64,000 nt of DNA from Thermovibrio guaymasensis (GTDB lineage: Bacteria; Aquificota; Aquificia; Desulfurobacteriales; Desulfurobacteriaceae). The DNA is taken from NCBI RefSeq assembly GCF_003633715.1, contig NZ_RBIE01000001.1:605331-669330 (forward strand). Reading direction: 5' to 3'. Below are positions 1 to 64,000 of the stretch, one piece after another (position 1 is the first letter of the stretch; each line of letters starts with the position of its first letter). The notes under the pieces were generated by a model. It saw only the letters and a program-made list of their open reading frames with translations. It was not told the origin of the DNA and did no database searches. The translations under genes and the position numbers were made by a program.

Positions 1-389
1 TGATCCTCTATTCCAGCTTCAAGGAGGGCTTGACTGAGGGGAACTCCCTCCTTCAACCTTGAGCTAACTTTTTTGAAGAAGACTGCAAGGTGTTTTGATT
101 CTTCCGATTCTGTGAAAGATTCAACTGCCTCTACTATCGGTATTCCTGCATCAAGGAGGGTTGAAAGGGTTCTCAGGAATACTATTAGTTCCTGTGATGA
201 GGGGATATTCTTCCTTATTCTAAAAAGATCCTTTCTCCTCTTCTTTTCTCTTTTCTCTTCCTCTATCTGGTAGGGGTATATTCCTCTAGCCTTTAGTAGT
301 GAGTAGGCTGCCGACTTTGAAGGTGCCTCAATTACTCCTTTTACCTCTTTTCCTTGACTGTTAATTCCTCTGTACGAAAATACAGCCAT
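1..389 (-). CDS. gspF: Type II secretion inner-membrane protein GspF (partial, N-terminal ~129 residues)
   Basis: Reading the minus strand from 389 to the window edge gives an uninterrupted frame beginning MAVFSYRGINSQGKEVKGVI, the typical opening of the T2SF family (GspF/PilC), followed by the first cytoplasmic helical domain with the family pattern FLRTLSTLLDAGIPIVEAVE. GspF is the polytopic inner-membrane platform protein that couples the GspE ATPase to pseudopilus assembly. Its ATG overlaps the gspE stop (TAATG), so the two are translationally coupled and this is the fourth gsp gene in the operon. The rest of the protein, including the membrane helices, lies outside the window. PilC of a type IV pilus is the alternative; the neighbouring gspC argues for secretion. 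Confidence 0.9.
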   Translation of the reverse strand, partial: MAVFSYRGINSQGKEVKGVIEAPSKSAAYSLLKARGIYPYQIEEEKREKKRRKDLFRIRKNIPSSQELIVFLRTLSTLLDAGIPIVEAVESFTESEESKHLAVFFKKVSSRLKEGVPLSQALLEAGIED

Positions 390-2011
390 TAGCTCCTAGC
401 CACCCTAAGGACTTCCTCTGGAGTTGTTATTCCCATAGTAACTTTAACTGCACCGTCCATCTTTAGGGTTTTCATTCCCTTTTCTAAAGCTAGTTCCTTT
501 ATCTCTTCGCTATCCTTTCTCTCTAAGATTAAGCGTTTAATATCCTTGTCTATTTGTAATATCTCGTAAATTGCCGTTCTTCCAAGGTACCCAGTTCCAA
601 GGCAGTGTTCACACCCTTTACCTCTTGCAAATTTACCGGAGAAGTTTTTAATTCCGAGCTCCCTCTTTTCTTCCTCCGTAGGTGTGTAAAATTCCTTACA
701 GTAAGGACAAACTTTCCTAACTAACCTCTGGGCTATTACTCCTATTACAGATGAGGCTACCAGGAAAGGCTCTATTCCCATATCGGTTAGCCTTGTTATT
801 GAAGAAGGGGCATCGTTTGTATGGAGAGTTGAGAAGACAAGGTGTCCGGTGAGGGCTGATTGGATTGCTATCTCTGCAGTTTCAGTATCCCTGATTTCTC
901 CTACCATTATTACGTCTGGGTCCTGCCTTAGTATACTTCTTAGAGTATTTGCAAAGGTAAGGCCTATTTCAGGTTTAACTTGAACTTGGGAAATTCCATC
1001 AAGTTGATACTCAACGGGATCCTCAACGGTTATTACGTTTATCTCTTCCCTGTTTATCTCTGAGAGGGCGGCGTAAAGGGTCGTTGTTTTACCAGAACCG
1101 GTTGGTCCCGTTACCAGTAAGATCCCGTGGGGGGATTTTATTAAATCCATAAACTTTTCATAGTCTTCCGGAAGTAGTCCAAGTTCTTTCGTTGAGTAGA
1201 GGATACTCTCCTTCATTAAAAGCCTAAGGACAACTCTCTCCCCAAAGTAGGTGGGAAGAGTTGAAACCCTTATGTCTATCTCCTTCCCTCCTGCCCTTAT
1301 CATTATCCTTCCGTCCTGAGGAAGCCTCTTCTCTGCTATGTCAAGGTTTGCCATTATCTTTAGCCTAGATACAACTGCAGGAATTTTGCTCTTTGGTATT
1401 TCCCTAACTGTCTTAAGGACTCCATCTACTCTTAGCCTTACCCTCATTCTGTCTCTAAAGGGTTCAAAGTGGATATCGCTTGCCCTTCCCCTAACTGCCA
1501 ACATCAGGATTTCGTTTATGAGCTGAACGATTGGGGCTTCCTCTAAAGAAGTTAGTATGTCCTCTTCTCTCTTCTCTACTTCCCTCTCTTGAACTACTTC
1601 CTCCTCACTTCCCTGTAGGAGGTTATTTATCTCGTCGTAAGGAACTACTACAACCTTTACCGGTTTAGATAGGAGCCATTCAAATTTCTTTATTCCTTCC
1701 CTGTTAAAGGGGTTGTCTGTTCCTACTACAACTTCTTCATCGGTTTCGTAGAGTGGAACTATTCTTTCCCTTCTAATTAGTTGGCTTGGAACTTTCTCAA
1801 TGAGCTCCTTTTGAGGTTTTGGAGGATTCCTTAAGAAATCAAAACCGACCTCTTTAAATAGCTCTTCTGCCTCTTTTAGGTGCCACTTTAAAAGGCCTGA
1901 GGCTTCTCTGAAGGATTGGAGCTCCTGTTTAGGTAGGAGCCCTTTCCCCTTTAACTCCTCTATAAACTCTTTCTCACTTAAGTTTTTTAACCTCAATTTC
2001 CATTCCTTCAT
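389..2011 (-). CDS. gspE: Type II secretion ATPase GspE
   Basis: Hexameric cytoplasmic ATPase that powers the type II secretion pseudopilus. Of 540 residues, about 1-130 form the GspE/PilB N-terminal domain. The ATPase core follows, with Walker A GPTGSGKTTT near residue 302, Walker B with the Asp/Glu box VIMVGEIRDTET near 369, and the His box around GHLVFSTLHTND. A GspE-type zinc motif is present: CPYC near 434 and CEHC near 467. The start is uncertain. The ATG at 2011 overlaps gspD by 38 nt and has a weak ribosome site, whereas a TTG five codons in (first base 1996) has AAGGA seven bases upstream. The 3' end overlaps the gspF start by one base. PilB is the alternative assignment. Confidence 0.93.
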   Translation of the reverse strand: MKEWKLRLKNLSEKEFIEELKGKGLLPKQELQSFREASGLLKWHLKEAEELFKEVGFDFLRNPPKPQKELIEKVPSQLIRRERIVPLYETDEEVVVGTDNPFNREGIKKFEWLLSKPVKVVVVPYDEINNLLQGSEEEVVQEREVEKREEDILTSLEEAPIVQLINEILMLAVRGRASDIHFEPFRDRMRVRLRVDGVLKTVREIPKSKIPAVVSRLKIMANLDIAEKRLPQDGRIMIRAGGKEIDIRVSTLPTYFGERVVLRLLMKESILYSTKELGLLPEDYEKFMDLIKSPHGILLVTGPTGSGKTTTLYAALSEINREEINVITVEDPVEYQLDGISQVQVKPEIGLTFANTLRSILRQDPDVIMVGEIRDTETAEIAIQSALTGHLVFSTLHTNDAPSSITRLTDMGIEPFLVASSVIGVIAQRLVRKVCPYCKEFYTPTEEEKRELGIKNFSGKFARGKGCEHCLGTGYLGRTAIYEILQIDKDIKRLILERKDSEEIKELALEKGMKTLKMDGAVKVTMGITTPEEVLRVARS

Positions 2012-3878
2012 TTAGTTCAAACTTTCCGAATCCTTTTATGTCTGAGAGTACACTACTTCTAGTTCTCTTAATTTCTTCAAGGTTTTCGTTGTACTCGTTT
2101 ACTTTTGTGCTTGTAAGGGAGTTTTCCTCCTGAACGTTTCTGACAACTTTAGGGGTAATAAATACTAGCAGGTTGGTTTTCTCAATCTGGTGTCCAGTCT
2201 TTTTAAACAAGTTACCTACGACAGGTATACTTCCCAGTACTGGAATCCTCTCAACCGTCGTTAGCTTCTTCTTCTTAATTAAACCACCAATAACTAAAGT
2301 CTGGCCGTTTTTGACGTCAACCGTTGTCCTAGTTTCCCTCTTTGAGGTAATAGGAGCTGTTTGATCTGCATTTGCATAACCTACTACGTCTTCTACCTTT
2401 TCGTAAACCTTTAACCTAACTTCTCCTGATGCGGTTATGTGAGGAGTTATCTTTAGAACTATTCCAACGTCCTTATAGTCGTAGGAGATTACAGGATTGT
2501 TGTTTGCGTCGTACTTCAATCCGGTAGAGTAAGGAATCACTTTTGATATGTTTATCTCTGCCTCTTCGTTATCCAAAGTTAAGATTTGGGGGGTTGCTAT
2601 AACATTAACTCCGCCTTCCTTTGCGTAGGCGTTGAGTAAGAGACCTATGTCTGGAGTTCCATCTCTCCACTTAGCTATACCAAGTAAAAGTCCGGGGGAT
2701 GCAGAGGGGTATCCTGGTTGGAGGGGAAGGTTTCCGTACAAACTTCCTCCAAATGGAACGTGCTCTCCCCTTGAGAGGAATTTCCACTCAACCCCCATCT
2801 GGAGGAGCTTATCCATTGACATTTCAACAATTTGAACTTCAACAAATACTTGGGGTCTTTTAACGTCTATGCTCTTTATTATTTCCTTTATTACCGCAAA
2901 GTCTTCAGGTTTTGAAAGAACTATTAGAGAGTTGCTCGATTTGTCTGCAACTATCTTTACAGCTCCAGTAAGCCCGTACTTCTTCTTGTCGCTCCCCTTA
3001 AATAGGCTGTCAAGGACTTTTGCCGTGTCCTCTGCAAATGCGTAGTTAAGCCTGACTATGTGAACGTTTCCTTTTTTTACCTTAATGGGCTTATCTAATT
3101 TTGCAATCAGTGAGTTAACCTGTCTAACGATTTTGGGAGTTCCTACTAGGTAGAGGGTGTTTGTCCTTTCATCCGTTGCAAAGTGGAAGTAGTCCCTTCC
3201 TGGAATTGGGAATGTTTTTGCTATATCAAAGGCAAAGCCCTTTTCAAGGAGTGCCTTTAGTACTTTCTCAACGTCTTCAGCCCTTGCGTTTTTTAACTTG
3301 TAGGAAGCTATTTGAAGGCTTACCGGAGCCCTATCAAGCCTGTTCAAAACTGTTATTAGCTTGTGGATGTTCTTCTCTTTATCGGTTACTATTATGGCGT
3401 TTGAATCCCTTACTATACTCACCTTTCCGACTCTTGAAAGCATGTTCCTCGCCATTGAGTGTAAGTTTGCTACTAGTAGGTGTTTTGGTATATAGATGTA
3501 CGTAAGGACCTTATCTCCACCGTCAATTTTTCCCCTTGCGACCGTTGCTGACTCTCTTGCAACTTGGTTGTTCCTCACTATCTTCACGTAGTGGCCGTAA
3601 TCAACAACTTGGTATCCCAGCTCGTCAAGGGCTGCAACGTAGAGGTTGAAGAGCTCTTTCCTTGGAATGGGCTGGGGGGAAATAACGGTTATCTTTCCCC
3701 TTAAACTTGGAGGAATTACGATATTTTTACCTGTGGCCTTACTAACTATCTTTGTAAAATCCTTTATATCAACTTCCTCAAAGTTAACCTGAACTGAGGA
3801 AGGTTCTTGAGATAGGGATTTTTCAGGGGCGCCCATCAGGGTTAAAATCGTATATAGGACCGATAGTTTCCTTCTCAT
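1974..3878 (-). CDS. gspD: Type II secretion outer-membrane secretin GspD
   Basis: Forms the multimeric outer-membrane channel of type II secretion. The 634-residue protein starts with a short hydrophobic export signal (residues ~1-23). The N0 domain (~28-100) begins with VNFEEVDIKDFTKIV, the secretin/TonB short N-terminal fold. Two or three ring-building N domains follow (~115-360, with repeats such as VEKVLKALLEKGF and ITVLNRLDRAPV). The C-terminal secretin barrel (~380-600) carries the conserved VIATPQILTLDNEEAEI and VPVLGSIPVVGNLFK signatures. The ~45 residues after the barrel are charged and may act as a pilotin-binding S domain (inference). It lies 10 nt after gspC and overlaps gspE by 38 nt. 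Confidence 0.93.
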   Translation of the reverse strand: MRRKLSVLYTILTLMGAPEKSLSQEPSSVQVNFEEVDIKDFTKIVSKATGKNIVIPPSLRGKITVISPQPIPRKELFNLYVAALDELGYQVVDYGHYVKIVRNNQVARESATVARGKIDGGDKVLTYIYIPKHLLVANLHSMARNMLSRVGKVSIVRDSNAIIVTDKEKNIHKLITVLNRLDRAPVSLQIASYKLKNARAEDVEKVLKALLEKGFAFDIAKTFPIPGRDYFHFATDERTNTLYLVGTPKIVRQVNSLIAKLDKPIKVKKGNVHIVRLNYAFAEDTAKVLDSLFKGSDKKKYGLTGAVKIVADKSSNSLIVLSKPEDFAVIKEIIKSIDVKRPQVFVEVQIVEMSMDKLLQMGVEWKFLSRGEHVPFGGSLYGNLPLQPGYPSASPGLLLGIAKWRDGTPDIGLLLNAYAKEGGVNVIATPQILTLDNEEAEINISKVIPYSTGLKYDANNNPVISYDYKDVGIVLKITPHITASGEVRLKVYEKVEDVVGYANADQTAPITSKRETRTTVDVKNGQTLVIGGLIKKKKLTTVERIPVLGSIPVVGNLFKKTGHQIEKTNLLVFITPKVVRNVQEENSLTSTKVNEYNENLEEIKRTRSSVLSDIKGFGKFELNEGMEIEVKKLK

Positions 3879-3888
3879 CTTTCTCTCC

Positions 3889-4677
3889 CTATTCTATCTC
3901 GTAATTTAGTTTGACTTTTCTTCCTCTTCTTAAGACTGTTATAGTTATTGAATCAGCGTTCTTTAGCTTTTCAAAGGCTGCAAAAGAGTCTTCAGGTGTT
4001 CTTATCCTTATCTCATTTATGGAGAGGATAATATCCCCTGGCCTTATTCCAAGTTTATAGATAAAGCTTTTTGGGTTAACGTAGTTAACCTTTAACCCTT
4101 CAGGGTTCTTTACTGGAACGATGTTTATGTACTTGAGGAAATCTCCGGTTGAAATTTGATTAATGATTTCCTTCCTCCTTATGAAGAAGGTTTTTCCATT
4201 TTCGTAGGCTCTCTTTCTCTCTAAAGTTTCCTTTCCCTTGAGTTTGAGGATAAACTTCCTTCTTCCCTTTGATAGAACTACCTCTTCAGGGTAGACCTTT
4301 TCGACTTTGTAGCCTGCAATTTCTTGACCTTCAGATACTATAAGTGTCTTTCCGGAACTGTCCTTCAGTATTGCTATACTGTGGCCACACTTTGAACATA
4401 TTACAGTTCCCTTTAGGGTGTAGGTTTCAAAAGAGATTATTGTTTCCTGAGGGATCTCTTCTACCCTCTCCTTCTTCCCTCTTGAAAGGAAGAAACCTTC
4501 CCTCTCAAGGTTGTAGCTTAGGTTAAACCTCTGAGGAACGGTTTTATACAGGGATAAGGAGAACTTCTTGCACGGTTTTACTTTTAAAAGGGCAAGTGAG
4601 GATATGAAGTAGGAAAGTGAATAGGCGAACAGTACAGTAATAAATAAGTTTAATGCTGTTTCACCCTTTAATCTCAT
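3889..4677 (-). CDS. gspC: Type II secretion protein GspC-like, HR + PDZ
   Basis: 262 residues with one N-terminal membrane helix (~10-30). A periplasmic homology-region-like beta domain follows (~85-155), containing CSKCGHSIAILKD and EGQEIAGYKVEKVYPEEVVL, the pattern by which GspC/PilP domains contact the secretin. A PDZ domain closes the protein (~195-262, GIRPGDIILSINEIRIRTPE). GspC bridges the inner-membrane platform and GspD and is the component that marks this operon as type II secretion rather than type IV pili. The CSKC pair inside the HR region is unusual and might form a disulfide or bind a metal (inference). It overlaps the upstream nucleotidyltransferase gene by 17 nt. Confidence 0.82.
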   Translation of the reverse strand: MRLKGETALNLFITVLFAYSLSYFISSLALLKVKPCKKFSLSLYKTVPQRFNLSYNLEREGFFLSRGKKERVEEIPQETIISFETYTLKGTVICSKCGHSIAILKDSSGKTLIVSEGQEIAGYKVEKVYPEEVVLSKGRRKFILKLKGKETLERKRAYENGKTFFIRRKEIINQISTGDFLKYINIVPVKNPEGLKVNYVNPKSFIYKLGIRPGDIILSINEIRIRTPEDSFAAFEKLKNADSITITVLRRGRKVKLNYEIE

Positions 4678-7285
4678 TCAAGAGCTCCTTCACCATGGCT
4701 AACTGCCCTTCCCTATCTTCCTTCTCTACTTCCTTATCAAGTATTGCATATTTTACTCTATTTAGAATTTTCTTATAAACCGGTCCCGGTTTTAAGCCGA
4801 GCTCCTTTAAGTCCTCTCCTCCGATTAAGGGCTTTACAAACCTGCTTTCCTTCATGAAGTTTAGCACCTTCTCCTTTACTTCATCAGAGGTGGCTCCAAG
4901 GAGAATGAGAAGTTCTTCGGGCTTTTTCTCAAGTATCTGGTACACTTGGCTGGGGAGGTTTGCTTTCCTTAGTTTCTGGAGCGTAGGGTGGATTTCCTTT
5001 AGAACCGACTTTAAAAGTTTCCTCTCCTTCTCAGGCACTGCAAGTTCCTCTATGTATTTTTCAACTCTCTCGTGGGGTTCTTTAAAGAAGAGAGCTCCAA
5101 GGTAAGCTATGTGGTAAAGGGTTTCCTTTTCAGGGAAGTTTAGTTTATGCCAAGTTATTATTTTCCTTACCCTTTCAAAAAGGTCTTTTTTACTCCTGTC
5201 CCACCTTAAGTTTGGAAAGAGCTCTTTTAGAACTCCGTACTTTTCCATCTTTAAGAAAACCCTTAGGGGGTTCTCCTCGTTTAGAATCTGTTTTAGCTCG
5301 TGGTAGATTCTCTGTCCTTCAACGGTTTTAAATAGCTTCCTCTCAACTGCTATCTTTAAGAGTTTTTCTGTGTGTTTTCCCAAATCAAACCTGTAGCGGG
5401 TTGAAAACCTGAGAGCTCTCAGTATCCTTGTAGGATCTTCAACGAAGGAGAGGGCGTGGAGAACTCTTATTTTCCTGTCCTTTATGTCTTTCAGAGCTCC
5501 AAAAAAGTCTATTAGTTTTCCAAACTCCTTCTCATTTATCTTTACTGCCAAAGTGTTGATTGTAAAATCCCTTCTGAATAGGTCTTTCTTTAAGGGAGCA
5601 GACTCAACTTCAGGAAGAGCTCCGGGGGAGCGGTAAACTTCCGTCCTTGCAGATGCCATATCTATTCTCGTTCCATCTTTAAATACTAAAGTTGCCGTTT
5701 TGAACCTGTCAAACGTGTGAACTTTTGCAGAGAGTTCTCTTCCCAATACCTTTGCAAACTCTGTTGCATCTCCCTCAACAACTATATCAATATCAAAATT
5801 CTTCCTTCCAATTATCAAGTCCCTTACAAACCCTCCGACTATGTAGGCGTTTATCCCCAACCTATCGGCTATCTGGCCGATTTTCTGTATTAGGTTAAAG
5901 AGCTCTTCAGGTAAAGTTTCCTTTAACTTCCCCTTAACGTTCCTGTAGTGGGGTTGACCGCTCCTCTTTCTTTCGTAGTACTTCTGCGTTTCCTCAAGTT
6001 CTTCCCTGTAGAGGTTCATGAGGATGTCTGTTCTTGTTATTACCCCGATAACTTCCCTTCCTTCAACAACCGGAACGAAGCTCTGCTGCCTTTTAACTAT
6101 TATCTCCTCAACTCTACTTATGGGCTCTTGAGGGTTTACGGTAAAAAACTCCCTCTCCATTACCTCCTCTACTGGGTTCTTTTCAAGCCCCATGTAGAGG
6201 GCTTTATCAAGGAGGGCTCTCGTTACTATTCCCTCAATTTCCTCTCTTTCGTTAACTACAGGGGCTGCATTTATGCTGTTTTTCATCAGGATTTTCCTTG
6301 CCTCTTCAACTGTTGCACCTTTCTTAATTGAAATTACGGGAGACGTCATTATGTCCTGTGCCCTCTTAAGGGGAACTATGACCTCTTCAAGTACTTCCTT
6401 AAGCTCTTCAAGGACTTCAAAGGCGGTTTTCCCCTTAATAGACGCTGAGGCTGCTTCCCTGTGACCTCCTCCCCCAAACCTTTCTGCTACGAGGGATACG
6501 TCAACTTTTTTCGTCCTGCTCCTTCCTATTAAGAAAGTTGTTGATTGAACTTCAACCACCCCAAAGATTGCCGGTAGTGAGTAGATGTCCATTATCCTGC
6601 TGATGAGGGGAGCTATGTCACCTACGTAGGAGTCAAACCTTCCATAAGTTATTCCTAACTGGTTTCCGTGGACTTCCACTACTTTCAAGTTGTCCTTTAA
6701 AACCTTTAATAGGTCTATCTCTTTTTCCGTTAGTTCCTTTGGCAAGTACTTCTTTACGAACTCAACGTCGGCTCCTACAGAGAGTAAGAAGGCTGCAGCT
6801 AGGAAGTCTATGGGTTTTGTTGATGGATACCTGAAAGAGCCTGTATCTGAGTAGATTCCGGAAAGCATTGCGCTTGCTTCGTAGGGGTTCGGAATTAGCC
6901 CTTTTCCTTTAAGGATTAGTGCTATTATTGAAGTTGTCGCTCCTGCCTCTTTGTAGTGGAGCTGGCTGACCTTTCCAAGGAGTTCCTCAGAGTGGTGGTC
7001 AAAAATAATTACCTGCGTTTTATCGCTTATCCTTCTCTTTAAGGCTTCCGGTATCCTTTCAAGGTTATCTGTATCAACCACTATCAGCTTTCCTATTTCT
7101 CCTTCAAAGTCTTTCTCTTCTGTAAATTCAAGGATTTCAGGGTTTTCCTCAAGGAGTTTAATTACGTCCTCCCCCTTCGTTTCGGGTAGAACTACCTCCC
7201 CTTCAGGGTAGATTTTCTTTACACCTATAACTGCTCCTAGGGCGTCAAGGTCCATATTTTTATGGGTCGTTATCACGGTTTTCAT
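4661..7285 (-). CDS. tRNA nucleotidyltransferase fused to DHH phosphoesterase and CBS pair
   Basis: An 874-residue three-part protein. Residues ~1-310 form a DHH-DHHA1 phosphoesterase unit (THKNMDLDALGA, VVDTDN, FDHHSEE, GGGGHREAASA). Residues ~312-430 are two CBS domains, which usually sense adenine nucleotides. From ~470 comes a class II poly(A) polymerase/CCA-adding head (GGFVRDLIIG, then DIDIVVEGDA with the metal-binding Asp pair), the RRDFTINTLA element and an RNA-binding tail. It probably adds C and/or A to tRNA 3' ends. Aquificales are known to split CC- and A-adding activities between two enzymes, and sequence alone does not tell which this is. It is first in a co-directional run ending in the gsp genes. 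Its start lies 34 nt from the divergent folP start chosen here. Confidence 0.85.
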   Translation of the reverse strand: MKTVITTHKNMDLDALGAVIGVKKIYPEGEVVLPETKGEDVIKLLEENPEILEFTEEKDFEGEIGKLIVVDTDNLERIPEALKRRISDKTQVIIFDHHSEELLGKVSQLHYKEAGATTSIIALILKGKGLIPNPYEASAMLSGIYSDTGSFRYPSTKPIDFLAAAFLLSVGADVEFVKKYLPKELTEKEIDLLKVLKDNLKVVEVHGNQLGITYGRFDSYVGDIAPLISRIMDIYSLPAIFGVVEVQSTTFLIGRSRTKKVDVSLVAERFGGGGHREAASASIKGKTAFEVLEELKEVLEEVIVPLKRAQDIMTSPVISIKKGATVEEARKILMKNSINAAPVVNEREEIEGIVTRALLDKALYMGLEKNPVEEVMEREFFTVNPQEPISRVEEIIVKRQQSFVPVVEGREVIGVITRTDILMNLYREELEETQKYYERKRSGQPHYRNVKGKLKETLPEELFNLIQKIGQIADRLGINAYIVGGFVRDLIIGRKNFDIDIVVEGDATEFAKVLGRELSAKVHTFDRFKTATLVFKDGTRIDMASARTEVYRSPGALPEVESAPLKKDLFRRDFTINTLAVKINEKEFGKLIDFFGALKDIKDRKIRVLHALSFVEDPTRILRALRFSTRYRFDLGKHTEKLLKIAVERKLFKTVEGQRIYHELKQILNEENPLRVFLKMEKYGVLKELFPNLRWDRSKKDLFERVRKIITWHKLNFPEKETLYHIAYLGALFFKEPHERVEKYIEELAVPEKERKLLKSVLKEIHPTLQKLRKANLPSQVYQILEKKPEELLILLGATSDEVKEKVLNFMKESRFVKPLIGGEDLKELGLKPGPVYKKILNRVKYAILDKEVEKEDREGQLAMVKELLNEIKG

Positions 7286-7287
7286 CG

Positions 7288-7293
7288 TATAAT
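7288..7293 (+). promoter_or_regulatory. Candidate -10 box for folP operon
   Basis: A perfect TATAAT sits 25 nt upstream of the chosen folP GTG. It would give a leader of roughly 19-20 nt that includes the AAGGAG ribosome site at 7303-7308. No convincing -35 hexamer is seen at the right distance, so this rests on the -10 match and its position alone. Confidence 0.4.
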
Positions 7294-7318
7294 CTCCGAG
7301 AAAAGGAGTTGGCTAAAA

Positions 7319-8530
7319 GTGAAGGTAAGAGTAAAGGAGTTTAAAGACAAGGCTTCTTTAAAGGAGTATCTCCTATCTTTGGGCAATACTACTCAAGGGG
7401 CCGAGATCCTCTCGTCAAAGGGAAAAGTTTTCTTATTTGAATTAGACGGGGTTGATACGAGGGCTGCCAACATTTTAAAGCAGGACGCAATTTCTGTCGG
7501 TGGTGACTGTGCCGTTCCGAGGAAGGCATCTTCCTTTGAAAAGGGCTACTGGAAGGTTTTGCTCGTTGTAAACGGTAGAGAGCTTGATAAGTTAACTGAG
7601 AAGTTGGAGAAACAACCCTTCGGTTTGAGGAAGCTCTCTTTAAAGTTAAGGGAAACTTTAAAGAACTACCTAAAGGACTCTTTCATCCTCTCCTATAGGG
7701 GAAAGGAGCTTCCCCTCTCTGAGCCCGTTGTTATGGGGATTTTAAACGCTACTCCAGATTCTTTTTCTGATGGCGGGAAATACACTTCCCTTGATTCAGC
7801 AGTTAAAAGGGCTGAGGAGATAATCTCTCAAGGCGGTAAGATCGTTGATGTCGGTGGGGAGTCAACCAGGCCGGGGGCTCCTCCAGTTCCCCTTGAGGAG
7901 GAGTTAAGGAGGGTTATTCCTGTTATAAGGGAGATAAGGAAGAAATTGGGAGATAACTTCTTTATTTCCATTGATACCTATAAAGCTGAAGTTGCCCGTC
8001 AAGCCCTCCTTGAAGGAGCAGATATGGTTAACGACGTAAGCGCCTTAAGGTTTGATCCAAAGATGGCCGAGGTTGTCTCCTCCTTCGGATGTCCGGTTGT
8101 AATTATGCACATGAAGGGAACACCAAGAGATATGCAGAAGAATCCCCACTACGAGGACGTAGTTTCTGAGATATGCGATTTCTTTGAGGAGAGAATTTCC
8201 TTTGCGCTTGAGAGAGGGGTAAGTAGGGATAAAATTATCCTTGACCCAGGAATAGGCTTTGGAAAAAGGTTAATTGAGGATAACCTCTGCATTTTAAAGA
8301 GGTTCTCGGAGTTCAGAGTTTTTGGCCTTCCCCTTCTAATAGGAGCTTCAAGGAAAAGCTTTATAGGAGCAATTACTGGAGTTGAGAATCCTGAAGATAG
8401 ACTAGCGGGAAGCCTTGGAGCAATAGCTCCTGCTTTTTATAGAGGGGCGAAAATTTTTAGGGTTCACGACGTAAAGGAGACTTACGATTTCCTAAAACTC
8501 CTTTACGAAGTTGAGAGGGCTAAGTGCTGA
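7319..8530 (+). CDS. folP: Dihydropteroate synthase FolP with N-terminal extension
   Basis: Condenses p-aminobenzoate with the pterin pyrophosphate in folate synthesis. The C-terminal ~270 residues carry the pterin-binding signatures: MGILNATPDSFSDGG, GGESTRPGA, the DxYxA-type strand ISIDTYKAEVARQAL, NDVSAL, ILDPGIGFGK and GASRKSFIG. About 130 residues precede this core, a long extension of the kind seen in some thermophile enzymes. The frame is open back to an ATG at 7262, but that lies inside the opposite gene and upstream of a TATAAT at 7288. The GTG at 7319 has AAGGAG ten bases upstream and is preferred. Its 3' end overlaps cdaA by 7 nt, so it heads a c-di-AMP/peptidoglycan-precursor operon. 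Confidence 0.92.
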   Translation: MKVRVKEFKDKASLKEYLLSLGNTTQGAEILSSKGKVFLFELDGVDTRAANILKQDAISVGGDCAVPRKASSFEKGYWKVLLVVNGRELDKLTEKLEKQPFGLRKLSLKLRETLKNYLKDSFILSYRGKELPLSEPVVMGILNATPDSFSDGGKYTSLDSAVKRAEEIISQGGKIVDVGGESTRPGAPPVPLEEELRRVIPVIREIRKKLGDNFFISIDTYKAEVARQALLEGADMVNDVSALRFDPKMAEVVSSFGCPVVIMHMKGTPRDMQKNPHYEDVVSEICDFFEERISFALERGVSRDKIILDPGIGFGKRLIEDNLCILKRFSEFRVFGLPLLIGASRKSFIGAITGVENPEDRLAGSLGAIAPAFYRGAKIFRVHDVKETYDFLKLLYEVERAKC

Positions 8531-9333
8531 ATTTTATTCCTAAGGTAACTTTCTGGGACATCGTTGATATTCTCGTTGTTGCTTTTCTTACCTATAGGGT
8601 TTTCATCTACCTATCCCAGACTAGGGCTGTTCAGATCTTAATAGGCCTTATGGTGGTTCTCCTTTTATCTGCAGTTGCTAAGTTGTTCCACCTCTACACC
8701 CTTTCTTTCATATTCAATAACCTGTTAACGATCGGCATTTTCGCACTCATCGTTATCTTTCAGCCTGAAATAAGGAGAATTCTTGCAAGGATTGGAGAGA
8801 AGCAGTTTGGAATCTTTACATCTGAAGAGGAGGCTGAGAGGGTAATTGAGGAGATAGTTAGGGCCTGTGCGACGATGTCTGAAGATAGGATTGGAGCTCT
8901 AATAGTAGTTGAGAGGGAAGTTAACCTTGATAACTACGTTGAATCCGGGACTTTCATTGACGGTAAGGTGAGTAAAGAACTTCTGGTTACGCTCTTTTGG
9001 CCGGGAACTCCCCTTCACGATGGAGCTACAATAATTAGGAAGGACAGGATCTATAAGTCTGGTGCCTTCCTGCCCCTCACGTTAAACCCTAACCTTCCCC
9101 AAACTGTAGGAACCCGCCACAGGGCAGCAATAGGCATAACTGAAGAGACCGATGCAGTAGCAGTTGTCGTTTCTGAGGAAACAGGAGCTATCTCTATTTC
9201 CTACTCTGGAAAGTTAATTAAGAACCTTGATCCGTCTAAACTTAAGAAGGTTCTCAAAGGTCTTCTGGTTAAGAGAGTGGAGAGGAGAAAGTTTAACTTC
9301 GACCTTTTGAGGAAATCTGATGAAGAGGTTTAG
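8524..9333 (+). CDS. cdaA: Membrane diadenylate cyclase CdaA
   Basis: Makes cyclic di-AMP from two ATP. The 269-residue protein has about three N-terminal membrane helices (~10-85) and then a DAC/DisA_N domain. That domain shows the catalytic pair of motifs, DGA (LHDGATIIR) and RHR (GTRHRAAIG), with the supporting stretch VVVSEETGAISISYSG. Start is GTG at 8524, overlapping folP by 7 nt. The 3' end overlaps the YbbR-domain gene by 14 nt and glmM follows, giving the cdaA-cdaR-glmM order well known from Firmicutes. The context supports a role linking c-di-AMP to cell-wall precursor supply or turgor. Confidence 0.93.
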   Translation: MLNFIPKVTFWDIVDILVVAFLTYRVFIYLSQTRAVQILIGLMVVLLLSAVAKLFHLYTLSFIFNNLLTIGIFALIVIFQPEIRRILARIGEKQFGIFTSEEEAERVIEEIVRACATMSEDRIGALIVVEREVNLDNYVESGTFIDGKVSKELLVTLFWPGTPLHDGATIIRKDRIYKSGAFLPLTLNPNLPQTVGTRHRAAIGITEETDAVAVVVSEETGAISISYSGKLIKNLDPSKLKKVLKGLLVKRVERRKFNFDLLRKSDEEV

Positions 9334-10006
9334 TGAGTTTTTCCTTAGGAACCTTCACTATAAGGTTCTTTCTTTAATCTTTGCAGTTCTCTTCTGGTTT
9401 TTGGCTACTAACAAGGAAGTTACTGAAACTACCGTAAGGCTGGAGATTAAGCCTATTGCTACTGGAAATTACAGGGTTATAGACTATACTCCTAAGAAAT
9501 TAACCTTCCTCGTTGAAGGCTACCGAAAGGAGCTGGTAAGGTTAAAGGAGCTTAAAGAGGTTTACTTTAAACTTCCTCCTGAGTTGGCCAAGGAGAATGG
9601 TTGGGTAAGAGTAAAGTTGAACAAGGATGACTTCAACTTGGGATCTTCTGTAAGGATAAAGAGAGTAAAGCCTTCTGAGATTGAAGTGAAGGTTGAGAAG
9701 CTGGTCCTAGTTACTGTTCCGGTCGTGGCTAAGTTGAAGAATTTGCCCAAAGGGGTTCGTTTAGAACTTCACCCCAACTATGCCATTATTTCACTTCCTG
9801 AAGAGCTCAAGGAAATACCGATATCTGTAGAGACGGAGGAAGTTGACCTAAAAGGAGTAAAATTGCCTGCTGAGTTTGTAGTTCCCCTCAGCTCAAAGTT
9901 CCAAACTGAGCCTAAGAAGGTAAAGGTTGTAGTAAAGAGTGGAGGAGAGAATGAAGGTGAAAAGGAAGCTCTTTGGGACGGACGGAATAAGGGGAATAGC
10001 AAATAA
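9320..10006 (+). CDS. cdaR: YbbR-domain protein (CdaR-like regulator of CdaA)
   Basis: 228 residues with one N-terminal membrane anchor (~13-30, LSLIFAVLFWFLATNK) followed by an extracytoplasmic region of about two YbbR-like beta repeats (~35-205). The family repeats VRVKLNKDDF and VEVKVEKLV are visible. CdaR proteins bind CdaA in the membrane and tune c-di-AMP synthesis. The assignment here rests on the domain and on position between cdaA and glmM. Firmicute CdaR usually has three or four YbbR units, so this is a short version. The gene overlaps cdaA by 14 nt and glmM by 56 nt (from the start chosen for glmM). Confidence 0.82.
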   Translation: MKRFSEFFLRNLHYKVLSLIFAVLFWFLATNKEVTETTVRLEIKPIATGNYRVIDYTPKKLTFLVEGYRKELVRLKELKEVYFKLPPELAKENGWVRVKLNKDDFNLGSSVRIKRVKPSEIEVKVEKLVLVTVPVVAKLKNLPKGVRLELHPNYAIISLPEELKEIPISVETEEVDLKGVKLPAEFVVPLSSKFQTEPKKVKVVVKSGGENEGEKEALWDGRNKGNSK

Positions 10007-11297
10007 GTTTCCCCTTACTCCTGAAATGGTTCAGAAGATCGGTTTCTCCTACGGTTTTTACCTTAAATCAAAGTACCCAGAAAAGAGGCATACAGTCGTT
10101 GTAGGTAAGGATACTCGCCTCTCCTCAGATATGATAAAGGCTGCTCTGATAAGCGGTTTAACTTCTGCTGGAGTTGATGTTGTTGATGTTGGAGTAGTTC
10201 CGACTCCTGCTATCTCTTTCTTGATTGGGGAAGGCTTCTTTTCCGGCGGAGTGATGGTTTCAGCCTCACACAATCCTTACGAGTATAACGGTTTAAAGTT
10301 CTTTAACTGTGAAGGGAAGAAGTTCTCCGAGGCAGAAGAGGGAGGATTAGAGCTTGTAGTCTTTAATAAGTACGAACTCCCTAAAGCGGAGCCTTCGGAA
10401 ATCGGAATGGTCTTTGACGGTTATAACTTAGTTGAAGCCTACAAGAAGTTCCTTGAAAGTGCGAGCCGTTACTTGGCGGGCCTCAAGGTTGGCCTTGACT
10501 GTGCAAACGGCGCAACTTTCCAGATAGCCCCTGAAGTCTTTAGCTCTTTAGGCGCTAAAGTCTTCGTCTTCAACGCCGAACCTGACGGTAAGAACATAAA
10601 TGACGGCTGCGGAGCTCTCCACCCTGAACTTTTAGCCCAGAAAGTTAAAGAGCTTAACCTTCAGTTGGGCTTTGCCTACGATGGAGATGGAGATAGGTGT
10701 GTGGCCGTAGATGAAAAGGGAAACGTCGTTGATGGGGATAAGTTAATAGGCCTTTTGGCGGCCCACTATGGCGACAGATGTAAAGACGTTGTTGCTACCG
10801 TTATGAGTAACGTTGGTTTAGAGCTTTTCCTTGAAAAGCTCGGTCTAAGGCTTCACAGGACGGGAGTAGGTGACAGGTTGGTCTCTGAGAAGATGGAGGA
10901 GGTGGGAGCTCTCGTAGGCGGCGAGCAGTCAGGCCACATAATACTGAGGGATTACCTACCTACCGGAGACGGAATTTTAACCTCTTTAGTTGTTGCATCC
11001 CTCGTTAAGTCCCTCCGTAAACCTTTAAGTGAGATAGTTTCACAGATAGAACTCTACCCTCAAAAGCTCAGAAACGTTAGGGTTAAGGAAAAACCACCAA
11101 TTGAGAGTTTAGAGAAGCTCCAGAGTGCAATTAAAGAGGCACAAAAGGAGCTAGAAGGAAGGGGGAGGGTTCTAGTCCGTTACTCCGGGACGGAACCTCT
11201 ACTCAGGATAATGGTTGAGGCCGACAGTGAAGAGTTAATAGATAGGATAATAGAGATGATAGAGAGAGCAGTTAGAGAGGAGGGAATTGCCCTTTAA
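9951..11297 (+). CDS. glmM: Phosphoglucosamine mutase GlmM
   Basis: Converts glucosamine-6-phosphate to glucosamine-1-phosphate on the route to UDP-GlcNAc. All four phosphohexomutase loops are visible: the active serine loop VSASHNPYEYNG, the metal loop YDGDGDRC, the sugar loop GGEQSGH and the phosphate loop RYSGTEPLLRIM. The N-terminus KRKLFGTDGIRGIA is typical of GlmM. The ATG at 9951 is chosen because GGAGG lies five bases upstream. A GTG four codons earlier is less likely. With this start the protein has 448 residues, standard for the family. The gene begins inside the end of the YbbR gene and is followed after 9 nt by the DUF3857/transglutaminase gene. Confidence 0.95.
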   Translation: MKVKRKLFGTDGIRGIANKFPLTPEMVQKIGFSYGFYLKSKYPEKRHTVVVGKDTRLSSDMIKAALISGLTSAGVDVVDVGVVPTPAISFLIGEGFFSGGVMVSASHNPYEYNGLKFFNCEGKKFSEAEEGGLELVVFNKYELPKAEPSEIGMVFDGYNLVEAYKKFLESASRYLAGLKVGLDCANGATFQIAPEVFSSLGAKVFVFNAEPDGKNINDGCGALHPELLAQKVKELNLQLGFAYDGDGDRCVAVDEKGNVVDGDKLIGLLAAHYGDRCKDVVATVMSNVGLELFLEKLGLRLHRTGVGDRLVSEKMEEVGALVGGEQSGHIILRDYLPTGDGILTSLVVASLVKSLRKPLSEIVSQIELYPQKLRNVRVKEKPPIESLEKLQSAIKEAQKELEGRGRVLVRYSGTEPLLRIMVEADSEELIDRIIEMIERAVREEGIAL

Positions 11298-11306
11298 GGA
11301 GGAAAG

Positions 11307-13190
11307 ATGTTAAAGAGACGGCTTCTAATCGCCCTTTTTGTTGTTCTTTTCCCTCTCCTTTCCTTTGCCGGAGAGTTTGGAGCTGAGGTTCTGTACGACA
11401 AGTGTTCTGTAAAGTTCTTTCCCAATGGAAGGAGCATTTGGAGGGAAGAGAAGGCAGTTAAGATACTTGATAAGAGAGGGATAAAGGAGTTTGGAGAAGT
11501 AGTTATACCCTTTTCAACAGAACACCAGAGACTTAAAATCCTCTACGCCTATACAGTTACTCCCAGCGGTAAGGTCGTTAAGCCTAACAAAAAGGCCTTT
11601 AACATCGTTTACCCTCCCTTTGTCTCAGAGGCTCCTATTTACTCAGATTTAAAGTATCAGACGATATCTATGCCTGCAGTCTCTCCAGGTTCCATTGTTA
11701 AGTATGCCTATGAGCTTGAGACCTTTAAACCCTACATGAAAAATAACTTCTGGACTACAAATTACTTTCAGGACTTCTTTCCCGTTAAAGAGGCAACTTT
11801 TACTGCTTACATTCCTAAAGGCCACTACTACAAGTACAAGGCCTACCATATGGAGGGAGATGAAGGAAAGCCGAAAGTAGAGGAAGGAAAGAATTACACA
11901 GTTTTAAAGTGGGAGCTTCACAACGTCCCTCCAATCCACAAAGAGAGGAATATGCCCCCTTACGGCGAGATTGCGAAGAAGGTATCTATAACCTCTATTA
12001 AGAGCTGGGATGATGTTGCAAAGTGGTACTCAGACCTTGCCCGTGAGTCCCTTAAGCCAGATAAATTGGTGAGAGAAACTGCCCTTGAGTTAACGAAAGA
12101 CAAGAAGACTTTAGAGGAGAAGATTAGGGCAATCTACAACTTTGTTTCCCAGAATATACGCTACGTTGGAATGGAGTTTGGAATAAACGGTTATAAACCC
12201 CACAGGGCGGGAGAAGTTTTAAGGAACCGCTACGGAGACTGTAAGGACCACGCTACTCTCTTAGTGTCAATGCTTAAAGTGATAGGAGTTAAGGGATATC
12301 CCGTTCTGATTCCTACTCTCTCAAAGGCCAACACGGACCCTGAAATGCCGATGCCTACGGCCTTTAACCACGAAATTGCTGCTATAAAGTGGAAGGGTAA
12401 ACTCCTCTTCCTTGATACGACTTCCGACTACGTTCCTTTTGGCTACCTTCCCCCTTCTGATCAGGGAAGGACAACTCTTTTAGTTGACGTAGATTCTTCC
12501 AAAGGGTTTTTAGAGGAAACTCCTGTTTACCCTCCCTCTGCAAACGTTGAGGGCTTTTCAGGTAGATTTAAACTTTTGCCCTTTGGAGCTCTAAGGGGGA
12601 ACTTTAAGTTTACTTACACCGGAATTTACTCAGTGATAGAGAGGGCAAGACTTTCTGAAATGACTCCTCTCCAGATAAGAAGGCACGTTGATGAGCTTGC
12701 ATCAAAGGTTTCTCCCGGATTTAACGTTGATAAGTTCAAAATCTCAAACTACAGGGACTTGAACGTTCCGGACGTTTTTATAGAGATTGAGGGGAAAGAT
12801 AGCTCTTACGGGACTATAACATCCCACACTCTCCTTGCCAAGTTCCCGTCTCCCGACTTTAGCCGCATAGTTTCCCTCGTTGCTGCAAAGGAGAGGAAGT
12901 ACCCCTTCGTAGTCGGGTATAAGATGGAGAAAGAAGTTGTGTCTTCGGTAAAGCTCCCATCAGGTTATAAACTCCTCTTTAAACCGGAAGACCTCACTTT
13001 CAAAAACAGAGTGGGTTTCCTGAAGTTAAACTGGACTCAAAAGGGAGATACCCTTACCCTTAGGGCTAAGATGGTTTTGAATAAGAGAATTGTTCCTCCA
13101 GATGAGTACAGGGATTTGAGGGAGTTCTTTAACTATACCGTTAAGAGTTTGAGAAATCAGGTAATTGTTTTAAAGAAGGTTGAAAATTGA
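11307..13190 (+). CDS. Exported DUF3857 / transglutaminase-like protein
   Basis: A 627-residue protein with a signal peptide (residues ~1-22, ending LLSFAGEF). A DUF3857 domain occupies ~25-200, a transglutaminase-like core ~235-360, and a DUF3858-like beta tail the rest. The putative Cys-His-Asp triad is visible: Cys in NRYGDCKDHATLL, His in FNHEIAAIKW and Asp in LFLDTTSDYVP. Proteins of this build are exported and little characterised. Some act as peptidases or cross-linkers of cell-surface material, so the substrate is unknown. It follows glmM by 9 nt, which hints at an envelope role in the same transcript. Confidence 0.85.
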   Translation: MLKRRLLIALFVVLFPLLSFAGEFGAEVLYDKCSVKFFPNGRSIWREEKAVKILDKRGIKEFGEVVIPFSTEHQRLKILYAYTVTPSGKVVKPNKKAFNIVYPPFVSEAPIYSDLKYQTISMPAVSPGSIVKYAYELETFKPYMKNNFWTTNYFQDFFPVKEATFTAYIPKGHYYKYKAYHMEGDEGKPKVEEGKNYTVLKWELHNVPPIHKERNMPPYGEIAKKVSITSIKSWDDVAKWYSDLARESLKPDKLVRETALELTKDKKTLEEKIRAIYNFVSQNIRYVGMEFGINGYKPHRAGEVLRNRYGDCKDHATLLVSMLKVIGVKGYPVLIPTLSKANTDPEMPMPTAFNHEIAAIKWKGKLLFLDTTSDYVPFGYLPPSDQGRTTLLVDVDSSKGFLEETPVYPPSANVEGFSGRFKLLPFGALRGNFKFTYTGIYSVIERARLSEMTPLQIRRHVDELASKVSPGFNVDKFKISNYRDLNVPDVFIEIEGKDSSYGTITSHTLLAKFPSPDFSRIVSLVAAKERKYPFVVGYKMEKEVVSSVKLPSGYKLLFKPEDLTFKNRVGFLKLNWTQKGDTLTLRAKMVLNKRIVPPDEYRDLREFFNYTVKSLRNQVIVLKKVEN

Positions 13191-13213
13191 AAAAGAAATT
13201 TGTGGAGGAGTAG

Positions 13214-14182
13214 TTGCTCGTTTTAGGTATAGATACTTCCTGTGACGACACTTCTGTTTCAGTTTACGACGCTAAGGAGAATAGGGTTCTATCAAACATA
13301 GTCTCTTCCCAGTACTCCTTTCATAGGGAGTTCGGAGGAGTTGTCCCTGAAATTGCTGCAAGGAAACACGCTGAGAATATAGACTTGGTCTTTGAAGAGG
13401 CTTTGGAGGTTGCTGGAGTAGGAGTTAAGGATTTAAATCTAATATCAGTTACAAACCGTCCAGGCCTTCTACCTGCCCTCCTTGTAGGACTTACTTTTGG
13501 TAAAGGACTTGCCTACAGCCTATCTGTTCCCTTTAAGGCCGTTCACCACATAGAGGCCCACATTTTCTCCCCCTTCATAGGTAGTGAACCTGAGTACCCC
13601 TTTATTGCCCTCGTTGTAAGCGGAGGTCACACCCTTATAGTTTTAGTTGAAGGGTTTGGAAGTTACAGTCTCCTTGGGAAGACCCTTGATGATGCAGTTG
13701 GAGAGGCCTACGATAAGGTTGCAAAGCTCCTCGGCCTTGGCTATCCAGGAGGACCTGTAATAGATAGGCTATACAGGGAGTATGATGGGAAGTACTTGGA
13801 GCTTCCAAAACCTAAAGTAAAGGGCTTCAACTACAGCTTTAGCGGAATAAAGACTGCAGTTAGACGTTTGGTTGAAAAGGGTTATCCGGCTGAGCAAGTG
13901 GCCGCTTCCTTCCAGGAGACTGCAGTTTCTTACCTAATAGGTAAACTTAAAAAGGCCTTAAAGGAAACTGGAGTAAGGAGGGTTGCGGTTTCAGGGGGAG
14001 TTTCTGCAAACTCCTTGCTGAGGGAAAGGTTAAAGGAGCTTGATGTTGACCTCTACCTTCCTCCCTTAGAGTACACTTCTGACAACGGAGCTATGGTTGC
14101 CTACGTAGGTTATAGGAGGTTCTTAATTGAAGGAGAAGATACTCTGGAGGTTGGAGCATTAGCCCGTTGCCCGATAAGTTAA
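13214..14182 (+). CDS. tsaD: tRNA N6-threonylcarbamoyladenosine transferase TsaD
   Basis: Transfers the threonylcarbamoyl group to A37 of ANN-decoding tRNAs. The 322-residue protein shows the ASKHA fold of the Kae1/TsaD family: GIDTSCDDTSVSVYD at the N-terminus, the metal-binding HxxxH in HHIEAHIF (~residues 114-118), the nucleotide loops VVSGGHT and SGGVSANS, and the C-terminal YTSDNGAMVAYVG with the third metal ligand. The start is TTG at 13214 with GGAGG about six bases upstream. The 3' end overlaps the DUF123 gene by 16 nt. Confidence 0.95.
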   Translation: MLVLGIDTSCDDTSVSVYDAKENRVLSNIVSSQYSFHREFGGVVPEIAARKHAENIDLVFEEALEVAGVGVKDLNLISVTNRPGLLPALLVGLTFGKGLAYSLSVPFKAVHHIEAHIFSPFIGSEPEYPFIALVVSGGHTLIVLVEGFGSYSLLGKTLDDAVGEAYDKVAKLLGLGYPGGPVIDRLYREYDGKYLELPKPKVKGFNYSFSGIKTAVRRLVEKGYPAEQVAASFQETAVSYLIGKLKKALKETGVRRVAVSGGVSANSLLRERLKELDVDLYLPPLEYTSDNGAMVAYVGYRRFLIEGEDTLEVGALARCPIS

Positions 14183-14631
14183 AGGGAACTTACGTCCTGG
14201 AGTTTTTAATCCTTCAGGAGTTAAATCTTAGAGTGAGGAGTGGAAAGGAGTTTTTCCTCTTTCCCGGCCTTTACGCCTACGTAGGTTCTGCCTTTGGTTC
14301 GGGAGGGATACCGTCCCGACTTTACCGCCACCTTAAGAGGGAGAAAAAGAGGCACTGGCACCTTGACTTTATAACGACTTCTCCTTACTTCTCTCCCCTC
14401 CTTGCAGTTGTTATTCCTAACTTAAGGGTAGAGTGTGAAGTTGCAGGCTTCATCTCTAAGTTCGGCTCTCCCGTACCCTCTTTCGGCTCTTCTGACTGCC
14501 CGTGTACTTCTCACCTGTTTTCTGTGAGAAGTCTTGAGGAAGTCAACTCTGGACTTTTAAAAAAGTTCAGCAGTGCTAAAATTTTCAAAACCAGCCAACT
14601 GGAGAGGGTATGGAGTTTAAAGAGCTCTTAA
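14167..14631 (+). CDS. DUF123 / GIY-YIG-like protein
   Basis: 154 residues matching the DUF123 family, small proteins related to GIY-YIG nucleases and best known as stand-alone archaeal and thermophile proteins or as fusions to endonuclease III. Visible features are the two-strand start GTYVLEFLI, the FPGLYAYVGSAFGSGG loop (equivalent to GIY...YIG), SRLYRHLKREKKRHWHLDFI and the C-terminal GSSDCPCTSHLF with its conserved Cys residues. Nuclease activity is not established for the family. The start is TTG at 14167 with GGAG ten bases upstream. It overlaps tsaD by 16 nt and trpD by 22 nt. Confidence 0.78.
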   Translation: MPDKLKGTYVLEFLILQELNLRVRSGKEFFLFPGLYAYVGSAFGSGGIPSRLYRHLKREKKRHWHLDFITTSPYFSPLLAVVIPNLRVECEVAGFISKFGSPVPSFGSSDCPCTSHLFSVRSLEEVNSGLLKKFSSAKIFKTSQLERVWSLKSS

Positions 14632-15641
14632 ACAGACTCGTTGAAGGTCAAGACCTTTCCTATGATGAGAGTAAAGATCTCTTTAAATCGGTAATGGAAG
14701 GGGAGCTAACTGACGTTCAGATAGCCGGTATTCTGGTTTCTCTAAGGTGTAAAGGAGAGACTGTTGATGAGATTTCCGGAGCTGCCTCAGTTATGAGGGA
14801 GAAGGCTACCAGGGTTCCCATTTCAGAGGAAATCAGGAGCAGACTTGTTGATACCTGTGGGACCGGAGGGGATCAGAAGGGGACCTTTAACATTTCCACA
14901 ACCGTTGCTCTGGTTGTTGCTGCCTGCGGAGTTCCTGTTGCAAAGCACGGCAACCGTTCTGTAACAAGCAGGTGTGGTAGCGCAGACATCTTGGAGAGTT
15001 TTGGCGTTAGGATAGACTTGACGCCTGAGCAGGTTGCAAAGTGTATAGAGGAGCTTAACTTCGGTTTTATGTTTGCTCCCAGGTTCCATCCGGCGATGGC
15101 TTCCGTCGTTCGTCCCCGCAGGGAGCTTGGAATAAGGACGATTTTTAACGTTTTAGGTCCTCTGACAAATCCTGCAGGTGCAAAGAGGCAACTTATGGGA
15201 GTTTACTCTGAGGAGTTGACTGAAAAGTTGGCGGAAGTCCTTTCTAAACTTGGTTCTCAGAGGGCCTTTGTAGTTCACGGTAAGGACGGAATAGATGAGA
15301 TAACGATAACTGGAAGTACAAAAGTAACTGAGCTCAGTAATGGAGAGATAAAGAGTTACATCGTTAACCCTGAGGACTTTGGTCTGAGGAGAGCTCCCCT
15401 CTCAGAGATTCTCGCAGGTGAGACCCTTGAGGAAAATAGGGAGATAGTTAGGAGAGTTTTAACTGGTGAGGAGAGGGGAGCAAAGAGGGACGTTGTTGCC
15501 CTCAACTCAGCCTTTGCCCTCCTTGCTGCAGGTTCAGTTTCCTCCGTTGAGGAGGGGATAGGGAGGGCTATTTCTGTAATGGAAGAAGGTAAACCCTACG
15601 AGCTCCTCTGTAGGCTCGTAAAGCTTACAAACAGCTTCTAA
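14610..15641 (+). CDS. trpD: Anthranilate phosphoribosyltransferase TrpD
   Basis: Second step of tryptophan synthesis, joining anthranilate to PRPP. The 343-residue protein is full length for the glycosyltransferase family 3 fold. The PRPP-binding motif is DTCGTGGDQKGTFNIST (~85-100), followed by KHGNRSVTSRCGSADILE (anthranilate and metal site), HPAMASVVRPRRELGIRT and FNVLGPLTNPA. The ATG at 14610 is preceded by GGAGAGGG. No other trp genes are in the window, so the pathway is dispersed, as is common in Aquificota. Confidence 0.95.
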   Translation: MEFKELLNRLVEGQDLSYDESKDLFKSVMEGELTDVQIAGILVSLRCKGETVDEISGAASVMREKATRVPISEEIRSRLVDTCGTGGDQKGTFNISTTVALVVAACGVPVAKHGNRSVTSRCGSADILESFGVRIDLTPEQVAKCIEELNFGFMFAPRFHPAMASVVRPRRELGIRTIFNVLGPLTNPAGAKRQLMGVYSEELTEKLAEVLSKLGSQRAFVVHGKDGIDEITITGSTKVTELSNGEIKSYIVNPEDFGLRRAPLSEILAGETLEENREIVRRVLTGEERGAKRDVVALNSAFALLAAGSVSSVEEGIGRAISVMEEGKPYELLCRLVKLTNSF

Positions 15642-15642
15642 G

Positions 15643-15670
15643 TTGCCCTTTTCCCCTTTTTGCCTATACT
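15643..15670 (+). promoter_or_regulatory. Candidate sigma-70 promoter for ftsY
   Basis: In the 60-nt gap between trpD and ftsY, TTGCCC (15643-15648) and TATACT (15665-15670) are separated by 16 nt. The transcript would start about 25 nt before the ftsY ATG. The -35 matches four of six consensus bases and the -10 five of six. Assigned by eye only. Confidence 0.4.
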
Positions 15671-15701
15671 CTTTAGTGAACTCAAGCTGAAGGAGTAGTG
15701 G

Positions 15702-17129
15702 ATGTTTGGATTTTTTAGAAGGAAGCCCTCTTTAAAGGAGGAGCTCAAGAAAAACCCCAACCAACCTGAAAAGTGGTTAAAGCTTGCCCAGGAAAGAGAA
15801 AAGGAGGCTCCAGAGGCCCTGTATAATGCCCTTATCTACAGCGGTGGGGAGCTCGTTGATTCAGTAGCAAAGACTTTAAAGAACCTTGTTATCTATAGGG
15901 AGTTTGAACCGTACCTTGAGAAGATAGAGAAGGAGCTTGGAAAGGAGTATTCCTCATTCTTTGAAGGAATGGCCCAAGAGTACAGGGGTAACCTTCAAGC
16001 TGCAAGGAACCTCTACGATGTGGCAAGGAACTCGGCCAATCCTTTACTCTCCTTCCTCTCTTCTTACCACATCGCCCTTCTTTACATGAAGGAGGGGCTT
16101 TATGAATTCGCCTACAAAGTCTTCAAAGAGCTTGAGGGTAAAGTTCCTCAGGAGTACGAGTTTGACTACACTGTTAAGAAGAGGGAAGTTGAGGAGAAGT
16201 TAGGATTAACCGGTTCAAGGATTTTAAAGACTTTTAAAGAGGGACTAAAAAAGACCAGAGACGCCCTTGGGCTTTCGGATTTTAGGGGAAGAAAGGTAGA
16301 TGAGAGCCTCTTTGAAGAACTTGAGGAGAGGTTAATTCTGGCCGACGTCGGAGTTAACGCAACTATGGAGCTTGTGGATTACTTAAAGAGGGAGGCTAAA
16401 AAGAGGAAGTTAAAGAGCTCCGACCAGCTCCTTGAGCTTTTAAAGGAGAAGTTAAAGGAGATTCTAGTTAATTGTAGGGGTGAAATTAACCTATCTGAGA
16501 AACCTTCGGTTATATTAGTTCTTGGAGTTAACGGGGTTGGAAAGACTACAACCATCGGAAAGCTTGCAAAACAGTTAAAGGACAGGGGATACTCCGTAGT
16601 CCTTGCTGCTGCCGACACCTTCCGAGCAGCTGCGATTGAGCAGCTTGAAGTCTGGGCCGATAGGGCTGGAGTAAGAATAGTTAAGGCTTCGGAAGGAACG
16701 GACCCAGCAGCCGTTGTCTATGATGCGATTCAGAGTGTAAAAGCCAAAGAGGACGACGTTTTAATAGTTGACACTGCCGGAAGGCTTCACAATAAAGAGA
16801 GGTTAATGAAGGAAATCCACAAGATAAAGAAGGTTATAGGAAGGGAGTTTCCCGGTCAACCTGCTGAAATTCTTCTCGTTCTTGATGCCAATACGGGTCA
16901 GAACGCCATAAGTCAAGCCAAGGCCTTTAAGGAGATAACCGACGTTACAGGAATAGCCCTTACAAAGCTTGACGGAACGGCAAAGGGAGGAATAGTAATT
17001 GCAATCTGCAACGAGCTTAAGATTCCTATAAAGCTCGTTGGAATTGGGGAGAAGATAGAGGACCTCCGTCCCTTTGACCCTGAAGAGTTCGTAGAGGGGC
17101 TTTTTGAGGAGGAGCCTAGCACTCAATAG
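15702..17129 (+). CDS. ftsY: Signal recognition particle receptor FtsY with TPR-like N-terminal region
   Basis: SRP receptor GTPase delivering ribosome-nascent chains to the membrane. The NG domain covers ~170-470: G1 GVNGVGKTTTIGKLA near 275, G2 ADTFRAAAIEQL, G3 VDTAGRLHN near 356, G4 TKLDGTAKGG near 421 and the closing GIGEKIEDLRPFDPEEFV. The first ~165 residues are not the usual acidic A domain. They are helix pairs resembling tetratricopeptide repeats (for example FEGMAQEYRGNLQAARNLYD and YHIALLYMKEGLYEFAYKVF). Membrane or partner docking through this part is inference. The ATG is preceded by GGAG. It ends 14 nt inside the convergent zinc-ribbon gene. Confidence 0.95.
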   Translation: MFGFFRRKPSLKEELKKNPNQPEKWLKLAQEREKEAPEALYNALIYSGGELVDSVAKTLKNLVIYREFEPYLEKIEKELGKEYSSFFEGMAQEYRGNLQAARNLYDVARNSANPLLSFLSSYHIALLYMKEGLYEFAYKVFKELEGKVPQEYEFDYTVKKREVEEKLGLTGSRILKTFKEGLKKTRDALGLSDFRGRKVDESLFEELEERLILADVGVNATMELVDYLKREAKKRKLKSSDQLLELLKEKLKEILVNCRGEINLSEKPSVILVLGVNGVGKTTTIGKLAKQLKDRGYSVVLAAADTFRAAAIEQLEVWADRAGVRIVKASEGTDPAAVVYDAIQSVKAKEDDVLIVDTAGRLHNKERLMKEIHKIKKVIGREFPGQPAEILLVLDANTGQNAISQAKAFKEITDVTGIALTKLDGTAKGGIVIAICNELKIPIKLVGIGEKIEDLRPFDPEEFVEGLFEEEPSTQ

Positions 17130-17322
17130 CTCTTCCCTCCCCTTTCTTGTTTCCTTTTTCTCTAACCTGGTAGTAGGGGCACTTAGGATTAGTGCAAACG
17201 AGGGCTTCTAATTTTCCGGTCTTTTTAAGTGAGACAGGTGAGCCGCACATCGGACAGAACCTGTCAAGGAAAGTGAGGAGCTCCGGATAGGGTGTAAATA
17301 CAGTTTTCTGATAGTTCCTCAT
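17116..17322 (-). CDS. Small zinc-ribbon protein (topoisomerase C4-finger-like)
   Basis: 68 residues with four cysteines in a CPMC...CTNPKCP arrangement (~23-49), similar to the C4 zinc fingers at the C-terminus of bacterial topoisomerase I, but free-standing. The N-terminal ~20 residues are not recognisable. A GGAGGAGGGG stretch three bases upstream of the ATG supports translation. It runs convergent to ftsY with a 14-nt overlap. It may be last in the minus-strand run from moaC, or separately transcribed from the 98-nt gap upstream. Function unknown. Confidence 0.6.
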   Translation of the reverse strand: MRNYQKTVFTPYPELLTFLDRFCPMCGSPVSLKKTGKLEALVCTNPKCPYYQVREKGNKKGEGRAIEC

Positions 17323-17420
17323 AATCCCCTCCTCCTTTTAAATTACTGATGTTAAACCTTTAAAGGGACAAAACCTGTCCTATATAAGGAGATTTGAAGT
17401 AATGAGTTTGTTAGCTTTTC

Positions 17421-18614
17421 TTAGGTTTCTTTCAGTATCTCTTTTGGATCAAAGGATGAGGCCCTTAAAGCAGGGTAAACTCCGGAGATCGTTCCTACAA
17501 GTCCAGCCAGAAGGAGCGATATAAGAGCTCCCCTTAAAGGAACAAACGTGCCCCAACCGGCAAAGGTTGAAACGGCTAAAACGATTAGGGATGAAAGAAG
17601 AGCTCCCCCAATACCTCCAATCAAGGAAAGAACTACTGATTCAATTAAGAACTGTAGGGCTATCTCCAGCCTGGTTGCTCCAAAGGTCCTCTTTACTCCA
17701 ATTTCCACCAGCCTTTCGTAGACGGATAGGATCATTACTCCGAGAATCCCTAGAGCTCCTACTCCGAAGGAGATAGAAGAGACTATGAGGGATAGTTTTG
17801 AGAAGATCTCCATGGCCTGTTTTTGCGTATTAATTAAGTCTTCAAATTTATTTACGCTGAAGTCCTTTTTTCCGTGCCTTTTTATTAGGAACTCTTCTAC
17901 TTCCCTCTTTACTTTTTCAATTTCTGCTCCTTCAGAGGGCAGTAAGTATATTCCATCTACGTAGTCAACGTTTGAAATCCTCTTAACTGCCGAGGATAGA
18001 GGGATGTAAACCCTTTCATCAAGGTTCTCTCCGCTTAGGTCGGTTCCCCTCTTTTCCATTACTCCAACAATTCTGTAAGGGGCGTTAAAGAGGTATATAA
18101 CCTTCCCTACTGGACACTCTTCACCGTAGAGCTTCTTTGCCACCTCGTAGCCCAGAACCGCCCTTTGGGCAATTTCCTCGTTGTCTTCTTTACTTAAAAA
18201 CCTTCCGCATATAGGTTTGTAGTCTGCGATTTTTGAGTAAGAAGGCCATACTCCATATACTTCGGCGGTAATTCTCTTTCCCATGTAGTGGACGTTAGGT
18301 GAAACTTTCTTGTAAGGGGAGACCTCCTCCACATCTGGGCACTTCTTTTTTATCTCCTCTGCGTCCTTAACCTTTAGAGTTGGGTAGAAGGAGAGCTGAA
18401 CAGTTCTACCTCCGAGGTTTTTAACCTCCCCCGGTAAGATTACTAAAACTCGGGAACCTAACTTTCCTATTGCCCTTTCCACCTTTAACTTCATCGCTTG
18501 GGTTATTCCCATCATGAGGGATAGAGAGAAAACCCCTATTGCTATTCCAAGTATTGAGAGAATTAGCCTTTTCTTGTTCTCTTTAAAGTAGCTAACTAAG
18601 CTCTTTAACTTCAT
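17421..18614 (-). CDS. MacB/LolC-type ABC transporter permease
   Basis: 397 residues with the MacB permease layout: one N-terminal helix (~17-38), a large periplasmic MacB_PCD domain (~40-245, including FYPTLKVKDAEEIKKK and VLGYEVAKKLYG), then three C-terminal helices forming the FtsX domain (~275-390, LGILGVMILSVYERLVEIGV). Such permeases work mechanically on the periplasmic side, exporting peptides or lipoproteins, rather than moving substrate through the membrane. It overlaps the preceding permease by 4 nt and pairs with it as a heterodimer (inference). No membrane-fusion protein is encoded next to it, so a Lol-like or FtsEX-like role is as possible as drug or peptide export. Confidence 0.85.
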   Translation of the reverse strand: MKLKSLVSYFKENKKRLILSILGIAIGVFSLSLMMGITQAMKLKVERAIGKLGSRVLVILPGEVKNLGGRTVQLSFYPTLKVKDAEEIKKKCPDVEEVSPYKKVSPNVHYMGKRITAEVYGVWPSYSKIADYKPICGRFLSKEDNEEIAQRAVLGYEVAKKLYGEECPVGKVIYLFNAPYRIVGVMEKRGTDLSGENLDERVYIPLSSAVKRISNVDYVDGIYLLPSEGAEIEKVKREVEEFLIKRHGKKDFSVNKFEDLINTQKQAMEIFSKLSLIVSSISFGVGALGILGVMILSVYERLVEIGVKRTFGATRLEIALQFLIESVVLSLIGGIGGALLSSLIVLAVSTFAGWGTFVPLRGALISLLLAGLVGTISGVYPALRASSFDPKEILKET

Positions 18615-19801
18615 GCTTTTTTCCTCAAAGCTCTTACAGGCTCAAATCCGGCTGCTTTCCTTGCGGGGAAGTAAACTGCAAACAGGCTTACTGCAACTGC
18701 AAACAGCGGAGCTATTATAAAGGCTTTAATCGGGTAAACTACTGGAATGTTAAGTTTAGGTAGAATCCACTTAATCGCCAGGATTCCTATTAGAGAACCT
18801 GCAACTGAGGAGATTACGGCTACGATTAGAGACTCACTTAAGAAAAAGTACGTAACTTCCTTTTTCGTAGCTCCAAGGGCTTTCCTCAGTCCTACTTCCC
18901 ACTCCCTCGTGTAAACGTTAACGTAGAAGATGGAGGAGAGGACGAAGCCTCCGACTACGAGGGCAGTTAAAGAGGCAATTCCTAGGAATAGGGCTAAAGT
19001 GGCAGAAAGCATAGAGAGGAACTTCTTTACGACAACCGGAGTTATTATCATAAACTCATCAGGTTTGTGGTTTCTAAGTAAAATTTTCCTGGTTTCCTCA
19101 ACGATTCTGTCGTAGTCGTTAAGGTTTAATACTCTAAACCTTATGACGCTCACTTTATCGTAAGTTTTCTCTATCGTTTTATCAAAGACCCGATAGGGGG
19201 TAAAGAGCCTGTTGTCAAGGTTGTGTCCGTTAGGAGTTTTTCCCTTCTTCTCGTAGACTCCTACCACCTTTAGAGGAGTTTTCCCCACCAGGATAATTTT
19301 CCCGATTGGATTTTTCCCCGGCCAGAAGAAGTCGCTAACGTCGTGACCTACGACTGCTACTTTCCTTAGCTCCCTAAAGTCTTCCTCTGTAAATCCCCTT
19401 CCTAGTTCAATCCTATAGTTCCACGAGGTAAACCAGTTTTCCCCGACTCCAAAGACGGACGAAAACTTTGGATTTTCGCCGTTTGAGATCATTGTCGGTT
19501 TTACTATTCCGTAGGTTAGGGCAAATATTCCTTCAAGTTTTTGAATCTGGGCAACGTCCTTTAGGCTTAAGTTCTGAAAGGAGGAGCGAGGTCCTCTCTT
19601 TACCGAGCCTGAAATTATTAAAACGGAGTCGGGACCGAGTTTCTCTATTACCTTTTTGGCCTGGAGGGAGCTCCCCTCAATGGCGGCTACGATTAAAACC
19701 AAAGAGACAACGCCGAAGAGGATTCCTAGAACTCCGAAAACAGTCCTTACTTTACTGTAAAGGAGAGAAGAGATTAGTTCCTTCAGTATAAAGAGCTTCA
19801 T
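18611..19801 (-). CDS. MacB/LolE-type ABC transporter permease
   Basis: 396 residues, same layout as its downstream neighbour: N-terminal helix (~15-36), periplasmic domain (~40-245, with FQNLSLKDVAQIQKLEG and VVGHDVSDFFWPGKNPIGK) and a three-helix FtsX domain (~270-385, VYTREWEVGLRKALGATKKE). The two permeases are clearly paralogous. It overlaps both the ATPase gene upstream (4 nt) and the second permease (4 nt), so all three are almost certainly co-translated as one complex. Confidence 0.85.
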   Translation of the reverse strand: MKLFILKELISSLLYSKVRTVFGVLGILFGVVSLVLIVAAIEGSSLQAKKVIEKLGPDSVLIISGSVKRGPRSSFQNLSLKDVAQIQKLEGIFALTYGIVKPTMISNGENPKFSSVFGVGENWFTSWNYRIELGRGFTEEDFRELRKVAVVGHDVSDFFWPGKNPIGKIILVGKTPLKVVGVYEKKGKTPNGHNLDNRLFTPYRVFDKTIEKTYDKVSVIRFRVLNLNDYDRIVEETRKILLRNHKPDEFMIITPVVVKKFLSMLSATLALFLGIASLTALVVGGFVLSSIFYVNVYTREWEVGLRKALGATKKEVTYFFLSESLIVAVISSVAGSLIGILAIKWILPKLNIPVVYPIKAFIIAPLFAVAVSLFAVYFPARKAAGFEPVRALRKKA

Positions 19802-20487
19802 TCTTCTACTTTTCCGTCCCTTATCTTTATGACTCTATCTGCGTACGAAGCAACCGTTGGGTCGTGGGTTACAAGAACTATTGTCTTTCCTTCCCTGTTA
19901 AGTTCCTTAAAAATTTCCATTACTTTTTTTCCCGATTTGCTATCAAGCTGTCCCGTCGGCTCATCTGCAAGGATTACTTCAGGGTAGTTCATTAGAGCCC
20001 TTGCGATTGCAACCCTCTGCTTCTGACCTCCTGAGAGTTCGCTAGGTTTAAAGTTTAACCTCTCTTCCATACCAAGCCTTTCAAGGAGCTCCTTTGCCCT
20101 CCCTTCGGGGCTTTTCCCCTTAAACCTCTCTTTCCTATCCTCTTTAGGTAAGTACTCTACCGGAACCAAGACGTTATCTAGGACTGATAGGTAAGGAATT
20201 AAATAGAAGGACTGGAATACAAATCCTATAAACTTTGCCCTCAGTTTTGAAATCTTATAGTCTGAGAGTGAGAAAACGTCAATCCCTTTCAGGAAATACT
20301 TACCTTCAGTAGGTCTATCAAGGGCTCCTAGTATATACATTAAAGTTGACTTTCCAGAACCTGAAGGTCCCATTATGGCTACAAATTCCCCTTCCTCTAT
20401 CTTAAGGTTTATTCCCTTTAGGACTTCAACGTTTAAGTCTCCCTGCTTAAAAACTTTCCTAATGCCCTTAAGCTCAATTAAGGCCAA
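19798..20487 (-). CDS. MacB/LolD-type ABC transporter ATPase
   Basis: 229-residue ABC ATPase energising the two permeases that follow. Walker A is GPSGSGKSTLMYILG, the Q-loop is FVFQSFYLIPYLSVLDNV, the signature is LSGGQKQRVAIARALM, and Walker B is VILADEPTGQLDSKSG, all typical of the LolD/MacB/FtsE subfamily. A short insertion (~115-130, PKEDRKERFKGKSPEGR) precedes the helical domain. Start is TTG at 20487 with GGGAG seven bases upstream. It lies 23 nt after the moaE-like gene, probably in the same transcript although the functions appear unrelated. Confidence 0.9.
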   Translation of the reverse strand: MALIELKGIRKVFKQGDLNVEVLKGINLKIEEGEFVAIMGPSGSGKSTLMYILGALDRPTEGKYFLKGIDVFSLSDYKISKLRAKFIGFVFQSFYLIPYLSVLDNVLVPVEYLPKEDRKERFKGKSPEGRAKELLERLGMEERLNFKPSELSGGQKQRVAIARALMNYPEVILADEPTGQLDSKSGKKVMEIFKELNREGKTIVLVTHDPTVASYADRVIKIRDGKVEE

Positions 20488-20510
20488 CTTTTTCTCCCTT
20501 TGGAGTGGGC

Positions 20511-20870
20511 TTAAATTTCTTTCTCAACCACTACCTCTTCCTTTATTTTCCTGATTAAGTCTTCAAATGCGGGAAGGACGTCCTTCCTAAACCTTCCTCC
20601 AACAGCCACCAGCATAATGTCATCGCCAACCTTTAACTTCCCTTCATTTATCCATACTTCTATCGCTTCTATTCCTTCTCTGCTCTCAAGCTCTCTTACT
20701 ACGTCTTTCAGCCTTTCCCTATCAACTGAGAGCTCCATTCCCTTCACCTTCTCTCCCTTTTTGGAGCTCCCCCTAACGATTCCGTTGTGAATTAGAATCA
20801 TTCCCAGGTTTTCAGGTTTTGCCCTCTCTTTAATCCTCTCAATCAGCTCCTCTGCCGTTGGCTTTTTCAT
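20511..20870 (-). CDS. moaE: MoaE-like molybdopterin synthase large-subunit homologue (divergent)
   Basis: 119 residues resembling MoaE, which with MoaD inserts dithiolene sulfur into precursor Z. Visible MoaE-like elements are GMILIHNGIVRGSSKKG, the strand-turn EGKLKVGDDIMLVAVGGRFR and a closing IRKIKEEVVVEKEI, where a Lys matches the PIWKKE region of classical MoaE. The usual HR pairs are missing and the protein is about 25 residues shorter than E. coli MoaE. No moaD is nearby. It overlaps mobA by 32 nt and lies in a Mo-cofactor cluster, which supports the assignment. An accessory role instead of catalysis is possible. Confidence 0.65.
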   Translation of the reverse strand: MKKPTAEELIERIKERAKPENLGMILIHNGIVRGSSKKGEKVKGMELSVDRERLKDVVRELESREGIEAIEVWINEGKLKVGDDIMLVAVGGRFRKDVLPAFEDLIRKIKEEVVVEKEI

Positions 20871-21429
20871 CTTCTCTCCCTAGAAAGAGGTTTCTGTACT
20901 CGTCAAAGTAGTTTAAGTTTGTAAAGCTTACTCCTTTAAAGTCAAAAAGTTTTACCTCTTTAACCTTTATTTCCCTGCTCTTTAGCCTCCTGTGGAGCTC
21001 CCTAACCCTGTGGACTCCTTCCCTTACCATCTCCTCAACTAACGGGAAGTTTTCCTTTTTTAAAACAGCAAACAGGTAGTTCCTCTCTATGAATGCAGGA
21101 GGTTCCTTCTCAGTTAAAAGCCTTAAGACCTCTGTCCTTATTAAAGGGCAGTCCCCCGGGAGTATTAAAACCCTTTCTCCCCTAGCCTCTTTAAGTGCGG
21201 TTAAGATTCCGTAGAGAGGGGAGTAGCCGGTAAATGGTTCTACTATCCACTTTGCCCCTTTAAACTCTTTCGGTTTTACCCCTTTTCCAACTATTAAGAC
21301 TTCATCTGCAACCAATAGGGCCGATTTAACCGTTTTTTCAAGGAGGAGCTCCCCCAAAAGGGGAGCTATGAGCTTATTTTGGCCAAAGCGGGAGCTCTTC
21401 CCTCCGGCTAAAACGGCTGCCGTTATCAG
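20839..21429 (-). CDS. mobA: Molybdenum cofactor guanylyltransferase MobA (probable CTG start)
   Basis: Attaches GMP to molybdopterin to give the MGD cofactor. The first ATG/GTG/TTG-type frame begins only at 21357 and would remove the GTP-binding loop. Extending the same frame upstream adds ITAAVLAGGKSSRFGQNKL, an unmistakable MobA N-terminus. The only plausible initiator is CTG at 21427-21429, overlapping the moaC-mogA TGA and lying five bases after a perfect AAGGAGGT. An ATA codon follows directly and cannot be excluded. The extended protein has 196 residues, with VEPFTGYSPLYGILTAL and the metal-binding LPGDCPLI further on. It overlaps the moaE-like gene by 32 nt. Confidence 0.88.
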   Translation of the reverse strand: MITAAVLAGGKSSRFGQNKLIAPLLGELLLEKTVKSALLVADEVLIVGKGVKPKEFKGAKWIVEPFTGYSPLYGILTALKEARGERVLILPGDCPLIRTEVLRLLTEKEPPAFIERNYLFAVLKKENFPLVEEMVREGVHRVRELHRRLKSREIKVKEVKLFDFKGVSFTNLNYFDEYRNLFLGREDEKANGRGAD

Positions 21430-22337
21430 TGGCCACCTCCTTGGGCCATCTTAAAGGCGTGTTTTATTAAGGGAGCAAAGCTCCTCAAGTTCTGCTCAAC
21501 TGCCTTCCTAGAACCTGGAAGGTTTATGACCATACACTTTGGACTTAAAAAGCCAACCTTTCCCCTACTCATTATGGCTTTAGGGGTAAACTTTACTCCC
21601 AATACCCTCATAGCCTCTTCAAAACCGATCATCTCCTTCTTTAAGAGGGGCTCTGTAGCCTCCGGAGTAACGTCCCTTTCGCTAAATCCCGTTCCTCCGG
21701 TGGTAACGATTAAGTTAGCCCCTTTCTCCTCAAACTCCCTTATTGCCCTTTGGATTTCTTTAACGTCATCTGGAACTATTTTCCTTCCAATTACCTCTGC
21801 CCCAAACTCTTTTAAAATCTCCTCAGCCAAGGGGCCACTTTTATCTTCCCTATCTCCCCTTGCGGCAGAGTCGCTTACAGTTATGACTGCAGCAGTTAGG
21901 CCAGTTAAGTCTTCCGCCCAGTCGCTCTTCCCTCCGCTCTTGGATACTACTTGAACTCCCTCAATTACCATGTTCTTATCAAAGGCCTTACACATGTCAA
22001 AGATGTTAAGTAGTGCCATCATCACGGCGTTCATGGCTTCAACTTCGTAACCTGTTCTCCAGATTCCCCTAACTTCTGCTTCAACCTCTACGTAATCCTC
22101 CCCTACTTTAGTTTCAACTTCAATGTGATCAATAGGTATGGGGTGGCAGAAGGGCATTATGTCGGCTGTCTTTTTGGCACCGATTATCCCTGCAATTTGG
22201 GAAGCTGAAAGGACGTCACCTTTCGGGATTTTCTTTTCCAGAATTAGTTTTACTGTTTCTGGGGAAAGCTTTATCCTTCCCTTGGCTTTTGCCGTTCTTA
22301 AGTTGTTAAACTTGTAGGTAATGTCGGCCGTTTTCAT
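21426..22337 (-). CDS. MoaC-MogA/MoaB fusion, molybdopterin biosynthesis
   Basis: A 303-residue bifunctional protein. Residues ~1-158 are MoaC, the cyclic pyranopterin monophosphate synthase that acts with MoaA. They contain the conserved MPFCHPIPIDHIEV, EVEAMNAVMMALLNIFDMCK and EGVQVVSKSGGKS with catalytic Lys and Asp. Residues ~163-303 are a MogA/MoaB domain for molybdopterin adenylylation (VITVSDSAARGDREDKSG, TTGGTGFSERDVTPEAT, NLPGSRKAVEQNL). MoaC-MoaB fusions are known in other bacteria. It is the first gene of the minus-strand Mo-cofactor run and is divergent from the ccsA homologue across a 55-nt gap. Confidence 0.93.
   Translation of the reverse strand: MKTADITYKFNNLRTAKAKGRIKLSPETVKLILEKKIPKGDVLSASQIAGIIGAKKTADIMPFCHPIPIDHIEVETKVGEDYVEVEAEVRGIWRTGYEVEAMNAVMMALLNIFDMCKAFDKNMVIEGVQVVSKSGGKSDWAEDLTGLTAAVITVSDSAARGDREDKSGPLAEEILKEFGAEVIGRKIVPDDVKEIQRAIREFEEKGANLIVTTGGTGFSERDVTPEATEPLLKKEMIGFEEAMRVLGVKFTPKAIMSRGKVGFLSPKCMVINLPGSRKAVEQNLRSFAPLIKHAFKMAQGGGH
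21435..21442 (-). promoter_or_regulatory. Strong Shine-Dalgarno for mobA
   Basis: On the minus strand this reads AAGGAGGT, a full anti-16S complement, located inside the last codons of moaC-mogA (encoding part of QGGGH). It is five bases before CTG and eight before ATA. There is no ATG, GTG or TTG in the mobA frame at workable distance, so this site decides the start of mobA. Confidence 0.7.
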
Positions 22338-22392
22338 TCCTTTACCTCCGGAGCTCTTTAAGACTAACAGTATTATATAAATCGGAGGGAGT

Positions 22393-23068
22393 ATGGTTGA
22401 AAGGTTGATTCCTACTTTGGTTATCTCCCTAAACGTCCTTTACTTGTTTAGGGAAATTAGGTTTATTCACCTGTTAAGCGGTTTTCTACTTGGAGGCCTT
22501 TTAGTATACAGGAGCTTTAAGGTAGGCTATCCTCCCCTCTTTACGCCCTTTGACTCAATTTCCCTCTTCTCCTCCCTCTTTTTCGTTTCTGCTTACTTCC
22601 TTAAAGCCGGTAGGTCTACGTCCGTTTTAGGCATTCTCCTAACCCTTCCCCTAATACTTGTGAACCCTGGAGTTAGGGAAATCCCGCTGGTAGTGAGGAC
22701 TCCCCTCTTCTTCCTTCACGTTGGGACGGCTTTTCTCTCTTACACTCTCTTCGTTCTCTCCTCCCTCTTTGCTCTCTACTCCTTAATTAGACGGGAACTC
22801 CCCTACATAAAACTCCTCCTTGTCGGCCACTACCTTTTCATTCTATCCCTCTTCTTTGGCGGAATCTGGGCATACCTTGCCTGGGGAGACATTTTCCCTT
22901 TAGAGCCCAAAACCTTCTTTTCCCTATTCCTTTGGCTCTTTGCTTCCTTGACCCTCCACTTAAAGTTTGAACCCTCTTTAAAAAGGTTCATCCCCTACTT
23001 TACTGTAGCCCTTGCACCCCTTGTTCTCTTTGTTTACCTTGGAGTTAACTACCTCTTCGGAGGAACCC

Positions 23069-23079
<11 letters not shown>
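22393..23079 (+). CDS. ccsA: CcsA/ResC-like cytochrome c assembly protein (reduced)
   Basis: 228 residues, almost entirely hydrophobic, with about seven or eight predicted helices. Features of the heme-handling family are visible: a first external His in LFFLHVGTAFLSY (~111-123), a tryptophan-rich loop WAYLAWGDIFPLEPKTFF (~159-176) and a second His in LTLHLKFEP (~191). The family motif is normally WGxxWxWDPKE; here the later Trp-Asp residues are replaced by Phe/Pro/Leu-Glu-Pro, so the heme site is degenerate. CcsA with ResB carries heme outward and ligates it to apocytochromes. A GGAGGGAG stretch precedes the ATG, and the gene overlaps the resB homologue by 11 nt. Confidence 0.75.
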
Positions 23080-25874
<2,795 letters not shown>

Positions 25875-25888
25875 TTAAGGAGGAGGCT

Positions 25889-28153
25889 TTGGCGAGGAAG
25901 GAGATAGTCACGGGGAATGAGCTTCTCTTTTCATATCAGAGGGGAAAGAAAGTTTACCTATGTAGCTCTCAGACGTTCTACTCTGAGGTAGCCGGCGCTT
26001 ACCTCCTCTACCCTCCCCTTTACTCTGAACTAGATGAGTACGTGAAAGTCTCAGATAGCTACCTCTGGAGTATTGCAAATCTTATGGCCGAAGGTTTAGC
26101 TGGAAGGGATGTGAAGGTAGAGCTCTTAAAGGCTGTAGAGGAAATTAACCGGTTGTTTGAAAAGGGGAGGGGAGTTCTTCCCTCAAAGAGGAGCTTTAGC
26201 TCTTTTAAATGGAGCCCTTTCCCAAGTAGGGAAGTAAATATTCCTTCAACTGGAAAAGGAGGTTTTCTTCACTTCATAAAGGAAGGGGGAAAGAGAGCCT
26301 TTTCCGTTTTCCTCTACGTTCCTGAAGCTGGGCCGACCAGTTGGTATGAGAGTAAAAAGAGGCTATATAGCAGGCTCTTACCTCTACTTCCAGAGGGTAT
26401 GAAGAAGGAAATAGACTACCTATTAAGTAAGTGTTCTGATTCTCTCTTTGGACCTGTTGCAGGTTACTTCCTTAGACACGGAGAACCTCTAGATTGGAAG
26501 TTTTACTCAAGAACTAAAGATGGAGTATACAGGATTTACACTCTCTACCCTAAGAACCTAAAGTCGAGGAAGAGGTACTCAAAGGAGAAAGTTAAGGAGA
26601 GAGCCCTAGAAATTTTAAAAGGTTCTTTAGAGTACCAGTCGGTTTCGAGAAATCAGAAGCTAAAGGAGGTTGTTGAAAGGGAATTTGAGGAGCTCTACAA
26701 CGCCTTTTCCCGCCTCCTTGAACTTACTTGGGACTTTCATAAGAACTACAGCAAACACCTTTTAAAAGCTTTAGACCTTGAGTTTAATGAGATCAAGGTT
26801 ATTAACTACTCCCAAGAGTCTAGGAAAAAGGTTCCCTTCTCCGTTTCAGGTAGTAGGGTCGAGATAGAGAAGGCCAAAATCCTTCACTTTGGGAAGGGAG
26901 GAAAGGTAGTTAACCTCCTAAAAAGGAAGTTGGGAGAGTTCGGTGTAGAGGCAAGTTCAGTAAGCCTTGATTTTATACCTATTTTTGAAAAAGGAGCGGT
27001 AGTTAGGTTTAAGGGAGATAAAATCCTATTTAGACCTGGCTTCTTTTACCTTTCCCTTGGTTTAGCCCTTGCCCTTGCAAAGTTTGGGAAGGAAGGAGAG
27101 GCTATTTTCTTCCAGTTTCACGAGGGTAAGGAAGGTAGTCCCTGGTGGGATATAAAGAACCTTTTTCTGGACTTAACAAAGCGTATTTACAACTACGGTA
27201 CCTCATATCCTAATCAAGGTTTTACTGATGAGCTTTACCCTACCTTGAAAAAGTACGCTTCTTACGTTGTACCTTATGCTCTTAACTCAGCGGTAAAGAG
27301 TGGAAAGAAGATAGAGGTCCTTTTTGACGTTAAAGGAGGGGACTTTAAGGTTCAAGGCCACTTAATAAGGGAGTTCTCTTCAGGTTACCTTGTTCCTTCC
27401 TGTGCAGTTGAAGAGTTGGGAGTAGAACCGTTAACCCTTAAACACAGGCTCTTTAAGGTTTACGAATACACTATTGAGAGCTCCTACGAAGGAGTAAAAA
27501 CGAAGATTAAGTTCTTAGGTAGGGTTATGAGGCTTGCTGGAGGTGAGGAGGCAAAGGTTGGAAACCTTCCAGCTAAGTTAATAAATCCGATAATCCTTAC
27601 CTCAGATAAGTTAACCTCTCCTGAGAAAATTAAAGATACAGTACTTCAGGCCTTTCACAGTAGTGGCTTTGAAGGGGAGCTCCTCATAGTTCAAACCAAT
27701 CCCGATTACCCGATTACCCACTTTATAAAGAGGGGAGTTCTTAAAAAGGCCTTTATCCTTCTAAAGTCTGAAGGTGGTACCCATACTAAAGTAATAGAGG
27801 ACGTTATGGGAGATGAGGCCAACAAAAGGCACTTCTGGACTCTTTTTGCTCCTCTTCCGCCTACAGCTAAGAAACTTTTAAAAGACGAAGGTTTTGTAAC
27901 TTCCCACGGGATTACCTACCTTCCTTTCCTATCGGGGGAGCTCTGGACTGAAGGAGCTCCTTACTTGAAGTTCCTTTTCCTTACCTACGGGATTTTCCAA
28001 TCTGACCTCTCTAATGACTTTGCAAAGGAAAAGGAGTACTTAAAGGATTCAGGGGGACTTAGTGTAGTAAGGAAAGGTTCTACGTTTAAGTTCCCAAAAA
28101 ACGGCCTGATTATTGAGGGTGCTTCAAGGATCGCCAGCGTTCTCTGTATTTGA
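25889..28153 (+). CDS. Uncharacterised 754-residue protein, partner of downstream helicase
   Basis: I do not recognise this protein. It has no signal peptide, no cysteine cluster and no Walker motif. Composition is that of a soluble alpha/beta protein rich in aromatic residues, with one short hydrophobic segment (~388-402, FFYLSLGLALALAKF). A helical middle (~225-300) separates an N-terminal region from a C-terminal half with several strand-like blocks: IEVLFDVKGGDFKVQGHLI (~474-492), GELLIVQTNPDYPITHFI and KAFILLKSEGGTHTKVIED. The conserved-looking polar residues in these blocks might form an active site (inference). I looked for an Argonaute PIWI tetrad and did not find one. Start is TTG with AAGGAGG four bases upstream. 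It follows ligA by 14 nt and precedes the helicase by 9 nt, so the two probably act together. Confidence 0.7.
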   Translation: MARKEIVTGNELLFSYQRGKKVYLCSSQTFYSEVAGAYLLYPPLYSELDEYVKVSDSYLWSIANLMAEGLAGRDVKVELLKAVEEINRLFEKGRGVLPSKRSFSSFKWSPFPSREVNIPSTGKGGFLHFIKEGGKRAFSVFLYVPEAGPTSWYESKKRLYSRLLPLLPEGMKKEIDYLLSKCSDSLFGPVAGYFLRHGEPLDWKFYSRTKDGVYRIYTLYPKNLKSRKRYSKEKVKERALEILKGSLEYQSVSRNQKLKEVVEREFEELYNAFSRLLELTWDFHKNYSKHLLKALDLEFNEIKVINYSQESRKKVPFSVSGSRVEIEKAKILHFGKGGKVVNLLKRKLGEFGVEASSVSLDFIPIFEKGAVVRFKGDKILFRPGFFYLSLGLALALAKFGKEGEAIFFQFHEGKEGSPWWDIKNLFLDLTKRIYNYGTSYPNQGFTDELYPTLKKYASYVVPYALNSAVKSGKKIEVLFDVKGGDFKVQGHLIREFSSGYLVPSCAVEELGVEPLTLKHRLFKVYEYTIESSYEGVKTKIKFLGRVMRLAGGEEAKVGNLPAKLINPIILTSDKLTSPEKIKDTVLQAFHSSGFEGELLIVQTNPDYPITHFIKRGVLKKAFILLKSEGGTHTKVIEDVMGDEANKRHFWTLFAPLPPTAKKLLKDEGFVTSHGITYLPFLSGELWTEGAPYLKFLFLTYGIFQSDLSNDFAKEKEYLKDSGGLSVVRKGSTFKFPKNGLIIEGASRIASVLCI

Positions 28154-28162
28154 GGATTAACT

Positions 28163-30913
28163 GTGGTTGTTAACGATTTAAGACCCTTATTCGGTAAGCT
28201 TTTTGAACTCTCCTTTATTAAAAGGGCTTCAGAAGTTTGGGGCTTTAAAGTTCCTATAGTTGAAAGGGAGATTTCCACTTTAACGTCTCTACTGAAGGAT
28301 TGGGAAGTAGACCCCGATTTTTCAAATAGGTTTTTAAAAGCCGGAACTGTTGCTTTTGACGAGTATCTCAAATTCTTAAGCCAGGCCATAACCTCCCAGG
28401 TGGGGAAGTTTAAATTCCTGTCCTTTGAGGAGAGGGTCCTTTACCAGGAAGAACTACTTCCTCTCTCTTACCAGAATGCAGATTTTATTGCCTACTTAAA
28501 AGGTGAATGTGGTACAGTTGCTGTCGTTTTGGAGCTAACCACTTCAGGCGTTTTTGAGCTCTTTTACAACTTCTACCACGGTAGAATTGATGAGGGATTA
28601 AGTTCCCTTTCGAGGCCGGATATCTTTGTTCCTGTTAACTACTTAACCTCCTCCCTCTTTGAATTTTCAAAGGAGATTTCAGCTTACCTTAATAACCTTG
28701 ATAGGTTAGGCATTCCGTTTTCAGAATTAGAGGCCATCAAGTTCGCTCAGGTACTTGGATACGCCATTTCCCATAAGCTTGATAGGGAATGGCACGAAAA
28801 GAGAGCGGACTACTACTTTATCGGAGTAGTTTCTCCAGTATTTGAGATGCCAAGCGGCCTTTTCAAGGCTGACGGTAGTGATGAGGAGCTTGAAGAGATT
28901 TTAGAGAGTTTAAGAAATTACTACAGTAAGAGGAAAAACTTAGGTAATGTAAGTTGTGTTATAGAAAAGGTAGCTGAGAAGGAAACTTGCGAGCTTTACA
29001 GTGAAAAGCTTGGCTCAATAAAAGAGGTAAGAGCTAGAGTGGAGAGGGGTATTTTGGAATCTGAAAGGGGAAAGCTCTACCTTATGGTTCACCCGGCAGG
29101 TAGTGGTAAGACTACTTCCGTCTTTAAACTCATCAAAAGTTTGAGGGAAAGGGGAGAAAGGGTTTTCCTCTTTTACTTTTCCCCGAGGAAGAGGATAAAT
29201 GAGGATAAGAGAGAAAAATTCTCTAATGAATTGGGAGGTAAGCTCCTTTCAACTGAACGGGAATTTTCCTCAGGTGATTCGTACAGTGGTTTTTGGACTG
29301 GAGGTTTCAGGAAGGGGAAGCTATCCTCTGCAAAGGCAGACCTTGAAAATAGAATTAGGTTAGGTGAAGACCTTGATCTTGTTGGTCTTTTCTCAACTAT
29401 TCACTCAGTTGCAAGGGTTTACGGTAGGAGTACTGCTGAGAAAGTTAGAGAAATGGCCAAGCTTTGGCTTGAATATGGGAAAGGGAACGGAACCATTATC
29501 GTTGTTGTTGATGAGCTTACCGGTAGTGAAGGGGGATTGGTCTCTTTAAAAGACTTGATTGATGCTCTCTCAAGGGAAGGACTTTTAAATAGAACCTATC
29601 TCTTTGGACTTGATGCTAACCTTTTGTGTGGTGAAGTTGTTGATAATTACGTTAAGTGGGTAAAGGATTTCCTTGATAAAGGTTTGACAGCTCCAGAGCT
29701 CCTGTTAAGGGTTACTGAGGAGAATTTTCAGAGGACCCTTCATAATTACTCTTCAAAGACTGCTGAAGATTTCTTTGGAGTTCCCACTATTGTTGATAGC
29801 CAGCCTGCCTTCATTGGAAGAAGCTTGAAGCTAGTAACCAGGTGGGAGCTCCTACCAAAGCCTAAAAGCAGGGAGGAGAGGTTAGGCCTTTTAGCAAAGA
29901 AACTTGCCGATTGGCTACTGTTGAAGGGAAAAGGAACCTTCTGTTACATTCAGGATAGGGAAGTTGCAGCTAAGCTTTCTTTACTTTTAGAATCTAAAGG
30001 GTATCGGGTTGGGATTTATACTGCCTATAGCTTTAGCGAGGACTTTAAAGGTTGTGACTTTATTATCGGTACCTCGTCAATATCAAGGGGAATTGATGTA
30101 CCCTTTAATAAAGCCCTAATCCTTATTCCCTCTTTCTTACCTGAAGTTCAGCTTGGGGAAGTTTACCAAGCAGTTTCAAGGATAAGGCAAGGGAAAGGGG
30201 ATGAAGGTGAAAAGGAGGTAGAGTTTGTTTACATAGGTTTTGAAGGAGATAAAAAAGAGTACAGAAAGCTTTGGGAGTTTAGGGCTTTTAAAGTTGTAGA
30301 TTTGGCTAAGGAGATTGTCCTTTCTTACTTCCTTAAGAGTAAATCCCACAGAACAGTTGTTCTCCCTCCAACTAGGGAACATACAGGGGATGAGGTAAAT
30401 ATTATTAACTCATTAATTGAAGTTGAAAGGCTTACCGGCGTTCCCGTTTATTCAGCCTCATCTACCACGAGGACTTCTATTTCCTCTCCTGATAAACCTC
30501 CCTTAAAGTTCTGTTATCCCTTTAGACTCTATAGAGGCTATGGAACTTTAACTGTAAGCGTTAGGCTTTTAAGGAAAGCCCTTTCCTTATTAAAAACCCT
30601 TTTAAAAGAAGAGGGAGTTAGGAAAGAAAGGATAGGAGAGCTAATAGGTATGATTGAAGAGTTAATTAGAGCAGAGGGTAGGAAATTGGTTCCGAACCTC
30701 CAGGTGGCTGTTAATAGTGTTTTAACTGAGACTTTTAAAGACAAAATTAAGGGTCTTTCCTATCGGGGGAAGTCTGTTGACCTCCTCATGGCTGAAGGTG
30801 GAATAGGCTTTTCTGCCCAGGTTCTTCCTCAAGGGGCAATAGCTTTCGTTTTAAGGAGGGAAAGGTCCTCTTGTTTTGGCTCAGTTCCAAAGGTTCCGTT
30901 GGAAAGCCTCTAA
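28163..30913 (+). CDS. SF2-type helicase with N-terminal nuclease-like region, uncharacterised
   Basis: 916 residues. Helicase motifs in order: I HPAGSGKTTS (Lys316), Ia-like VFLFYFSPRKR, II VVVDEL (Asp450-Glu451), IV FCYIQDREVAAKL (~592-604), V IIGTSSISRGID (634-645), VI QAVSRIRQG (669-677). Motif VI differs from the usual QxxGRxGR, so the subfamily is unclear. The N-terminal ~300 residues look like a PD-(D/E)XK fold: Asp107, then VVLELT with Glu124 and Thr126 where Lys is normal, then FAQVLGYAI with Gln196 and Tyr200, as in the QxxxY element of RecB/Cas4-type nucleases. The C-terminal ~220 residues are unassigned. Start is GTG with GAGGA six bases upstream. Its stop overlaps that of the convergent ABC permease. 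A DNA-processing or defence role is inference. Confidence 0.75.
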   Translation: MVVNDLRPLFGKLFELSFIKRASEVWGFKVPIVEREISTLTSLLKDWEVDPDFSNRFLKAGTVAFDEYLKFLSQAITSQVGKFKFLSFEERVLYQEELLPLSYQNADFIAYLKGECGTVAVVLELTTSGVFELFYNFYHGRIDEGLSSLSRPDIFVPVNYLTSSLFEFSKEISAYLNNLDRLGIPFSELEAIKFAQVLGYAISHKLDREWHEKRADYYFIGVVSPVFEMPSGLFKADGSDEELEEILESLRNYYSKRKNLGNVSCVIEKVAEKETCELYSEKLGSIKEVRARVERGILESERGKLYLMVHPAGSGKTTSVFKLIKSLRERGERVFLFYFSPRKRINEDKREKFSNELGGKLLSTEREFSSGDSYSGFWTGGFRKGKLSSAKADLENRIRLGEDLDLVGLFSTIHSVARVYGRSTAEKVREMAKLWLEYGKGNGTIIVVVDELTGSEGGLVSLKDLIDALSREGLLNRTYLFGLDANLLCGEVVDNYVKWVKDFLDKGLTAPELLLRVTEENFQRTLHNYSSKTAEDFFGVPTIVDSQPAFIGRSLKLVTRWELLPKPKSREERLGLLAKKLADWLLLKGKGTFCYIQDREVAAKLSLLLESKGYRVGIYTAYSFSEDFKGCDFIIGTSSISRGIDVPFNKALILIPSFLPEVQLGEVYQAVSRIRQGKGDEGEKEVEFVYIGFEGDKKEYRKLWEFRAFKVVDLAKEIVLSYFLKSKSHRTVVLPPTREHTGDEVNIINSLIEVERLTGVPVYSASSTTRTSISSPDKPPLKFCYPFRLYRGYGTLTVSVRLLRKALSLLKTLLKEEGVRKERIGELIGMIEELIRAEGRKLVPNLQVAVNSVLTETFKDKIKGLSYRGKSVDLLMAEGGIGFSAQVLPQGAIAFVLRRERSSCFGSVPKVPLESL

Positions 30914-32001
30914 GATTTCTTCTTTAAGAAGAAAGTTCCAGCTGTAAAGAGAGCTCCCCCTAAAATTAGAAGGGCGTAAATCTGATCCCTTAACTCCCAG
31001 AGGGATCGCCCTTTTATAGCTATAGAGAGAGCTCCGTTTATGTAGTACTTAAGGGGGGATAAGGCCGACAGCCACTGAAGTATTTTTGGCATACTCTCTA
31101 TCGGAGTCCAGCTTCCTGATAGGTATAAAACAGACACTAAAATTAAGATCGTTAGCTGTGAAACTTGAAGCATGTTCTCCGATATTGAGGCTATAAAGAG
31201 GGAAAGTCCCGTTGTTGTAAATGCGTATGCTGCAGTTAAGAGTAGGAAGTCTATCTCCTTTCCGTGAAAGGGAACTCCTGAAAGCTTTTCAACGGTAAAA
31301 AACAGTGCAAGGGCAGTAAAGATTAAAACGAGAATGGACATTGCAATAACCTTTACTGTAGTGAAAAACTCAATAGGTACCGGTGAGACGAGGAGCATTT
31401 CAACATTTCCCCTCTCCTTTTCAATAACGATTGCGGCAGCAGGAAGGAGGAGGAGGAAGAGGGTAATTACGGTTAAGAGCTCCGAGTAGGCCATAAATAC
31501 TTTACTTGAGGCGTTCTGGTTGAAGAAAATCCTTGGCCTAACTTCAATCCAGCTCCCTCCTCTCATAAAGTTTCCTGTCAGGAAGGTATAGATTATCTGC
31601 TCTGCGTATGCTGAAAAGAGGTAACTTGAGGAGATTTCAGCTCCGTTTACCAAAACTCCAACTTCTAACCTCTTTCCCTCCTTTATGTTCTTTTCAAACT
31701 TCTGTGGAATTTCAATAACTCCGATTGCCCTATCATCAAGGAGAACTTTGTCTATCTGGTCGTCGTCCATTAAGTAGCCTTTAAAGTTAAAGTAGTACGG
31801 GGGGAACTTTGATATTAGCTCCCTTGATAGAAATGAGTAATCCCTATCCTGAGCGTAAAAGGAGGCGTTTTTTAAAGTTAGGTCAATTCCCGTTGCCGCT
31901 AAGTAGATGTCAAGGGTAAAGGCGTAAACTGTAAAGATTAAAAGTCCCCTATTCCTCATAAACTGTAAGAACTCCTTATAAAGGAGGACTAAGAACTTCA
32001 T
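30910..32001 (-). CDS. ABC-2 type permease (YbhR-like)
   Basis: 363 residues: one N-terminal helix (~18-38), a large external domain (~45-170) and five C-terminal helices (~178-358). The ABC-2 signature VEMLLVSPVPIEFFTTVKVI sits between the second and third helices. Together with the next permease and the tandem-domain ATPase it matches the YbhFSR-type exporter organisation of E. coli. It is the last gene of the TetR-controlled operon and overlaps the second permease gene by 4 nt. The substrate is not evident; related systems export drugs or small hydrophobic compounds. Confidence 0.87.
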   Translation of the reverse strand: MKFLVLLYKEFLQFMRNRGLLIFTVYAFTLDIYLAATGIDLTLKNASFYAQDRDYSFLSRELISKFPPYYFNFKGYLMDDDQIDKVLLDDRAIGVIEIPQKFEKNIKEGKRLEVGVLVNGAEISSSYLFSAYAEQIIYTFLTGNFMRGGSWIEVRPRIFFNQNASSKVFMAYSELLTVITLFLLLLPAAAIVIEKERGNVEMLLVSPVPIEFFTTVKVIAMSILVLIFTALALFFTVEKLSGVPFHGKEIDFLLLTAAYAFTTTGLSLFIASISENMLQVSQLTILILVSVLYLSGSWTPIESMPKILQWLSALSPLKYYINGALSIAIKGRSLWELRDQIYALLILGGALFTAGTFFLKKKS

Positions 32002-33104
32002 TTTTCCCTCTTTTTAAATGTTACGTACGTAATCAGGTAAACCGAAACTAAAAACAGGATTAAGACTGCCAGTTCCCTCCACAGGACGCTAAGAGGGGCT
32101 CCTTTAAAGAAGATACCCTTTATGAACTTTAAGTAGTAATAGGTTGGTATTATGTGAGCGGTTATGTAACCGCTCATATCCATTGAAGAGACCGGTGTCA
32201 TATAACCTGAGTATAGAACTGAGGGAACAACTGTTAGTATTGTTGTCCCAATAAATGCAGCTGCTTGTGAAGAGAAAAGGTTTGATATTAAAAGACCAAA
32301 ACTTACAGAAACCGCAACGTAAATTAAACTTCCAATAACCATTAAAAGGGTGCTACCCTTTTGGGGAACTCCAAATAGGAGAACTGTCATTCCGTAGCAT
32401 ATGAGGAAGACCGGTATTGAAATGGTAAAGCCTGCGAGTAACTTCCCCATTAAGAACTCTCCCTTGGTTATGGGGGAAGAGTAAACGTTGTATATTGAGC
32501 CCATCTCTTTCTCTTTGACGATTAGTAGGGCTGAGAAGACTGCAGGCGATATTAGAAGGACAACTGCAAGGGTCCCTACTGCAATTATGTAGTCCTGATT
32601 GAGGGATTCGTTAAACCAGTACCTGCTCTTTACCTTTAAAACATCCTGAAGTTTTAACCTATCAAGGTTTTCCTTTACCGTTATTCCTTCAACGTAAGAC
32701 TTTATTACCGTTGCCCTGTAGGGAAAGGTTCCGTCAATTATTGCCTGATACCTTGTGTTCTTTCCCTCCTTAAACTTCTCCTCAAACTTCGGCGGAAATA
32801 CCAGTAGAAATCTGATCTTCTCATCTGTAATTAGGTCAATACCCCTCTTATAAGAATTGACTTCCCCTTTAAAGTCAAAATACTCCCTGTTTGCCTTAAA
32901 CTTTTCGGCTATCTCCCTAGATAGGGAGCTCTTGTCAAGGTCAAATACTCCAAAAGGAACTTTTTTTACTTCTAACTTCATTCCATATCCGAAGATTATC
33001 ATCATAGATACAGGGACAAAGAGGAAAGTAATTAACCCGATAGGGTCTCTGAGGAGCTCCTTAACCTCCTTCTTAACTATTCCCCATACTCTTTTCCACT
33101 TCAT
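31998..33104 (-). CDS. ABC-2 type permease (YbhS/YhhJ-like)
   Basis: 368 residues with N-terminal helix (~22-42, LITFLFVPVSMMIIFGYG), external domain (~45-170) and five C-terminal helices. The ABC-2 box KEMGSIYNVYSSPITKGEFLMGK lies after the second helix. It is paralogous to the following permease and would form the heterodimeric membrane part of the exporter. It overlaps the ATPase gene by 32 nt and the second permease by 4 nt. Confidence 0.88.
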   Translation of the reverse strand: MKWKRVWGIVKKEVKELLRDPIGLITFLFVPVSMMIIFGYGMKLEVKKVPFGVFDLDKSSLSREIAEKFKANREYFDFKGEVNSYKRGIDLITDEKIRFLLVFPPKFEEKFKEGKNTRYQAIIDGTFPYRATVIKSYVEGITVKENLDRLKLQDVLKVKSRYWFNESLNQDYIIAVGTLAVVLLISPAVFSALLIVKEKEMGSIYNVYSSPITKGEFLMGKLLAGFTISIPVFLICYGMTVLLFGVPQKGSTLLMVIGSLIYVAVSVSFGLLISNLFSSQAAAFIGTTILTVVPSVLYSGYMTPVSSMDMSGYITAHIIPTYYYLKFIKGIFFKGAPLSVLWRELAVLILFLVSVYLITYVTFKKREK

Positions 33105-34929
33105 TTACAAAGACGTCCTCCATTGAAATCTCGCCCCTCTTTACTCTTAAAACCTTAACCCCTGCTTCCTTTAGCCTGTTGAGGTCAAGTTCTCCCTTTA
33201 CGAATACCTTTACCTTCTTCCCGTAAATTACCGCTTTAAACCCAGACTTTTTTAACTTTTCCTCTGCCTCAAATGGGTTTTTAGTGTAAACTATGAAAGG
33301 TTCTCCCAACTCCTCTTTAGTTCTCTTTTTGAGCTCGTCGGGAGCTCCCACTGCAACTGCCCTTCCCATGTTCATTAAGAGGAGCCTGTCGCAGTACTCA
33401 GCTTCGTCAAGGTAGTGGGTCGTAACTAAAACTGTTGCTCCAAAGTCTTTAGAGTAAGTCCTTATTACCTGCCAAAAAACGTCCCTCTCAGCCGGGTCAA
33501 CTCCGCTTGTCGGCTCGTCAAGGAAAACGATCGGGGGTTTGTGAAGGAGGGCTGAGAGGAGGGAAACCCTCTGCTTTATCCCAAGAGGAAGAGCCTTTAC
33601 TTTTACCTTAAGGTAGCTTTCAAAGCCTAAAATATGTGCAGTTCTACTTACGATTTCCTCTACCTCTTCTAAACTTACGCCATAAACGGCTCCCCAGAGC
33701 TTAAGGTTTTCCATAACGGTTAGGTCTGTATAGAGTGAGAACTTCTGACTCATGTAGCCGATTATCTCTTTTATCTTCCTCCTTTCCCTCTCCCCGGCAA
33801 CTAAAATTTCTCCCTCTGTTGGCTGGTAAAGGCCTAAGATTGTCTTTATTAGAGTTGTCTTACCTGCACCGTTTGGTCCAAGTAGTCCGAAAATTTCTCC
33901 ACTCTTTATAGTAAAACTAACTCCGTTAACTGCCTTAAAGTCTCCAAAGGCCTTAACTACGTTCTTCACCACTACTGCCTCTTCAGGAGGGATGGTTTTC
34001 GGCCTTAGAATTTCAGGAAGTTTCACTCTCTTTAGCCCCACCTTTTCAACGAAGAAGTCCTCAATTTCCGGCTCAACTTCCCTTATTTCCACTTTGAGGC
34101 CTTTTAATACTTCCCTTATCCTTTCGCCTTTACAGACAGCCCTTACCTTTTTCCCCTTCAGTCTAACTGTATTCGTTATTTCCCACAGCTTCTCGTAAGC
34201 CTTTCTGTAGTCCTCTCCTTCAACTACAAATACCCTTCCCTTTGTCCTTGCAACCTCCTCCGGCTCGCCCTGAGATAGGGCCTCTCCTCCCTTCATTAGC
34301 AAGATGGAGCTCCCCCTCTCTGCCTCATCAAGGTAGGAGGTTGCAACCATTACGGTTACCCCTTCCTTTACAAAGTCGTAGATTAACTTCCAGATTTCCC
34401 TCCTTGAAACGGGGTCAACTCCGGTTGTCGGCTCATCAAGTATTAAAAGCTCAGGTTTGTGAATGAGGGCACAGCATATCCCGAGTTTCTGCATCATTCC
34501 GCCTGATAGTTTCCCGGCCTTTCTCTCTTTAAAGGGGTAAAGGCCGGTTACTTTGAGAAGGAGCTCCATCCTCTCTCTCTTTTCCCTTTCACTAACTCCG
34601 TAAAGGTCTGCAAAGAACTCAAGGTTTTCTTTAACTGAGAGCCTCTTATAGAGGTTGTGCCCCAATCCCTGAGGCATGAAGGAGATTTTCTCTCTTACCT
34701 TTTGAAATTCCCTTTCCCTGTTTGGGTCCTTTCCAAATACCCTTAAACTTCCTCCGTCGTACTTTATAACTCCCGCTGTAGACTTGAGAACTGAAGACTT
34801 TCCAGCCCCATCAGGTCCAATGAGAATGTAGACCTCCCCCTTATCAACCTTAAAGTCAAGCCCCTTTACTGCAATAACCTTTCCTCTTCTGTAAGTTACA
34901 GTTAACCCTTTACCTTCAACTACTCTCAT
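33073..34929 (-). CDS. Tandem ABC exporter ATPase (YbhF-like)
   Basis: 618 residues with two complete ABC domains. The first (~1-225) has IGPDGAGKSSVLKSTAG, LSGGMMQKLGI and LLILDEPTTGVDPVSR. The second (~315-540) has LLGPNGAGKTTLIKTILG, LPLGIKQRVSLLSALL in place of the canonical LSGGQ, and IVFLDEPTSGVDPAER. The second signature (LPLGIKQR) is degenerate, so one ATP site may be regulatory (inference). The C-terminus holds a small domain of the kind seen in drug-export ATPases. The ATG overlaps the stop of the hlyD gene upstream (ATGA), as expected for a YbhG-F-S-R exporter. Confidence 0.9.
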   Translation of the reverse strand: MRVVEGKGLTVTYRRGKVIAVKGLDFKVDKGEVYILIGPDGAGKSSVLKSTAGVIKYDGGSLRVFGKDPNREREFQKVREKISFMPQGLGHNLYKRLSVKENLEFFADLYGVSEREKRERMELLLKVTGLYPFKERKAGKLSGGMMQKLGICCALIHKPELLILDEPTTGVDPVSRREIWKLIYDFVKEGVTVMVATSYLDEAERGSSILLMKGGEALSQGEPEEVARTKGRVFVVEGEDYRKAYEKLWEITNTVRLKGKKVRAVCKGERIREVLKGLKVEIREVEPEIEDFFVEKVGLKRVKLPEILRPKTIPPEEAVVVKNVVKAFGDFKAVNGVSFTIKSGEIFGLLGPNGAGKTTLIKTILGLYQPTEGEILVAGERERRKIKEIIGYMSQKFSLYTDLTVMENLKLWGAVYGVSLEEVEEIVSRTAHILGFESYLKVKVKALPLGIKQRVSLLSALLHKPPIVFLDEPTSGVDPAERDVFWQVIRTYSKDFGATVLVTTHYLDEAEYCDRLLLMNMGRAVAVGAPDELKKRTKEELGEPFIVYTKNPFEAEEKLKKSGFKAVIYGKKVKVFVKGELDLNRLKEAGVKVLRVKRGEISMEDVFVNEVEKSMGNS

Positions 34930-36098
34930 TCCTTAACTTCCAGATAACAGTCCGCAGGCATTCCCGGCTTTAAGACGAACTTAGGGTTTTCAATCAGCCT
35001 CAGCTTGACTTTAAACACCTGTTTTACCCTTTCCTCCTTAGTTTGAACCTCCTTAGGGGTGAACTCTGCCCTCGTGCTAACGTAGGTTAGAACTACAGGG
35101 AACTTTCTCTTCGGGTAGGCATCAACGACCAAGTAGCCCTTCTGCCCTACGTGGAGAAGGCCAACTTTGCTCTCAGGGACGTACCCTTCAAAGTAGAGCT
35201 TATTCAGGTTGTAGAGGGTAAAAAGACTTGCTCCCGCTCCAACAACCTCTCCCGGCTCAACCATCTTCTCCGAAACTACTCCGTTAATTGGAGAGGTAAT
35301 TTTCAGGTTCTCTAAAACTACCTCAACTTCCTCTAAGCTCCCCTTTAAGCTCTTAGCCCTGTTAAGAGCTCCCTTGTAGAGCTCCTCCTTTGCCTCAATT
35401 GACCTTTCGGTGGCCCTTATTTCCTTCTTTAGGGCCTCTATTTCCCTTTTCCTGTTTTAGGCAAGCTTAACTCCTTTCTCTGCTTCCTTTATGAGAGCTC
35501 TTGCTCCCTCAACTGCAGCCTCGGCACTTTTATAGCCGCTTTCAGCCTCCCTCAGCCTCAGCAATGCTTCCTCATACCTGCTCTTAGAGATAACTCTCCT
35601 TTCGTAAAGCCTCTTAAACCTCTCGTAGTCCTTTTTTACCTTCTCTAAGGTTGCCTCTGCCCTATACTTTTGAGCTAAGGCCCCTTTTAAAGAGGCCTTT
35701 GCCCTCTTTAACTTCTCTTTAGAGACCTTAATTGAAAGGGAAACCTCTCTTTCAAATTCCCTCAGTTTTTCCCTCTGTGCGGCCAACTTCTCCTTTAAGA
35801 GCTCCACCTCTTTCTTTAGCGCCTCAGCCTCCTTTAGAGCTCCTTGGTAAGCCTTCTCTGCCGCTTCCCTCCTTGCCTTAACCTCTTTTGAGTCAAGGAA
35901 GGCAAGGATTTCTCCTTTCTTAACCTCATCGCCCTCATCAACGAAAACTTTCTCCACTTTTCCTGCATACTTTGTAGCAACGTCGTACTCGTCTCCCTCT
36001 ATCCTGCCGTTTATGTATAAAACTCCTTTCTCTTCATTTTTACATGAGGAAACAAAGAAGGGGACCAAGACCAAAATCAGGGCCAAAAACCTTTTCAT
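34926..36098 (-). pseudogene. HlyD-family membrane fusion lipoprotein interrupted by one in-frame TAA
   Basis: The frame reads 213 residues from 36098, meets TAA at 35457-35459, then continues in the same frame without another stop to TGA at 34926-34928, 390 codons in all. Both halves belong to one protein: a lipobox FFVSSC (Cys ~19), a biotinyl-lipoyl half (DEGDEVKKGEILAFLD), a long coiled coil running through the stop, the second lipoyl half (ITSPINGVVSEKMVEPGEVV) and a beta-barrel (VGQKGYLVVDAYPKRKFPVV). It would be the periplasmic adaptor (YbhG-like) of the ABC exporter encoded next. One base change restores Lys, Gln or Glu, all suited to the coiled coil. It could be a recent nonsense mutation, a sequencing error or a readthrough site. 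Overlaps of 4 nt with tolC and the ATPase gene are intact. Confidence 0.85.
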
Positions 36099-37378
36099 AG
36101 TTTCCCTCCGACTGCGTACTCAAGCTGAGCCAATGCTTTATAGTAGTCTGCGACTACTTTAACTAAGGAGGACTTCGCACACGTTAGGTAGGCTATTGCA
36201 TCAATAACTTCAGTAGAGGTTCCGACGTGCTCCTTGTACCTCTCCTTTGAGTCCCTTAAGAGCTCCTTTGCCTCCTCTACCCTCTTCCTTGCAGCTTCAA
36301 TTCTCTTTAAAGCTGTGTCAATGTTTGTGCAGGCTGAAACTACTTGAAGCCTAACCTGCCTCTTTACCTCTTCAAGCTTCCCTTTTATTTTTAACTTCTC
36401 TTCCCTGCTCCTCTTTAGCTCCCAGAACCTCTTACTTCCCTCAAATATGGGAACCGATATTCCAACGCTTGTGCTCTTGTTTGAAAAGTTGCCATTTAAG
36501 GGGTACTGGTCGGTCTTTGAGTAGGAGAGTTTCAGGAAGGCCTGGGGCATAAACTGGCTCTTTGCAAGGTCAACTCCCCTTTCTGCTGCCCTTAAAAAGA
36601 GTTTTACCTGTTTTATAGCTGCCCTTTCCTTTAGTGCCCTTTCAACTAACTCCTCAGGGTTAAACCTCCTTCCTTCAACCTCAAGGTTAATTTCCCCCTT
36701 TGGCTCAAAGTCAAAATCCCCTGAGTCAACCCTTAACTTCTCAAGGGCTACCCTGTAGTAGCCTATAGCCTCCTTTAACCTCTCCTCTGCCTCGCTTACC
36801 TTTACCTCTGCCTCAAGGAGGTCTCTCCTTGGAACTATCTCCTCATCAAAGAAGGCCTTTACCACCCTGTAGTGCTCCTTTGCGCTCTTTAGTGACTCTT
36901 TAGCTGTTTCTACCAGCGCCTTTGCCTTCAGAACCTCGTAGTAGTCCTCCTTTACCCTTTCAACGATTAGGTTTTTAACCTCCTCAAGGTAAAACCTGTA
37001 ACCTTCCTTCTGGCTCTTCTTTACCCTGATCAGGTTTAAAATCCTCTCCCCTGTGAATAAGGGAGTTTGGAGTGAGAGCTCCTCTTGGTAGAACTTCCTC
37101 TTAAATAGGGAAAATGAGGTCGGAGGGAGAGCTCCTCCCAGAACCTCCATCGTGTAGGAAGGGGTATCTGAAAGGTCTGTGTACGAATAGCTGAACTTAA
37201 CTTCCGGTAGGTAGTTGCCAAAAGCCTTTTTAACCTCGTACTCAGAGGCCTTCAGCTGCCTCTTAGCTTGCTCAATCTGGGGGGAGCTCTTTAGAGCAGT
37301 TTCAATTAGGCTCTGGAGCTCCCCTGCTATGCCCAGAGTTGGCATTAGGGTTAGTGTTACTATCAGTGCTAATCTCAT
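36095..37378 (-). CDS. TolC-family outer-membrane efflux protein
   Basis: 427 residues from ATG at 37378, preceded directly by GGAGGAAGAGG. It begins with a signal peptide (MRLALIVTLTLMPTLGIAG). The longer frame from 37513 lies inside the MFS gene and would bury the signal peptide, so it is rejected. Two OEP repeats of long alternating helices are visible (~20-215 and ~225-425), for example VKEDYYEVLKAKALVETAKE and VSACTNIDTALKRIEAARKR, with strand segments such as EVKFSYSYTD and QAFLKLSYSKTD. TolC proteins form the exit duct of tripartite pumps. Here one gene lies between an MFS pump and an ABC pump and may serve both. It overlaps the MFS gene by 77 nt. Confidence 0.9.
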   Translation of the reverse strand: MRLALIVTLTLMPTLGIAGELQSLIETALKSSPQIEQAKRQLKASEYEVKKAFGNYLPEVKFSYSYTDLSDTPSYTMEVLGGALPPTSFSLFKRKFYQEELSLQTPLFTGERILNLIRVKKSQKEGYRFYLEEVKNLIVERVKEDYYEVLKAKALVETAKESLKSAKEHYRVVKAFFDEEIVPRRDLLEAEVKVSEAEERLKEAIGYYRVALEKLRVDSGDFDFEPKGEINLEVEGRRFNPEELVERALKERAAIKQVKLFLRAAERGVDLAKSQFMPQAFLKLSYSKTDQYPLNGNFSNKSTSVGISVPIFEGSKRFWELKRSREEKLKIKGKLEEVKRQVRLQVVSACTNIDTALKRIEAARKRVEEAKELLRDSKERYKEHVGTSTEVIDAIAYLTCAKSSLVKVVADYYKALAQLEYAVGGKL

Positions 37379-38885
37379 CCTCTTCCTCCGTAAATAGTGC
37401 AGGTATGAGGGTTGAAATCCCGCAGATAGTTGCAAAGAAAAATGCATCTGCAAACGAGTGCCAGAATGCGTGTTTTGTGTAGAGCGTTCCAAGGATAGCG
37501 TTTGCCTTTTCACTTAACATCGGCTTTACAGTTGACATCTCGTAGTAAAGGTGGTTTTTTACTTCCGTTAGGAAGGAGATTACTTGAGGGCTTTGAGAAG
37601 AGACTTTTTCGGCCATCCTTATGAGGTGTTTATCCTGTGATGAGATTAAGATGTAAGTTGAAATTGCGGTTCCTACGCTTCCCCCTACGAGCCTTAAGAG
37701 ATTCTGAAGACCAGAGGCCTGTCTTAGGAGCTCTCCCTTAAAGTTTCCAAGTGAAATCTGAGAAAGTGCAGGGAAGAAAAAGCCCATGCCTGATGCCCAT
37801 GGTAGTAAGTAAATTACTATTTCAAACTTGTTCATATCAAGGTCAAGCTTAGTCTGAAGGTAAGTTCCGACTGTGAAGATAACGATTCCGGCTATTATTG
37901 ATAGCTTCTTTGAAATGACTTTCTTGTCAATCAAAAGGCCGACGACCAAACTTACAACTCCCGTGGCAAGGGATGGCCACAGGAGGATTTCACCTGCCGT
38001 AATTGTGGGGTAACCCCTTAACTTCTCAAGGTAGAGGGGAAGTAGGAAGTAGGAAGCGTATACTCCCATTCCAAATATTGATAGGGAGATTACTGGGTAG
38101 CTAAAAAACTTGTATTTAAACAGTTTCAGGTTAATTAACGGGTTTTTTGTCTTTATCTCCCACCAAACAAAGAGTACTGTAGAGATAGAGGAAGTGTATA
38201 GGAGGCTTACAGTCTTTTCGTCTTTCCATCCCCAGCTGTTTCCCTTTGAGAGGGCTATTATGAGGGTAGTTAGGGCTATGCCTAGAAGGGATAAACCTAA
38301 GTAATCTAAAGGCCTAACCTCTTTTTCCTTAACATTTTCCAGTAGGAGTGTTAAGAAGTAAACTACTAAAACGCCGGGAATTAGGTTAACGTAGAAAATC
38401 CACCTCCAGTTAAAGTGCTCAGTTAAGTACCCTCCCAAAGTTGGCCCTAAAGAGGGGCCAAATGTTGCTCCGAGGGCGAACATTCCCATTGCAGTTCCCC
38501 TTTTCTCCGAGGGAAAGAGCTCAAAGAGGAGCGTCATTGTCATTGGAACTGCTAAGCCCTCTCCAATTCCCTGAAAGACCCTTCCTAAGATCATTGTGTC
38601 AAGGTTGGGGGCAGCTCCACACAGGGCGCTCATAACTGTAAATAGTCCAATTCCCAAAAGGTAAGTATTCCTGTGGCCCAGCTTTCCACCGAGCCAGCCG
38701 ACAACGGGCATTGCAACTGCTGAAGCTATCATGTAGGAGGTAATTACCCACTGAATGTCGTCTGGGTCAGCGTCAAAGGCACTCATCATGTGGGGAAGTG
38801 CAATGTCAACAATCGTCGTATCAAGTAAGGTCATGAACATTCCGGCAACTATGAGGATTCCTTTTAAAAAGAGCCCTTTATCCAT
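37302..38885 (-). CDS. emrB: EmrB/QacA-family (DHA2) MFS exporter
   Basis: 527 residues with about 14 membrane helices, the DHA2 drug:H+ antiporter layout. Visible signatures are motif C-like LGPTLGGYL (~145), the loop 2-3 motif GWLGGKLGHRN (~62), motif D1 LDTTIVDIALPHM (~21-33) and a large loop near 440-475 (KVSSQSPQVISFLTEVKNHL). With EmrA and TolC it would form a tripartite efflux pump. The last ~22 residues (from ISTDSNTNPNANSGH on) are hydrophilic and encoded by the same DNA, in another frame, as the TolC signal peptide. Its start overlaps the emrA stop by one base. Confidence 0.92.
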   Translation of the reverse strand: MDKGLFLKGILIVAGMFMTLLDTTIVDIALPHMMSAFDADPDDIQWVITSYMIASAVAMPVVGWLGGKLGHRNTYLLGIGLFTVMSALCGAAPNLDTMILGRVFQGIGEGLAVPMTMTLLFELFPSEKRGTAMGMFALGATFGPSLGPTLGGYLTEHFNWRWIFYVNLIPGVLVVYFLTLLLENVKEKEVRPLDYLGLSLLGIALTTLIIALSKGNSWGWKDEKTVSLLYTSSISTVLFVWWEIKTKNPLINLKLFKYKFFSYPVISLSIFGMGVYASYFLLPLYLEKLRGYPTITAGEILLWPSLATGVVSLVVGLLIDKKVISKKLSIIAGIVIFTVGTYLQTKLDLDMNKFEIVIYLLPWASGMGFFFPALSQISLGNFKGELLRQASGLQNLLRLVGGSVGTAISTYILISSQDKHLIRMAEKVSSQSPQVISFLTEVKNHLYYEMSTVKPMLSEKANAILGTLYTKHAFWHSFADAFFFATICGISTLIPALFTEEEDEISTDSNTNPNANSGHSRGAPEPN

Positions 38886-40147
38886 TACTCTTTCTCAATA
38901 AAGAGGTTTACGTTCGTTCCTGGCTTAATGCACTTTAGAGGAACTCTTTTGAGCTTCACTTTAACAGGAACCCTCTGGGTCACTTTTGTGTAGTCTCCCT
39001 GAGAAGTGTCCCTCGGAATCAGAGCAAATACTGAGCCTGCAGACTTACCGATGGAGATAACCTCCCCCTCAAATTCTTCTCCGCACGCTTCAAGCTCTGC
39101 CTTTGCCTTACTTCCAACTCTTATGAACTTGATTTTGTCCTCGTCTATCCAACCTAAGACGTAAAATGTCTTAGGGTCGTAGATTGAATATACTGGAAGG
39201 CCGGGAGAAACGAAGTCTCCTATTTCCTTCCACTTCTTGGCAACGTAGCCGTTTACCGGTGATACTACTTGGGTATTTCTGAGAAGTTCCCTTGCCTTCT
39301 CAAGCTGTGCCCTTTTACTCTTTATTTCCTCTTTTATCTGTTTGATTGACTTCTTTAGCTCATCTATCTTCTTTAGCTGGGCCTTGGCTGATTTAACCCT
39401 TTCTTTAAGGGCGAAGTTCCTTTCTTTCAGGCTTTCCAACTCTTTTTCTAAGGCTGCCACTTTTAACTTCAAGCTCTTTGCCCTTTTAAGTTCCTCTTCT
39501 GAGTTCTTTACCCTTGATTGGGCTTCTTTTAGGTTTGCTAGAGCTCCGTAGTAAGCCGCTCTAATTTCCTCATACTGCTGCTTTGATACGACCCTTCTTT
39601 TGTATAGGTTCTTATACCTTTTGAACTTTTTCATTGCAGTTTTGTAGGTTTCTTCAGCTGCTCTCTGGGAAGCCTTTGCTGCATTTAAGTTGGCTTTAGC
39701 GCTTCTGACTGCCGTTCTGTAGTTAACTTTAGCAATTTCAATTTCCTTCTTAAGCTCTTCAATTTGTTTTAAAGAAGCTCTGTAGCTCTTAACGGCCTCT
39801 CTGTAGTTTGCTGGAAGTTCCTCTTTGAGCCTTTCTAGCTCTACTTCCAGTTTCTCCCTGTTTTCCTCCAATCCTTTTACTGCGTGTTCAAAGGACTTTA
39901 CATCTTCCCTGTAGACCTTATCGTCAATTTTAAAAAGGGGAGCTCCTTTCTTTACCTCTTCGTACTCCTCTTTAAAGAGTTTAACTACCTTTCCCGAAAC
40001 TTTCTGTGTTGAAACGTTAACGATGTCTGCCATCTGAAAGGCGTTATCGGTTATGACGAACCTGTAGTGCTGGTAGAAAAAGTGAGCTACCCATAGAGTT
40101 ACTCCAATAACTATTAAGCTTCCTAATAAAATGGAAATTCTTTTCAT
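38885..40147 (-). CDS. emrA: EmrA-like membrane fusion protein
   Basis: 420 residues: one N-terminal membrane helix (~7-27), a split lipoyl domain (~45-75, EEVKKGAPLFKIDDKVY, and ~310-330, VVSPVNGYVAKKWKEIGDFV), a very long coiled-coil hairpin (~78-305) and a C-terminal beta-barrel (~335-420). It would link EmrB in the inner membrane to TolC. The hairpin is long compared with many HlyD proteins, in keeping with the EmrA subgroup, whose coiled coil spans most of the periplasm. It overlaps tetR by 4 nt and emrB by 1 nt. Confidence 0.9.
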   Translation of the reverse strand: MKRISILLGSLIVIGVTLWVAHFFYQHYRFVITDNAFQMADIVNVSTQKVSGKVVKLFKEEYEEVKKGAPLFKIDDKVYREDVKSFEHAVKGLEENREKLEVELERLKEELPANYREAVKSYRASLKQIEELKKEIEIAKVNYRTAVRSAKANLNAAKASQRAAEETYKTAMKKFKRYKNLYKRRVVSKQQYEEIRAAYYGALANLKEAQSRVKNSEEELKRAKSLKLKVAALEKELESLKERNFALKERVKSAKAQLKKIDELKKSIKQIKEEIKSKRAQLEKARELLRNTQVVSPVNGYVAKKWKEIGDFVSPGLPVYSIYDPKTFYVLGWIDEDKIKFIRVGSKAKAELEACGEEFEGEVISIGKSAGSVFALIPRDTSQGDYTKVTQRVPVKVKLKRVPLKCIKPGTNVNLFIEKE

Positions 40148-40701
40148 TTTTCTTCACCTCGCTTCTCTGTAAAAAGTTCTACTAACTTCTTAACAATTTT
40201 CTCTAATTTCTTCTCATCAATTTCCGATTCTAAGAAGATTTCCTCTGATAGGAAGTATCCAAACAGTGATGAATGAAATAGCCTTGCAGTTTCTTTATCT
40301 GAAGAGAGAATTTCTGCTATTATTGAGTCAAGTCTACTGATGAATTCTCTGTAAATTTCAGATACTTCTTCTGAGTGGGGAGATATTTCTGAAAGGAGAA
40401 TCTTTATAAAGTTTTTTTTCTCCTTAAGGGAACGAATTATTTCCTCTGCTACCTTTTCAAGCTTTTTCTCTATCGAAAGAGATTTTTCCGTTTTTATTTT
40501 CTCTATGTCGGGTAATACTGAAAACTTGTTTAAAACCTCTTCAAAGAGTTCCTTTTTGCTCTTAAAGTAGCGGAATAGGGTTACTTCTGAAATTCCGGCC
40601 AATTTGGAAATTTCCTTAGTCGTTGTTCCAATGTACCCTTTTTCGGAAAAGCACTTGTAGGCTGATTCAACAATTCTTTCTCTGGTCTTAGTCGTTCCCA
40701 T
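40144..40701 (-). CDS. TetR-family transcriptional repressor of the efflux operon
   Basis: 185 residues. The N-terminal helix-turn-helix (~8-52) has the TetR pattern RIVESAYKCFSEKGYIGTTT followed by KEISKLAGISEVTLFRYFKS. The remaining helices form the ligand-binding and dimer part. It is the first gene of the operon it probably controls, and a palindrome overlapping its promoter (40715-40730) fits autoregulation. The arrangement of a TetR gene ahead of HlyD and tandem-ATPase/ABC-2 genes resembles E. coli CecR-ybhGFSR. The inducer is unknown. Confidence 0.9.
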   Translation of the reverse strand: MGTTKTRERIVESAYKCFSEKGYIGTTTKEISKLAGISEVTLFRYFKSKKELFEEVLNKFSVLPDIEKIKTEKSLSIEKKLEKVAEEIIRSLKEKKNFIKILLSEISPHSEEVSEIYREFISRLDSIIAEILSSDKETARLFHSSLFGYFLSEEIFLESEIDEKKLEKIVKKLVELFTEKRGEEK

Positions 40702-40714
40702 TTTAGCCCTCTTA

Positions 40715-40730
40715 GTTAGTAATTACTTAC
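40715..40730. promoter_or_regulatory. Probable TetR operator
   Basis: GTTAGTAATTACTTAC has a perfect ten-base palindromic core, AGTAATTACT (40718-40727), with partly symmetric flanks. It begins immediately downstream of the -10 box of the tetR promoter, so a bound repressor would cover the transcription start. Size and symmetry fit TetR operators. That this TetR binds it is inference. Confidence 0.65.
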
Positions 40731-40759
40731 ATTATAACTGCTGACAAAACCTCAGTCAA
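40731..40759 (-). promoter_or_regulatory. Sigma-70 promoter of the tetR-efflux operon
   Basis: On the minus strand TTGACT (40754-40759) and TATAAT (40731-40736) are separated by exactly 17 nt, five of six and six of six consensus bases. This is the best promoter match seen in the window. It lies 30 nt upstream of the tetR ATG and abuts the palindromic operator. Confidence 0.75.
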
Positions 40760-40823
40760 ACTCGCTGCTGTGGTAATATAGTTTTGGGTGGAAACCAGAA
40801 AGGTTTAAAGGGGGAAATTTAAA

Positions 40824-42818
40824 GTGGAATTTGTGACTCTAAGGGTAGACCTGATAGAGGGGAAGGTTCTCCTAAGGAGGGAAAGGTTAGAGGGAGTTTA
40901 CGGTTTACTAGATTACGGCCTTAATGTTCACAACTTCTTTAAAACCTACGAGAAGGAACCTTACTCTCCTTACAATGCCGTTGTTTTCGGTAAAGGGCCC
41001 TTTGCTGGTTCAATACTTCCCGGGTCCCACAGGCTTGTCTTCTTCTTTAAATCGCCGCTTTATAGGACTCTCTTCCCTTCAACCATGGGAGGGGCAGCTT
41101 ATACCTTTCAGAGAACGGGAGTTGACTTTGTTTCAATCATAGGGAAGGCTGAAACTCCCTCTGTCCTTGTGATTTATGGAGATGAGACTTCCGTTGTAGT
41201 TTCCGTTGAGCCCCTCAAAAAGTCACTATCTGAGCTTTGGAAGGATGGAGTTTACAGTTTCTCAGACTACTTGGTAGGCAAGTTTTTAGATAGGGTTCCT
41301 GGGGAACTCAGAATTGCTTGTGTAGGCCCTGCCTCCCTTAATACGAATTACGGTGCAATTTTCTCTCAAACCCTTAGAAACGGTAAGCCGGTTGAGGGAA
41401 GCGAGGACTGGGCCGCAAGGGGAGGTGGCGGTAGCGTACTTCTAAGAGCACACAATATTGCTGCCATTGTCTTTGGTGGAGTTTATAAGGAAGAGAAGAG
41501 GCTCATCAGCAACTACGACCATACAAAGAAGCTCTTTTCGGGTATTTTCTCAGAACCTCTCTTTAAGGTGATTGCAAAGAAGACTGAGAAGTACCGTTAC
41601 AACCCAAAGCATGGAACCGGCGGAACCTTTGGAGAGGACTACTACGCCGAGAGGGAGAAGACTCCCATCCTGAACTGGCAGATGCCTTACATCCCAAGGG
41701 AGGATAGGGAAAGGCTCTTTAACTTAATAAAGGAGAAGTATGTTGAAATCTTTAATAAAGAGTCAATAGATAAAAATACCTGGACTACGTGTGGAGAGCC
41801 CTGCCCTGCCGCATGTAAGAAGGTAAGGAACGGCCTTAAGGTAGATTATGAACCTTACAACGCCAACGGACCCCTTGCCGGGAATATCTACTTAAAAGCT
41901 GCAGATAGAGCGGTTAGAACCGTAGATTCTCTCGGCTTTGATGCCATAGAGTTTGGGTGTATAGCTTCTTGGGTTTTTGAACTCATTGAGAGGGAAATTT
42001 TAACTCCAGAGGAGGTTGGTATTTCGGGAAAGCCCCTCCTTTCTCCACAAACCTTAATCAATGAGCCTGAGAAAGCTTCAGAGGTAAACGCCGACCTCCT
42101 GTGCCAGCTTGCTAAAAACGTTGCCTACGCAAAGGGTGAATTTCCAAAGTTACTGGGAGAGGGAAAGAGGAAGGCTGCTTCCTACATAGATGAGAACTTT
42201 AAAGAGAGGATACCTGAGGGAAGGAGCTCTTTGGACTATGCAGTTTTCGTTGCTCTGGGGAAGGAAGGAGAGATTTGCCCTACAATGTATTGGGCCCTTG
42301 GAAATTTTATTCCCCTTCCCGTTCAGGGAAAGTACTGGACTTACTACAAATTCGGGGTTTTCCCAGAGCCAGAATCTTTGGCGGAGAAGATCGTTGAAAG
42401 CTCAATATCTGAGTACTGGTACGACAACGTCGGTTGGTGCAGGTTTCATAGAAGGTGGATGACGGCAGGTGAGGTTTCCTGTGAGTTGGACGGTGAGTGT
42501 TCTCTCTCCAGAGGCCTTGCAAAGCCCGTTTTAGAGAGGCTGTTTGAAGTTGTTTACGGTGAAGGAGTTAACCTTTTGAGGCACGGGAAGGATTTCCTTA
42601 AGAGACTGTGCGATTATGCCCTTAAATCCGGTAGTTATCCCATTTTTCCTCCATCTGAAAGGGTGATTGACCTAATAGCCGGTGCAAGTTATGAGTTTGG
42701 TAATAAACGCTGGGAGGAGAATTTTAGGAAGAATAAAGCAAAAGCCGTTAGGGACTATATCTCAAAAACCTTAGAGACCTACAGCCTACTTATTGGTCAC
42801 GAAGGCTGGAAGTTGTAG
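40824..42818 (+). CDS. aor: Aldehyde:ferredoxin oxidoreductase-family protein (W/Mo bis-pterin)
   Basis: 664 residues of the AOR family, tungsten- or molybdenum-pterin enzymes that usually oxidise aldehydes to acids with ferredoxin, or work in reverse. The N-terminal pterin-binding domain is visible (~1-210, FFKSPLYRTLFPSTMGGAAY and FVSIIGKAE). Helical domains 2 and 3 follow, with a 4Fe-4S site at C323, C327 and C331 (WTTCGEPCPAACKKV). Spacing here is Cx3Cx3C, not the usual Cx2Cx3C, with the fourth Cys probably further on. NGPLAGNIYLKAADRAVRTVDSL contains a conserved substrate-side region. The substrate cannot be assigned. Start is GTG. It precedes moaA, which makes the pterin. Confidence 0.85.
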   Translation: MEFVTLRVDLIEGKVLLRRERLEGVYGLLDYGLNVHNFFKTYEKEPYSPYNAVVFGKGPFAGSILPGSHRLVFFFKSPLYRTLFPSTMGGAAYTFQRTGVDFVSIIGKAETPSVLVIYGDETSVVVSVEPLKKSLSELWKDGVYSFSDYLVGKFLDRVPGELRIACVGPASLNTNYGAIFSQTLRNGKPVEGSEDWAARGGGGSVLLRAHNIAAIVFGGVYKEEKRLISNYDHTKKLFSGIFSEPLFKVIAKKTEKYRYNPKHGTGGTFGEDYYAEREKTPILNWQMPYIPREDRERLFNLIKEKYVEIFNKESIDKNTWTTCGEPCPAACKKVRNGLKVDYEPYNANGPLAGNIYLKAADRAVRTVDSLGFDAIEFGCIASWVFELIEREILTPEEVGISGKPLLSPQTLINEPEKASEVNADLLCQLAKNVAYAKGEFPKLLGEGKRKAASYIDENFKERIPEGRSSLDYAVFVALGKEGEICPTMYWALGNFIPLPVQGKYWTYYKFGVFPEPESLAEKIVESSISEYWYDNVGWCRFHRRWMTAGEVSCELDGECSLSRGLAKPVLERLFEVVYGEGVNLLRHGKDFLKRLCDYALKSGSYPIFPPSERVIDLIAGASYEFGNKRWEENFRKNKAKAVRDYISKTLETYSLLIGHEGWKL

Positions 42819-42881
42819 TAACTCTTTATAGATAGAAAAGGTTGGTAAGGCTTTGTGATAAAATACCTCAAGGAGCCGAAG

Positions 42882-43853
42882 ATGAAAAATATTTCTTACC
42901 TAAGGGTCTCTGTTACCGATAGGTGCAACTTCAGGTGTAAGTACTGTATGCCTGAAGGAGTAAAGGAGTTTATTCCCCATCCGGAAATCCTAAGGTATGA
43001 AGAGATATCCCTCATCGTAAAGGCGTTTTCTAAATTGGGCGTTGATTCTGTAAGGCTTACTGGAGGAGAACCCTTAGTTAGGAAGGGCATTGAGAGTTTT
43101 ATCTCAGATTTATCTCAGATAGATGGAATTTCGGATATTTCGTTAACTACAAACGGCTACTTCCTTTCAGAGAAGGCTTCTCTACTAAAAGAGGCAGGAC
43201 TTAAGAGGGTTAATGTAAGTATAGATACCCTAGACCCTGAGAAGTTTTCTTTTATAACGGGATCTTCAAAGAGCTCCCTTTTTAGGGTAATAGATGGAGT
43301 TTTAGCTGCAATTGAAGCTAACTTAAATCCTGTAAAGGTGAATACGGTTTTAATTAAGGGGTTTAACGATTCGGAAATTGAGGAATTTGTAAAGTTCTCC
43401 GATGAGTTTCAGGTAGAGGTTCGTTTTATTGAACTAATGCCTGTAGGAGGAAAATTCTTCTCGCAGGAAAATTTCATACCTATTTCTGAAATTAGGGAGA
43501 AAATAGAGGCTATTTACGGGCCTTTGGAACCTTATAAAAACTATAAAAAGGGACCGGCAAAGTCCTTTAAGGTCTCGGGGACGAAGGCAGTTATCGGTTT
43601 TATACCTTCTATTAGTGAGCACTTCTGCCACGAGTGTAACCGCGTTAGGCTTACTTCAGACGGTAAGTTGAGACTTTGCCTTATGTCAGACAAAGAGATA
43701 AACCTTAAGGAGATTATCCGTTCTCCAGATTTCTCCTTTGATAAACTTTTAAATACTCTGAAAGGAGCTCTTTTATTAAAATGCAAAGTAAACGGAATAG
43801 AGGCCCTTGAGTCCTTAGGGTGCTCCCGTAAGATGTTTACAATAGGAGGGTAA
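42882..43853 (+). CDS. moaA: GTP 3',8-cyclase MoaA
   Basis: Radical SAM enzyme of the first step of molybdopterin synthesis, working with MoaC. The ATG at 42882 has AAGGAG six bases upstream, whereas the longer frame from 42855 has no good site. In the 323-residue protein the N-terminal cluster is C15, C19 and C22 (DRCNFRCKYCMPEG). The SAM-binding GGEP follows at about residue 63 (RLTGGEPLVRKGI). The C-terminal cluster lies in HFCHECNRVRLTSDG and RLCL. The chain ends in the Gly-Gly tail (FTIGG) that is essential in MoaA. It lies 63 nt after the AOR gene and 3 nt before the next gene. Confidence 0.95.
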   Translation: MKNISYLRVSVTDRCNFRCKYCMPEGVKEFIPHPEILRYEEISLIVKAFSKLGVDSVRLTGGEPLVRKGIESFISDLSQIDGISDISLTTNGYFLSEKASLLKEAGLKRVNVSIDTLDPEKFSFITGSSKSSLFRVIDGVLAAIEANLNPVKVNTVLIKGFNDSEIEEFVKFSDEFQVEVRFIELMPVGGKFFSQENFIPISEIREKIEAIYGPLEPYKNYKKGPAKSFKVSGTKAVIGFIPSISEHFCHECNRVRLTSDGKLRLCLMSDKEINLKEIIRSPDFSFDKLLNTLKGALLLKCKVNGIEALESLGCSRKMFTIGG

Positions 43854-43856
43854 TAG

Positions 43857-44111
43857 ATGACCTTAATTGAGTTTGACTTAACGGTTATAACAGTCTGTTT
43901 TGTCGTTATAACAGTTTTTACCGTTACCCTTTTAGCAGCCCTCTACAACTTAATTAAGAAAGTTGAAGATAGCTTAGATACAGTTAATTCCAGCTTAAAA
44001 CCTACAGTTTACGAATTAAGGAACACTGTTAAGGTTCTTTCAGACTCTTTTCAAAGAGTTAATTCTCTCCTTTCCTTTACAAAGGTGTTTAATAGGAGAA
44101 AAGAGGACTAA
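43857..44111 (+). CDS. Small membrane protein, DUF948-like
   Basis: 84 residues: one membrane helix (~9-31, ITVCFVVITVFTVTLLAAL) followed by an amphipathic helical stretch (~33-75, VEDSLDTVNSSLKPTVYELR) and a basic tail (FNRRKED). This matches the layout of DUF948 proteins, which are often encoded next to YtxH-type proteins, as here. AGGAGGG precedes the ATG by six bases. Function unknown; a role in envelope stress or general stress has been suggested for relatives. Confidence 0.7.
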   Translation: MTLIEFDLTVITVCFVVITVFTVTLLAALYNLIKKVEDSLDTVNSSLKPTVYELRNTVKVLSDSFQRVNSLLSFTKVFNRRKED

Positions 44112-44148
44112 ATTAGTTTGTAGATATTGAATTAAGAGGAGGGTTGAG

Positions 44149-44445
44149 ATGAGGAAGAACTCACTACTTTTCATTTTAGGAACAGTTGTAGGAGCAGGTG
44201 CCGCTTATGTAGCAACTACAAGGAAGGAAGAGCTCCTTAAGAAGATAGAGGAGCTTCAGGAGCAGCTAAAGGAGAGCGAACTTCCTGAAAAGGCAAAGGG
44301 CCTCGTTAAGGATATTAGTGAGTCGATTAAGAAGCTTATTTCAACTCCCGAAGGTGAAATAAGCGAAGAAGAGAAGAAGAGTATCCTTGAAGAGGTTGAG
44401 GCTAAAATACAGAAGTTGGAAGAGACGGTAAAAGAGGGTAAATAG
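44149..44445 (+). CDS. YtxH-like small membrane-anchored coiled-coil protein
   Basis: 98 residues: an N-terminal glycine-rich helix (~5-23, LLFILGTVVGAGAAYVATT) followed by a lysine/glutamate-rich coiled coil to the end. The Gly-Ala-Ala helix with a following charged coil is the YtxH pattern. GAGGAGGG precedes the ATG. Pairing with a DUF948-like gene in front of a murE-ftsZ run suggests an envelope function, but nothing specific can be said. Confidence 0.7.
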   Translation: MRKNSLLFILGTVVGAGAAYVATTRKEELLKKIEELQEQLKESELPEKAKGLVKDISESIKKLISTPEGEISEEEKKSILEEVEAKIQKLEETVKEGK

Positions 44446-44451
44446 GGAGTA

Positions 44452-45882
44452 ATGCTCCTTTCTCACCTTTTAAAACCCCTTTCCTTTCCCCTAGAGGAGG
44501 AAGTTGAGGTAACTGGAATAGCTGAAGATTCCCGACAGGTAGAAGAGGGCTATCTCTTCTTTGCCTACCGAGGGATTTCTTCTGATGGAAACGACTTCAT
44601 TGAAGATGCTTTAGAGAGAGGGTGCTGTGCAGTTATAACCGATTCTGAAAGGAGTTACAGAAAGCTAAGAGGTAAGCTTCCGGTTTTCCTAGTTTCTGAG
44701 CCAAGAAAGACTCTCTCCCTCCTTTCAGCCCGCTTCTATGGAAATCCGGAGAGGAAAGTTAGAGTTATCGGAATAACCGGGACCAACGGGAAGACTACTA
44801 CTGCACTGCTTACTTTTCAGGCCTTAAAGAGACTTTCTGTTAAATCGGGATACGTTGGAACTTTGGGCTACGGTATGTCTTTAGATTCCCTCTCTCCTAC
44901 AGGAATGACAACTCCTTCCCCGACTACTTTTTTCAAGATCCTCAAGGAATTTGCCGATAGAGGTTGTTGTTATGTTGTTTGTGAAGTCTCATCCCATGGT
45001 TTAGAGCTGGATAGGGTCTTTGGAGTTCCATTTGAGGTTGCAGTTTTTACAAACCTTACACCTGAACACCTTGATTTCCATAAAGACCTCTTTTCCTACT
45101 TCCTTTCAAAGGAGAAGCTCTTCTTTTCGGCGAAATCTTCATTAATTAACGTTGATGATAGGTGGGGAGTGGCCCTTTCGGCCCTTAGGGAAATTTTTCC
45201 AGGAATTTCCTTTACTTATGGGAAGGCTGGAGACTTTAAAATCCTTGAATTTAGAGACGGCCTTCTGAGTCTAAATTTTCAGGGTAAAGTTTATCAGGTT
45301 CCCTCCTCCTTAAGGGGAGATTTTAACGGTTACAATCTCTGTGCCTCCTTTTCCACCCTAACCCTTTTAGGTTTTGAGCCTGAAAAGGTTAAGGATTCTT
45401 TTTATGGATTAAGAGTTCCTGGACGCCTAGAGGAGGTCTATCCTAGAGTTTTTGTAGACTACGCCCACACTCCTGACGCACTTTTAAAACTCCTTAAAAC
45501 AGTTTCCTCCTTTACTGAAGGTAGGTTAATAACGGTCTTTGGCTGTGGAGGGGAAAGGGATAGGGAAAAGAGAGCTCCTATGGGGAGAATTGCTTACGAG
45601 CTTTCAGATGTTGTTATAATAACTTCCGATAATCCAAGGGGTGAGGACCCTCAAAGGATAATAGCCGATATACTAAAAGGGATTCCCTCCAGAGAGAACG
45701 TTTTTATAATTCCAGATAGGAAAAAAGCTATAGAAAAGGCCCTTTCCATTAAAGGGGATAATGACGTTGTTGTTATAGCCGGAAAAGGCCACGAAGATTA
45801 CCAGTTAATCGGGAAGAGGAAAATTCCCTTTAAAGATCAGCAGGTAGTAAAGGAGTTCTATGAGAGGAGAGGAAGTTGCTGA
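44452..45882 (+). CDS. murE: UDP-MurNAc-tripeptide synthetase MurE
   Basis: Adds the third stem-peptide residue in peptidoglycan synthesis. The 476 residues follow the Mur ligase order: N-terminal UDP-binding domain (GIAEDSRQVEEGYLFFAYRG), central ATPase (GITGTNGKTTTALLTFQAL, the carbamylated-Lys region SHGLELDRV, and TNLTPEHLDFH) and C-terminal domain (DYAHTPDALLKLL, GCGGERDREKR). The specificity motif SDNPRGEDP (DNPR) indicates meso-diaminopimelate as substrate. It overlaps murF by 23 nt. Confidence 0.95.
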   Translation: MLLSHLLKPLSFPLEEEVEVTGIAEDSRQVEEGYLFFAYRGISSDGNDFIEDALERGCCAVITDSERSYRKLRGKLPVFLVSEPRKTLSLLSARFYGNPERKVRVIGITGTNGKTTTALLTFQALKRLSVKSGYVGTLGYGMSLDSLSPTGMTTPSPTTFFKILKEFADRGCCYVVCEVSSHGLELDRVFGVPFEVAVFTNLTPEHLDFHKDLFSYFLSKEKLFFSAKSSLINVDDRWGVALSALREIFPGISFTYGKAGDFKILEFRDGLLSLNFQGKVYQVPSSLRGDFNGYNLCASFSTLTLLGFEPEKVKDSFYGLRVPGRLEEVYPRVFVDYAHTPDALLKLLKTVSSFTEGRLITVFGCGGERDREKRAPMGRIAYELSDVVIITSDNPRGEDPQRIIADILKGIPSRENVFIIPDRKKAIEKALSIKGDNDVVVIAGKGHEDYQLIGKRKIPFKDQQVVKEFYERRGSC

Positions 45883-47170
45883 GCTGGTTGGTGGGAAGTT
45901 AATGGGATCGCCTTCCCGTGTAAGTTCCTTTCACTTTGATTCAAGGGAAGTAGGAAAGGGAGCCCTCTTTGTTCCCCTTAAAGGAAGAAGGGATGGCCAT
46001 TCTTTTATTGAGGAGGCCTTTAAGAGGGGAGCTGTTGGCTCTTTAACGGAAAAGGAGTTCACAGTACCTCCAGGGAAGTTCGCAATTAAGGTTTCAAATG
46101 CATTTGAGGCGTTTAAGAAGGTTGCTCTTTACAAGCGTTCAAAGTTTTCAGGTACGGTAGTTGCTGTAACAGGAAGCGTTGGGAAGAGCACGACTAAGGA
46201 GCTCCTTTTTCACATTTTCTCTCCCTTCTTCTCTACTTACAGGAACAAGAGGAGTTTTAACAACGAAATTGGGGTAACGTATACTCTTTCAAATCTCCCC
46301 TCCTTTTCCAACCTCTACATTCAGGAAGTCGGAACAAACTCTCCTGGAGAAGTTTCACAGCTTAAGGCTTTAGTTAAGCCCCAAGTTTCTGTGATTACAA
46401 AAGTAGGAATTGCCCACACTGAGGGTTTTGGTTCATTGGAGGAGATTGTAAGGGAGAAGTTCTCTTTAACTGATGGGGTTGACCTAGCAGTTGTTCCTTA
46501 TCAGTTCTCTGACTACTCAAAGGCTAAGGAAACGATTACTTTTGGAGAGGAAGGTAACGTTAGGCTAGTATCTCTTGACTTAACTTCTAGAGGTTCCTTC
46601 TTTACCGTTGAGGCCTTCGGTGAGGAAGTTACCTTTAAAAGTCCAGTTCCGGGCTATTCTGTTGTTAATTCAACCCTTGTCGGTGTTGCTGTTTCTCGGT
46701 TTTTAGGGGTTTCTTTGAAGGAGCTCCCTTTCCTTGTAGAGACTTTTACTCCGCCTTCAGGTAGATTGAAAGTTGAGGACTACGGTTCAACAATTTTGAT
46801 TGACGATTCTTACAACGCAAACCCGGCCTCCTTTGAAAATGCAATAAAGGTCCTCTCTCTCTTTCCCAAAGAAAGAGTGGCAGTTGTCGGTCAAATGCTT
46901 GAGCTTGGTCCTTACTCAAGGGAAGAGCATAGAAAGTTGGCTCTTCTCCTTGAGAAAGCAGGTGTTTCTTTACTTGTAGCCTATGGGAAAGAGGCTTATT
47001 ATACCTATGAAGCCTTTAATGGTAAAAAGTTCTACTTCTCTGAGAGGGAGGAGTTGCTCTCTTTCTTTAGAGAATTTCCTCTTTACGGAAGAGTTATACT
47101 CGTTAAGGGTTCAAGGGGAAATAGACTTGAGGAGGTCTGTGAAATTATAAGGGAGAGGTTGAAGAGTTGA
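45860..47170 (+). CDS. murF: UDP-MurNAc-pentapeptide synthetase MurF
   Basis: Adds D-Ala-D-Ala to the UDP-MurNAc-tripeptide. In the 436 residues, the N-terminal domain (FHFDSREVGKGALFVPLKG) is followed by the P-loop VTGSVGKSTTKELLFHI, the NKRSFNNEIGVTYTL segment typical of MurF and the C-terminal IDDSYNANPASFENAIKVL. It starts at ATG 45860 within the end of murE, and its last bases overlap ddl, the enzyme that makes its D-Ala-D-Ala substrate. Confidence 0.95.
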   Translation: MRGEEVAELVGGKLMGSPSRVSSFHFDSREVGKGALFVPLKGRRDGHSFIEEAFKRGAVGSLTEKEFTVPPGKFAIKVSNAFEAFKKVALYKRSKFSGTVVAVTGSVGKSTTKELLFHIFSPFFSTYRNKRSFNNEIGVTYTLSNLPSFSNLYIQEVGTNSPGEVSQLKALVKPQVSVITKVGIAHTEGFGSLEEIVREKFSLTDGVDLAVVPYQFSDYSKAKETITFGEEGNVRLVSLDLTSRGSFFTVEAFGEEVTFKSPVPGYSVVNSTLVGVAVSRFLGVSLKELPFLVETFTPPSGRLKVEDYGSTILIDDSYNANPASFENAIKVLSLFPKERVAVVGQMLELGPYSREEHRKLALLLEKAGVSLLVAYGKEAYYTYEAFNGKKFYFSEREELLSFFREFPLYGRVILVKGSRGNRLEEVCEIIRERLKS

Positions 47171-48042
47171 AGGTAGCCGTTATTTATGGAGGGCCTTCAC
47201 CTGAGGCTGAAGTTTCAAAAAAGAGTGCGGAGAGCGTAATAAGGGCATTGAATAATTTAGGACATCAGGTCTTTCCTCTGGAGCTTTCTCCGGAGCTCCC
47301 CTTTAAACTTAGGGAGGTATCGCCTGATAAAGCTTTCCTCGTCCTCCATGGAAGCCCTGGGGAGGATGGAACAGTTCAGGGATTGCTTGATATCATGGGA
47401 ATTCCTTACACCGGTTGTGGTGTAATTTCAAGTGCCCTTTCAATGGATAAGGATTACACAAAGAGGCTCCTTTCATCCTACGGGATACCTGTTCCTTCAG
47501 GTATTACCCTTTTTAAGGGTGATAAGTTGGAAATGGTAGAGATACCCTGTATTGTTAAGCCCGCCAGAGCGGGTTCAAGCGTCGGCGTAACGCTTGTAAA
47601 GGAAGAGAAGAAACTTGATAAGGCCTTAGAGGAGGCTTTTAGGTACGACGATAAAGTCCTTGTAGAGGAGTACCTTCCAGGAAGAGAGCTCACCGTTGCC
47701 GTTCTTAATGGAAGGGCCCTCTCCCCTATTGAGATTGTTCCAGGTGGAGAGTTTTACGACTTTACAGCCAAGTACTCTTCACCTGTTACTAAGTACAAAG
47801 TACCGGCGGAGCTCCCTTTTAAGTTGGAGAGGAAACTTCGGAGTATAGCTGAGAAAGTCTATAAGGTCCTTGATTGCAGAGGAGCGGTAAGGGTTGATTT
47901 TAGGCTTAACTGGTACGGTTCACCTTTTGTTCTTGAGGTAAATACTATACCAGGTTTAACAGAGAGGAGTCTTTTACCTAAGGCTGCCCAAGCTGAAGGT
48001 ATTTCTTTTGAAGAATTAATAAAGGAGATGTTGAGGACTTGA
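47167..48042 (+). CDS. ddl: D-alanine:D-alanine ligase
   Basis: 291-residue ATP-grasp ligase producing D-Ala-D-Ala. Visible are the N-terminal YGGPSPEAEVSKKSAE, the substrate-binding LHGSPGEDGTVQGLLDIMG, PYTGCGVISSALSMDK, the ATP-grasp lysine region CIVKPARAGSSVGVTLV and the metal site FVLEVNTIPGLTE. It is compact compared with many Ddl enzymes but complete. The start is TTG, overlapping the murF stop (TTGA). Confidence 0.95.
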   Translation: MKVAVIYGGPSPEAEVSKKSAESVIRALNNLGHQVFPLELSPELPFKLREVSPDKAFLVLHGSPGEDGTVQGLLDIMGIPYTGCGVISSALSMDKDYTKRLLSSYGIPVPSGITLFKGDKLEMVEIPCIVKPARAGSSVGVTLVKEEKKLDKALEEAFRYDDKVLVEEYLPGRELTVAVLNGRALSPIEIVPGGEFYDFTAKYSSPVTKYKVPAELPFKLERKLRSIAEKVYKVLDCRGAVRVDFRLNWYGSPFVLEVNTIPGLTERSLLPKAAQAEGISFEELIKEMLRT

Positions 48043-48746
48043 AACGTCTCGTTATATTTATCTTCCTCTTTTTGTTTTTCGGTTTTGTTTTCTACGGTAT
48101 CTTAAATGCTCCGGGGCATCTTAAAGAAGTAGAAATTATCGTTGTAGAAAAACACGGTAATTGGAAGAAACAAATAAGCCAATATGTGGTTTCACTTATT
48201 CAGCCGGGTGAATCTATTTCCTCTGCTCTCATTGAAAAACTTTCCGATAAGCTAGATTCTTTTCCTTGGGTAAAGAAAGAGGAAGTTTCAGTTAAAGGAG
48301 ATAAATTAACAATTAAGGTCTGGGAAACCATTCCTACGTTTTACCTTTTCTTCAATAGAACCTATTACTTAATAGGTGATAATGACTTTGTTCTTGAAAA
48401 GAGTTCTAGAGCCATAAGGAGCTTGCCTGTTTACTACTACAAAGGAGCGGAGTCCCCTTTTGTGACAGATAGGGGGTTTTTAAAAATTAGAAAAACTGTT
48501 AAAATGGAAATTAAACTGGCCAACAATAGGATAAAGGAGTTGACTTTAAAGGGAGAACCGCCTCAAATTATTTTGAGTGATAACTTTATAACCCTAATCT
48601 TTAGAAAGGGGAGAATTATAGTTTATTTAGGAGCTGAAGGTACTTCTTGGGATAACTACAAAAAATTTATTTCCCTTGCAGGCTTTCTAAAGCCAGGAAT
48701 TTACGACTTTAGGTTCTACGACATGCTTACCCGGGGGAGGAAGTAA
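48039..48746 (+). CDS. ftsQ: Cell division protein FtsQ/DivIB-like
   Basis: 235 residues: short cytoplasmic N-terminus, one membrane helix (~4-22, LVIFIFLFLFFGFVFYGIL), a POTRA-like domain (~30-100, ALIEKLSDKLDSFPWVKKEE then VKGDKLTIKVWETIPTFYLF) and an FtsQ/DivIB beta domain. The family is poorly conserved; the call rests on this layout and on its place between ddl and ftsA. Start is TTG, overlapping ddl by 4 nt. FtsQ scaffolds the divisome in the periplasm. Confidence 0.82.
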   Translation: MKRLVIFIFLFLFFGFVFYGILNAPGHLKEVEIIVVEKHGNWKKQISQYVVSLIQPGESISSALIEKLSDKLDSFPWVKKEEVSVKGDKLTIKVWETIPTFYLFFNRTYYLIGDNDFVLEKSSRAIRSLPVYYYKGAESPFVTDRGFLKIRKTVKMEIKLANNRIKELTLKGEPPQIILSDNFITLIFRKGRIIVYLGAEGTSWDNYKKFISLAGFLKPGIYDFRFYDMLTRGRK

Positions 48747-49987
48747 TGGTTACAGAGAAGAAGATACTGACTATTGATTTGGGAACCAGTTCAATCAGGA
48801 CTGCTCTTACGCTCGTTAAGGGGGATAAGAAGCATACTACAATTGCGACTACTCCTTCTAGAGGTATAAAGAACGGAAGTATAATCAACGTTCCATCGGC
48901 TAAAGATTCTTTACGTTCGGCTCTCAACAAACTGAAGCTTGAATCAACTTCGGCCGTTCCCCTTGAAGCTTACGTTATAGTTCCTGGTGGATGTACCTTA
49001 GGTTATGAGGTTGAAGCAAAGATTTCCTTCCCCGGGATTAAGACTATAAACTACAATGATGTTAATATGGTTAAAAATAAGATAAAAGAGGAAATAAGGA
49101 GGAAGAAAGGTCTAACCCTTAAGAACATCTATGAAATCATCCATATACTACCCCAAGAGTTTATAGTTGACAACGTTGACGGTATACAAAACCCTATAGG
49201 CCATTCAGGTAGAGAGCTTAGTATGAGGGCTTTTGTTATCTTGGCCTCTAAGGCCTACTTAAAGACTCTAGATCAGCTTTTAAAAGAGGTAGGTCTTAAA
49301 CTTAGAGGAGTTGTACTTCAGACTCTTGCTTCTTATTACGCAGTTAAAGACGATAAAACTTACTTTAACAATAACCTATTTATCTACCTTGGAGCAGGGA
49401 ATACAGAGGTCCTTTACCTGAGGGAAGATGCTCCAGTTTTCTTTAAGCATGAACCTTTTGGAGCTGAAGATATAATAGATTTTATCATTCAGCAGTTAAA
49501 AGTTAGTAGGAATGAGGCTGAAAGGCTATTTAATGAATATGGAAGTGCTTATGCCTTCAGCGTTAATCCAGAGGAGGTAATAAATATAAATTATGGAACT
49601 AAGACTTTGAGAGTTCAAAGAATCTTGATTCCTGCTCTTATTCACCTTCAGCTTAAGAAGTTAGCTAAAGACATAAAGAAAGCCTTAGAAAATGAAGACC
49701 CATCCTTTCTAACTCACCTTAATAGAGTTTATGTTACCGGTGGGTTTGCTAAGCTCAAGGATATGCCGGTTCTCCTGGAGAAACTCTTTAAAGCTCCTAT
49801 TGTGGTTGTTTCTCCTGAAGGAGAGTTGAAAGATCCCTCTCTATCTCCAATAGAAGGAGTAGTTAACTATGTACTCTCCCTCAATAAACGAGAAAGGCTT
49901 ACTGATATTAAAGAGGATCTTACTAAGGATTACGGTAAAGAAGGTTTATTCTCTACAATATGGCGCTTTTTAACCCAGTATATTTAA
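48746..49987 (+). CDS. ftsA: Cell division protein FtsA
   Basis: 413-residue actin-like ATPase that tethers FtsZ to the membrane. Phosphate 1 motif LTIDLGTSSIRTALTLV, the 1C subdomain (~80-165), phosphate 2 FIYLGAGNTEVLYL and the adenosine loop VYVTGGFAKLKDMPVLLE are visible. The C-terminus ends in the amphipathic stretch LFSTIWRFLTQYI, the membrane-targeting helix. The start overlaps the ftsQ stop by one base, and ftsZ follows after 10 nt. Confidence 0.93.
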   Translation: MVTEKKILTIDLGTSSIRTALTLVKGDKKHTTIATTPSRGIKNGSIINVPSAKDSLRSALNKLKLESTSAVPLEAYVIVPGGCTLGYEVEAKISFPGIKTINYNDVNMVKNKIKEEIRRKKGLTLKNIYEIIHILPQEFIVDNVDGIQNPIGHSGRELSMRAFVILASKAYLKTLDQLLKEVGLKLRGVVLQTLASYYAVKDDKTYFNNNLFIYLGAGNTEVLYLREDAPVFFKHEPFGAEDIIDFIIQQLKVSRNEAERLFNEYGSAYAFSVNPEEVININYGTKTLRVQRILIPALIHLQLKKLAKDIKKALENEDPSFLTHLNRVYVTGGFAKLKDMPVLLEKLFKAPIVVVSPEGELKDPSLSPIEGVVNYVLSLNKRERLTDIKEDLTKDYGKEGLFSTIWRFLTQYI

Positions 49988-49997
49988 GGAGGTGTAG

Positions 49998-51089
49998 ATG
50001 TTTGATATAGCTGATGATCTTTTCCAGGGGCCTGTAATAAAGGTAGTGGGAGTTGGAGGAGGCGGAGGTAATGCTGTTTCCCGAATGTTTGAAATGGGAA
50101 TAGAAGGGGTAGAGTTTATAGCTATTAATACTGATGCTCAAGTCCTCTCAAAACTTCCTATTCCCGTCAAAGTTCAGATAGGTGAGAAGTTAACTAAGGG
50201 ACTTGGTGCTGGTGGAAAACCTGAGATTGGCGAGCAGGCAGCTCTGGAGGATGAGCCTAAAATAAGGGAAGTCCTTGAAGGTTCCGATATGGTTTTCATA
50301 ACTGCCGGAATGGGCGGAGGTACGGGAACGGGAGCTGCTCCGATTGTTGCTAAAGTTGCTAAGGACATGGGAATACTTACCATTGGCGTTGTTACCCGCC
50401 CCTTTGACTTTGAAGGTAGGAGAAGGCAGGAGTTTGCCGAGGCGGGGATCAGAAGGTTAAAGGAGTTTGTTGATACTCTGATGGTTATTCCAAACCAAAA
50501 ACTCCTTACAATAGCTCCCAAGGATATGAACATCCTTAATGCTTTTAAACTTGCAGATAACGTTCTCTATCAGGCAGTAAAAGGGATAAGTGAAGTTATT
50601 ACAAGGCCTGGCCTTATTAACCTTGATTTTGCAGACGTTAAGACTGTTATGCACAGTGGAGGTTATGCCCTGATTGGTATAGGAGAGGCCAGCGGAGAGG
50701 ATAGAGCCTTAACTGCAGCAAGGAAGGCAATAGATAACCCTCTCCTTGAAAACGTTCAAGTTGAAGGAGCAAGTAGAATCCTTGTAAATATAACCGGAGG
50801 AAGTGATTTAACGCTTGATGAGGCTTATGCTGCTGCTTCTTTAATAAAGGAGAGGGCAAAGAGGGATGATACTAATTTCTTCTTTGGAGTTACTATGGAC
50901 GATAGCCTTGAAGGTTCAATAGAGGTTACTGTTATTGCTACGGGATTTGATGAAAAAGGGAGGCCTTTAGCAACAGGATTTACTAACTTTAGTAGGCCTC
51001 AAACTGCAGCTCCTTTCCAAACGACAGAGGCTGTTGATGAACTTGATATTGATATATCTAAAATACTTGAGCAGCTTAAGGAAGACTAG
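49998..51089 (+). CDS. ftsZ: Cell division GTPase FtsZ
   Basis: 363-residue tubulin homologue forming the division ring. Nucleotide-binding motifs are [14 protein letters not shown], the tubulin signature [12 protein letters not shown] and [13 protein letters not shown]. The synergy loop [20 protein letters not shown] and a short C-terminal conserved tail ([17 protein letters not shown]) follow after a brief linker. GGAGGT lies five bases before the ATG. A gap of about 54 nt separates it from cheZ; I saw no clear terminator there. Confidence 0.97.
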
Positions 51090-51143
51090 GTTAAAAAACT
51101 TCTAGCTTTCTCCGAAAATGATTATTGAGTGGGGGGATCTGAA

Positions 51144-51662
51144 ATGGAGAAGAACCTCTTAAAGGAAGTTAAGGAACTTCTTGACCTTGTAAAGTCTTTT
51201 AAAGACGAAATCTCTGATATTTCAAAGAAGAAGGAAGGTTTCAGTTTAGCTAATGATCACATAGAGAGCGCTATAAGTGAGAGTGAAGAGGCAACTAAAA
51301 GGCTGATAGAATCGATAGGGAAGACCTTAGAAGATCTAAACTACCTTTTGGAACTTTCTTCTCAAATTGAAGATGAATCCTTAAGAGAGAAGTTGATTGG
51401 GAAACTAAAGGAAATTATCTCCCGTTTAACTTCTGATTTAACTCTTCTTGAATTTCAGGATATACTGGCTCAGAGACTCTTAAAGGTAAAATCGTTTTTA
51501 AATGATATTGAAAAGAGCATTCTTAGAATAGCTCTTCTTGTTGGTATAGAGGAAATGCCTGCTGAAGAGCCTGAGCTCAGGAAAAAGATGGAGGAGCTCC
51601 AGTGGAAGAGAGAAATTACTCAAGAAGACGTTGATGAGATAATGAAACAGTTTGGGCTTTAG
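51144..51662 (+). CDS. cheZ: CheY-P phosphatase CheZ-like
   Basis: 172 residues from ATG 51144, with a G-rich ribosome site just upstream. The chain is all-helical, as in CheZ. The dephosphorylation motif is LLEFQDILAQRLLKV, where D106 and Q110 match the Asp and catalytic Gln of CheZ (DFQDLTGQ). The C-terminal tail EDVDEIMKQFGL resembles the CheY-docking peptide at the CheZ C-terminus. It would reset CheY after phosphorylation by CheA. It heads the chemotaxis gene set and precedes cheA by 11 nt. Confidence 0.85.
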   Translation: MEKNLLKEVKELLDLVKSFKDEISDISKKKEGFSLANDHIESAISESEEATKRLIESIGKTLEDLNYLLELSSQIEDESLREKLIGKLKEIISRLTSDLTLLEFQDILAQRLLKVKSFLNDIEKSILRIALLVGIEEMPAEEPELRKKMEELQWKREITQEDVDEIMKQFGL

Positions 51663-51673
51663 GGAGAGGAACT

Positions 51674-53656
51674 ATGAAGGTAGAGATTCCCGAAGAGTTA
51701 AAAGAGATTTTAGACGAGTTTTTAGTTGAAGCCTCAGAAATTCTGGAAAACCTTGATCAGGACTTGGTGGACCTTGAGAATAACCCGGAAGATAAAGAGC
51801 TCCTTAACAAAATTTTCCGTGGAATGCATACCTTAAAGGGAGGGGCTGGTTTTTTAAACCTAACGACGATAGTTGAGATTGCCCATAGGATAGAGGACAT
51901 CTTCAACAAGTTAAGGAACAATGAGCTCAAGCTTACTCCAGAGATAATGGACGTTATCTTAGAAGGTATTGATCAGCTTAAGGTTTCCCTTGAAATGTTA
52001 AAGGAAAACTCTGAACTTCCCGACCTTTCAGAAGTAGAACCTATTTTAAAGAAACTTGATTCAATACTTAAAGGTGAAACGCCTGAACAAGAATCTTCAG
52101 AAAGTTCTTCAGATTCTCAAGGAGGTAAAGGAGATATTGAGTTTGTTGAAGGTATTTCGGATACTTTAAAAGAGCTGATAAAAAAGTATCCAGGAAAGGA
52201 CCTTTCTCAAATACTTGAAGAAATTATCCTCCTACCTCCCGATAAAAGACCTATGGAGGTTATCCCTGAAATAGAGAAGCTAATAGAGGAAGGTAAAGAT
52301 GTTAAAGACTTAATAAAGAAGAAATCCACTGAAAAAGTCAAAGAAGGAGCTTCTGCTCAGTCTCAAAGCCAGCCACAACCGCAACCACAGTCGCAACCTC
52401 GGTCTCAGAAAACTTCAACGCCTTCCTCTACCCAGCCAAAAAAGACAAAGACCGAAAAGAAAAGTTCTGAAACTATAAGAGTTGATGTAGAAAGGGTAGA
52501 AAACTTAATGAACTTGGTTGGAGAGATTGTCCTTGATAGGAACAGAATTTTAAGGGTAACTGCCGAGGTAGAGAAGGAGTGTAAATCAGAAGCTGTAGAG
52601 CAGTTAGTTGAAGCAGTTACTAGTCTTGATAGGACTGTTAGCGACCTTCAGGTTGCTGTTATGAAGTTGAGGATGCAACCTATTAAGAAAATATTTAGTA
52701 AGTTCCCTCGTCTTGTTAGAGACCTTGCGAGGAAACTGAATAAGAAAGTTCAGCTGATTATAGAAGGTGAAGATACAGAGCTTGACCGTTCAATCTTAGA
52801 TAAGTTAGAGGATCCTTTGATTCACCTTGTAAGGAATGCTCTTGATCACGGGATAGAACCTCCTGAAGAAAGGATAGCAAAAGGTAAACCTGAAGTTGGA
52901 ACTGTTCGTCTCTTTGCCTACCATGAAGGAGATCACATAATAGTTGGGATTCAGGATGATGGAAGGGGAATAGACCCAGAGAAAGTTAAGAAAAAGGCTT
53001 TAGAAAAAGGGCTGATTACTCCTGAGCAGGCCGTCCAAATGAGTGATAAGGAAGCCTACGAACTGATATTTATGCCTGGTTTCTCAACTGCAGAGAAGGT
53101 TAGCGATGTATCAGGTCGTGGAGTTGGAATGGACGTTGTTGCAAGTACGATTCATTCTTTAAGGGGATCTATTGAAATTGAAAGTGAACTTGGTAAAGGA
53201 ACAACAATTATCCTTAAACTTCCTTTAACTGTTGCAATTATTAGAACTTTAATGATAGGTGTTAACGGTCAGGTTTATGCTGTTCCTCTCCACTCTGTTG
53301 TTGAGGTGGTTAGGTACGATGAAAATTTAGTAAAAGATGTTGGAAAATTTAAAAGTTTTATGCTTAGAGAAGAGGTTCTTCCTCTCTTTTCCCTCAACGA
53401 ACTCCTTGAACTTCCCGATAAGGATCAGAAGCACTTTGTAGTTATAGTAAAGGTAGGAGAAAAGTATATAGCTGTTTCTATAGAGAACCTCCTTGGAGAA
53501 GAGGAAATTGTTATCAAGTCCCTTGGAGAACTCCTAGCGGATATTCCTGGAATTGCCGGCGCAACGATTGCTGGTGATGGAAGAGTTGTTCTAATTCTTG
53601 ATCTAAACTCTCTCCTTTCTGACTATAAAGTAAAACTAATTGGAGCAAAGGTATGA
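51674..53656 (+). CDS. cheA: Chemotaxis histidine kinase CheA
   Basis: 660 residues. The P1/Hpt domain (~1-115) has the phosphorylated His52 in GMHTLKGGAGF. Instead of a recognisable P2 there is a short helical segment (~155-215, LKELIKKYPGKDLSQILEE) and a Ser/Gln/Pro-rich linker (~225-260, QSQPQPQPQSQPRSQ). Then come the dimerisation domain P3 (DVERVENLMNLVGEIVLDRN), the ATPase P4 (HLVRNALDHGIEPPEER, DDGRGIDPEKV, GRGVGMDVVAS) and the CheW-like P5. It phosphorylates CheY and CheV under receptor control. It overlaps cheW by 4 nt. Confidence 0.95.
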   Translation: MKVEIPEELKEILDEFLVEASEILENLDQDLVDLENNPEDKELLNKIFRGMHTLKGGAGFLNLTTIVEIAHRIEDIFNKLRNNELKLTPEIMDVILEGIDQLKVSLEMLKENSELPDLSEVEPILKKLDSILKGETPEQESSESSSDSQGGKGDIEFVEGISDTLKELIKKYPGKDLSQILEEIILLPPDKRPMEVIPEIEKLIEEGKDVKDLIKKKSTEKVKEGASAQSQSQPQPQPQSQPRSQKTSTPSSTQPKKTKTEKKSSETIRVDVERVENLMNLVGEIVLDRNRILRVTAEVEKECKSEAVEQLVEAVTSLDRTVSDLQVAVMKLRMQPIKKIFSKFPRLVRDLARKLNKKVQLIIEGEDTELDRSILDKLEDPLIHLVRNALDHGIEPPEERIAKGKPEVGTVRLFAYHEGDHIIVGIQDDGRGIDPEKVKKKALEKGLITPEQAVQMSDKEAYELIFMPGFSTAEKVSDVSGRGVGMDVVASTIHSLRGSIEIESELGKGTTIILKLPLTVAIIRTLMIGVNGQVYAVPLHSVVEVVRYDENLVKDVGKFKSFMLREEVLPLFSLNELLELPDKDQKHFVVIVKVGEKYIAVSIENLLGEEEIVIKSLGELLADIPGIAGATIAGDGRVVLILDLNSLLSDYKVKLIGAKV

Positions 53657-54159
53657 AGGAGAATAGGGAAAGTAAAGATATGAACATCCTAGGTGTAGAG
53701 GAATTAATAGGGGAAGTACGGGAGAAAGAAATACAGGTAATAGCCTTTAAACTCTCTGAGGAGCTTGTTGGAGTTCCGATAGAGCAAGTTATTGAAATTA
53801 CCAGTAATAAAGATATAACTCCTGTTCCCAAAGCTCCTTCTTACGTTATAGGTGTTATGAATCTTAGGGGAAAGATAGTTCCAGTTATTAACCTTAAGGA
53901 ACACCTTGGAATACCATTTACAATACCCGAAAACATTTATAGTGAAAACAAGATAGTAATTCTTGAAACTCCAAAAGGGGACGTTGGCGTTATAGTGGAC
54001 AGAATTGTCGGTTCAATTAAGTTCCCGGAGGACGAAATACTTCCTGAGCCTATAGGAACGGTAGGTATTGATATTAAGTTTATCAGCGGAGTTGTTCAGC
54101 TTGAGGAGGAGCTTTTAATAATTTTAAACATTGAATCAATTTTTAATAGGGAGGAGTAA
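53653..54159 (+). CDS. cheW: Chemotaxis coupling protein CheW
   Basis: 168 residues with a single CheW domain (~25-165) that joins CheA to the receptor: [40 protein letters not shown] with its conserved NLRG...P...NL, and [18 protein letters not shown]. About 20 extra residues precede the domain. The ATG overlaps the cheA stop (ATGA). The receptor gene follows one base later. Confidence 0.95.
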
Positions 54160-54160
54160 G

Positions 54161-56044
54161 ATGTTTTGCTCATGGGAAAGGAAAGAGTTGGAGAGGTTGA
54201 AGGGGGAAATTGAAAATTTAATGGCTGAAAAGAAAAAGCTTGAGGAAGAACTTGCACAGATTAAGAAGGAGAGAGATTCCTTAAAGGAGGAACTATCAGC
54301 ATGTTCTCAAAGGGTAATTTCCTATCGGAAAGAGAATGAGGAGTTAAAAAAGAAAATTGACCAGTTGGATAACGACGTTTACACTTACAAGCAAATTCTT
54401 GATTCCCTAATGGAGGAAGCCATATTTGTTGCTACGGCGGACTTTAAACCCGGAAGAGCCGGCAATGAAATTGTCTATGCTAACAGGCGTGCCTTTGAAA
54501 TAGCTAATAAGTGGAGGGACGTCTTTATCTCTGAATTTGGAGTTGATCCAGACAAGCTAATAGGAACTAGCATTCACGTTTTCCATAAGGACCCAGAGAG
54601 GGTTAAGGAGCTCCTGAAGGCTACCAGACCCGGTGAGCATAAGAAGAATGCCGATATTCAAATAGGTCCGTACGTTATGGCCTCTTACCGCCATGCAATT
54701 GCAAATAAAGATGGAAGCATTCGTTATTACGTAGCAACCTGGAGGGATGCAACTGCTGATAAACAGGTTGAGGAACAGCTTGAGAAGGCAAGCCGTATGT
54801 TCCTTCAAAACTTGAGGGCTACGAAACAGTCTCTTGTGAATAACCTTGCAACGATTGTTGCTGTGTCGGTGGCAATTAAGGAACTTAAGGACGTTCTTGA
54901 TCTTTCAGAAAAACAGATTGATGCTGCCGAGGATATTGAAAATGCTGTTAATAAACTCGTTGAAGTTTCAAACAAGCTTATAGAGAATTACCGTTTTGTT
55001 CTGAATGAGCTTGAGAAGGCAGAGAAGAAGACTGTTGAGTCTATTTCTCAAATGGAGAACATAAGGGATATTACCCGCGAGATGGAAGAAGTTGTTCATG
55101 CCCTTCAAGTACAAACAGAGCAGATAGATAGGGTTGTTGAGGTAATTACTTCAATTACCGAGCAGACTAACCTCCTTGCCCTTAACGCTGCAATAGAGGC
55201 TGCAAGGGCAGGTGAGGCAGGAAGGGGATTTGCCGTGGTTGCAGACGAAGTTAGAAAGCTTGCAGAGAGGACCAACAAGTCTGCAAGTGAAATTAGAGAA
55301 GTTGTCAAGAACATGAGAGAGCAAATGAATAAGACTGCTGAGATTACTAGTAGAGGCGTAAATGCCGTTGAAGAAGGAATGAAATTCTTCAAGAGCAACC
55401 AAGAAGTTTACAACTCTTTGAGGAACTCTTCCTACGAAGTTCAGCGTGTTATTGATAGTATGACCGACATAGTTAAACTTCAGAAAGAGAAGATAGAGCA
55501 AATTGTTAAGAATATTCAGCTTTCAAATAAACTCATTGGTACTGTTAAGGAGCAATCAGATAAAATTATTAAAATTGCTGAGAAGACGGACACTTCCTTA
55601 CACAAAATTTGGGAAACCTTCTACATCTTTGATCTTGGAGATGCAGCTGTTTTACTTGATAGACTGGCTAAACTTGCTGAATTTGCTGCAAAAATCAATG
55701 AAGCTGTTAAAGGAAAGTTCATTGAGGGTATCAATCCAGATACTACAATTCTCTCAGAGGTAGATTCTCTAATAAGATTGATTTCTCTTCAAAACAAGGA
55801 TATCCTTGAGCTCATTAAGAAATATCCTCAGATTGAAACTTACTTCTCAGAACTGGAGGATCAGTTCTTTGAGATAAAACTTCTCCTGAAGGAGCTCTTC
55901 ATTGCTATGAATAATGATGATGTAAATGAGATTAAGGAAAAGGAGAGTGAGATATCCTCAATTATTAATAAGATTTCTGAAAATTTAGTTCAAGCTATTT
56001 CTGAGATCATTCTCAGTCAGAAGAAAAAGGCTAATAAAGGGTAA
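54161..56044 (+). CDS. Soluble PAS-containing methyl-accepting chemotaxis protein
   Basis: 627 residues from ATG 54161, preceded by GGGAGGAG; the earlier ATG at 54131 lies inside cheW. No membrane helix is seen, so this is a cytoplasmic receptor. Order: coiled coil (~4-75), PAS domain (~80-200, [20 protein letters not shown] to [16 protein letters not shown]), helical signalling domain with the receptor tip [20 protein letters not shown] and [20 protein letters not shown] (~335-380), and a C-terminal helical part (~480-627). The ligand is unknown; PAS suggests redox, oxygen or a small metabolite. It is the only receptor in this cluster. Confidence 0.92.
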
Positions 56045-56049
56045 AGGAG

Positions 56050-57027
56050 ATGGCAAAGAAGAGAGAGCTCTTACCGAAGATCCTTGAAACGGGAGCTAAC
56101 GAGCTTGAAATTATAGACTTTAGGATGTATGAGCTCCTTGATGACGGTTCTATATATGAGTGGATTTTAGGTGTTAACGTTGCTAAGGTTAAAGAGGTAA
56201 TATTTAAGCCTAAGGATATAATTAAGGCTCCTGGTCTGCCCCCTGAAGCTGAAGGAATGGCCAAAATTAGGGGGCAGATGGTTCCTATAATAAACCTTGC
56301 CAAGTGGATGAAGATTAAGGAGCCGCCTAATGCCGGAAGGTACGTAATTGTTATGGAGTTTTTGAGAGAAATTATCGGAGTTGTTGTTCATGAAGCAAAG
56401 AGAATTCGCCGTATAAGGTGGGCCGATATAAAGAGGCCTCCAAAGAGTATAGATGAGAAGTTAGGAGGAAAAGTTATCGGGGTCGTTGAAATTGAGGATA
56501 ATAAGCTCCTGCTCCTCCTTGACTTTGAAGGTATCCTTGACGAGCTTGGAATGATTAAGATTTTTGGAATTGAAGAAGTTGAGACTGTAGAGAATATAGA
56601 GAAGAAGGGACACTTCAAGATACTCATTTTGGATGACAGTCCTGTTGCAAGGAAGATTATTAGAAAGATCCTTGAGTCTGACGGTCACACGGTCTATGAA
56701 GCCCAGAACGGTATAGAGGCCCTTCAGCTTCTCCATCAGTGGCTTGAAGAGGCAAAGGCGACAGGAAAGGATATTACCGATTACGTTCAGCTGATCATTT
56801 CAGATATTGAAATGCCGGGTATGGACGGTTTGACCTTTACAAGGAAAGTTAAGGAAGATCCTGAACTCTCTAAGATTCCTGTTATCATTAACACGTCATT
56901 AAGCGATAGGGCAAACGTTGATAAGAGCCGCTTTGTTGGGGCCGATGCTCACTTAGTTAAATTTGACGCACCGGATCTATTAAAATTGGTCCACCAGTAC
57001 GCTATCAAAAAGCAGGAAGGAGGTTAG
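56050..57027 (+). CDS. cheV: CheV-type coupling protein (CheW + receiver)
   Basis: 325 residues. The CheW domain (~1-175) has YEWILGVNVAKVKEVIFKP and MAKIRGQMVPIINLAKWM. The receiver domain (~188-322) has the acidic pair ILDDSP (195-196), phosphoacceptor D252 in ISDIEMPGMDGL, and a Thr/Ser plus Lys in INTSLSDR and AHLVKF. CheV acts as a coupling protein whose activity is set by CheA-dependent phosphorylation, giving one route to adaptation. It lies 5 nt after the receptor and 3 nt before cheY. Confidence 0.93.
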   Translation: MAKKRELLPKILETGANELEIIDFRMYELLDDGSIYEWILGVNVAKVKEVIFKPKDIIKAPGLPPEAEGMAKIRGQMVPIINLAKWMKIKEPPNAGRYVIVMEFLREIIGVVVHEAKRIRRIRWADIKRPPKSIDEKLGGKVIGVVEIEDNKLLLLLDFEGILDELGMIKIFGIEEVETVENIEKKGHFKILILDDSPVARKIIRKILESDGHTVYEAQNGIEALQLLHQWLEEAKATGKDITDYVQLIISDIEMPGMDGLTFTRKVKEDPELSKIPVIINTSLSDRANVDKSRFVGADAHLVKFDAPDLLKLVHQYAIKKQEGG

Positions 57028-57030
57028 AAC

Positions 57031-57432
57031 ATGGCAATGCCCCCAGAGGACATAAAAATCTTGGTAGTGGATGACATGGCTGCTATGAGGAAGATTTTAA
57101 AGACCCTTTTGGCTCAGCTAGGTTATAAAAACGTTGATGAGGCAGAAGACGGAAAACAGGCTCTAGAGATTCTGAAGCAGAATCCTAATAAGTACGGTCT
57201 GGTTATTACAGACTGGAACATGCCCAACATGACAGGAATTGAGCTCGTTCAAGCTATAAGGAGCGATGAGAAGCTTAAACACCTTCCAATTCTTATGGTA
57301 ACAGCTGAAGCTAAGAAGGAAAACGTTTTAGCGGCTATTAAAGCAGGGGTAAATAACTACATAGTTAAACCTTTCACTGCAGAAACCCTTAAGGAGAAAA
57401 TTGAAAAGATCTTCTCCTCCCTTCAGAAGTAG
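57031..57432 (+). CDS. cheY: Chemotaxis response regulator CheY
   Basis: 133-residue single receiver domain: acidic pair D14-D15 (LVVDDMAAMR), phosphoacceptor D61 (VITDWNMPNMTGIEL), switch Thr in LMVTAEAKKENV and Lys113 in NYIVKPF. Phospho-CheY binds the flagellar motor switch. The sequence between the motifs is close to canonical CheY. It is the last gene of the plus-strand run, ending at a hairpin shared with the convergent aminotransferase gene. Confidence 0.95.
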   Translation: MAMPPEDIKILVVDDMAAMRKILKTLLAQLGYKNVDEAEDGKQALEILKQNPNKYGLVITDWNMPNMTGIELVQAIRSDEKLKHLPILMVTAEAKKENVLAAIKAGVNNYIVKPFTAETLKEKIEKIFSSLQK

Positions 57433-57434
57433 TT

Positions 57435-57460
57435 GTTTAGGGGCTTAAAGCCCCTTAAAC
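57435..57460. terminator. Bidirectional hairpin between convergent genes
   Basis: GTTTAGGGGCTT and AAAGCCCCTTAAAC form an 11-12 bp stem with a tiny AT loop and one bulged T. It sits 2 nt after the cheY stop and contains the stop of the converging aminotransferase gene. Neither strand shows a good U-run after the stem, so it is a possible weak or stabilising hairpin rather than a textbook intrinsic terminator. Confidence 0.45.
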
Positions 57461-58164
57461 TCCATCCACTCTATTACCTCTCTTATTTTCCTATAAATGG
57501 GTTTTCCTTGGGTTTCCTTCAGTTTAAACCCGTCAATTTCGACTACTAGGCATGTATCTTCCCTTGCGCTCGTTATGAATACTTCATCCGCTTTTAAAAG
57601 TTCTTCAACCTTAAAGAAGCCTTCAACTACCGGGATTCCCATTTCTTCTGCCAGTTCCAGTATAAACTCTCTTCTTGTTCCTCTTAAACAGCCTGTTTTA
57701 AGGCTAGGGGTAAACAGTATTCCATCTTTAAAGAAGAATAGATTTGCAAAGGCACATTCCGATACAAACCCCTCTGAAGAGTAGGTTATGGCTTCATCAT
57801 AGCCTAGTTTCTTGGCTTCTTCAAATGCAAACTTTGAAATCTCAGCCCCAATACTTGTCTTCTGGGTAAAGATGGCTGAGTAGAACCTCTTTACTGAGTA
57901 GACTGACTTAAGCTTTACCCTTTCTCTCTTTAAGCAGTCTCTGGAGCTTACGCTGAAGGAACCGTTTTCGCTTAATGAGAAGCGTACTAATTTTGTTCCT
58001 CCTCCATTCTCCTTCCACTTTTTAACTAAAAGCTTTTCAAAATCTTGCTCACTCAGGTTAAGGGAAAATCCCAAGGAGAGAGCTCCCCTCCTCAGCCTTC
58101 TATAGTGGTAGGAAATGAGAACTGCCCTTCCCCTTTCAACCCTTACAGTTTCTATTAGCTCCAT
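57445..58164 (-). CDS. Class IV aminotransferase, probably aminodeoxychorismate lyase PabC
   Basis: 239 residues of the PLP fold-type IV family. A candidate PLP-binding Lys lies in IFTQKTSIGAE (~132), and the conserved Glu of the family lies in YSSEGFVSECAFANLFFFKDG (~159-179). The usual LPGITR element appears as CLRGTRREFILELA, and the C-terminal VFITSAREDTCLVVEIDG carries the cofactor phosphate-side residues. At this length, and with RFYSAIF instead of branched-chain-enzyme signatures, PabC (4-amino-4-deoxychorismate to p-aminobenzoate, feeding folP) is more likely than BCAT or D-amino-acid aminotransferase. It overlaps the flavoprotein gene by one base. Confidence 0.75.
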   Translation of the reverse strand: MELIETVRVERGRAVLISYHYRRLRRGALSLGFSLNLSEQDFEKLLVKKWKENGGGTKLVRFSLSENGSFSVSSRDCLKRERVKLKSVYSVKRFYSAIFTQKTSIGAEISKFAFEEAKKLGYDEAITYSSEGFVSECAFANLFFFKDGILFTPSLKTGCLRGTRREFILELAEEMGIPVVEGFFKVEELLKADEVFITSAREDTCLVVEIDGFKLKETQGKPIYRKIREVIEWMEFKGL

Positions 58165-59354
58165 TACGGCGCATCAAAACCGGGTATTCTCGGAACTTTC
58201 TTCAGCTTACTAGCCTTGTAGTACCAACCCCAGAGCTTCTTTAAAGTGTGTCCTATAAACGGCAGAGGTAGCATTATTGAACGCTTATCGTCCCTGTATA
58301 CTAAAGCTCCGCTCATCCAGCACGGTCCCATATCCATTAGACAGAGTATGTGGAGGTGGTGGATGTACTCTTCCCTCTTCTCGTCTCCCCTCTCCTTTGC
58401 CTCTATGTTCCTTGCAACAATCCTTCCCATAACTTCTGCAATGTGCCCCTGCTTTGCCTTCCACTTGGGGCCTTCAAATGCAGCACTGTCTCCTATTGCC
58501 CAGACCGTTTCATCTGTTCCAGGAACTGCACAGGTAGGCTCAATCTTTACAAATCCTGCTTCGTTGAGCGGTAGGTCGGAGTTCTTAAAGACTGGATGAC
58601 CGTCTGTCGCCGGAATGAACATGGTTAAATCGCTCTTTAAAAGGGAATCATCTTCAAATACTACTCCTTCGGGAGTGAACTCTTTGATTTTTTTCCCGAA
58701 GTGCCTCTTTATTCCCAGCTTATCTAGCATTTTATAGGCTCTCTCGGCGTTTTTCTCCCCCAACCTAATTCCAGGCTTTGGCATTGGGGCAAAGAAGTGG
58801 AGTTGAAACTTATCCCTAATTCCCCTCTTCTTAAAGTAACAGTCAAGGTTAAAAACAAACTCAAAAGCGGGTCCTCCCCTAACTCCTGTCGGGTCTTTAG
58901 GGTTCCCTCCAAAGCCTGCAGCTATAATTCCTCCTCCCTTCTCCATGAGATGGTCAATCTTCTCCTTTATCTTTAGACTCTCTTCAGGCTTTCCACATAT
59001 AGATAGGAAGTTCTCGCTTCCCTTGTGTTTAACTTTACTTCCTCCAAGAGCTATAACTAAATAATCGTACTCTTTCTCTTCTCCTCCTTTTAAATAGACC
59101 TTCTTCTCCTTTGTAGATATCCTTTCAACTTCCCCAATTGTTAGTTTAAATCCGTTAGCCTTTGCAACTTCGTCTAGTGGAAGTATCACATCTTCCCACT
59201 TGTACTCTCCCGTCGGTATCCATATGGAGATCGGGTAGATGTAGAGGTAATCCCTATTAGAGATGAGTTCCACATCAAAACACTTGTGGCAAAGGGCAAA
59301 AGCTGCCTCTACTCCGCCTATTCCTCCTCCCAGAACTAAAACCTTTTTGGCCAT
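58164..59354 (-). CDS. SQR/NDH-2-like FAD-dependent oxidoreductase
   Basis: 396 residues with two dinucleotide-binding regions: FAD loop LVLGGGIGGVEAAFAL (~7-22) and a second region near AAGFGGNPKDPTG. The FAD-closing motif is WAIGDSAAFEGPKWKAKQGH (~285-304). The tail KKLWGWYYKASKLKKVP resembles the amphipathic membrane-binding helices of sulfide:quinone reductases. Cysteines are at 22, 25, 120, 172, 275, 338 and 345. The SQR cysteine normally before the GPxxE motif is absent here (GVRGGPAFEF). C345 in MGPCWMSGA could match a C-terminal catalytic Cys, so the reaction, sulfide oxidation or another quinone or NAD(P)H reaction, is open. Confidence 0.8.
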   Translation of the reverse strand: MAKKVLVLGGGIGGVEAAFALCHKCFDVELISNRDYLYIYPISIWIPTGEYKWEDVILPLDEVAKANGFKLTIGEVERISTKEKKVYLKGGEEKEYDYLVIALGGSKVKHKGSENFLSICGKPEESLKIKEKIDHLMEKGGGIIAAGFGGNPKDPTGVRGGPAFEFVFNLDCYFKKRGIRDKFQLHFFAPMPKPGIRLGEKNAERAYKMLDKLGIKRHFGKKIKEFTPEGVVFEDDSLLKSDLTMFIPATDGHPVFKNSDLPLNEAGFVKIEPTCAVPGTDETVWAIGDSAAFEGPKWKAKQGHIAEVMGRIVARNIEAKERGDEKREEYIHHLHILCLMDMGPCWMSGALVYRDDKRSIMLPLPFIGHTLKKLWGWYYKASKLKKVPRIPGFDAP

Positions 59355-59385
59355 TTTTACCTCTCTGATTGCATTTTCAATATAA

Positions 59386-59416
59386 ATTATAAATCTTATT
59401 TTTGAACATACGTCAA
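59386..59416 (-). promoter_or_regulatory. Candidate promoter of the SQR-like gene
   Basis: On the minus strand TTGACG (59411-59416) is followed by TTTATA after 17 nt (59388-59393), or by TATAAT after 19 nt (59386-59391). It lies about 32 nt upstream of the ATG in an AT-rich 64-nt gap after recO. The -35 box falls immediately after the recO stop. Confidence 0.45.
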
Positions 59417-59418
59417 AT

Positions 59419-60066
59419 TCAATCTATTCTTTCCTTGAAATGGCCCTCAAGGACTTGAGTTATCTTCGGTAGGAGCTCCCTCTTATAGTCTTTTCTTACC
59501 TCTTCAAAAGGCTTTTTGGTTAGTTTTATTACTTCTTTGCTCAACTCCTTATTCCACCTAATGTTCCCTTCCGCCTGACACCTTCTACAAACAGTTCCCC
59601 CCTTTTTTACCGAAAAAGCGGCTATTTCCCTCTTACCGCAGGAGACACACTTCCTAACTTCTGGGAACAGGCCTTCAAGGAAGAGGAACTTTGATAGGAA
59701 CATGGGGTAGGCCAATTCAAACACTTCGTTGATTGATAGGTAGTTTTCTACCAGTTTAAAGACTTTCTTACTTCCGGGAAGTTCCGTTTTAAGGAGGAGT
59801 TTGACTATCCTTGCTCTGTAGTGTAGTTCCTGGATACTCCTTGGAAAGTTTTCCTTTATTAGTTTTGCCTCCTTTACCTCAAACCTATCTCCCTTTTGAA
59901 TTAACTTAAACTGAGATACTGAGAAAGGCTCATACTTAACTGGAAACTCTCCCCTTTTAACCTTAACAACTATTCCGACTCTGCCTAAGAGTTCAGTATA
60001 TATGGAGAGGGCTCTCAGCCCTTCTCCAAGGTTGAGGGCCCTTAAAACGACACCTCTCGTTTCCAT
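59419..60066 (-). CDS. recO: DNA repair protein RecO
   Basis: 215 residues. The N-terminal OB fold (~1-80) starts METRGVVLRALNLGEGLRAL. A helical domain follows, containing a Cys4 zinc finger, CVSCG (~139-143) and CRRCQAEGNIRW (~159-170). RecO loads RecA with RecR during recombinational repair. Its ATG follows directly on the ychF stop (TAAATG), indicating translational coupling. Confidence 0.9.
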   Translation of the reverse strand: METRGVVLRALNLGEGLRALSIYTELLGRVGIVVKVKRGEFPVKYEPFSVSQFKLIQKGDRFEVKEAKLIKENFPRSIQELHYRARIVKLLLKTELPGSKKVFKLVENYLSINEVFELAYPMFLSKFLFLEGLFPEVRKCVSCGKREIAAFSVKKGGTVCRRCQAEGNIRWNKELSKEVIKLTKKPFEEVRKDYKRELLPKITQVLEGHFKERID

Positions 60067-61170
60067 TTAGACGTTAAACCTGAAGTAGATTACGTCTCCG
60101 TCCTGAACCTCGTAGTCCTTTCCTTCAAGCCTCATTAAACCTTTGTCTTTACAGGCCTGAATGGAGCCTTCCCTCACTAAATCTTCGTACCTTATCACTT
60201 CTGCCCTAATAAAGCCCCTTTCAATGTCTGAGTGAATCTTCCCTGCTGCCTGAGGAGCTTTAGTCCCTCTCTTTATAGTCCAGGCCTTAACTTCAGGTTC
60301 TCCGGCTGTAAAGAAGGTTATGAGGTCAAGGAGCCTGTACCCTTCCCTTATTACAGCATTAAGCCCCGGCTCTTCCATTCCAAGCTCTTTTAGGAACTCT
60401 TCCTTTTCCTGTGGTGGGAGTTCTGCAAGTTCTGCCTCTATCTTTGCACAGATTTTTACTACCGGAGCCCCCTCCTTTTTGGCAAATTCCTTAACTGCCT
60501 CTACGTACTCGTTATCCTCAAAAAGTCCCTCTTCGTCAACGTTTGCAACGTACATTACAGGCTTTGCAGTTAAGAGGGCAAGCTCTTTAACAACCTTCTG
60601 CCCTTCCTCTCCTATTTCTCCCAAGTAAGGTCTTATCCTCTCTCCCCTTTCCAAGATTTCCTTTATCCTCTCAAGGGCTTCAACTTCAGCCCTTGCCTTT
60701 TTGTCGCCGCTCTTTGCAACTTTCTTAACCTTTTCCAGTCTCCTTTCAACGCTCTCTAAGTCTTTAAGGACTAACTCGTAGTTTATAGTTTCAATGTCCC
60801 TAACAGGGTCAACGCTTCCTTCAACGTGGACTACGTTTTCATCTTTGAAACACCTTACAACGTGGGCTATTGCATCAACGCTCCTTATATTTGCGAGGAA
60901 CTGGTTTCCAAGGCCTTCTCCCTTGCTTGCGCCTTTAACTAACCCTGCAATGTCAACGAACTCAATTGTTGTTGGCGTTACCTTTTTAGGCTTTATCAGT
61001 TCGGCTAACCTGTATAGCCTCTCGTCTGGAACTTCTACTATTCCAACGTTCGGTTCAATCGTACAGAAAGGATAGTTTGCAGCTTCTGCCTTTGCAGTAT
61101 TTGTTAGGGCGTTAAAGAGAGTAGATTTCCCGACGTTTGGAAGTCCTACTATTCCACAGTTGAATCCCAT
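60067..61170 (-). CDS. ychF: Ribosome-binding ATPase YchF
   Basis: 367 residues from ATG 61170, the family's standard start [20 protein letters not shown]; an open frame continues back to 61398 but covers the divergent symporter gene. G1 is GLPNVGKST, the NxxE-type G4 loop typical of this ATP-preferring OBG family member appears as VANVDEEG, the coiled-coil insert is ~115-190, and the C-terminal TGS domain has [20 protein letters not shown] and [14 protein letters not shown]. It binds ribosomes and has been linked to stress responses. It is followed at once by recO. Confidence 0.95.
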
Positions 61171-61228
61171 TTCTGTTCCCCTTATGAAATAATTTCTGAT
61201 GCTTGGAAATTTAATCCGGAGGAGTTTA

Positions 61229-62428
61229 ATGGGAAGTTTTTTCCTCTTTTTTATGGTCTTGGGGGTTTTCCTAGGTTTTATCTTTGGAGCCCTTTTCCCC
61301 TCTTTTTCCCTCTCCATCTCGTTTGTAGGGGAGCTCTTTTTGAGAGCTCTAAAGATGGTTGTCCTTCCTTTAATAGTCGTTTCCATAGCAGGTGCCATCC
61401 TTAATATGGAGACGATAGATAAGTTTAAAAGGATAGGTTTAAGGGCTATTTTGTACTACACGACGACAACTTCCTTGGCAGTTATAACTGGACTTGTTCT
61501 TGTCGTTCTCTTAAAGCCGGGGGTTGGAGTACCCTTTTCAGGAAACGACTTTAAACCTAAAGAGATCTCCTTTAGCTTAAAGGAACTTCTAGTTTCCTTA
61601 GTTCCTGATAACATCTTTAAGGCCCTTGTGAACTTTGACGTTTTGGCAGTTATCGTTTCAACTATACTCTTTTCTCTAGCAGTTCTATCGGTTGAGTGGA
61701 GGAGGGAGCTCCTACTTAAACAGCTTATTACAGAGCTTGACACCTCTTTAATGAGGTTAACTTCCTGGATTATAAAGCTCGCTCCAGTAGGAATCTGTTC
61801 ATTAATTGCCAGTAAAGTTGCATCCTTAGGTGGAGCTTCAGCTCTTAAACCTATCTTTCTATCCCTGAGTAAGTACGTTTTAACAGTTTTAGCAGGGCTA
61901 TCCTTTCACGCTCTCCTTACTCTCCCCTTCCTCTTCTTTCTTTTTACCCGTAAGAACCCTTATTCTCTGATTCTTAAAGTAAAGGAAGCTTTAATAACAG
62001 CCTTTGCCACTGCTTCCTCTTCGGCCACCCTTCCGGTAACTATTGCCGTTTCAACAGCTGCTGGGATTAAGAGGCAAGTAGCCAACTTTACTCTCCCCCT
62101 TGGAGCCACAATAAATATGGACGGGACGGCTCTCTACGAAGCTGTTGCGGCTGTCTTCTTGGCACAAGCCTACGGAATGGACCTATCTCTTCCCCAATAC
62201 TTAACTATTTTCTTAACTGCAACTCTAGCGGCAATCGGAGCAGCCGGTATACCAGAGGCTGGTCTAATCACAATGGTTTTGGTTCTTGAATCTGTTGGAA
62301 TTCCGATAGAGGGAATAGGGATAATCCTAGCTGTTGATTGGTTCCTTGACCGTTTTAGGACTGCCGTTAACGTTCTTGGTGATATAATCGGAGCTGCAAT
62401 AATTTCAGCTTCTCTGGAGGAGAAATGA
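61229..62428 (+). CDS. Dicarboxylate/amino acid:cation symporter (GltP/DctA family)
   Basis: 399 residues from ATG 61229, which has GGAGGAG four bases upstream; an ATG at 61199 in frame is less likely. Eight membrane helices and two re-entrant hairpins are expected. The family motifs are present: serine-rich tip [37 protein letters not shown] (helix 7 sodium site), [20 protein letters not shown] (hairpin 2) and [16 protein letters not shown] (helix 8 substrate site). The Asp-Arg arrangement DRFRTAVNV suggests an acidic amino acid or C4-dicarboxylate substrate. It overlaps the HAD gene by 4 nt. Confidence 0.93.
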
Positions 62429-63228
62429 TTGGTTTCCTCCTTGACCTTGAAGGAACTTTAGTTAAGGATAAGAGCTATACTCCCTTTAAAGAGGCCATTG
62501 ATTTTACTAAGGAGCTTGACAGGAGAGGAATTCCCTGGATAGTTGCTACGAACAACTCAACCGAGAAACCTTATGAGCTCATCAAAATCCTAAGGGAGAA
62601 GGGTTTTAACGTTGATGAAAAGAAGCTCCTTTCTCCCTCTCTCCTTGCAAAGGACTTCCTAAAGGAAGAGGGGGTAAGTTCCATTTATTTTTTAGGAACA
62701 GACAAGATTAAGGAGTTTTTTGAGGAAGAGGGCTTTGAGGTTAAGGACGATTACAGAGTAGATGCTGTAGTTGTAGGTAGGGATAGAGAGGTAAACTACC
62801 AGAAGCTTAAAGTAGCAACGTCGGCCCTTGTGAAAAATGATGCGAAGCTCTTCTCGTTTCACATGAACCGGTTAATTCTTGACCCTGATGGTTTAGTAGG
62901 ACCGAGCGTTGGAGCAATTGCCACTGCTCTTTCCTACGCTTCTAATAAACCCGTAATCTCCTTTGGTAAACCTTCAAAGGAGTACTTTAATAGGGCATTT
63001 GAACTCCTAGGGATTAAAGATCCAAAGAGGGTATTTATGGTTAGTGACGATCCCTTTACAGACCTTGCCCAAGGGAAAAGAGTTACTGGGTTTAAAACTG
63101 TTTTCGTTTTAAGCGGTAAGTACAGTGATGAGAAGGTCCTTGAAGAGGTAGAACCTTCTCTAAGGCCTGATTACGTGTTTACTGATATTTCAGGTTGTTT
63201 AAAGTTAATAGAGGGAAACCTTGAGTAG
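62425..63228 (+). CDS. NagD-like HAD-superfamily phosphatase
   Basis: 267 residues of HAD subfamily IIA. Motif I is FLLDLEGTLV, with nucleophile D7 but Glu9 in place of the usual second Asp. Motif II is IVATNNSTEKP (Thr/Asn), a cap domain of the C2 type covers ~75-180, motif III is the Lys in SFGKPSKEYF, and motif IV is MVSDDPFTDLAQGK. Members dephosphorylate sugar phosphates, nucleotides or phosphoglycolate; the substrate is not evident. It overlaps both neighbours (4 and 8 nt). Confidence 0.87.
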   Translation: MIGFLLDLEGTLVKDKSYTPFKEAIDFTKELDRRGIPWIVATNNSTEKPYELIKILREKGFNVDEKKLLSPSLLAKDFLKEEGVSSIYFLGTDKIKEFFEEEGFEVKDDYRVDAVVVGRDREVNYQKLKVATSALVKNDAKLFSFHMNRLILDPDGLVGPSVGAIATALSYASNKPVISFGKPSKEYFNRAFELLGIKDPKRVFMVSDDPFTDLAQGKRVTGFKTVFVLSGKYSDEKVLEEVEPSLRPDYVFTDISGCLKLIEGNLE

Positions 63229-64000
63229 TATTCTTGAGAAGGTAAAGAATTACCTTGAGCTCATAAAGGTTGAGCATACAGTCTTTGCCCTCCCCTTTGC
63301 CCTTACTTCTGCACTGATTGCTGCAGACGGTTTCCCTAGCCTCTATCAGGTTTTCTGGATAACCGTTGCCCTGTTTGGAGCAAGGACGGCTGCAATGAGC
63401 TTAAATAGGGCTATTGATGCAGAGATTGATGCGAAAAATCCCAGAACCGCCAACCGCCATATTCCAAGGGGTGTAGTAAAGAAGACGGAAGGTTTACTAC
63501 TGGCGGTTTTAGGTTTTGCTCTTATGGTCTATTCAGCGTATAGGCTGAATCCTTTGGCCTTTAAACTTTCCCCGGTTGCAATCTTTGTACTGACCCTTTA
63601 CTCCTTTACTAAGAGGTTTACGGCCCTCTGCCACATCGTTTTAGGAGTGGCCATAGCCCTTGCTCCACTTGGGGCGTGGGTTGCCGTTAGGGGAAGTATT
63701 GACCTTCCTGCACTTATCCTATCAGCTGCAGTTGCTTTTTGGGTTGCAGGCTTTGACATTATTTACGCCCTTCAGGACGTTGAATTTGACCGTAAGATGG
63801 GTCTCTTCTCAATACCAGCTAAGCTTGGAGTTGAGAGAGCTCTCCTCCTTTCCCGCCTGTTTCACCTAATAACCCTTCTATGTCTCATCTTTGTCGGCCT
63901 TTTAGAGAACTTGGGTCTTTTTTACTACTTAGGCCTTCTGATTTCAGCATTCTTTATGGTTAAGGAACACAGAATAGTGGCTAGGGAAAGGGAGAAAATA
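63221..64000 (+). CDS. ubiA: UbiA-family prenyltransferase (partial, 260 codons in window)
   Basis: Starting at TTG 63221, inside the end of the HAD gene and five bases after GAGGG, the frame is open to the window edge. It reads LSSILEKVKNYLELIKVEHT, the usual UbiA opening. The first Asp-rich motif is NRAIDAEIDAKNPRTANR (N62, D66, D70) and the second is YALQDVEFDRKMGLFSIPAK, with helices between. Such enzymes attach polyprenyl chains to aromatic rings in quinone synthesis (UbiA, MqnP or MenA types). The NRAIDAEIDA form is close to 4-hydroxybenzoate and MqnP enzymes. The C-terminus is missing. Confidence 0.9.
   Translation, partial: MSSILEKVKNYLELIKVEHTVFALPFALTSALIAADGFPSLYQVFWITVALFGARTAAMSLNRAIDAEIDAKNPRTANRHIPRGVVKKTEGLLLAVLGFALMVYSAYRLNPLAFKLSPVAIFVLTLYSFTKRFTALCHIVLGVAIALAPLGAWVAVRGSIDLPALILSAAVAFWVAGFDIIYALQDVEFDRKMGLFSIPAKLGVERALLLSRLFHLITLLCLIFVGLLENLGLFYYLGLLISAFFMVKEHRIVAREREKI

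Follow-up and report, generated by a model that had tools for sequence, protein, structure and literature searches.

The two genes lying behind ligA in the window, the whole stretch of 64,000 nucleotides of Thermovibrio guaymasensis DNA analysed here, are best read as a horizontally acquired two-gene defence module, in which an inactive, guide-binding Argonaute (P1) would recruit a helicase-nuclease (P2) to invader DNA. We put the probability of this reading at roughly two in three. The pairing of the genes, the fold of the P1 family, the helicase motifs and the motif changes on which it draws are established or well supported.

The gene pair and the P1 family

Both open reading frames of this 1.6 Mb Aquificota genome, their non-ATG starts, the 9 nt between the P1 stop and the P2 start and the ribosome sites are exactly as a preliminary description of the DNA had given them (Table 1). 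The ribosome site ahead of the P1 TTG is AAGGAGGAG, and GAGGA, lying across the P1 stop, is that ahead of the P2 GTG. The G+C content of the pair (0.42) is similar to that of the neighbours, in agreement with the neighbour-like codon use noted earlier. Also upheld was the view of an unassigned two-gene module of defence-type architecture, for which an Argonaute-helicase pair had been among the examples named.

Table 1. Features of the P1-P2 region, in coordinates of the window.
Feature	Position	Strand	Remarks
ligA	23703..25874	+	ends 14 nt upstream of P1
ligA/P1 junction	25875..25888	+	ribosome-binding site inside; left edge of insertion; sister homology ends 25873, resumes 30997-31010
P1	25889..28153	+	754 aa, TTG start; diverged PIWI/Argonaute-like protein, probably without catalytic activity
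P1 MID-like region, approximate (residues 317-479)	26837..27325	+	strand/helix order, low-confidence window model in register with L021
MID motif W420...P441-x-Q443...K470	27146..27298	+	17 aligned homologues: Q invariant, W 16/17, K/R 17/17
P1 PIWI-like region, approximate (residues 486-752)	27344..28144	+	RNase H-like strand order in models; catalytic tetrad not recognisable
P2	28163..30913	+	916 aa, GTG start; N-terminal nuclease-like region and SF2 helicase
Degenerate PD-(D/E)XK D107...E124-L-T126	28481..28540	+	Lys to Thr in window copy
Q196-x3-Y200 (RecB/Cas4-type QxxxY)	28748..28762	+	invariant, 17/17 aligned
Walker A / motif I PAGSGKT	29093..29113	+	G-x-GKT invariant in aligned homologues
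Motif II Asp450-Glu451 (VVDELTG)	29510..29515	+	DE invariant (DE-L/F)
SF2 motif VI Q669-AVSRIR675	30167..30187	+	Q..x.R.R invariant

Sequence libraries were silent on the window P1, for which no domain had been named before: neither Pfam nor PADLOC matched it, and among NCBIfam models and PDB sequences nothing reached significance. Among 16 P1 proteins none matched the Pfam Piwi or PAZ models at E ≤ 10, and two matched the PADLOC pAgo model, the best being L065 over the MID part (E 7e-5). The AlphaFold2 model of the homologue L021, built with 18 relatives in the alignment, reached a pLDDT of 80.1 and a pTM of 0.83. A Foldseek search of the PDB with this model returned 37 matches at E ≤ 1e-3, all of them Argonaute/PIWI proteins or PIWI-bearing complexes. 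Among them were Aquifex Argonaute (AaAgo; E 1.2e-8, 709 columns), RsAgo, SPARTA, SPARDA, Piwi of mouse and fly, and the CDK8 module; a PIWI module is present in the Med13 subunit of the latter (PMC3702460). The first match beyond the cut-off had an E-value of 4e-3 and a probability of 0.21. The TM-scores were modest (0.23-0.33 by query length), as is expected of a strongly diverged protein whose domains shift relative to one another. Profile-profile comparison and fold search had both been suggested earlier; the latter led to Argonaute/PIWI proteins, and in the former the best hhalign alignment of P1 with Aquificota pAgos lay on the MID motif but did not rise above the column-shuffle null. That the P1 family carries a MID and an RNase H-like PIWI fold is thus a model-based prediction, and a well supported one.

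The window's own P1 is very probably a member of this family, on the basis of a weak but top-ranked profile match and the conserved pairing. A profile of the MID-PIWI part, made from 17 homologues with the window sequence excluded, ranked the window P1 first (E 9e-5) against a background of 176 real proteins and 500 shuffles (about 677 sequences), one known homologue aside. Its score was 17.6 bits, compared with 6.6 for the best decoy, and the match spanned residues 426-560. A full-length profile match depended on the divergent P1 of genome G092 and was lost when that sequence was left out. The assignment is further supported by the shared partner P2 and by the same order of structural elements. 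The AlphaFold model of the window P1 was poor (pLDDT 45.6); a Foldseek search with it gave no match at E ≤ 1e-3, DdmDE chains appearing at ranks 7 and 9 without significance, and its fold matches were set aside as evidence. Phylogenetic trees joined the window and G092 copies, a grouping that may be false since both are long branches.

The family shares a MID-like motif, W-x3-(S/N/R)-...-P-x-Q-...-N-...-K/R, of which W, P, Q and K are kept in the window. In the pocket set of the superfamily, Y/H/R-K...Q...K, the Q is invariant and the K/R conserved in P1, the Tyr in first place is replaced by Trp and the Lys in second place by S/N/R. The putative guide pocket of P1 therefore appears altered relative to the Y, K, Q and K of canonical long pAgos (PMC6299218). 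An unforced hhalign alignment paired the MID Q of P1 with that in IPSQ of an Aquificota pAgo, at a score that was not significant. The register of the PIWI part was taken from strand order and not from superposition. At position one the family has E and the window R; an E follows one residue on in the window, where the alignment could be shifted by a single residue. Position three varies, and a K/R lies near position four, at the domain end, where Aquifex Argonaute has Asp; the MID pocket of the latter likewise reads Y, K, Q, K. Because of the residues at these three positions, the DEDX catalytic tetrad of P1 has probably been lost.

The helicase and nuclease-like region of P2

P2 had been described as an SF2 helicase whose N-terminal part may be a nuclease, and the aligned homologues support this. 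Pfam covers only the helicase core, with ResIII in the window P2 (E 4.4e-6) and Helicase_C and DEAD in homologues, and the GKT, DE and Q..R.R motifs are kept in 17 of 17 aligned homologues. The nuclease motifs lie at residues 107-200, the helicase from about residue 285 onward. The family pattern in the N-terminal part is N-A-D...(V/L)-(V/Y)-D-F-K-(L)-x-G followed by Q-x3-Y, a PD-(D/E)XK signature of RecB/Cas4 type, and these motifs suggest a nuclease fold. A PADLOC model of an Argonaute-associated Cas4-like nuclease weakly touched one P2 member, right at the nuclease motif (E 0.009). D...(D/E)xK was found in 15 of the 17 aligned copies and E-L-T in the other two, those of the window and G092. 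DNA cutting by the window P2 is doubtful, because the motif Lys is Thr.

Two further weak PADLOC signals came from the motor of P2. A type IV DinG match was confined to the helicase core, and Cas3d models matched the C-terminal helicase lobe (E 2e-6 to 1e-2). This lobe is the likeness to the type I-D Cas3 helicase, from which P2 differs in having no HD nuclease, no adjoining type I Cascade genes and another N-terminal domain. For Hachiman and DISARM, no HamA/HamB or Drm PADLOC match was obtained with P1 or P2.

The closest working analogues would be DdmDE, the plasmid elimination system of Vibrio cholerae, and ApsAB, the antiplasmid system of Escherichia coli ST38; no description of the P1-P2 pair itself was found in the open-access literature. 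DdmDE has two genes, an SF2 helicase and a PD-(D/E)XK nuclease in one protein, a catalytically inactive long pAgo-like partner, and the helicase gene first, as in the P1-P2 homologues and not in the window. ApsAB likewise combines a nuclease/helicase with an Argonaute-like protein that is divergent but still shows a MID motif, with Q and K conserved. The pair could accordingly be a true but very diverged DdmDE or ApsAB, of common origin and with the domain order changed later. The two-gene operon with the helicase-nuclease ahead in homologues, the inactive PIWI and the DdmDE chains met with the poor window model would fit such a kinship, which we nevertheless consider distinctly unlikely. The nuclease is C-terminal in both DdmD, where the helicase is N-terminal, and ApsA, where it is central (PMC12409362, PMC11096173), whereas that of P2 is N-terminal. 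P1 and P2 have no detectable sequence similarity to DdmDE, and the window copy lacks the nuclease lysine. The PDB sequence matches listed (best 60 of 78 for P2) included neither DdmD nor DdmE, and DdmE was also absent from the 50 top structural matches of the L021 model. ApsB reads Y-x3-K...QG...K where P1 reads W-x3-(S/N/R)...PxQ...K/R, the P1 family having QT after P-x and the window copy alone QG. An RNase H fold is also lacking in ApsB, whereas the L021 match to Argonaute takes in most of the protein.

Long-B pAgos resemble P1 in their inactive PIWI, their nuclease/helicase partners (RecB/Cas4-like), their defence neighbourhoods and their horizontal spread (PMC6299218, PMC2743648). They differ in that P1 is missed by the Pfam Piwi model, has Trp for the MID Tyr, has lost the first Lys and has a fixed, fused nuclease-helicase as partner.

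Distribution and genomic sites of the pair

Of 136 Aquificota genomes, 24 carried P1, 25 carried P2 and 22 carried both (hypergeometric 5e-20, uncorrected for ancestry). The exceptions were P2 without P1 in G089, G094 and G098, which hold long P2 relatives, and P1 fragments in G049 and G114. Homologous pairs have P2 first, with the P1 start overlapping the P2 end or within a few nt of it (the broken copy of G084 excluded). The reversed order, P1 ahead of P2, was found only in the window copy and was counted against the module reading. Across the phylum the pair occupied many unrelated sites, next to thiF/csaA, hisF, dapB, aroC and others. Co-occurrence in differing contexts, proposed beforehand as the mark of a mobile module, was thus what the 22 shared genomes displayed. 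Kin were sought in depth within Aquificota and less deeply beyond it. Scans of 85,000 species by single sequence and by P-loop pattern, of low sensitivity, gave Aquificota relatives only, and shallow scans found no P2 relatives in plasmids, phages or viral contigs and no P1 relatives in plasmids or viral contigs.

The long P2 relatives, 1161-1162 aa where complete and without an adjoining P1, occur in three genomes of genus g25 (L074:5413-8898, L075:5613-9101, L076:1-1692), and in L075 and L076 the adjacent gene resembles one for carbon monoxide dehydrogenase. Genes for pAgos of 675-695 aa that Pfam does detect were seen in G004, G006 (window's family) and G022 (L121:5651-7738, L122:5429-7492, L107:328-2355), genomes without P1 or P2 relatives. 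A general decay of the pair was considered and dropped. Several genomes had been reported to carry a single stop codon; as their frames are intact, this codon probably marks the normal end of the gene. Only G084 (several breaks) and G049 (a relic) look damaged, and in either case the assembly could be at fault.

In the sister genome G001, with a LigA 94% identical to that of the window, ligA and the ABC-transporter gene are about 124 nt apart, and in G003 about 5 nt, with no pair in either. The homology of the window to sister genomes breaks off at ligA and resumes near 31000 (Table 1). The pair is absent from all 21 other genomes in the family. The simplest reading is that the pair was gained in the window lineage, loss elsewhere being the alternative. 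If acquired, the pair had been taken not to be recent; its composition is indeed native-looking, but its absence from a sister with so similar a LigA makes that dating doubtful.

The gap between ligA and the ABC-transporter gene (window 25874-30910; L091, L092, L093) is a variable site. It is empty in G001, G003, G008 and G018, filled by small genes in G013, G016 and G020, and by the P1-P2 module in G000. In G002, a third sister species, a type III-A csm operon (cas10, csm2-5, cas6) occupies it. In genus g6 the site is empty or holds small genes, and the filling of the site by small genes in other genomes was counted against the module reading; two small adjacent genes in g6 form a putative HEPN/nucleotidyltransferase toxin-antitoxin pair (L123:1312-2119, L125:1123-1971).

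Elsewhere the pair or its remains adjoin defence genes. In G035 (L065:1279-7419) a type III-A cas10-csm2-csm3 set begins 8 nt behind P1 in the same direction, so that joint transcription of the Argonaute-helicase pair with a CRISPR effector is possible. G030 has an AriA/AbiL-like ATPase (PADLOC defence model) as neighbour and G067 an MNT antitoxin-like gene (PADLOC PDC-S09). In G049 (L119:5248-9500) a P1 relic with its middle missing is followed 2 nt on by a large helicase matching DrmD/BrxH/PLD-helicase models, where apparently one defence system replaced another. Several other neighbourhoods consist of ordinary housekeeping genes and were counted against the module reading. Both the mobility of the pair and its nearness to defence genes are well supported.

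These sites bear on whether the pair is instead a housekeeping or DNA-repair module linked to LigA, made of a helicase-nuclease and an accessory DNA-binding protein. Helicases and nucleases do serve repair, and the pair follows ligA closely in the same direction with native-looking composition; because of the ligA link the preliminary description had held repair equally open. That parity was not supported: the linkage to ligA is peculiar to the window genome, the rest of the family is without the pair, the sister-species site is empty, the pair adjoins quite other genes elsewhere, it is disrupted in G084 and P1 is left as a relic in G049. We regard a repair role as improbable. To a similar degree we doubt that the pair is a decaying or inert passenger in the window genome. 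The ELT in place of (D/E)xK, the R instead of the usual E at the PIWI position, the fast evolution and the very long branches would agree with this, whereas both long frames are open and all helicase motifs intact. G092 diverges to about the same extent, likewise has ELT and retains both genes, a pattern that looks more like a subtype than like decay.

Proposed function

Very improbable is a PIWI-RE system in other guise, acting in guide-dependent restriction (PIWI-RE, DinG helicase and REase; Burroughs 2013): it unites the same three activities, with an SF2 helicase and an REase-fold region encoded alongside a protein of PIWI type (PMC3702460), but has three genes against two here, where the nuclease-like region is fused to a non-DinG helicase; the pPIWI-RE Pfam models (MID/RNase H) matched none of the 16 P1 proteins, MID_pPIWI_RE was found in 0 of 136 genomes in a search that gave no positive-control match, and P2 had no DinG-type Pfam match and no Cys invariant among aligned homologues. 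The end of the protein at which the nuclease lies, the sequences, the ApsB motif and the pPIWI-RE models all failed to match, and so set the pair apart from DdmDE, ApsAB and pPIWI-RE.

For the defence module, the following course of action is proposed. P1, a divergent Argonaute/PIWI protein with a decayed RNase H-like site, would use its MID pocket to bind a short guide and, so loaded, recognise invader DNA, plasmid or phage, to which it would recruit P2. The SF2 motor of P2 would unwind and run along the DNA, which the N-terminal PD-(D/E)XK domain would cut in the majority of family members. In DdmDE the pAgo has no catalytic activity and, guided by DNA, brings a helicase-nuclease to plasmids (PMC12409362); from analogy with this system and ApsAB we infer guide binding, guide type, target, recruitment and DNA destruction. 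The window copy may work by unwinding together with host nucleases, may use another basic residue, or may be losing its function. Helicase mutants of ApsA lost all activity and a nuclease mutant only part (PMC11096173), and since partial activity remained in the latter, a motor-only window copy is conceivable.

A bolder version of the defence reading, possible but on balance unlikely, is that in this pair hyperthermophiles possess an independent form of helicase(-nuclease) immunity directed by an Argonaute. This lineage would have a PIWI family unseen by current models, a Trp-type guide pocket and an origin separate from DdmDE, ApsAB and PIWI-RE. The window and G092 copies would then be a subtype without both nuclease sites, acting by guide-directed unwinding alone, possibly with type III CRISPR.

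The pair appears to add another combination of an Argonaute-like sensor with a helicase-nuclease effector, the nuclease lying at the opposite end of the motor. Because the Pfam Piwi model misses the P1 family, surveys of Argonautes undercount such systems. Thermostable parts would be useful in structural studies and in identifying guides, and the subtype without the nuclease would offer a test case for protection by unwinding alone. If the reading is true, it would suggest that the DdmDE design has been assembled more than once, and would carry that design to some of the most heat-loving bacteria.
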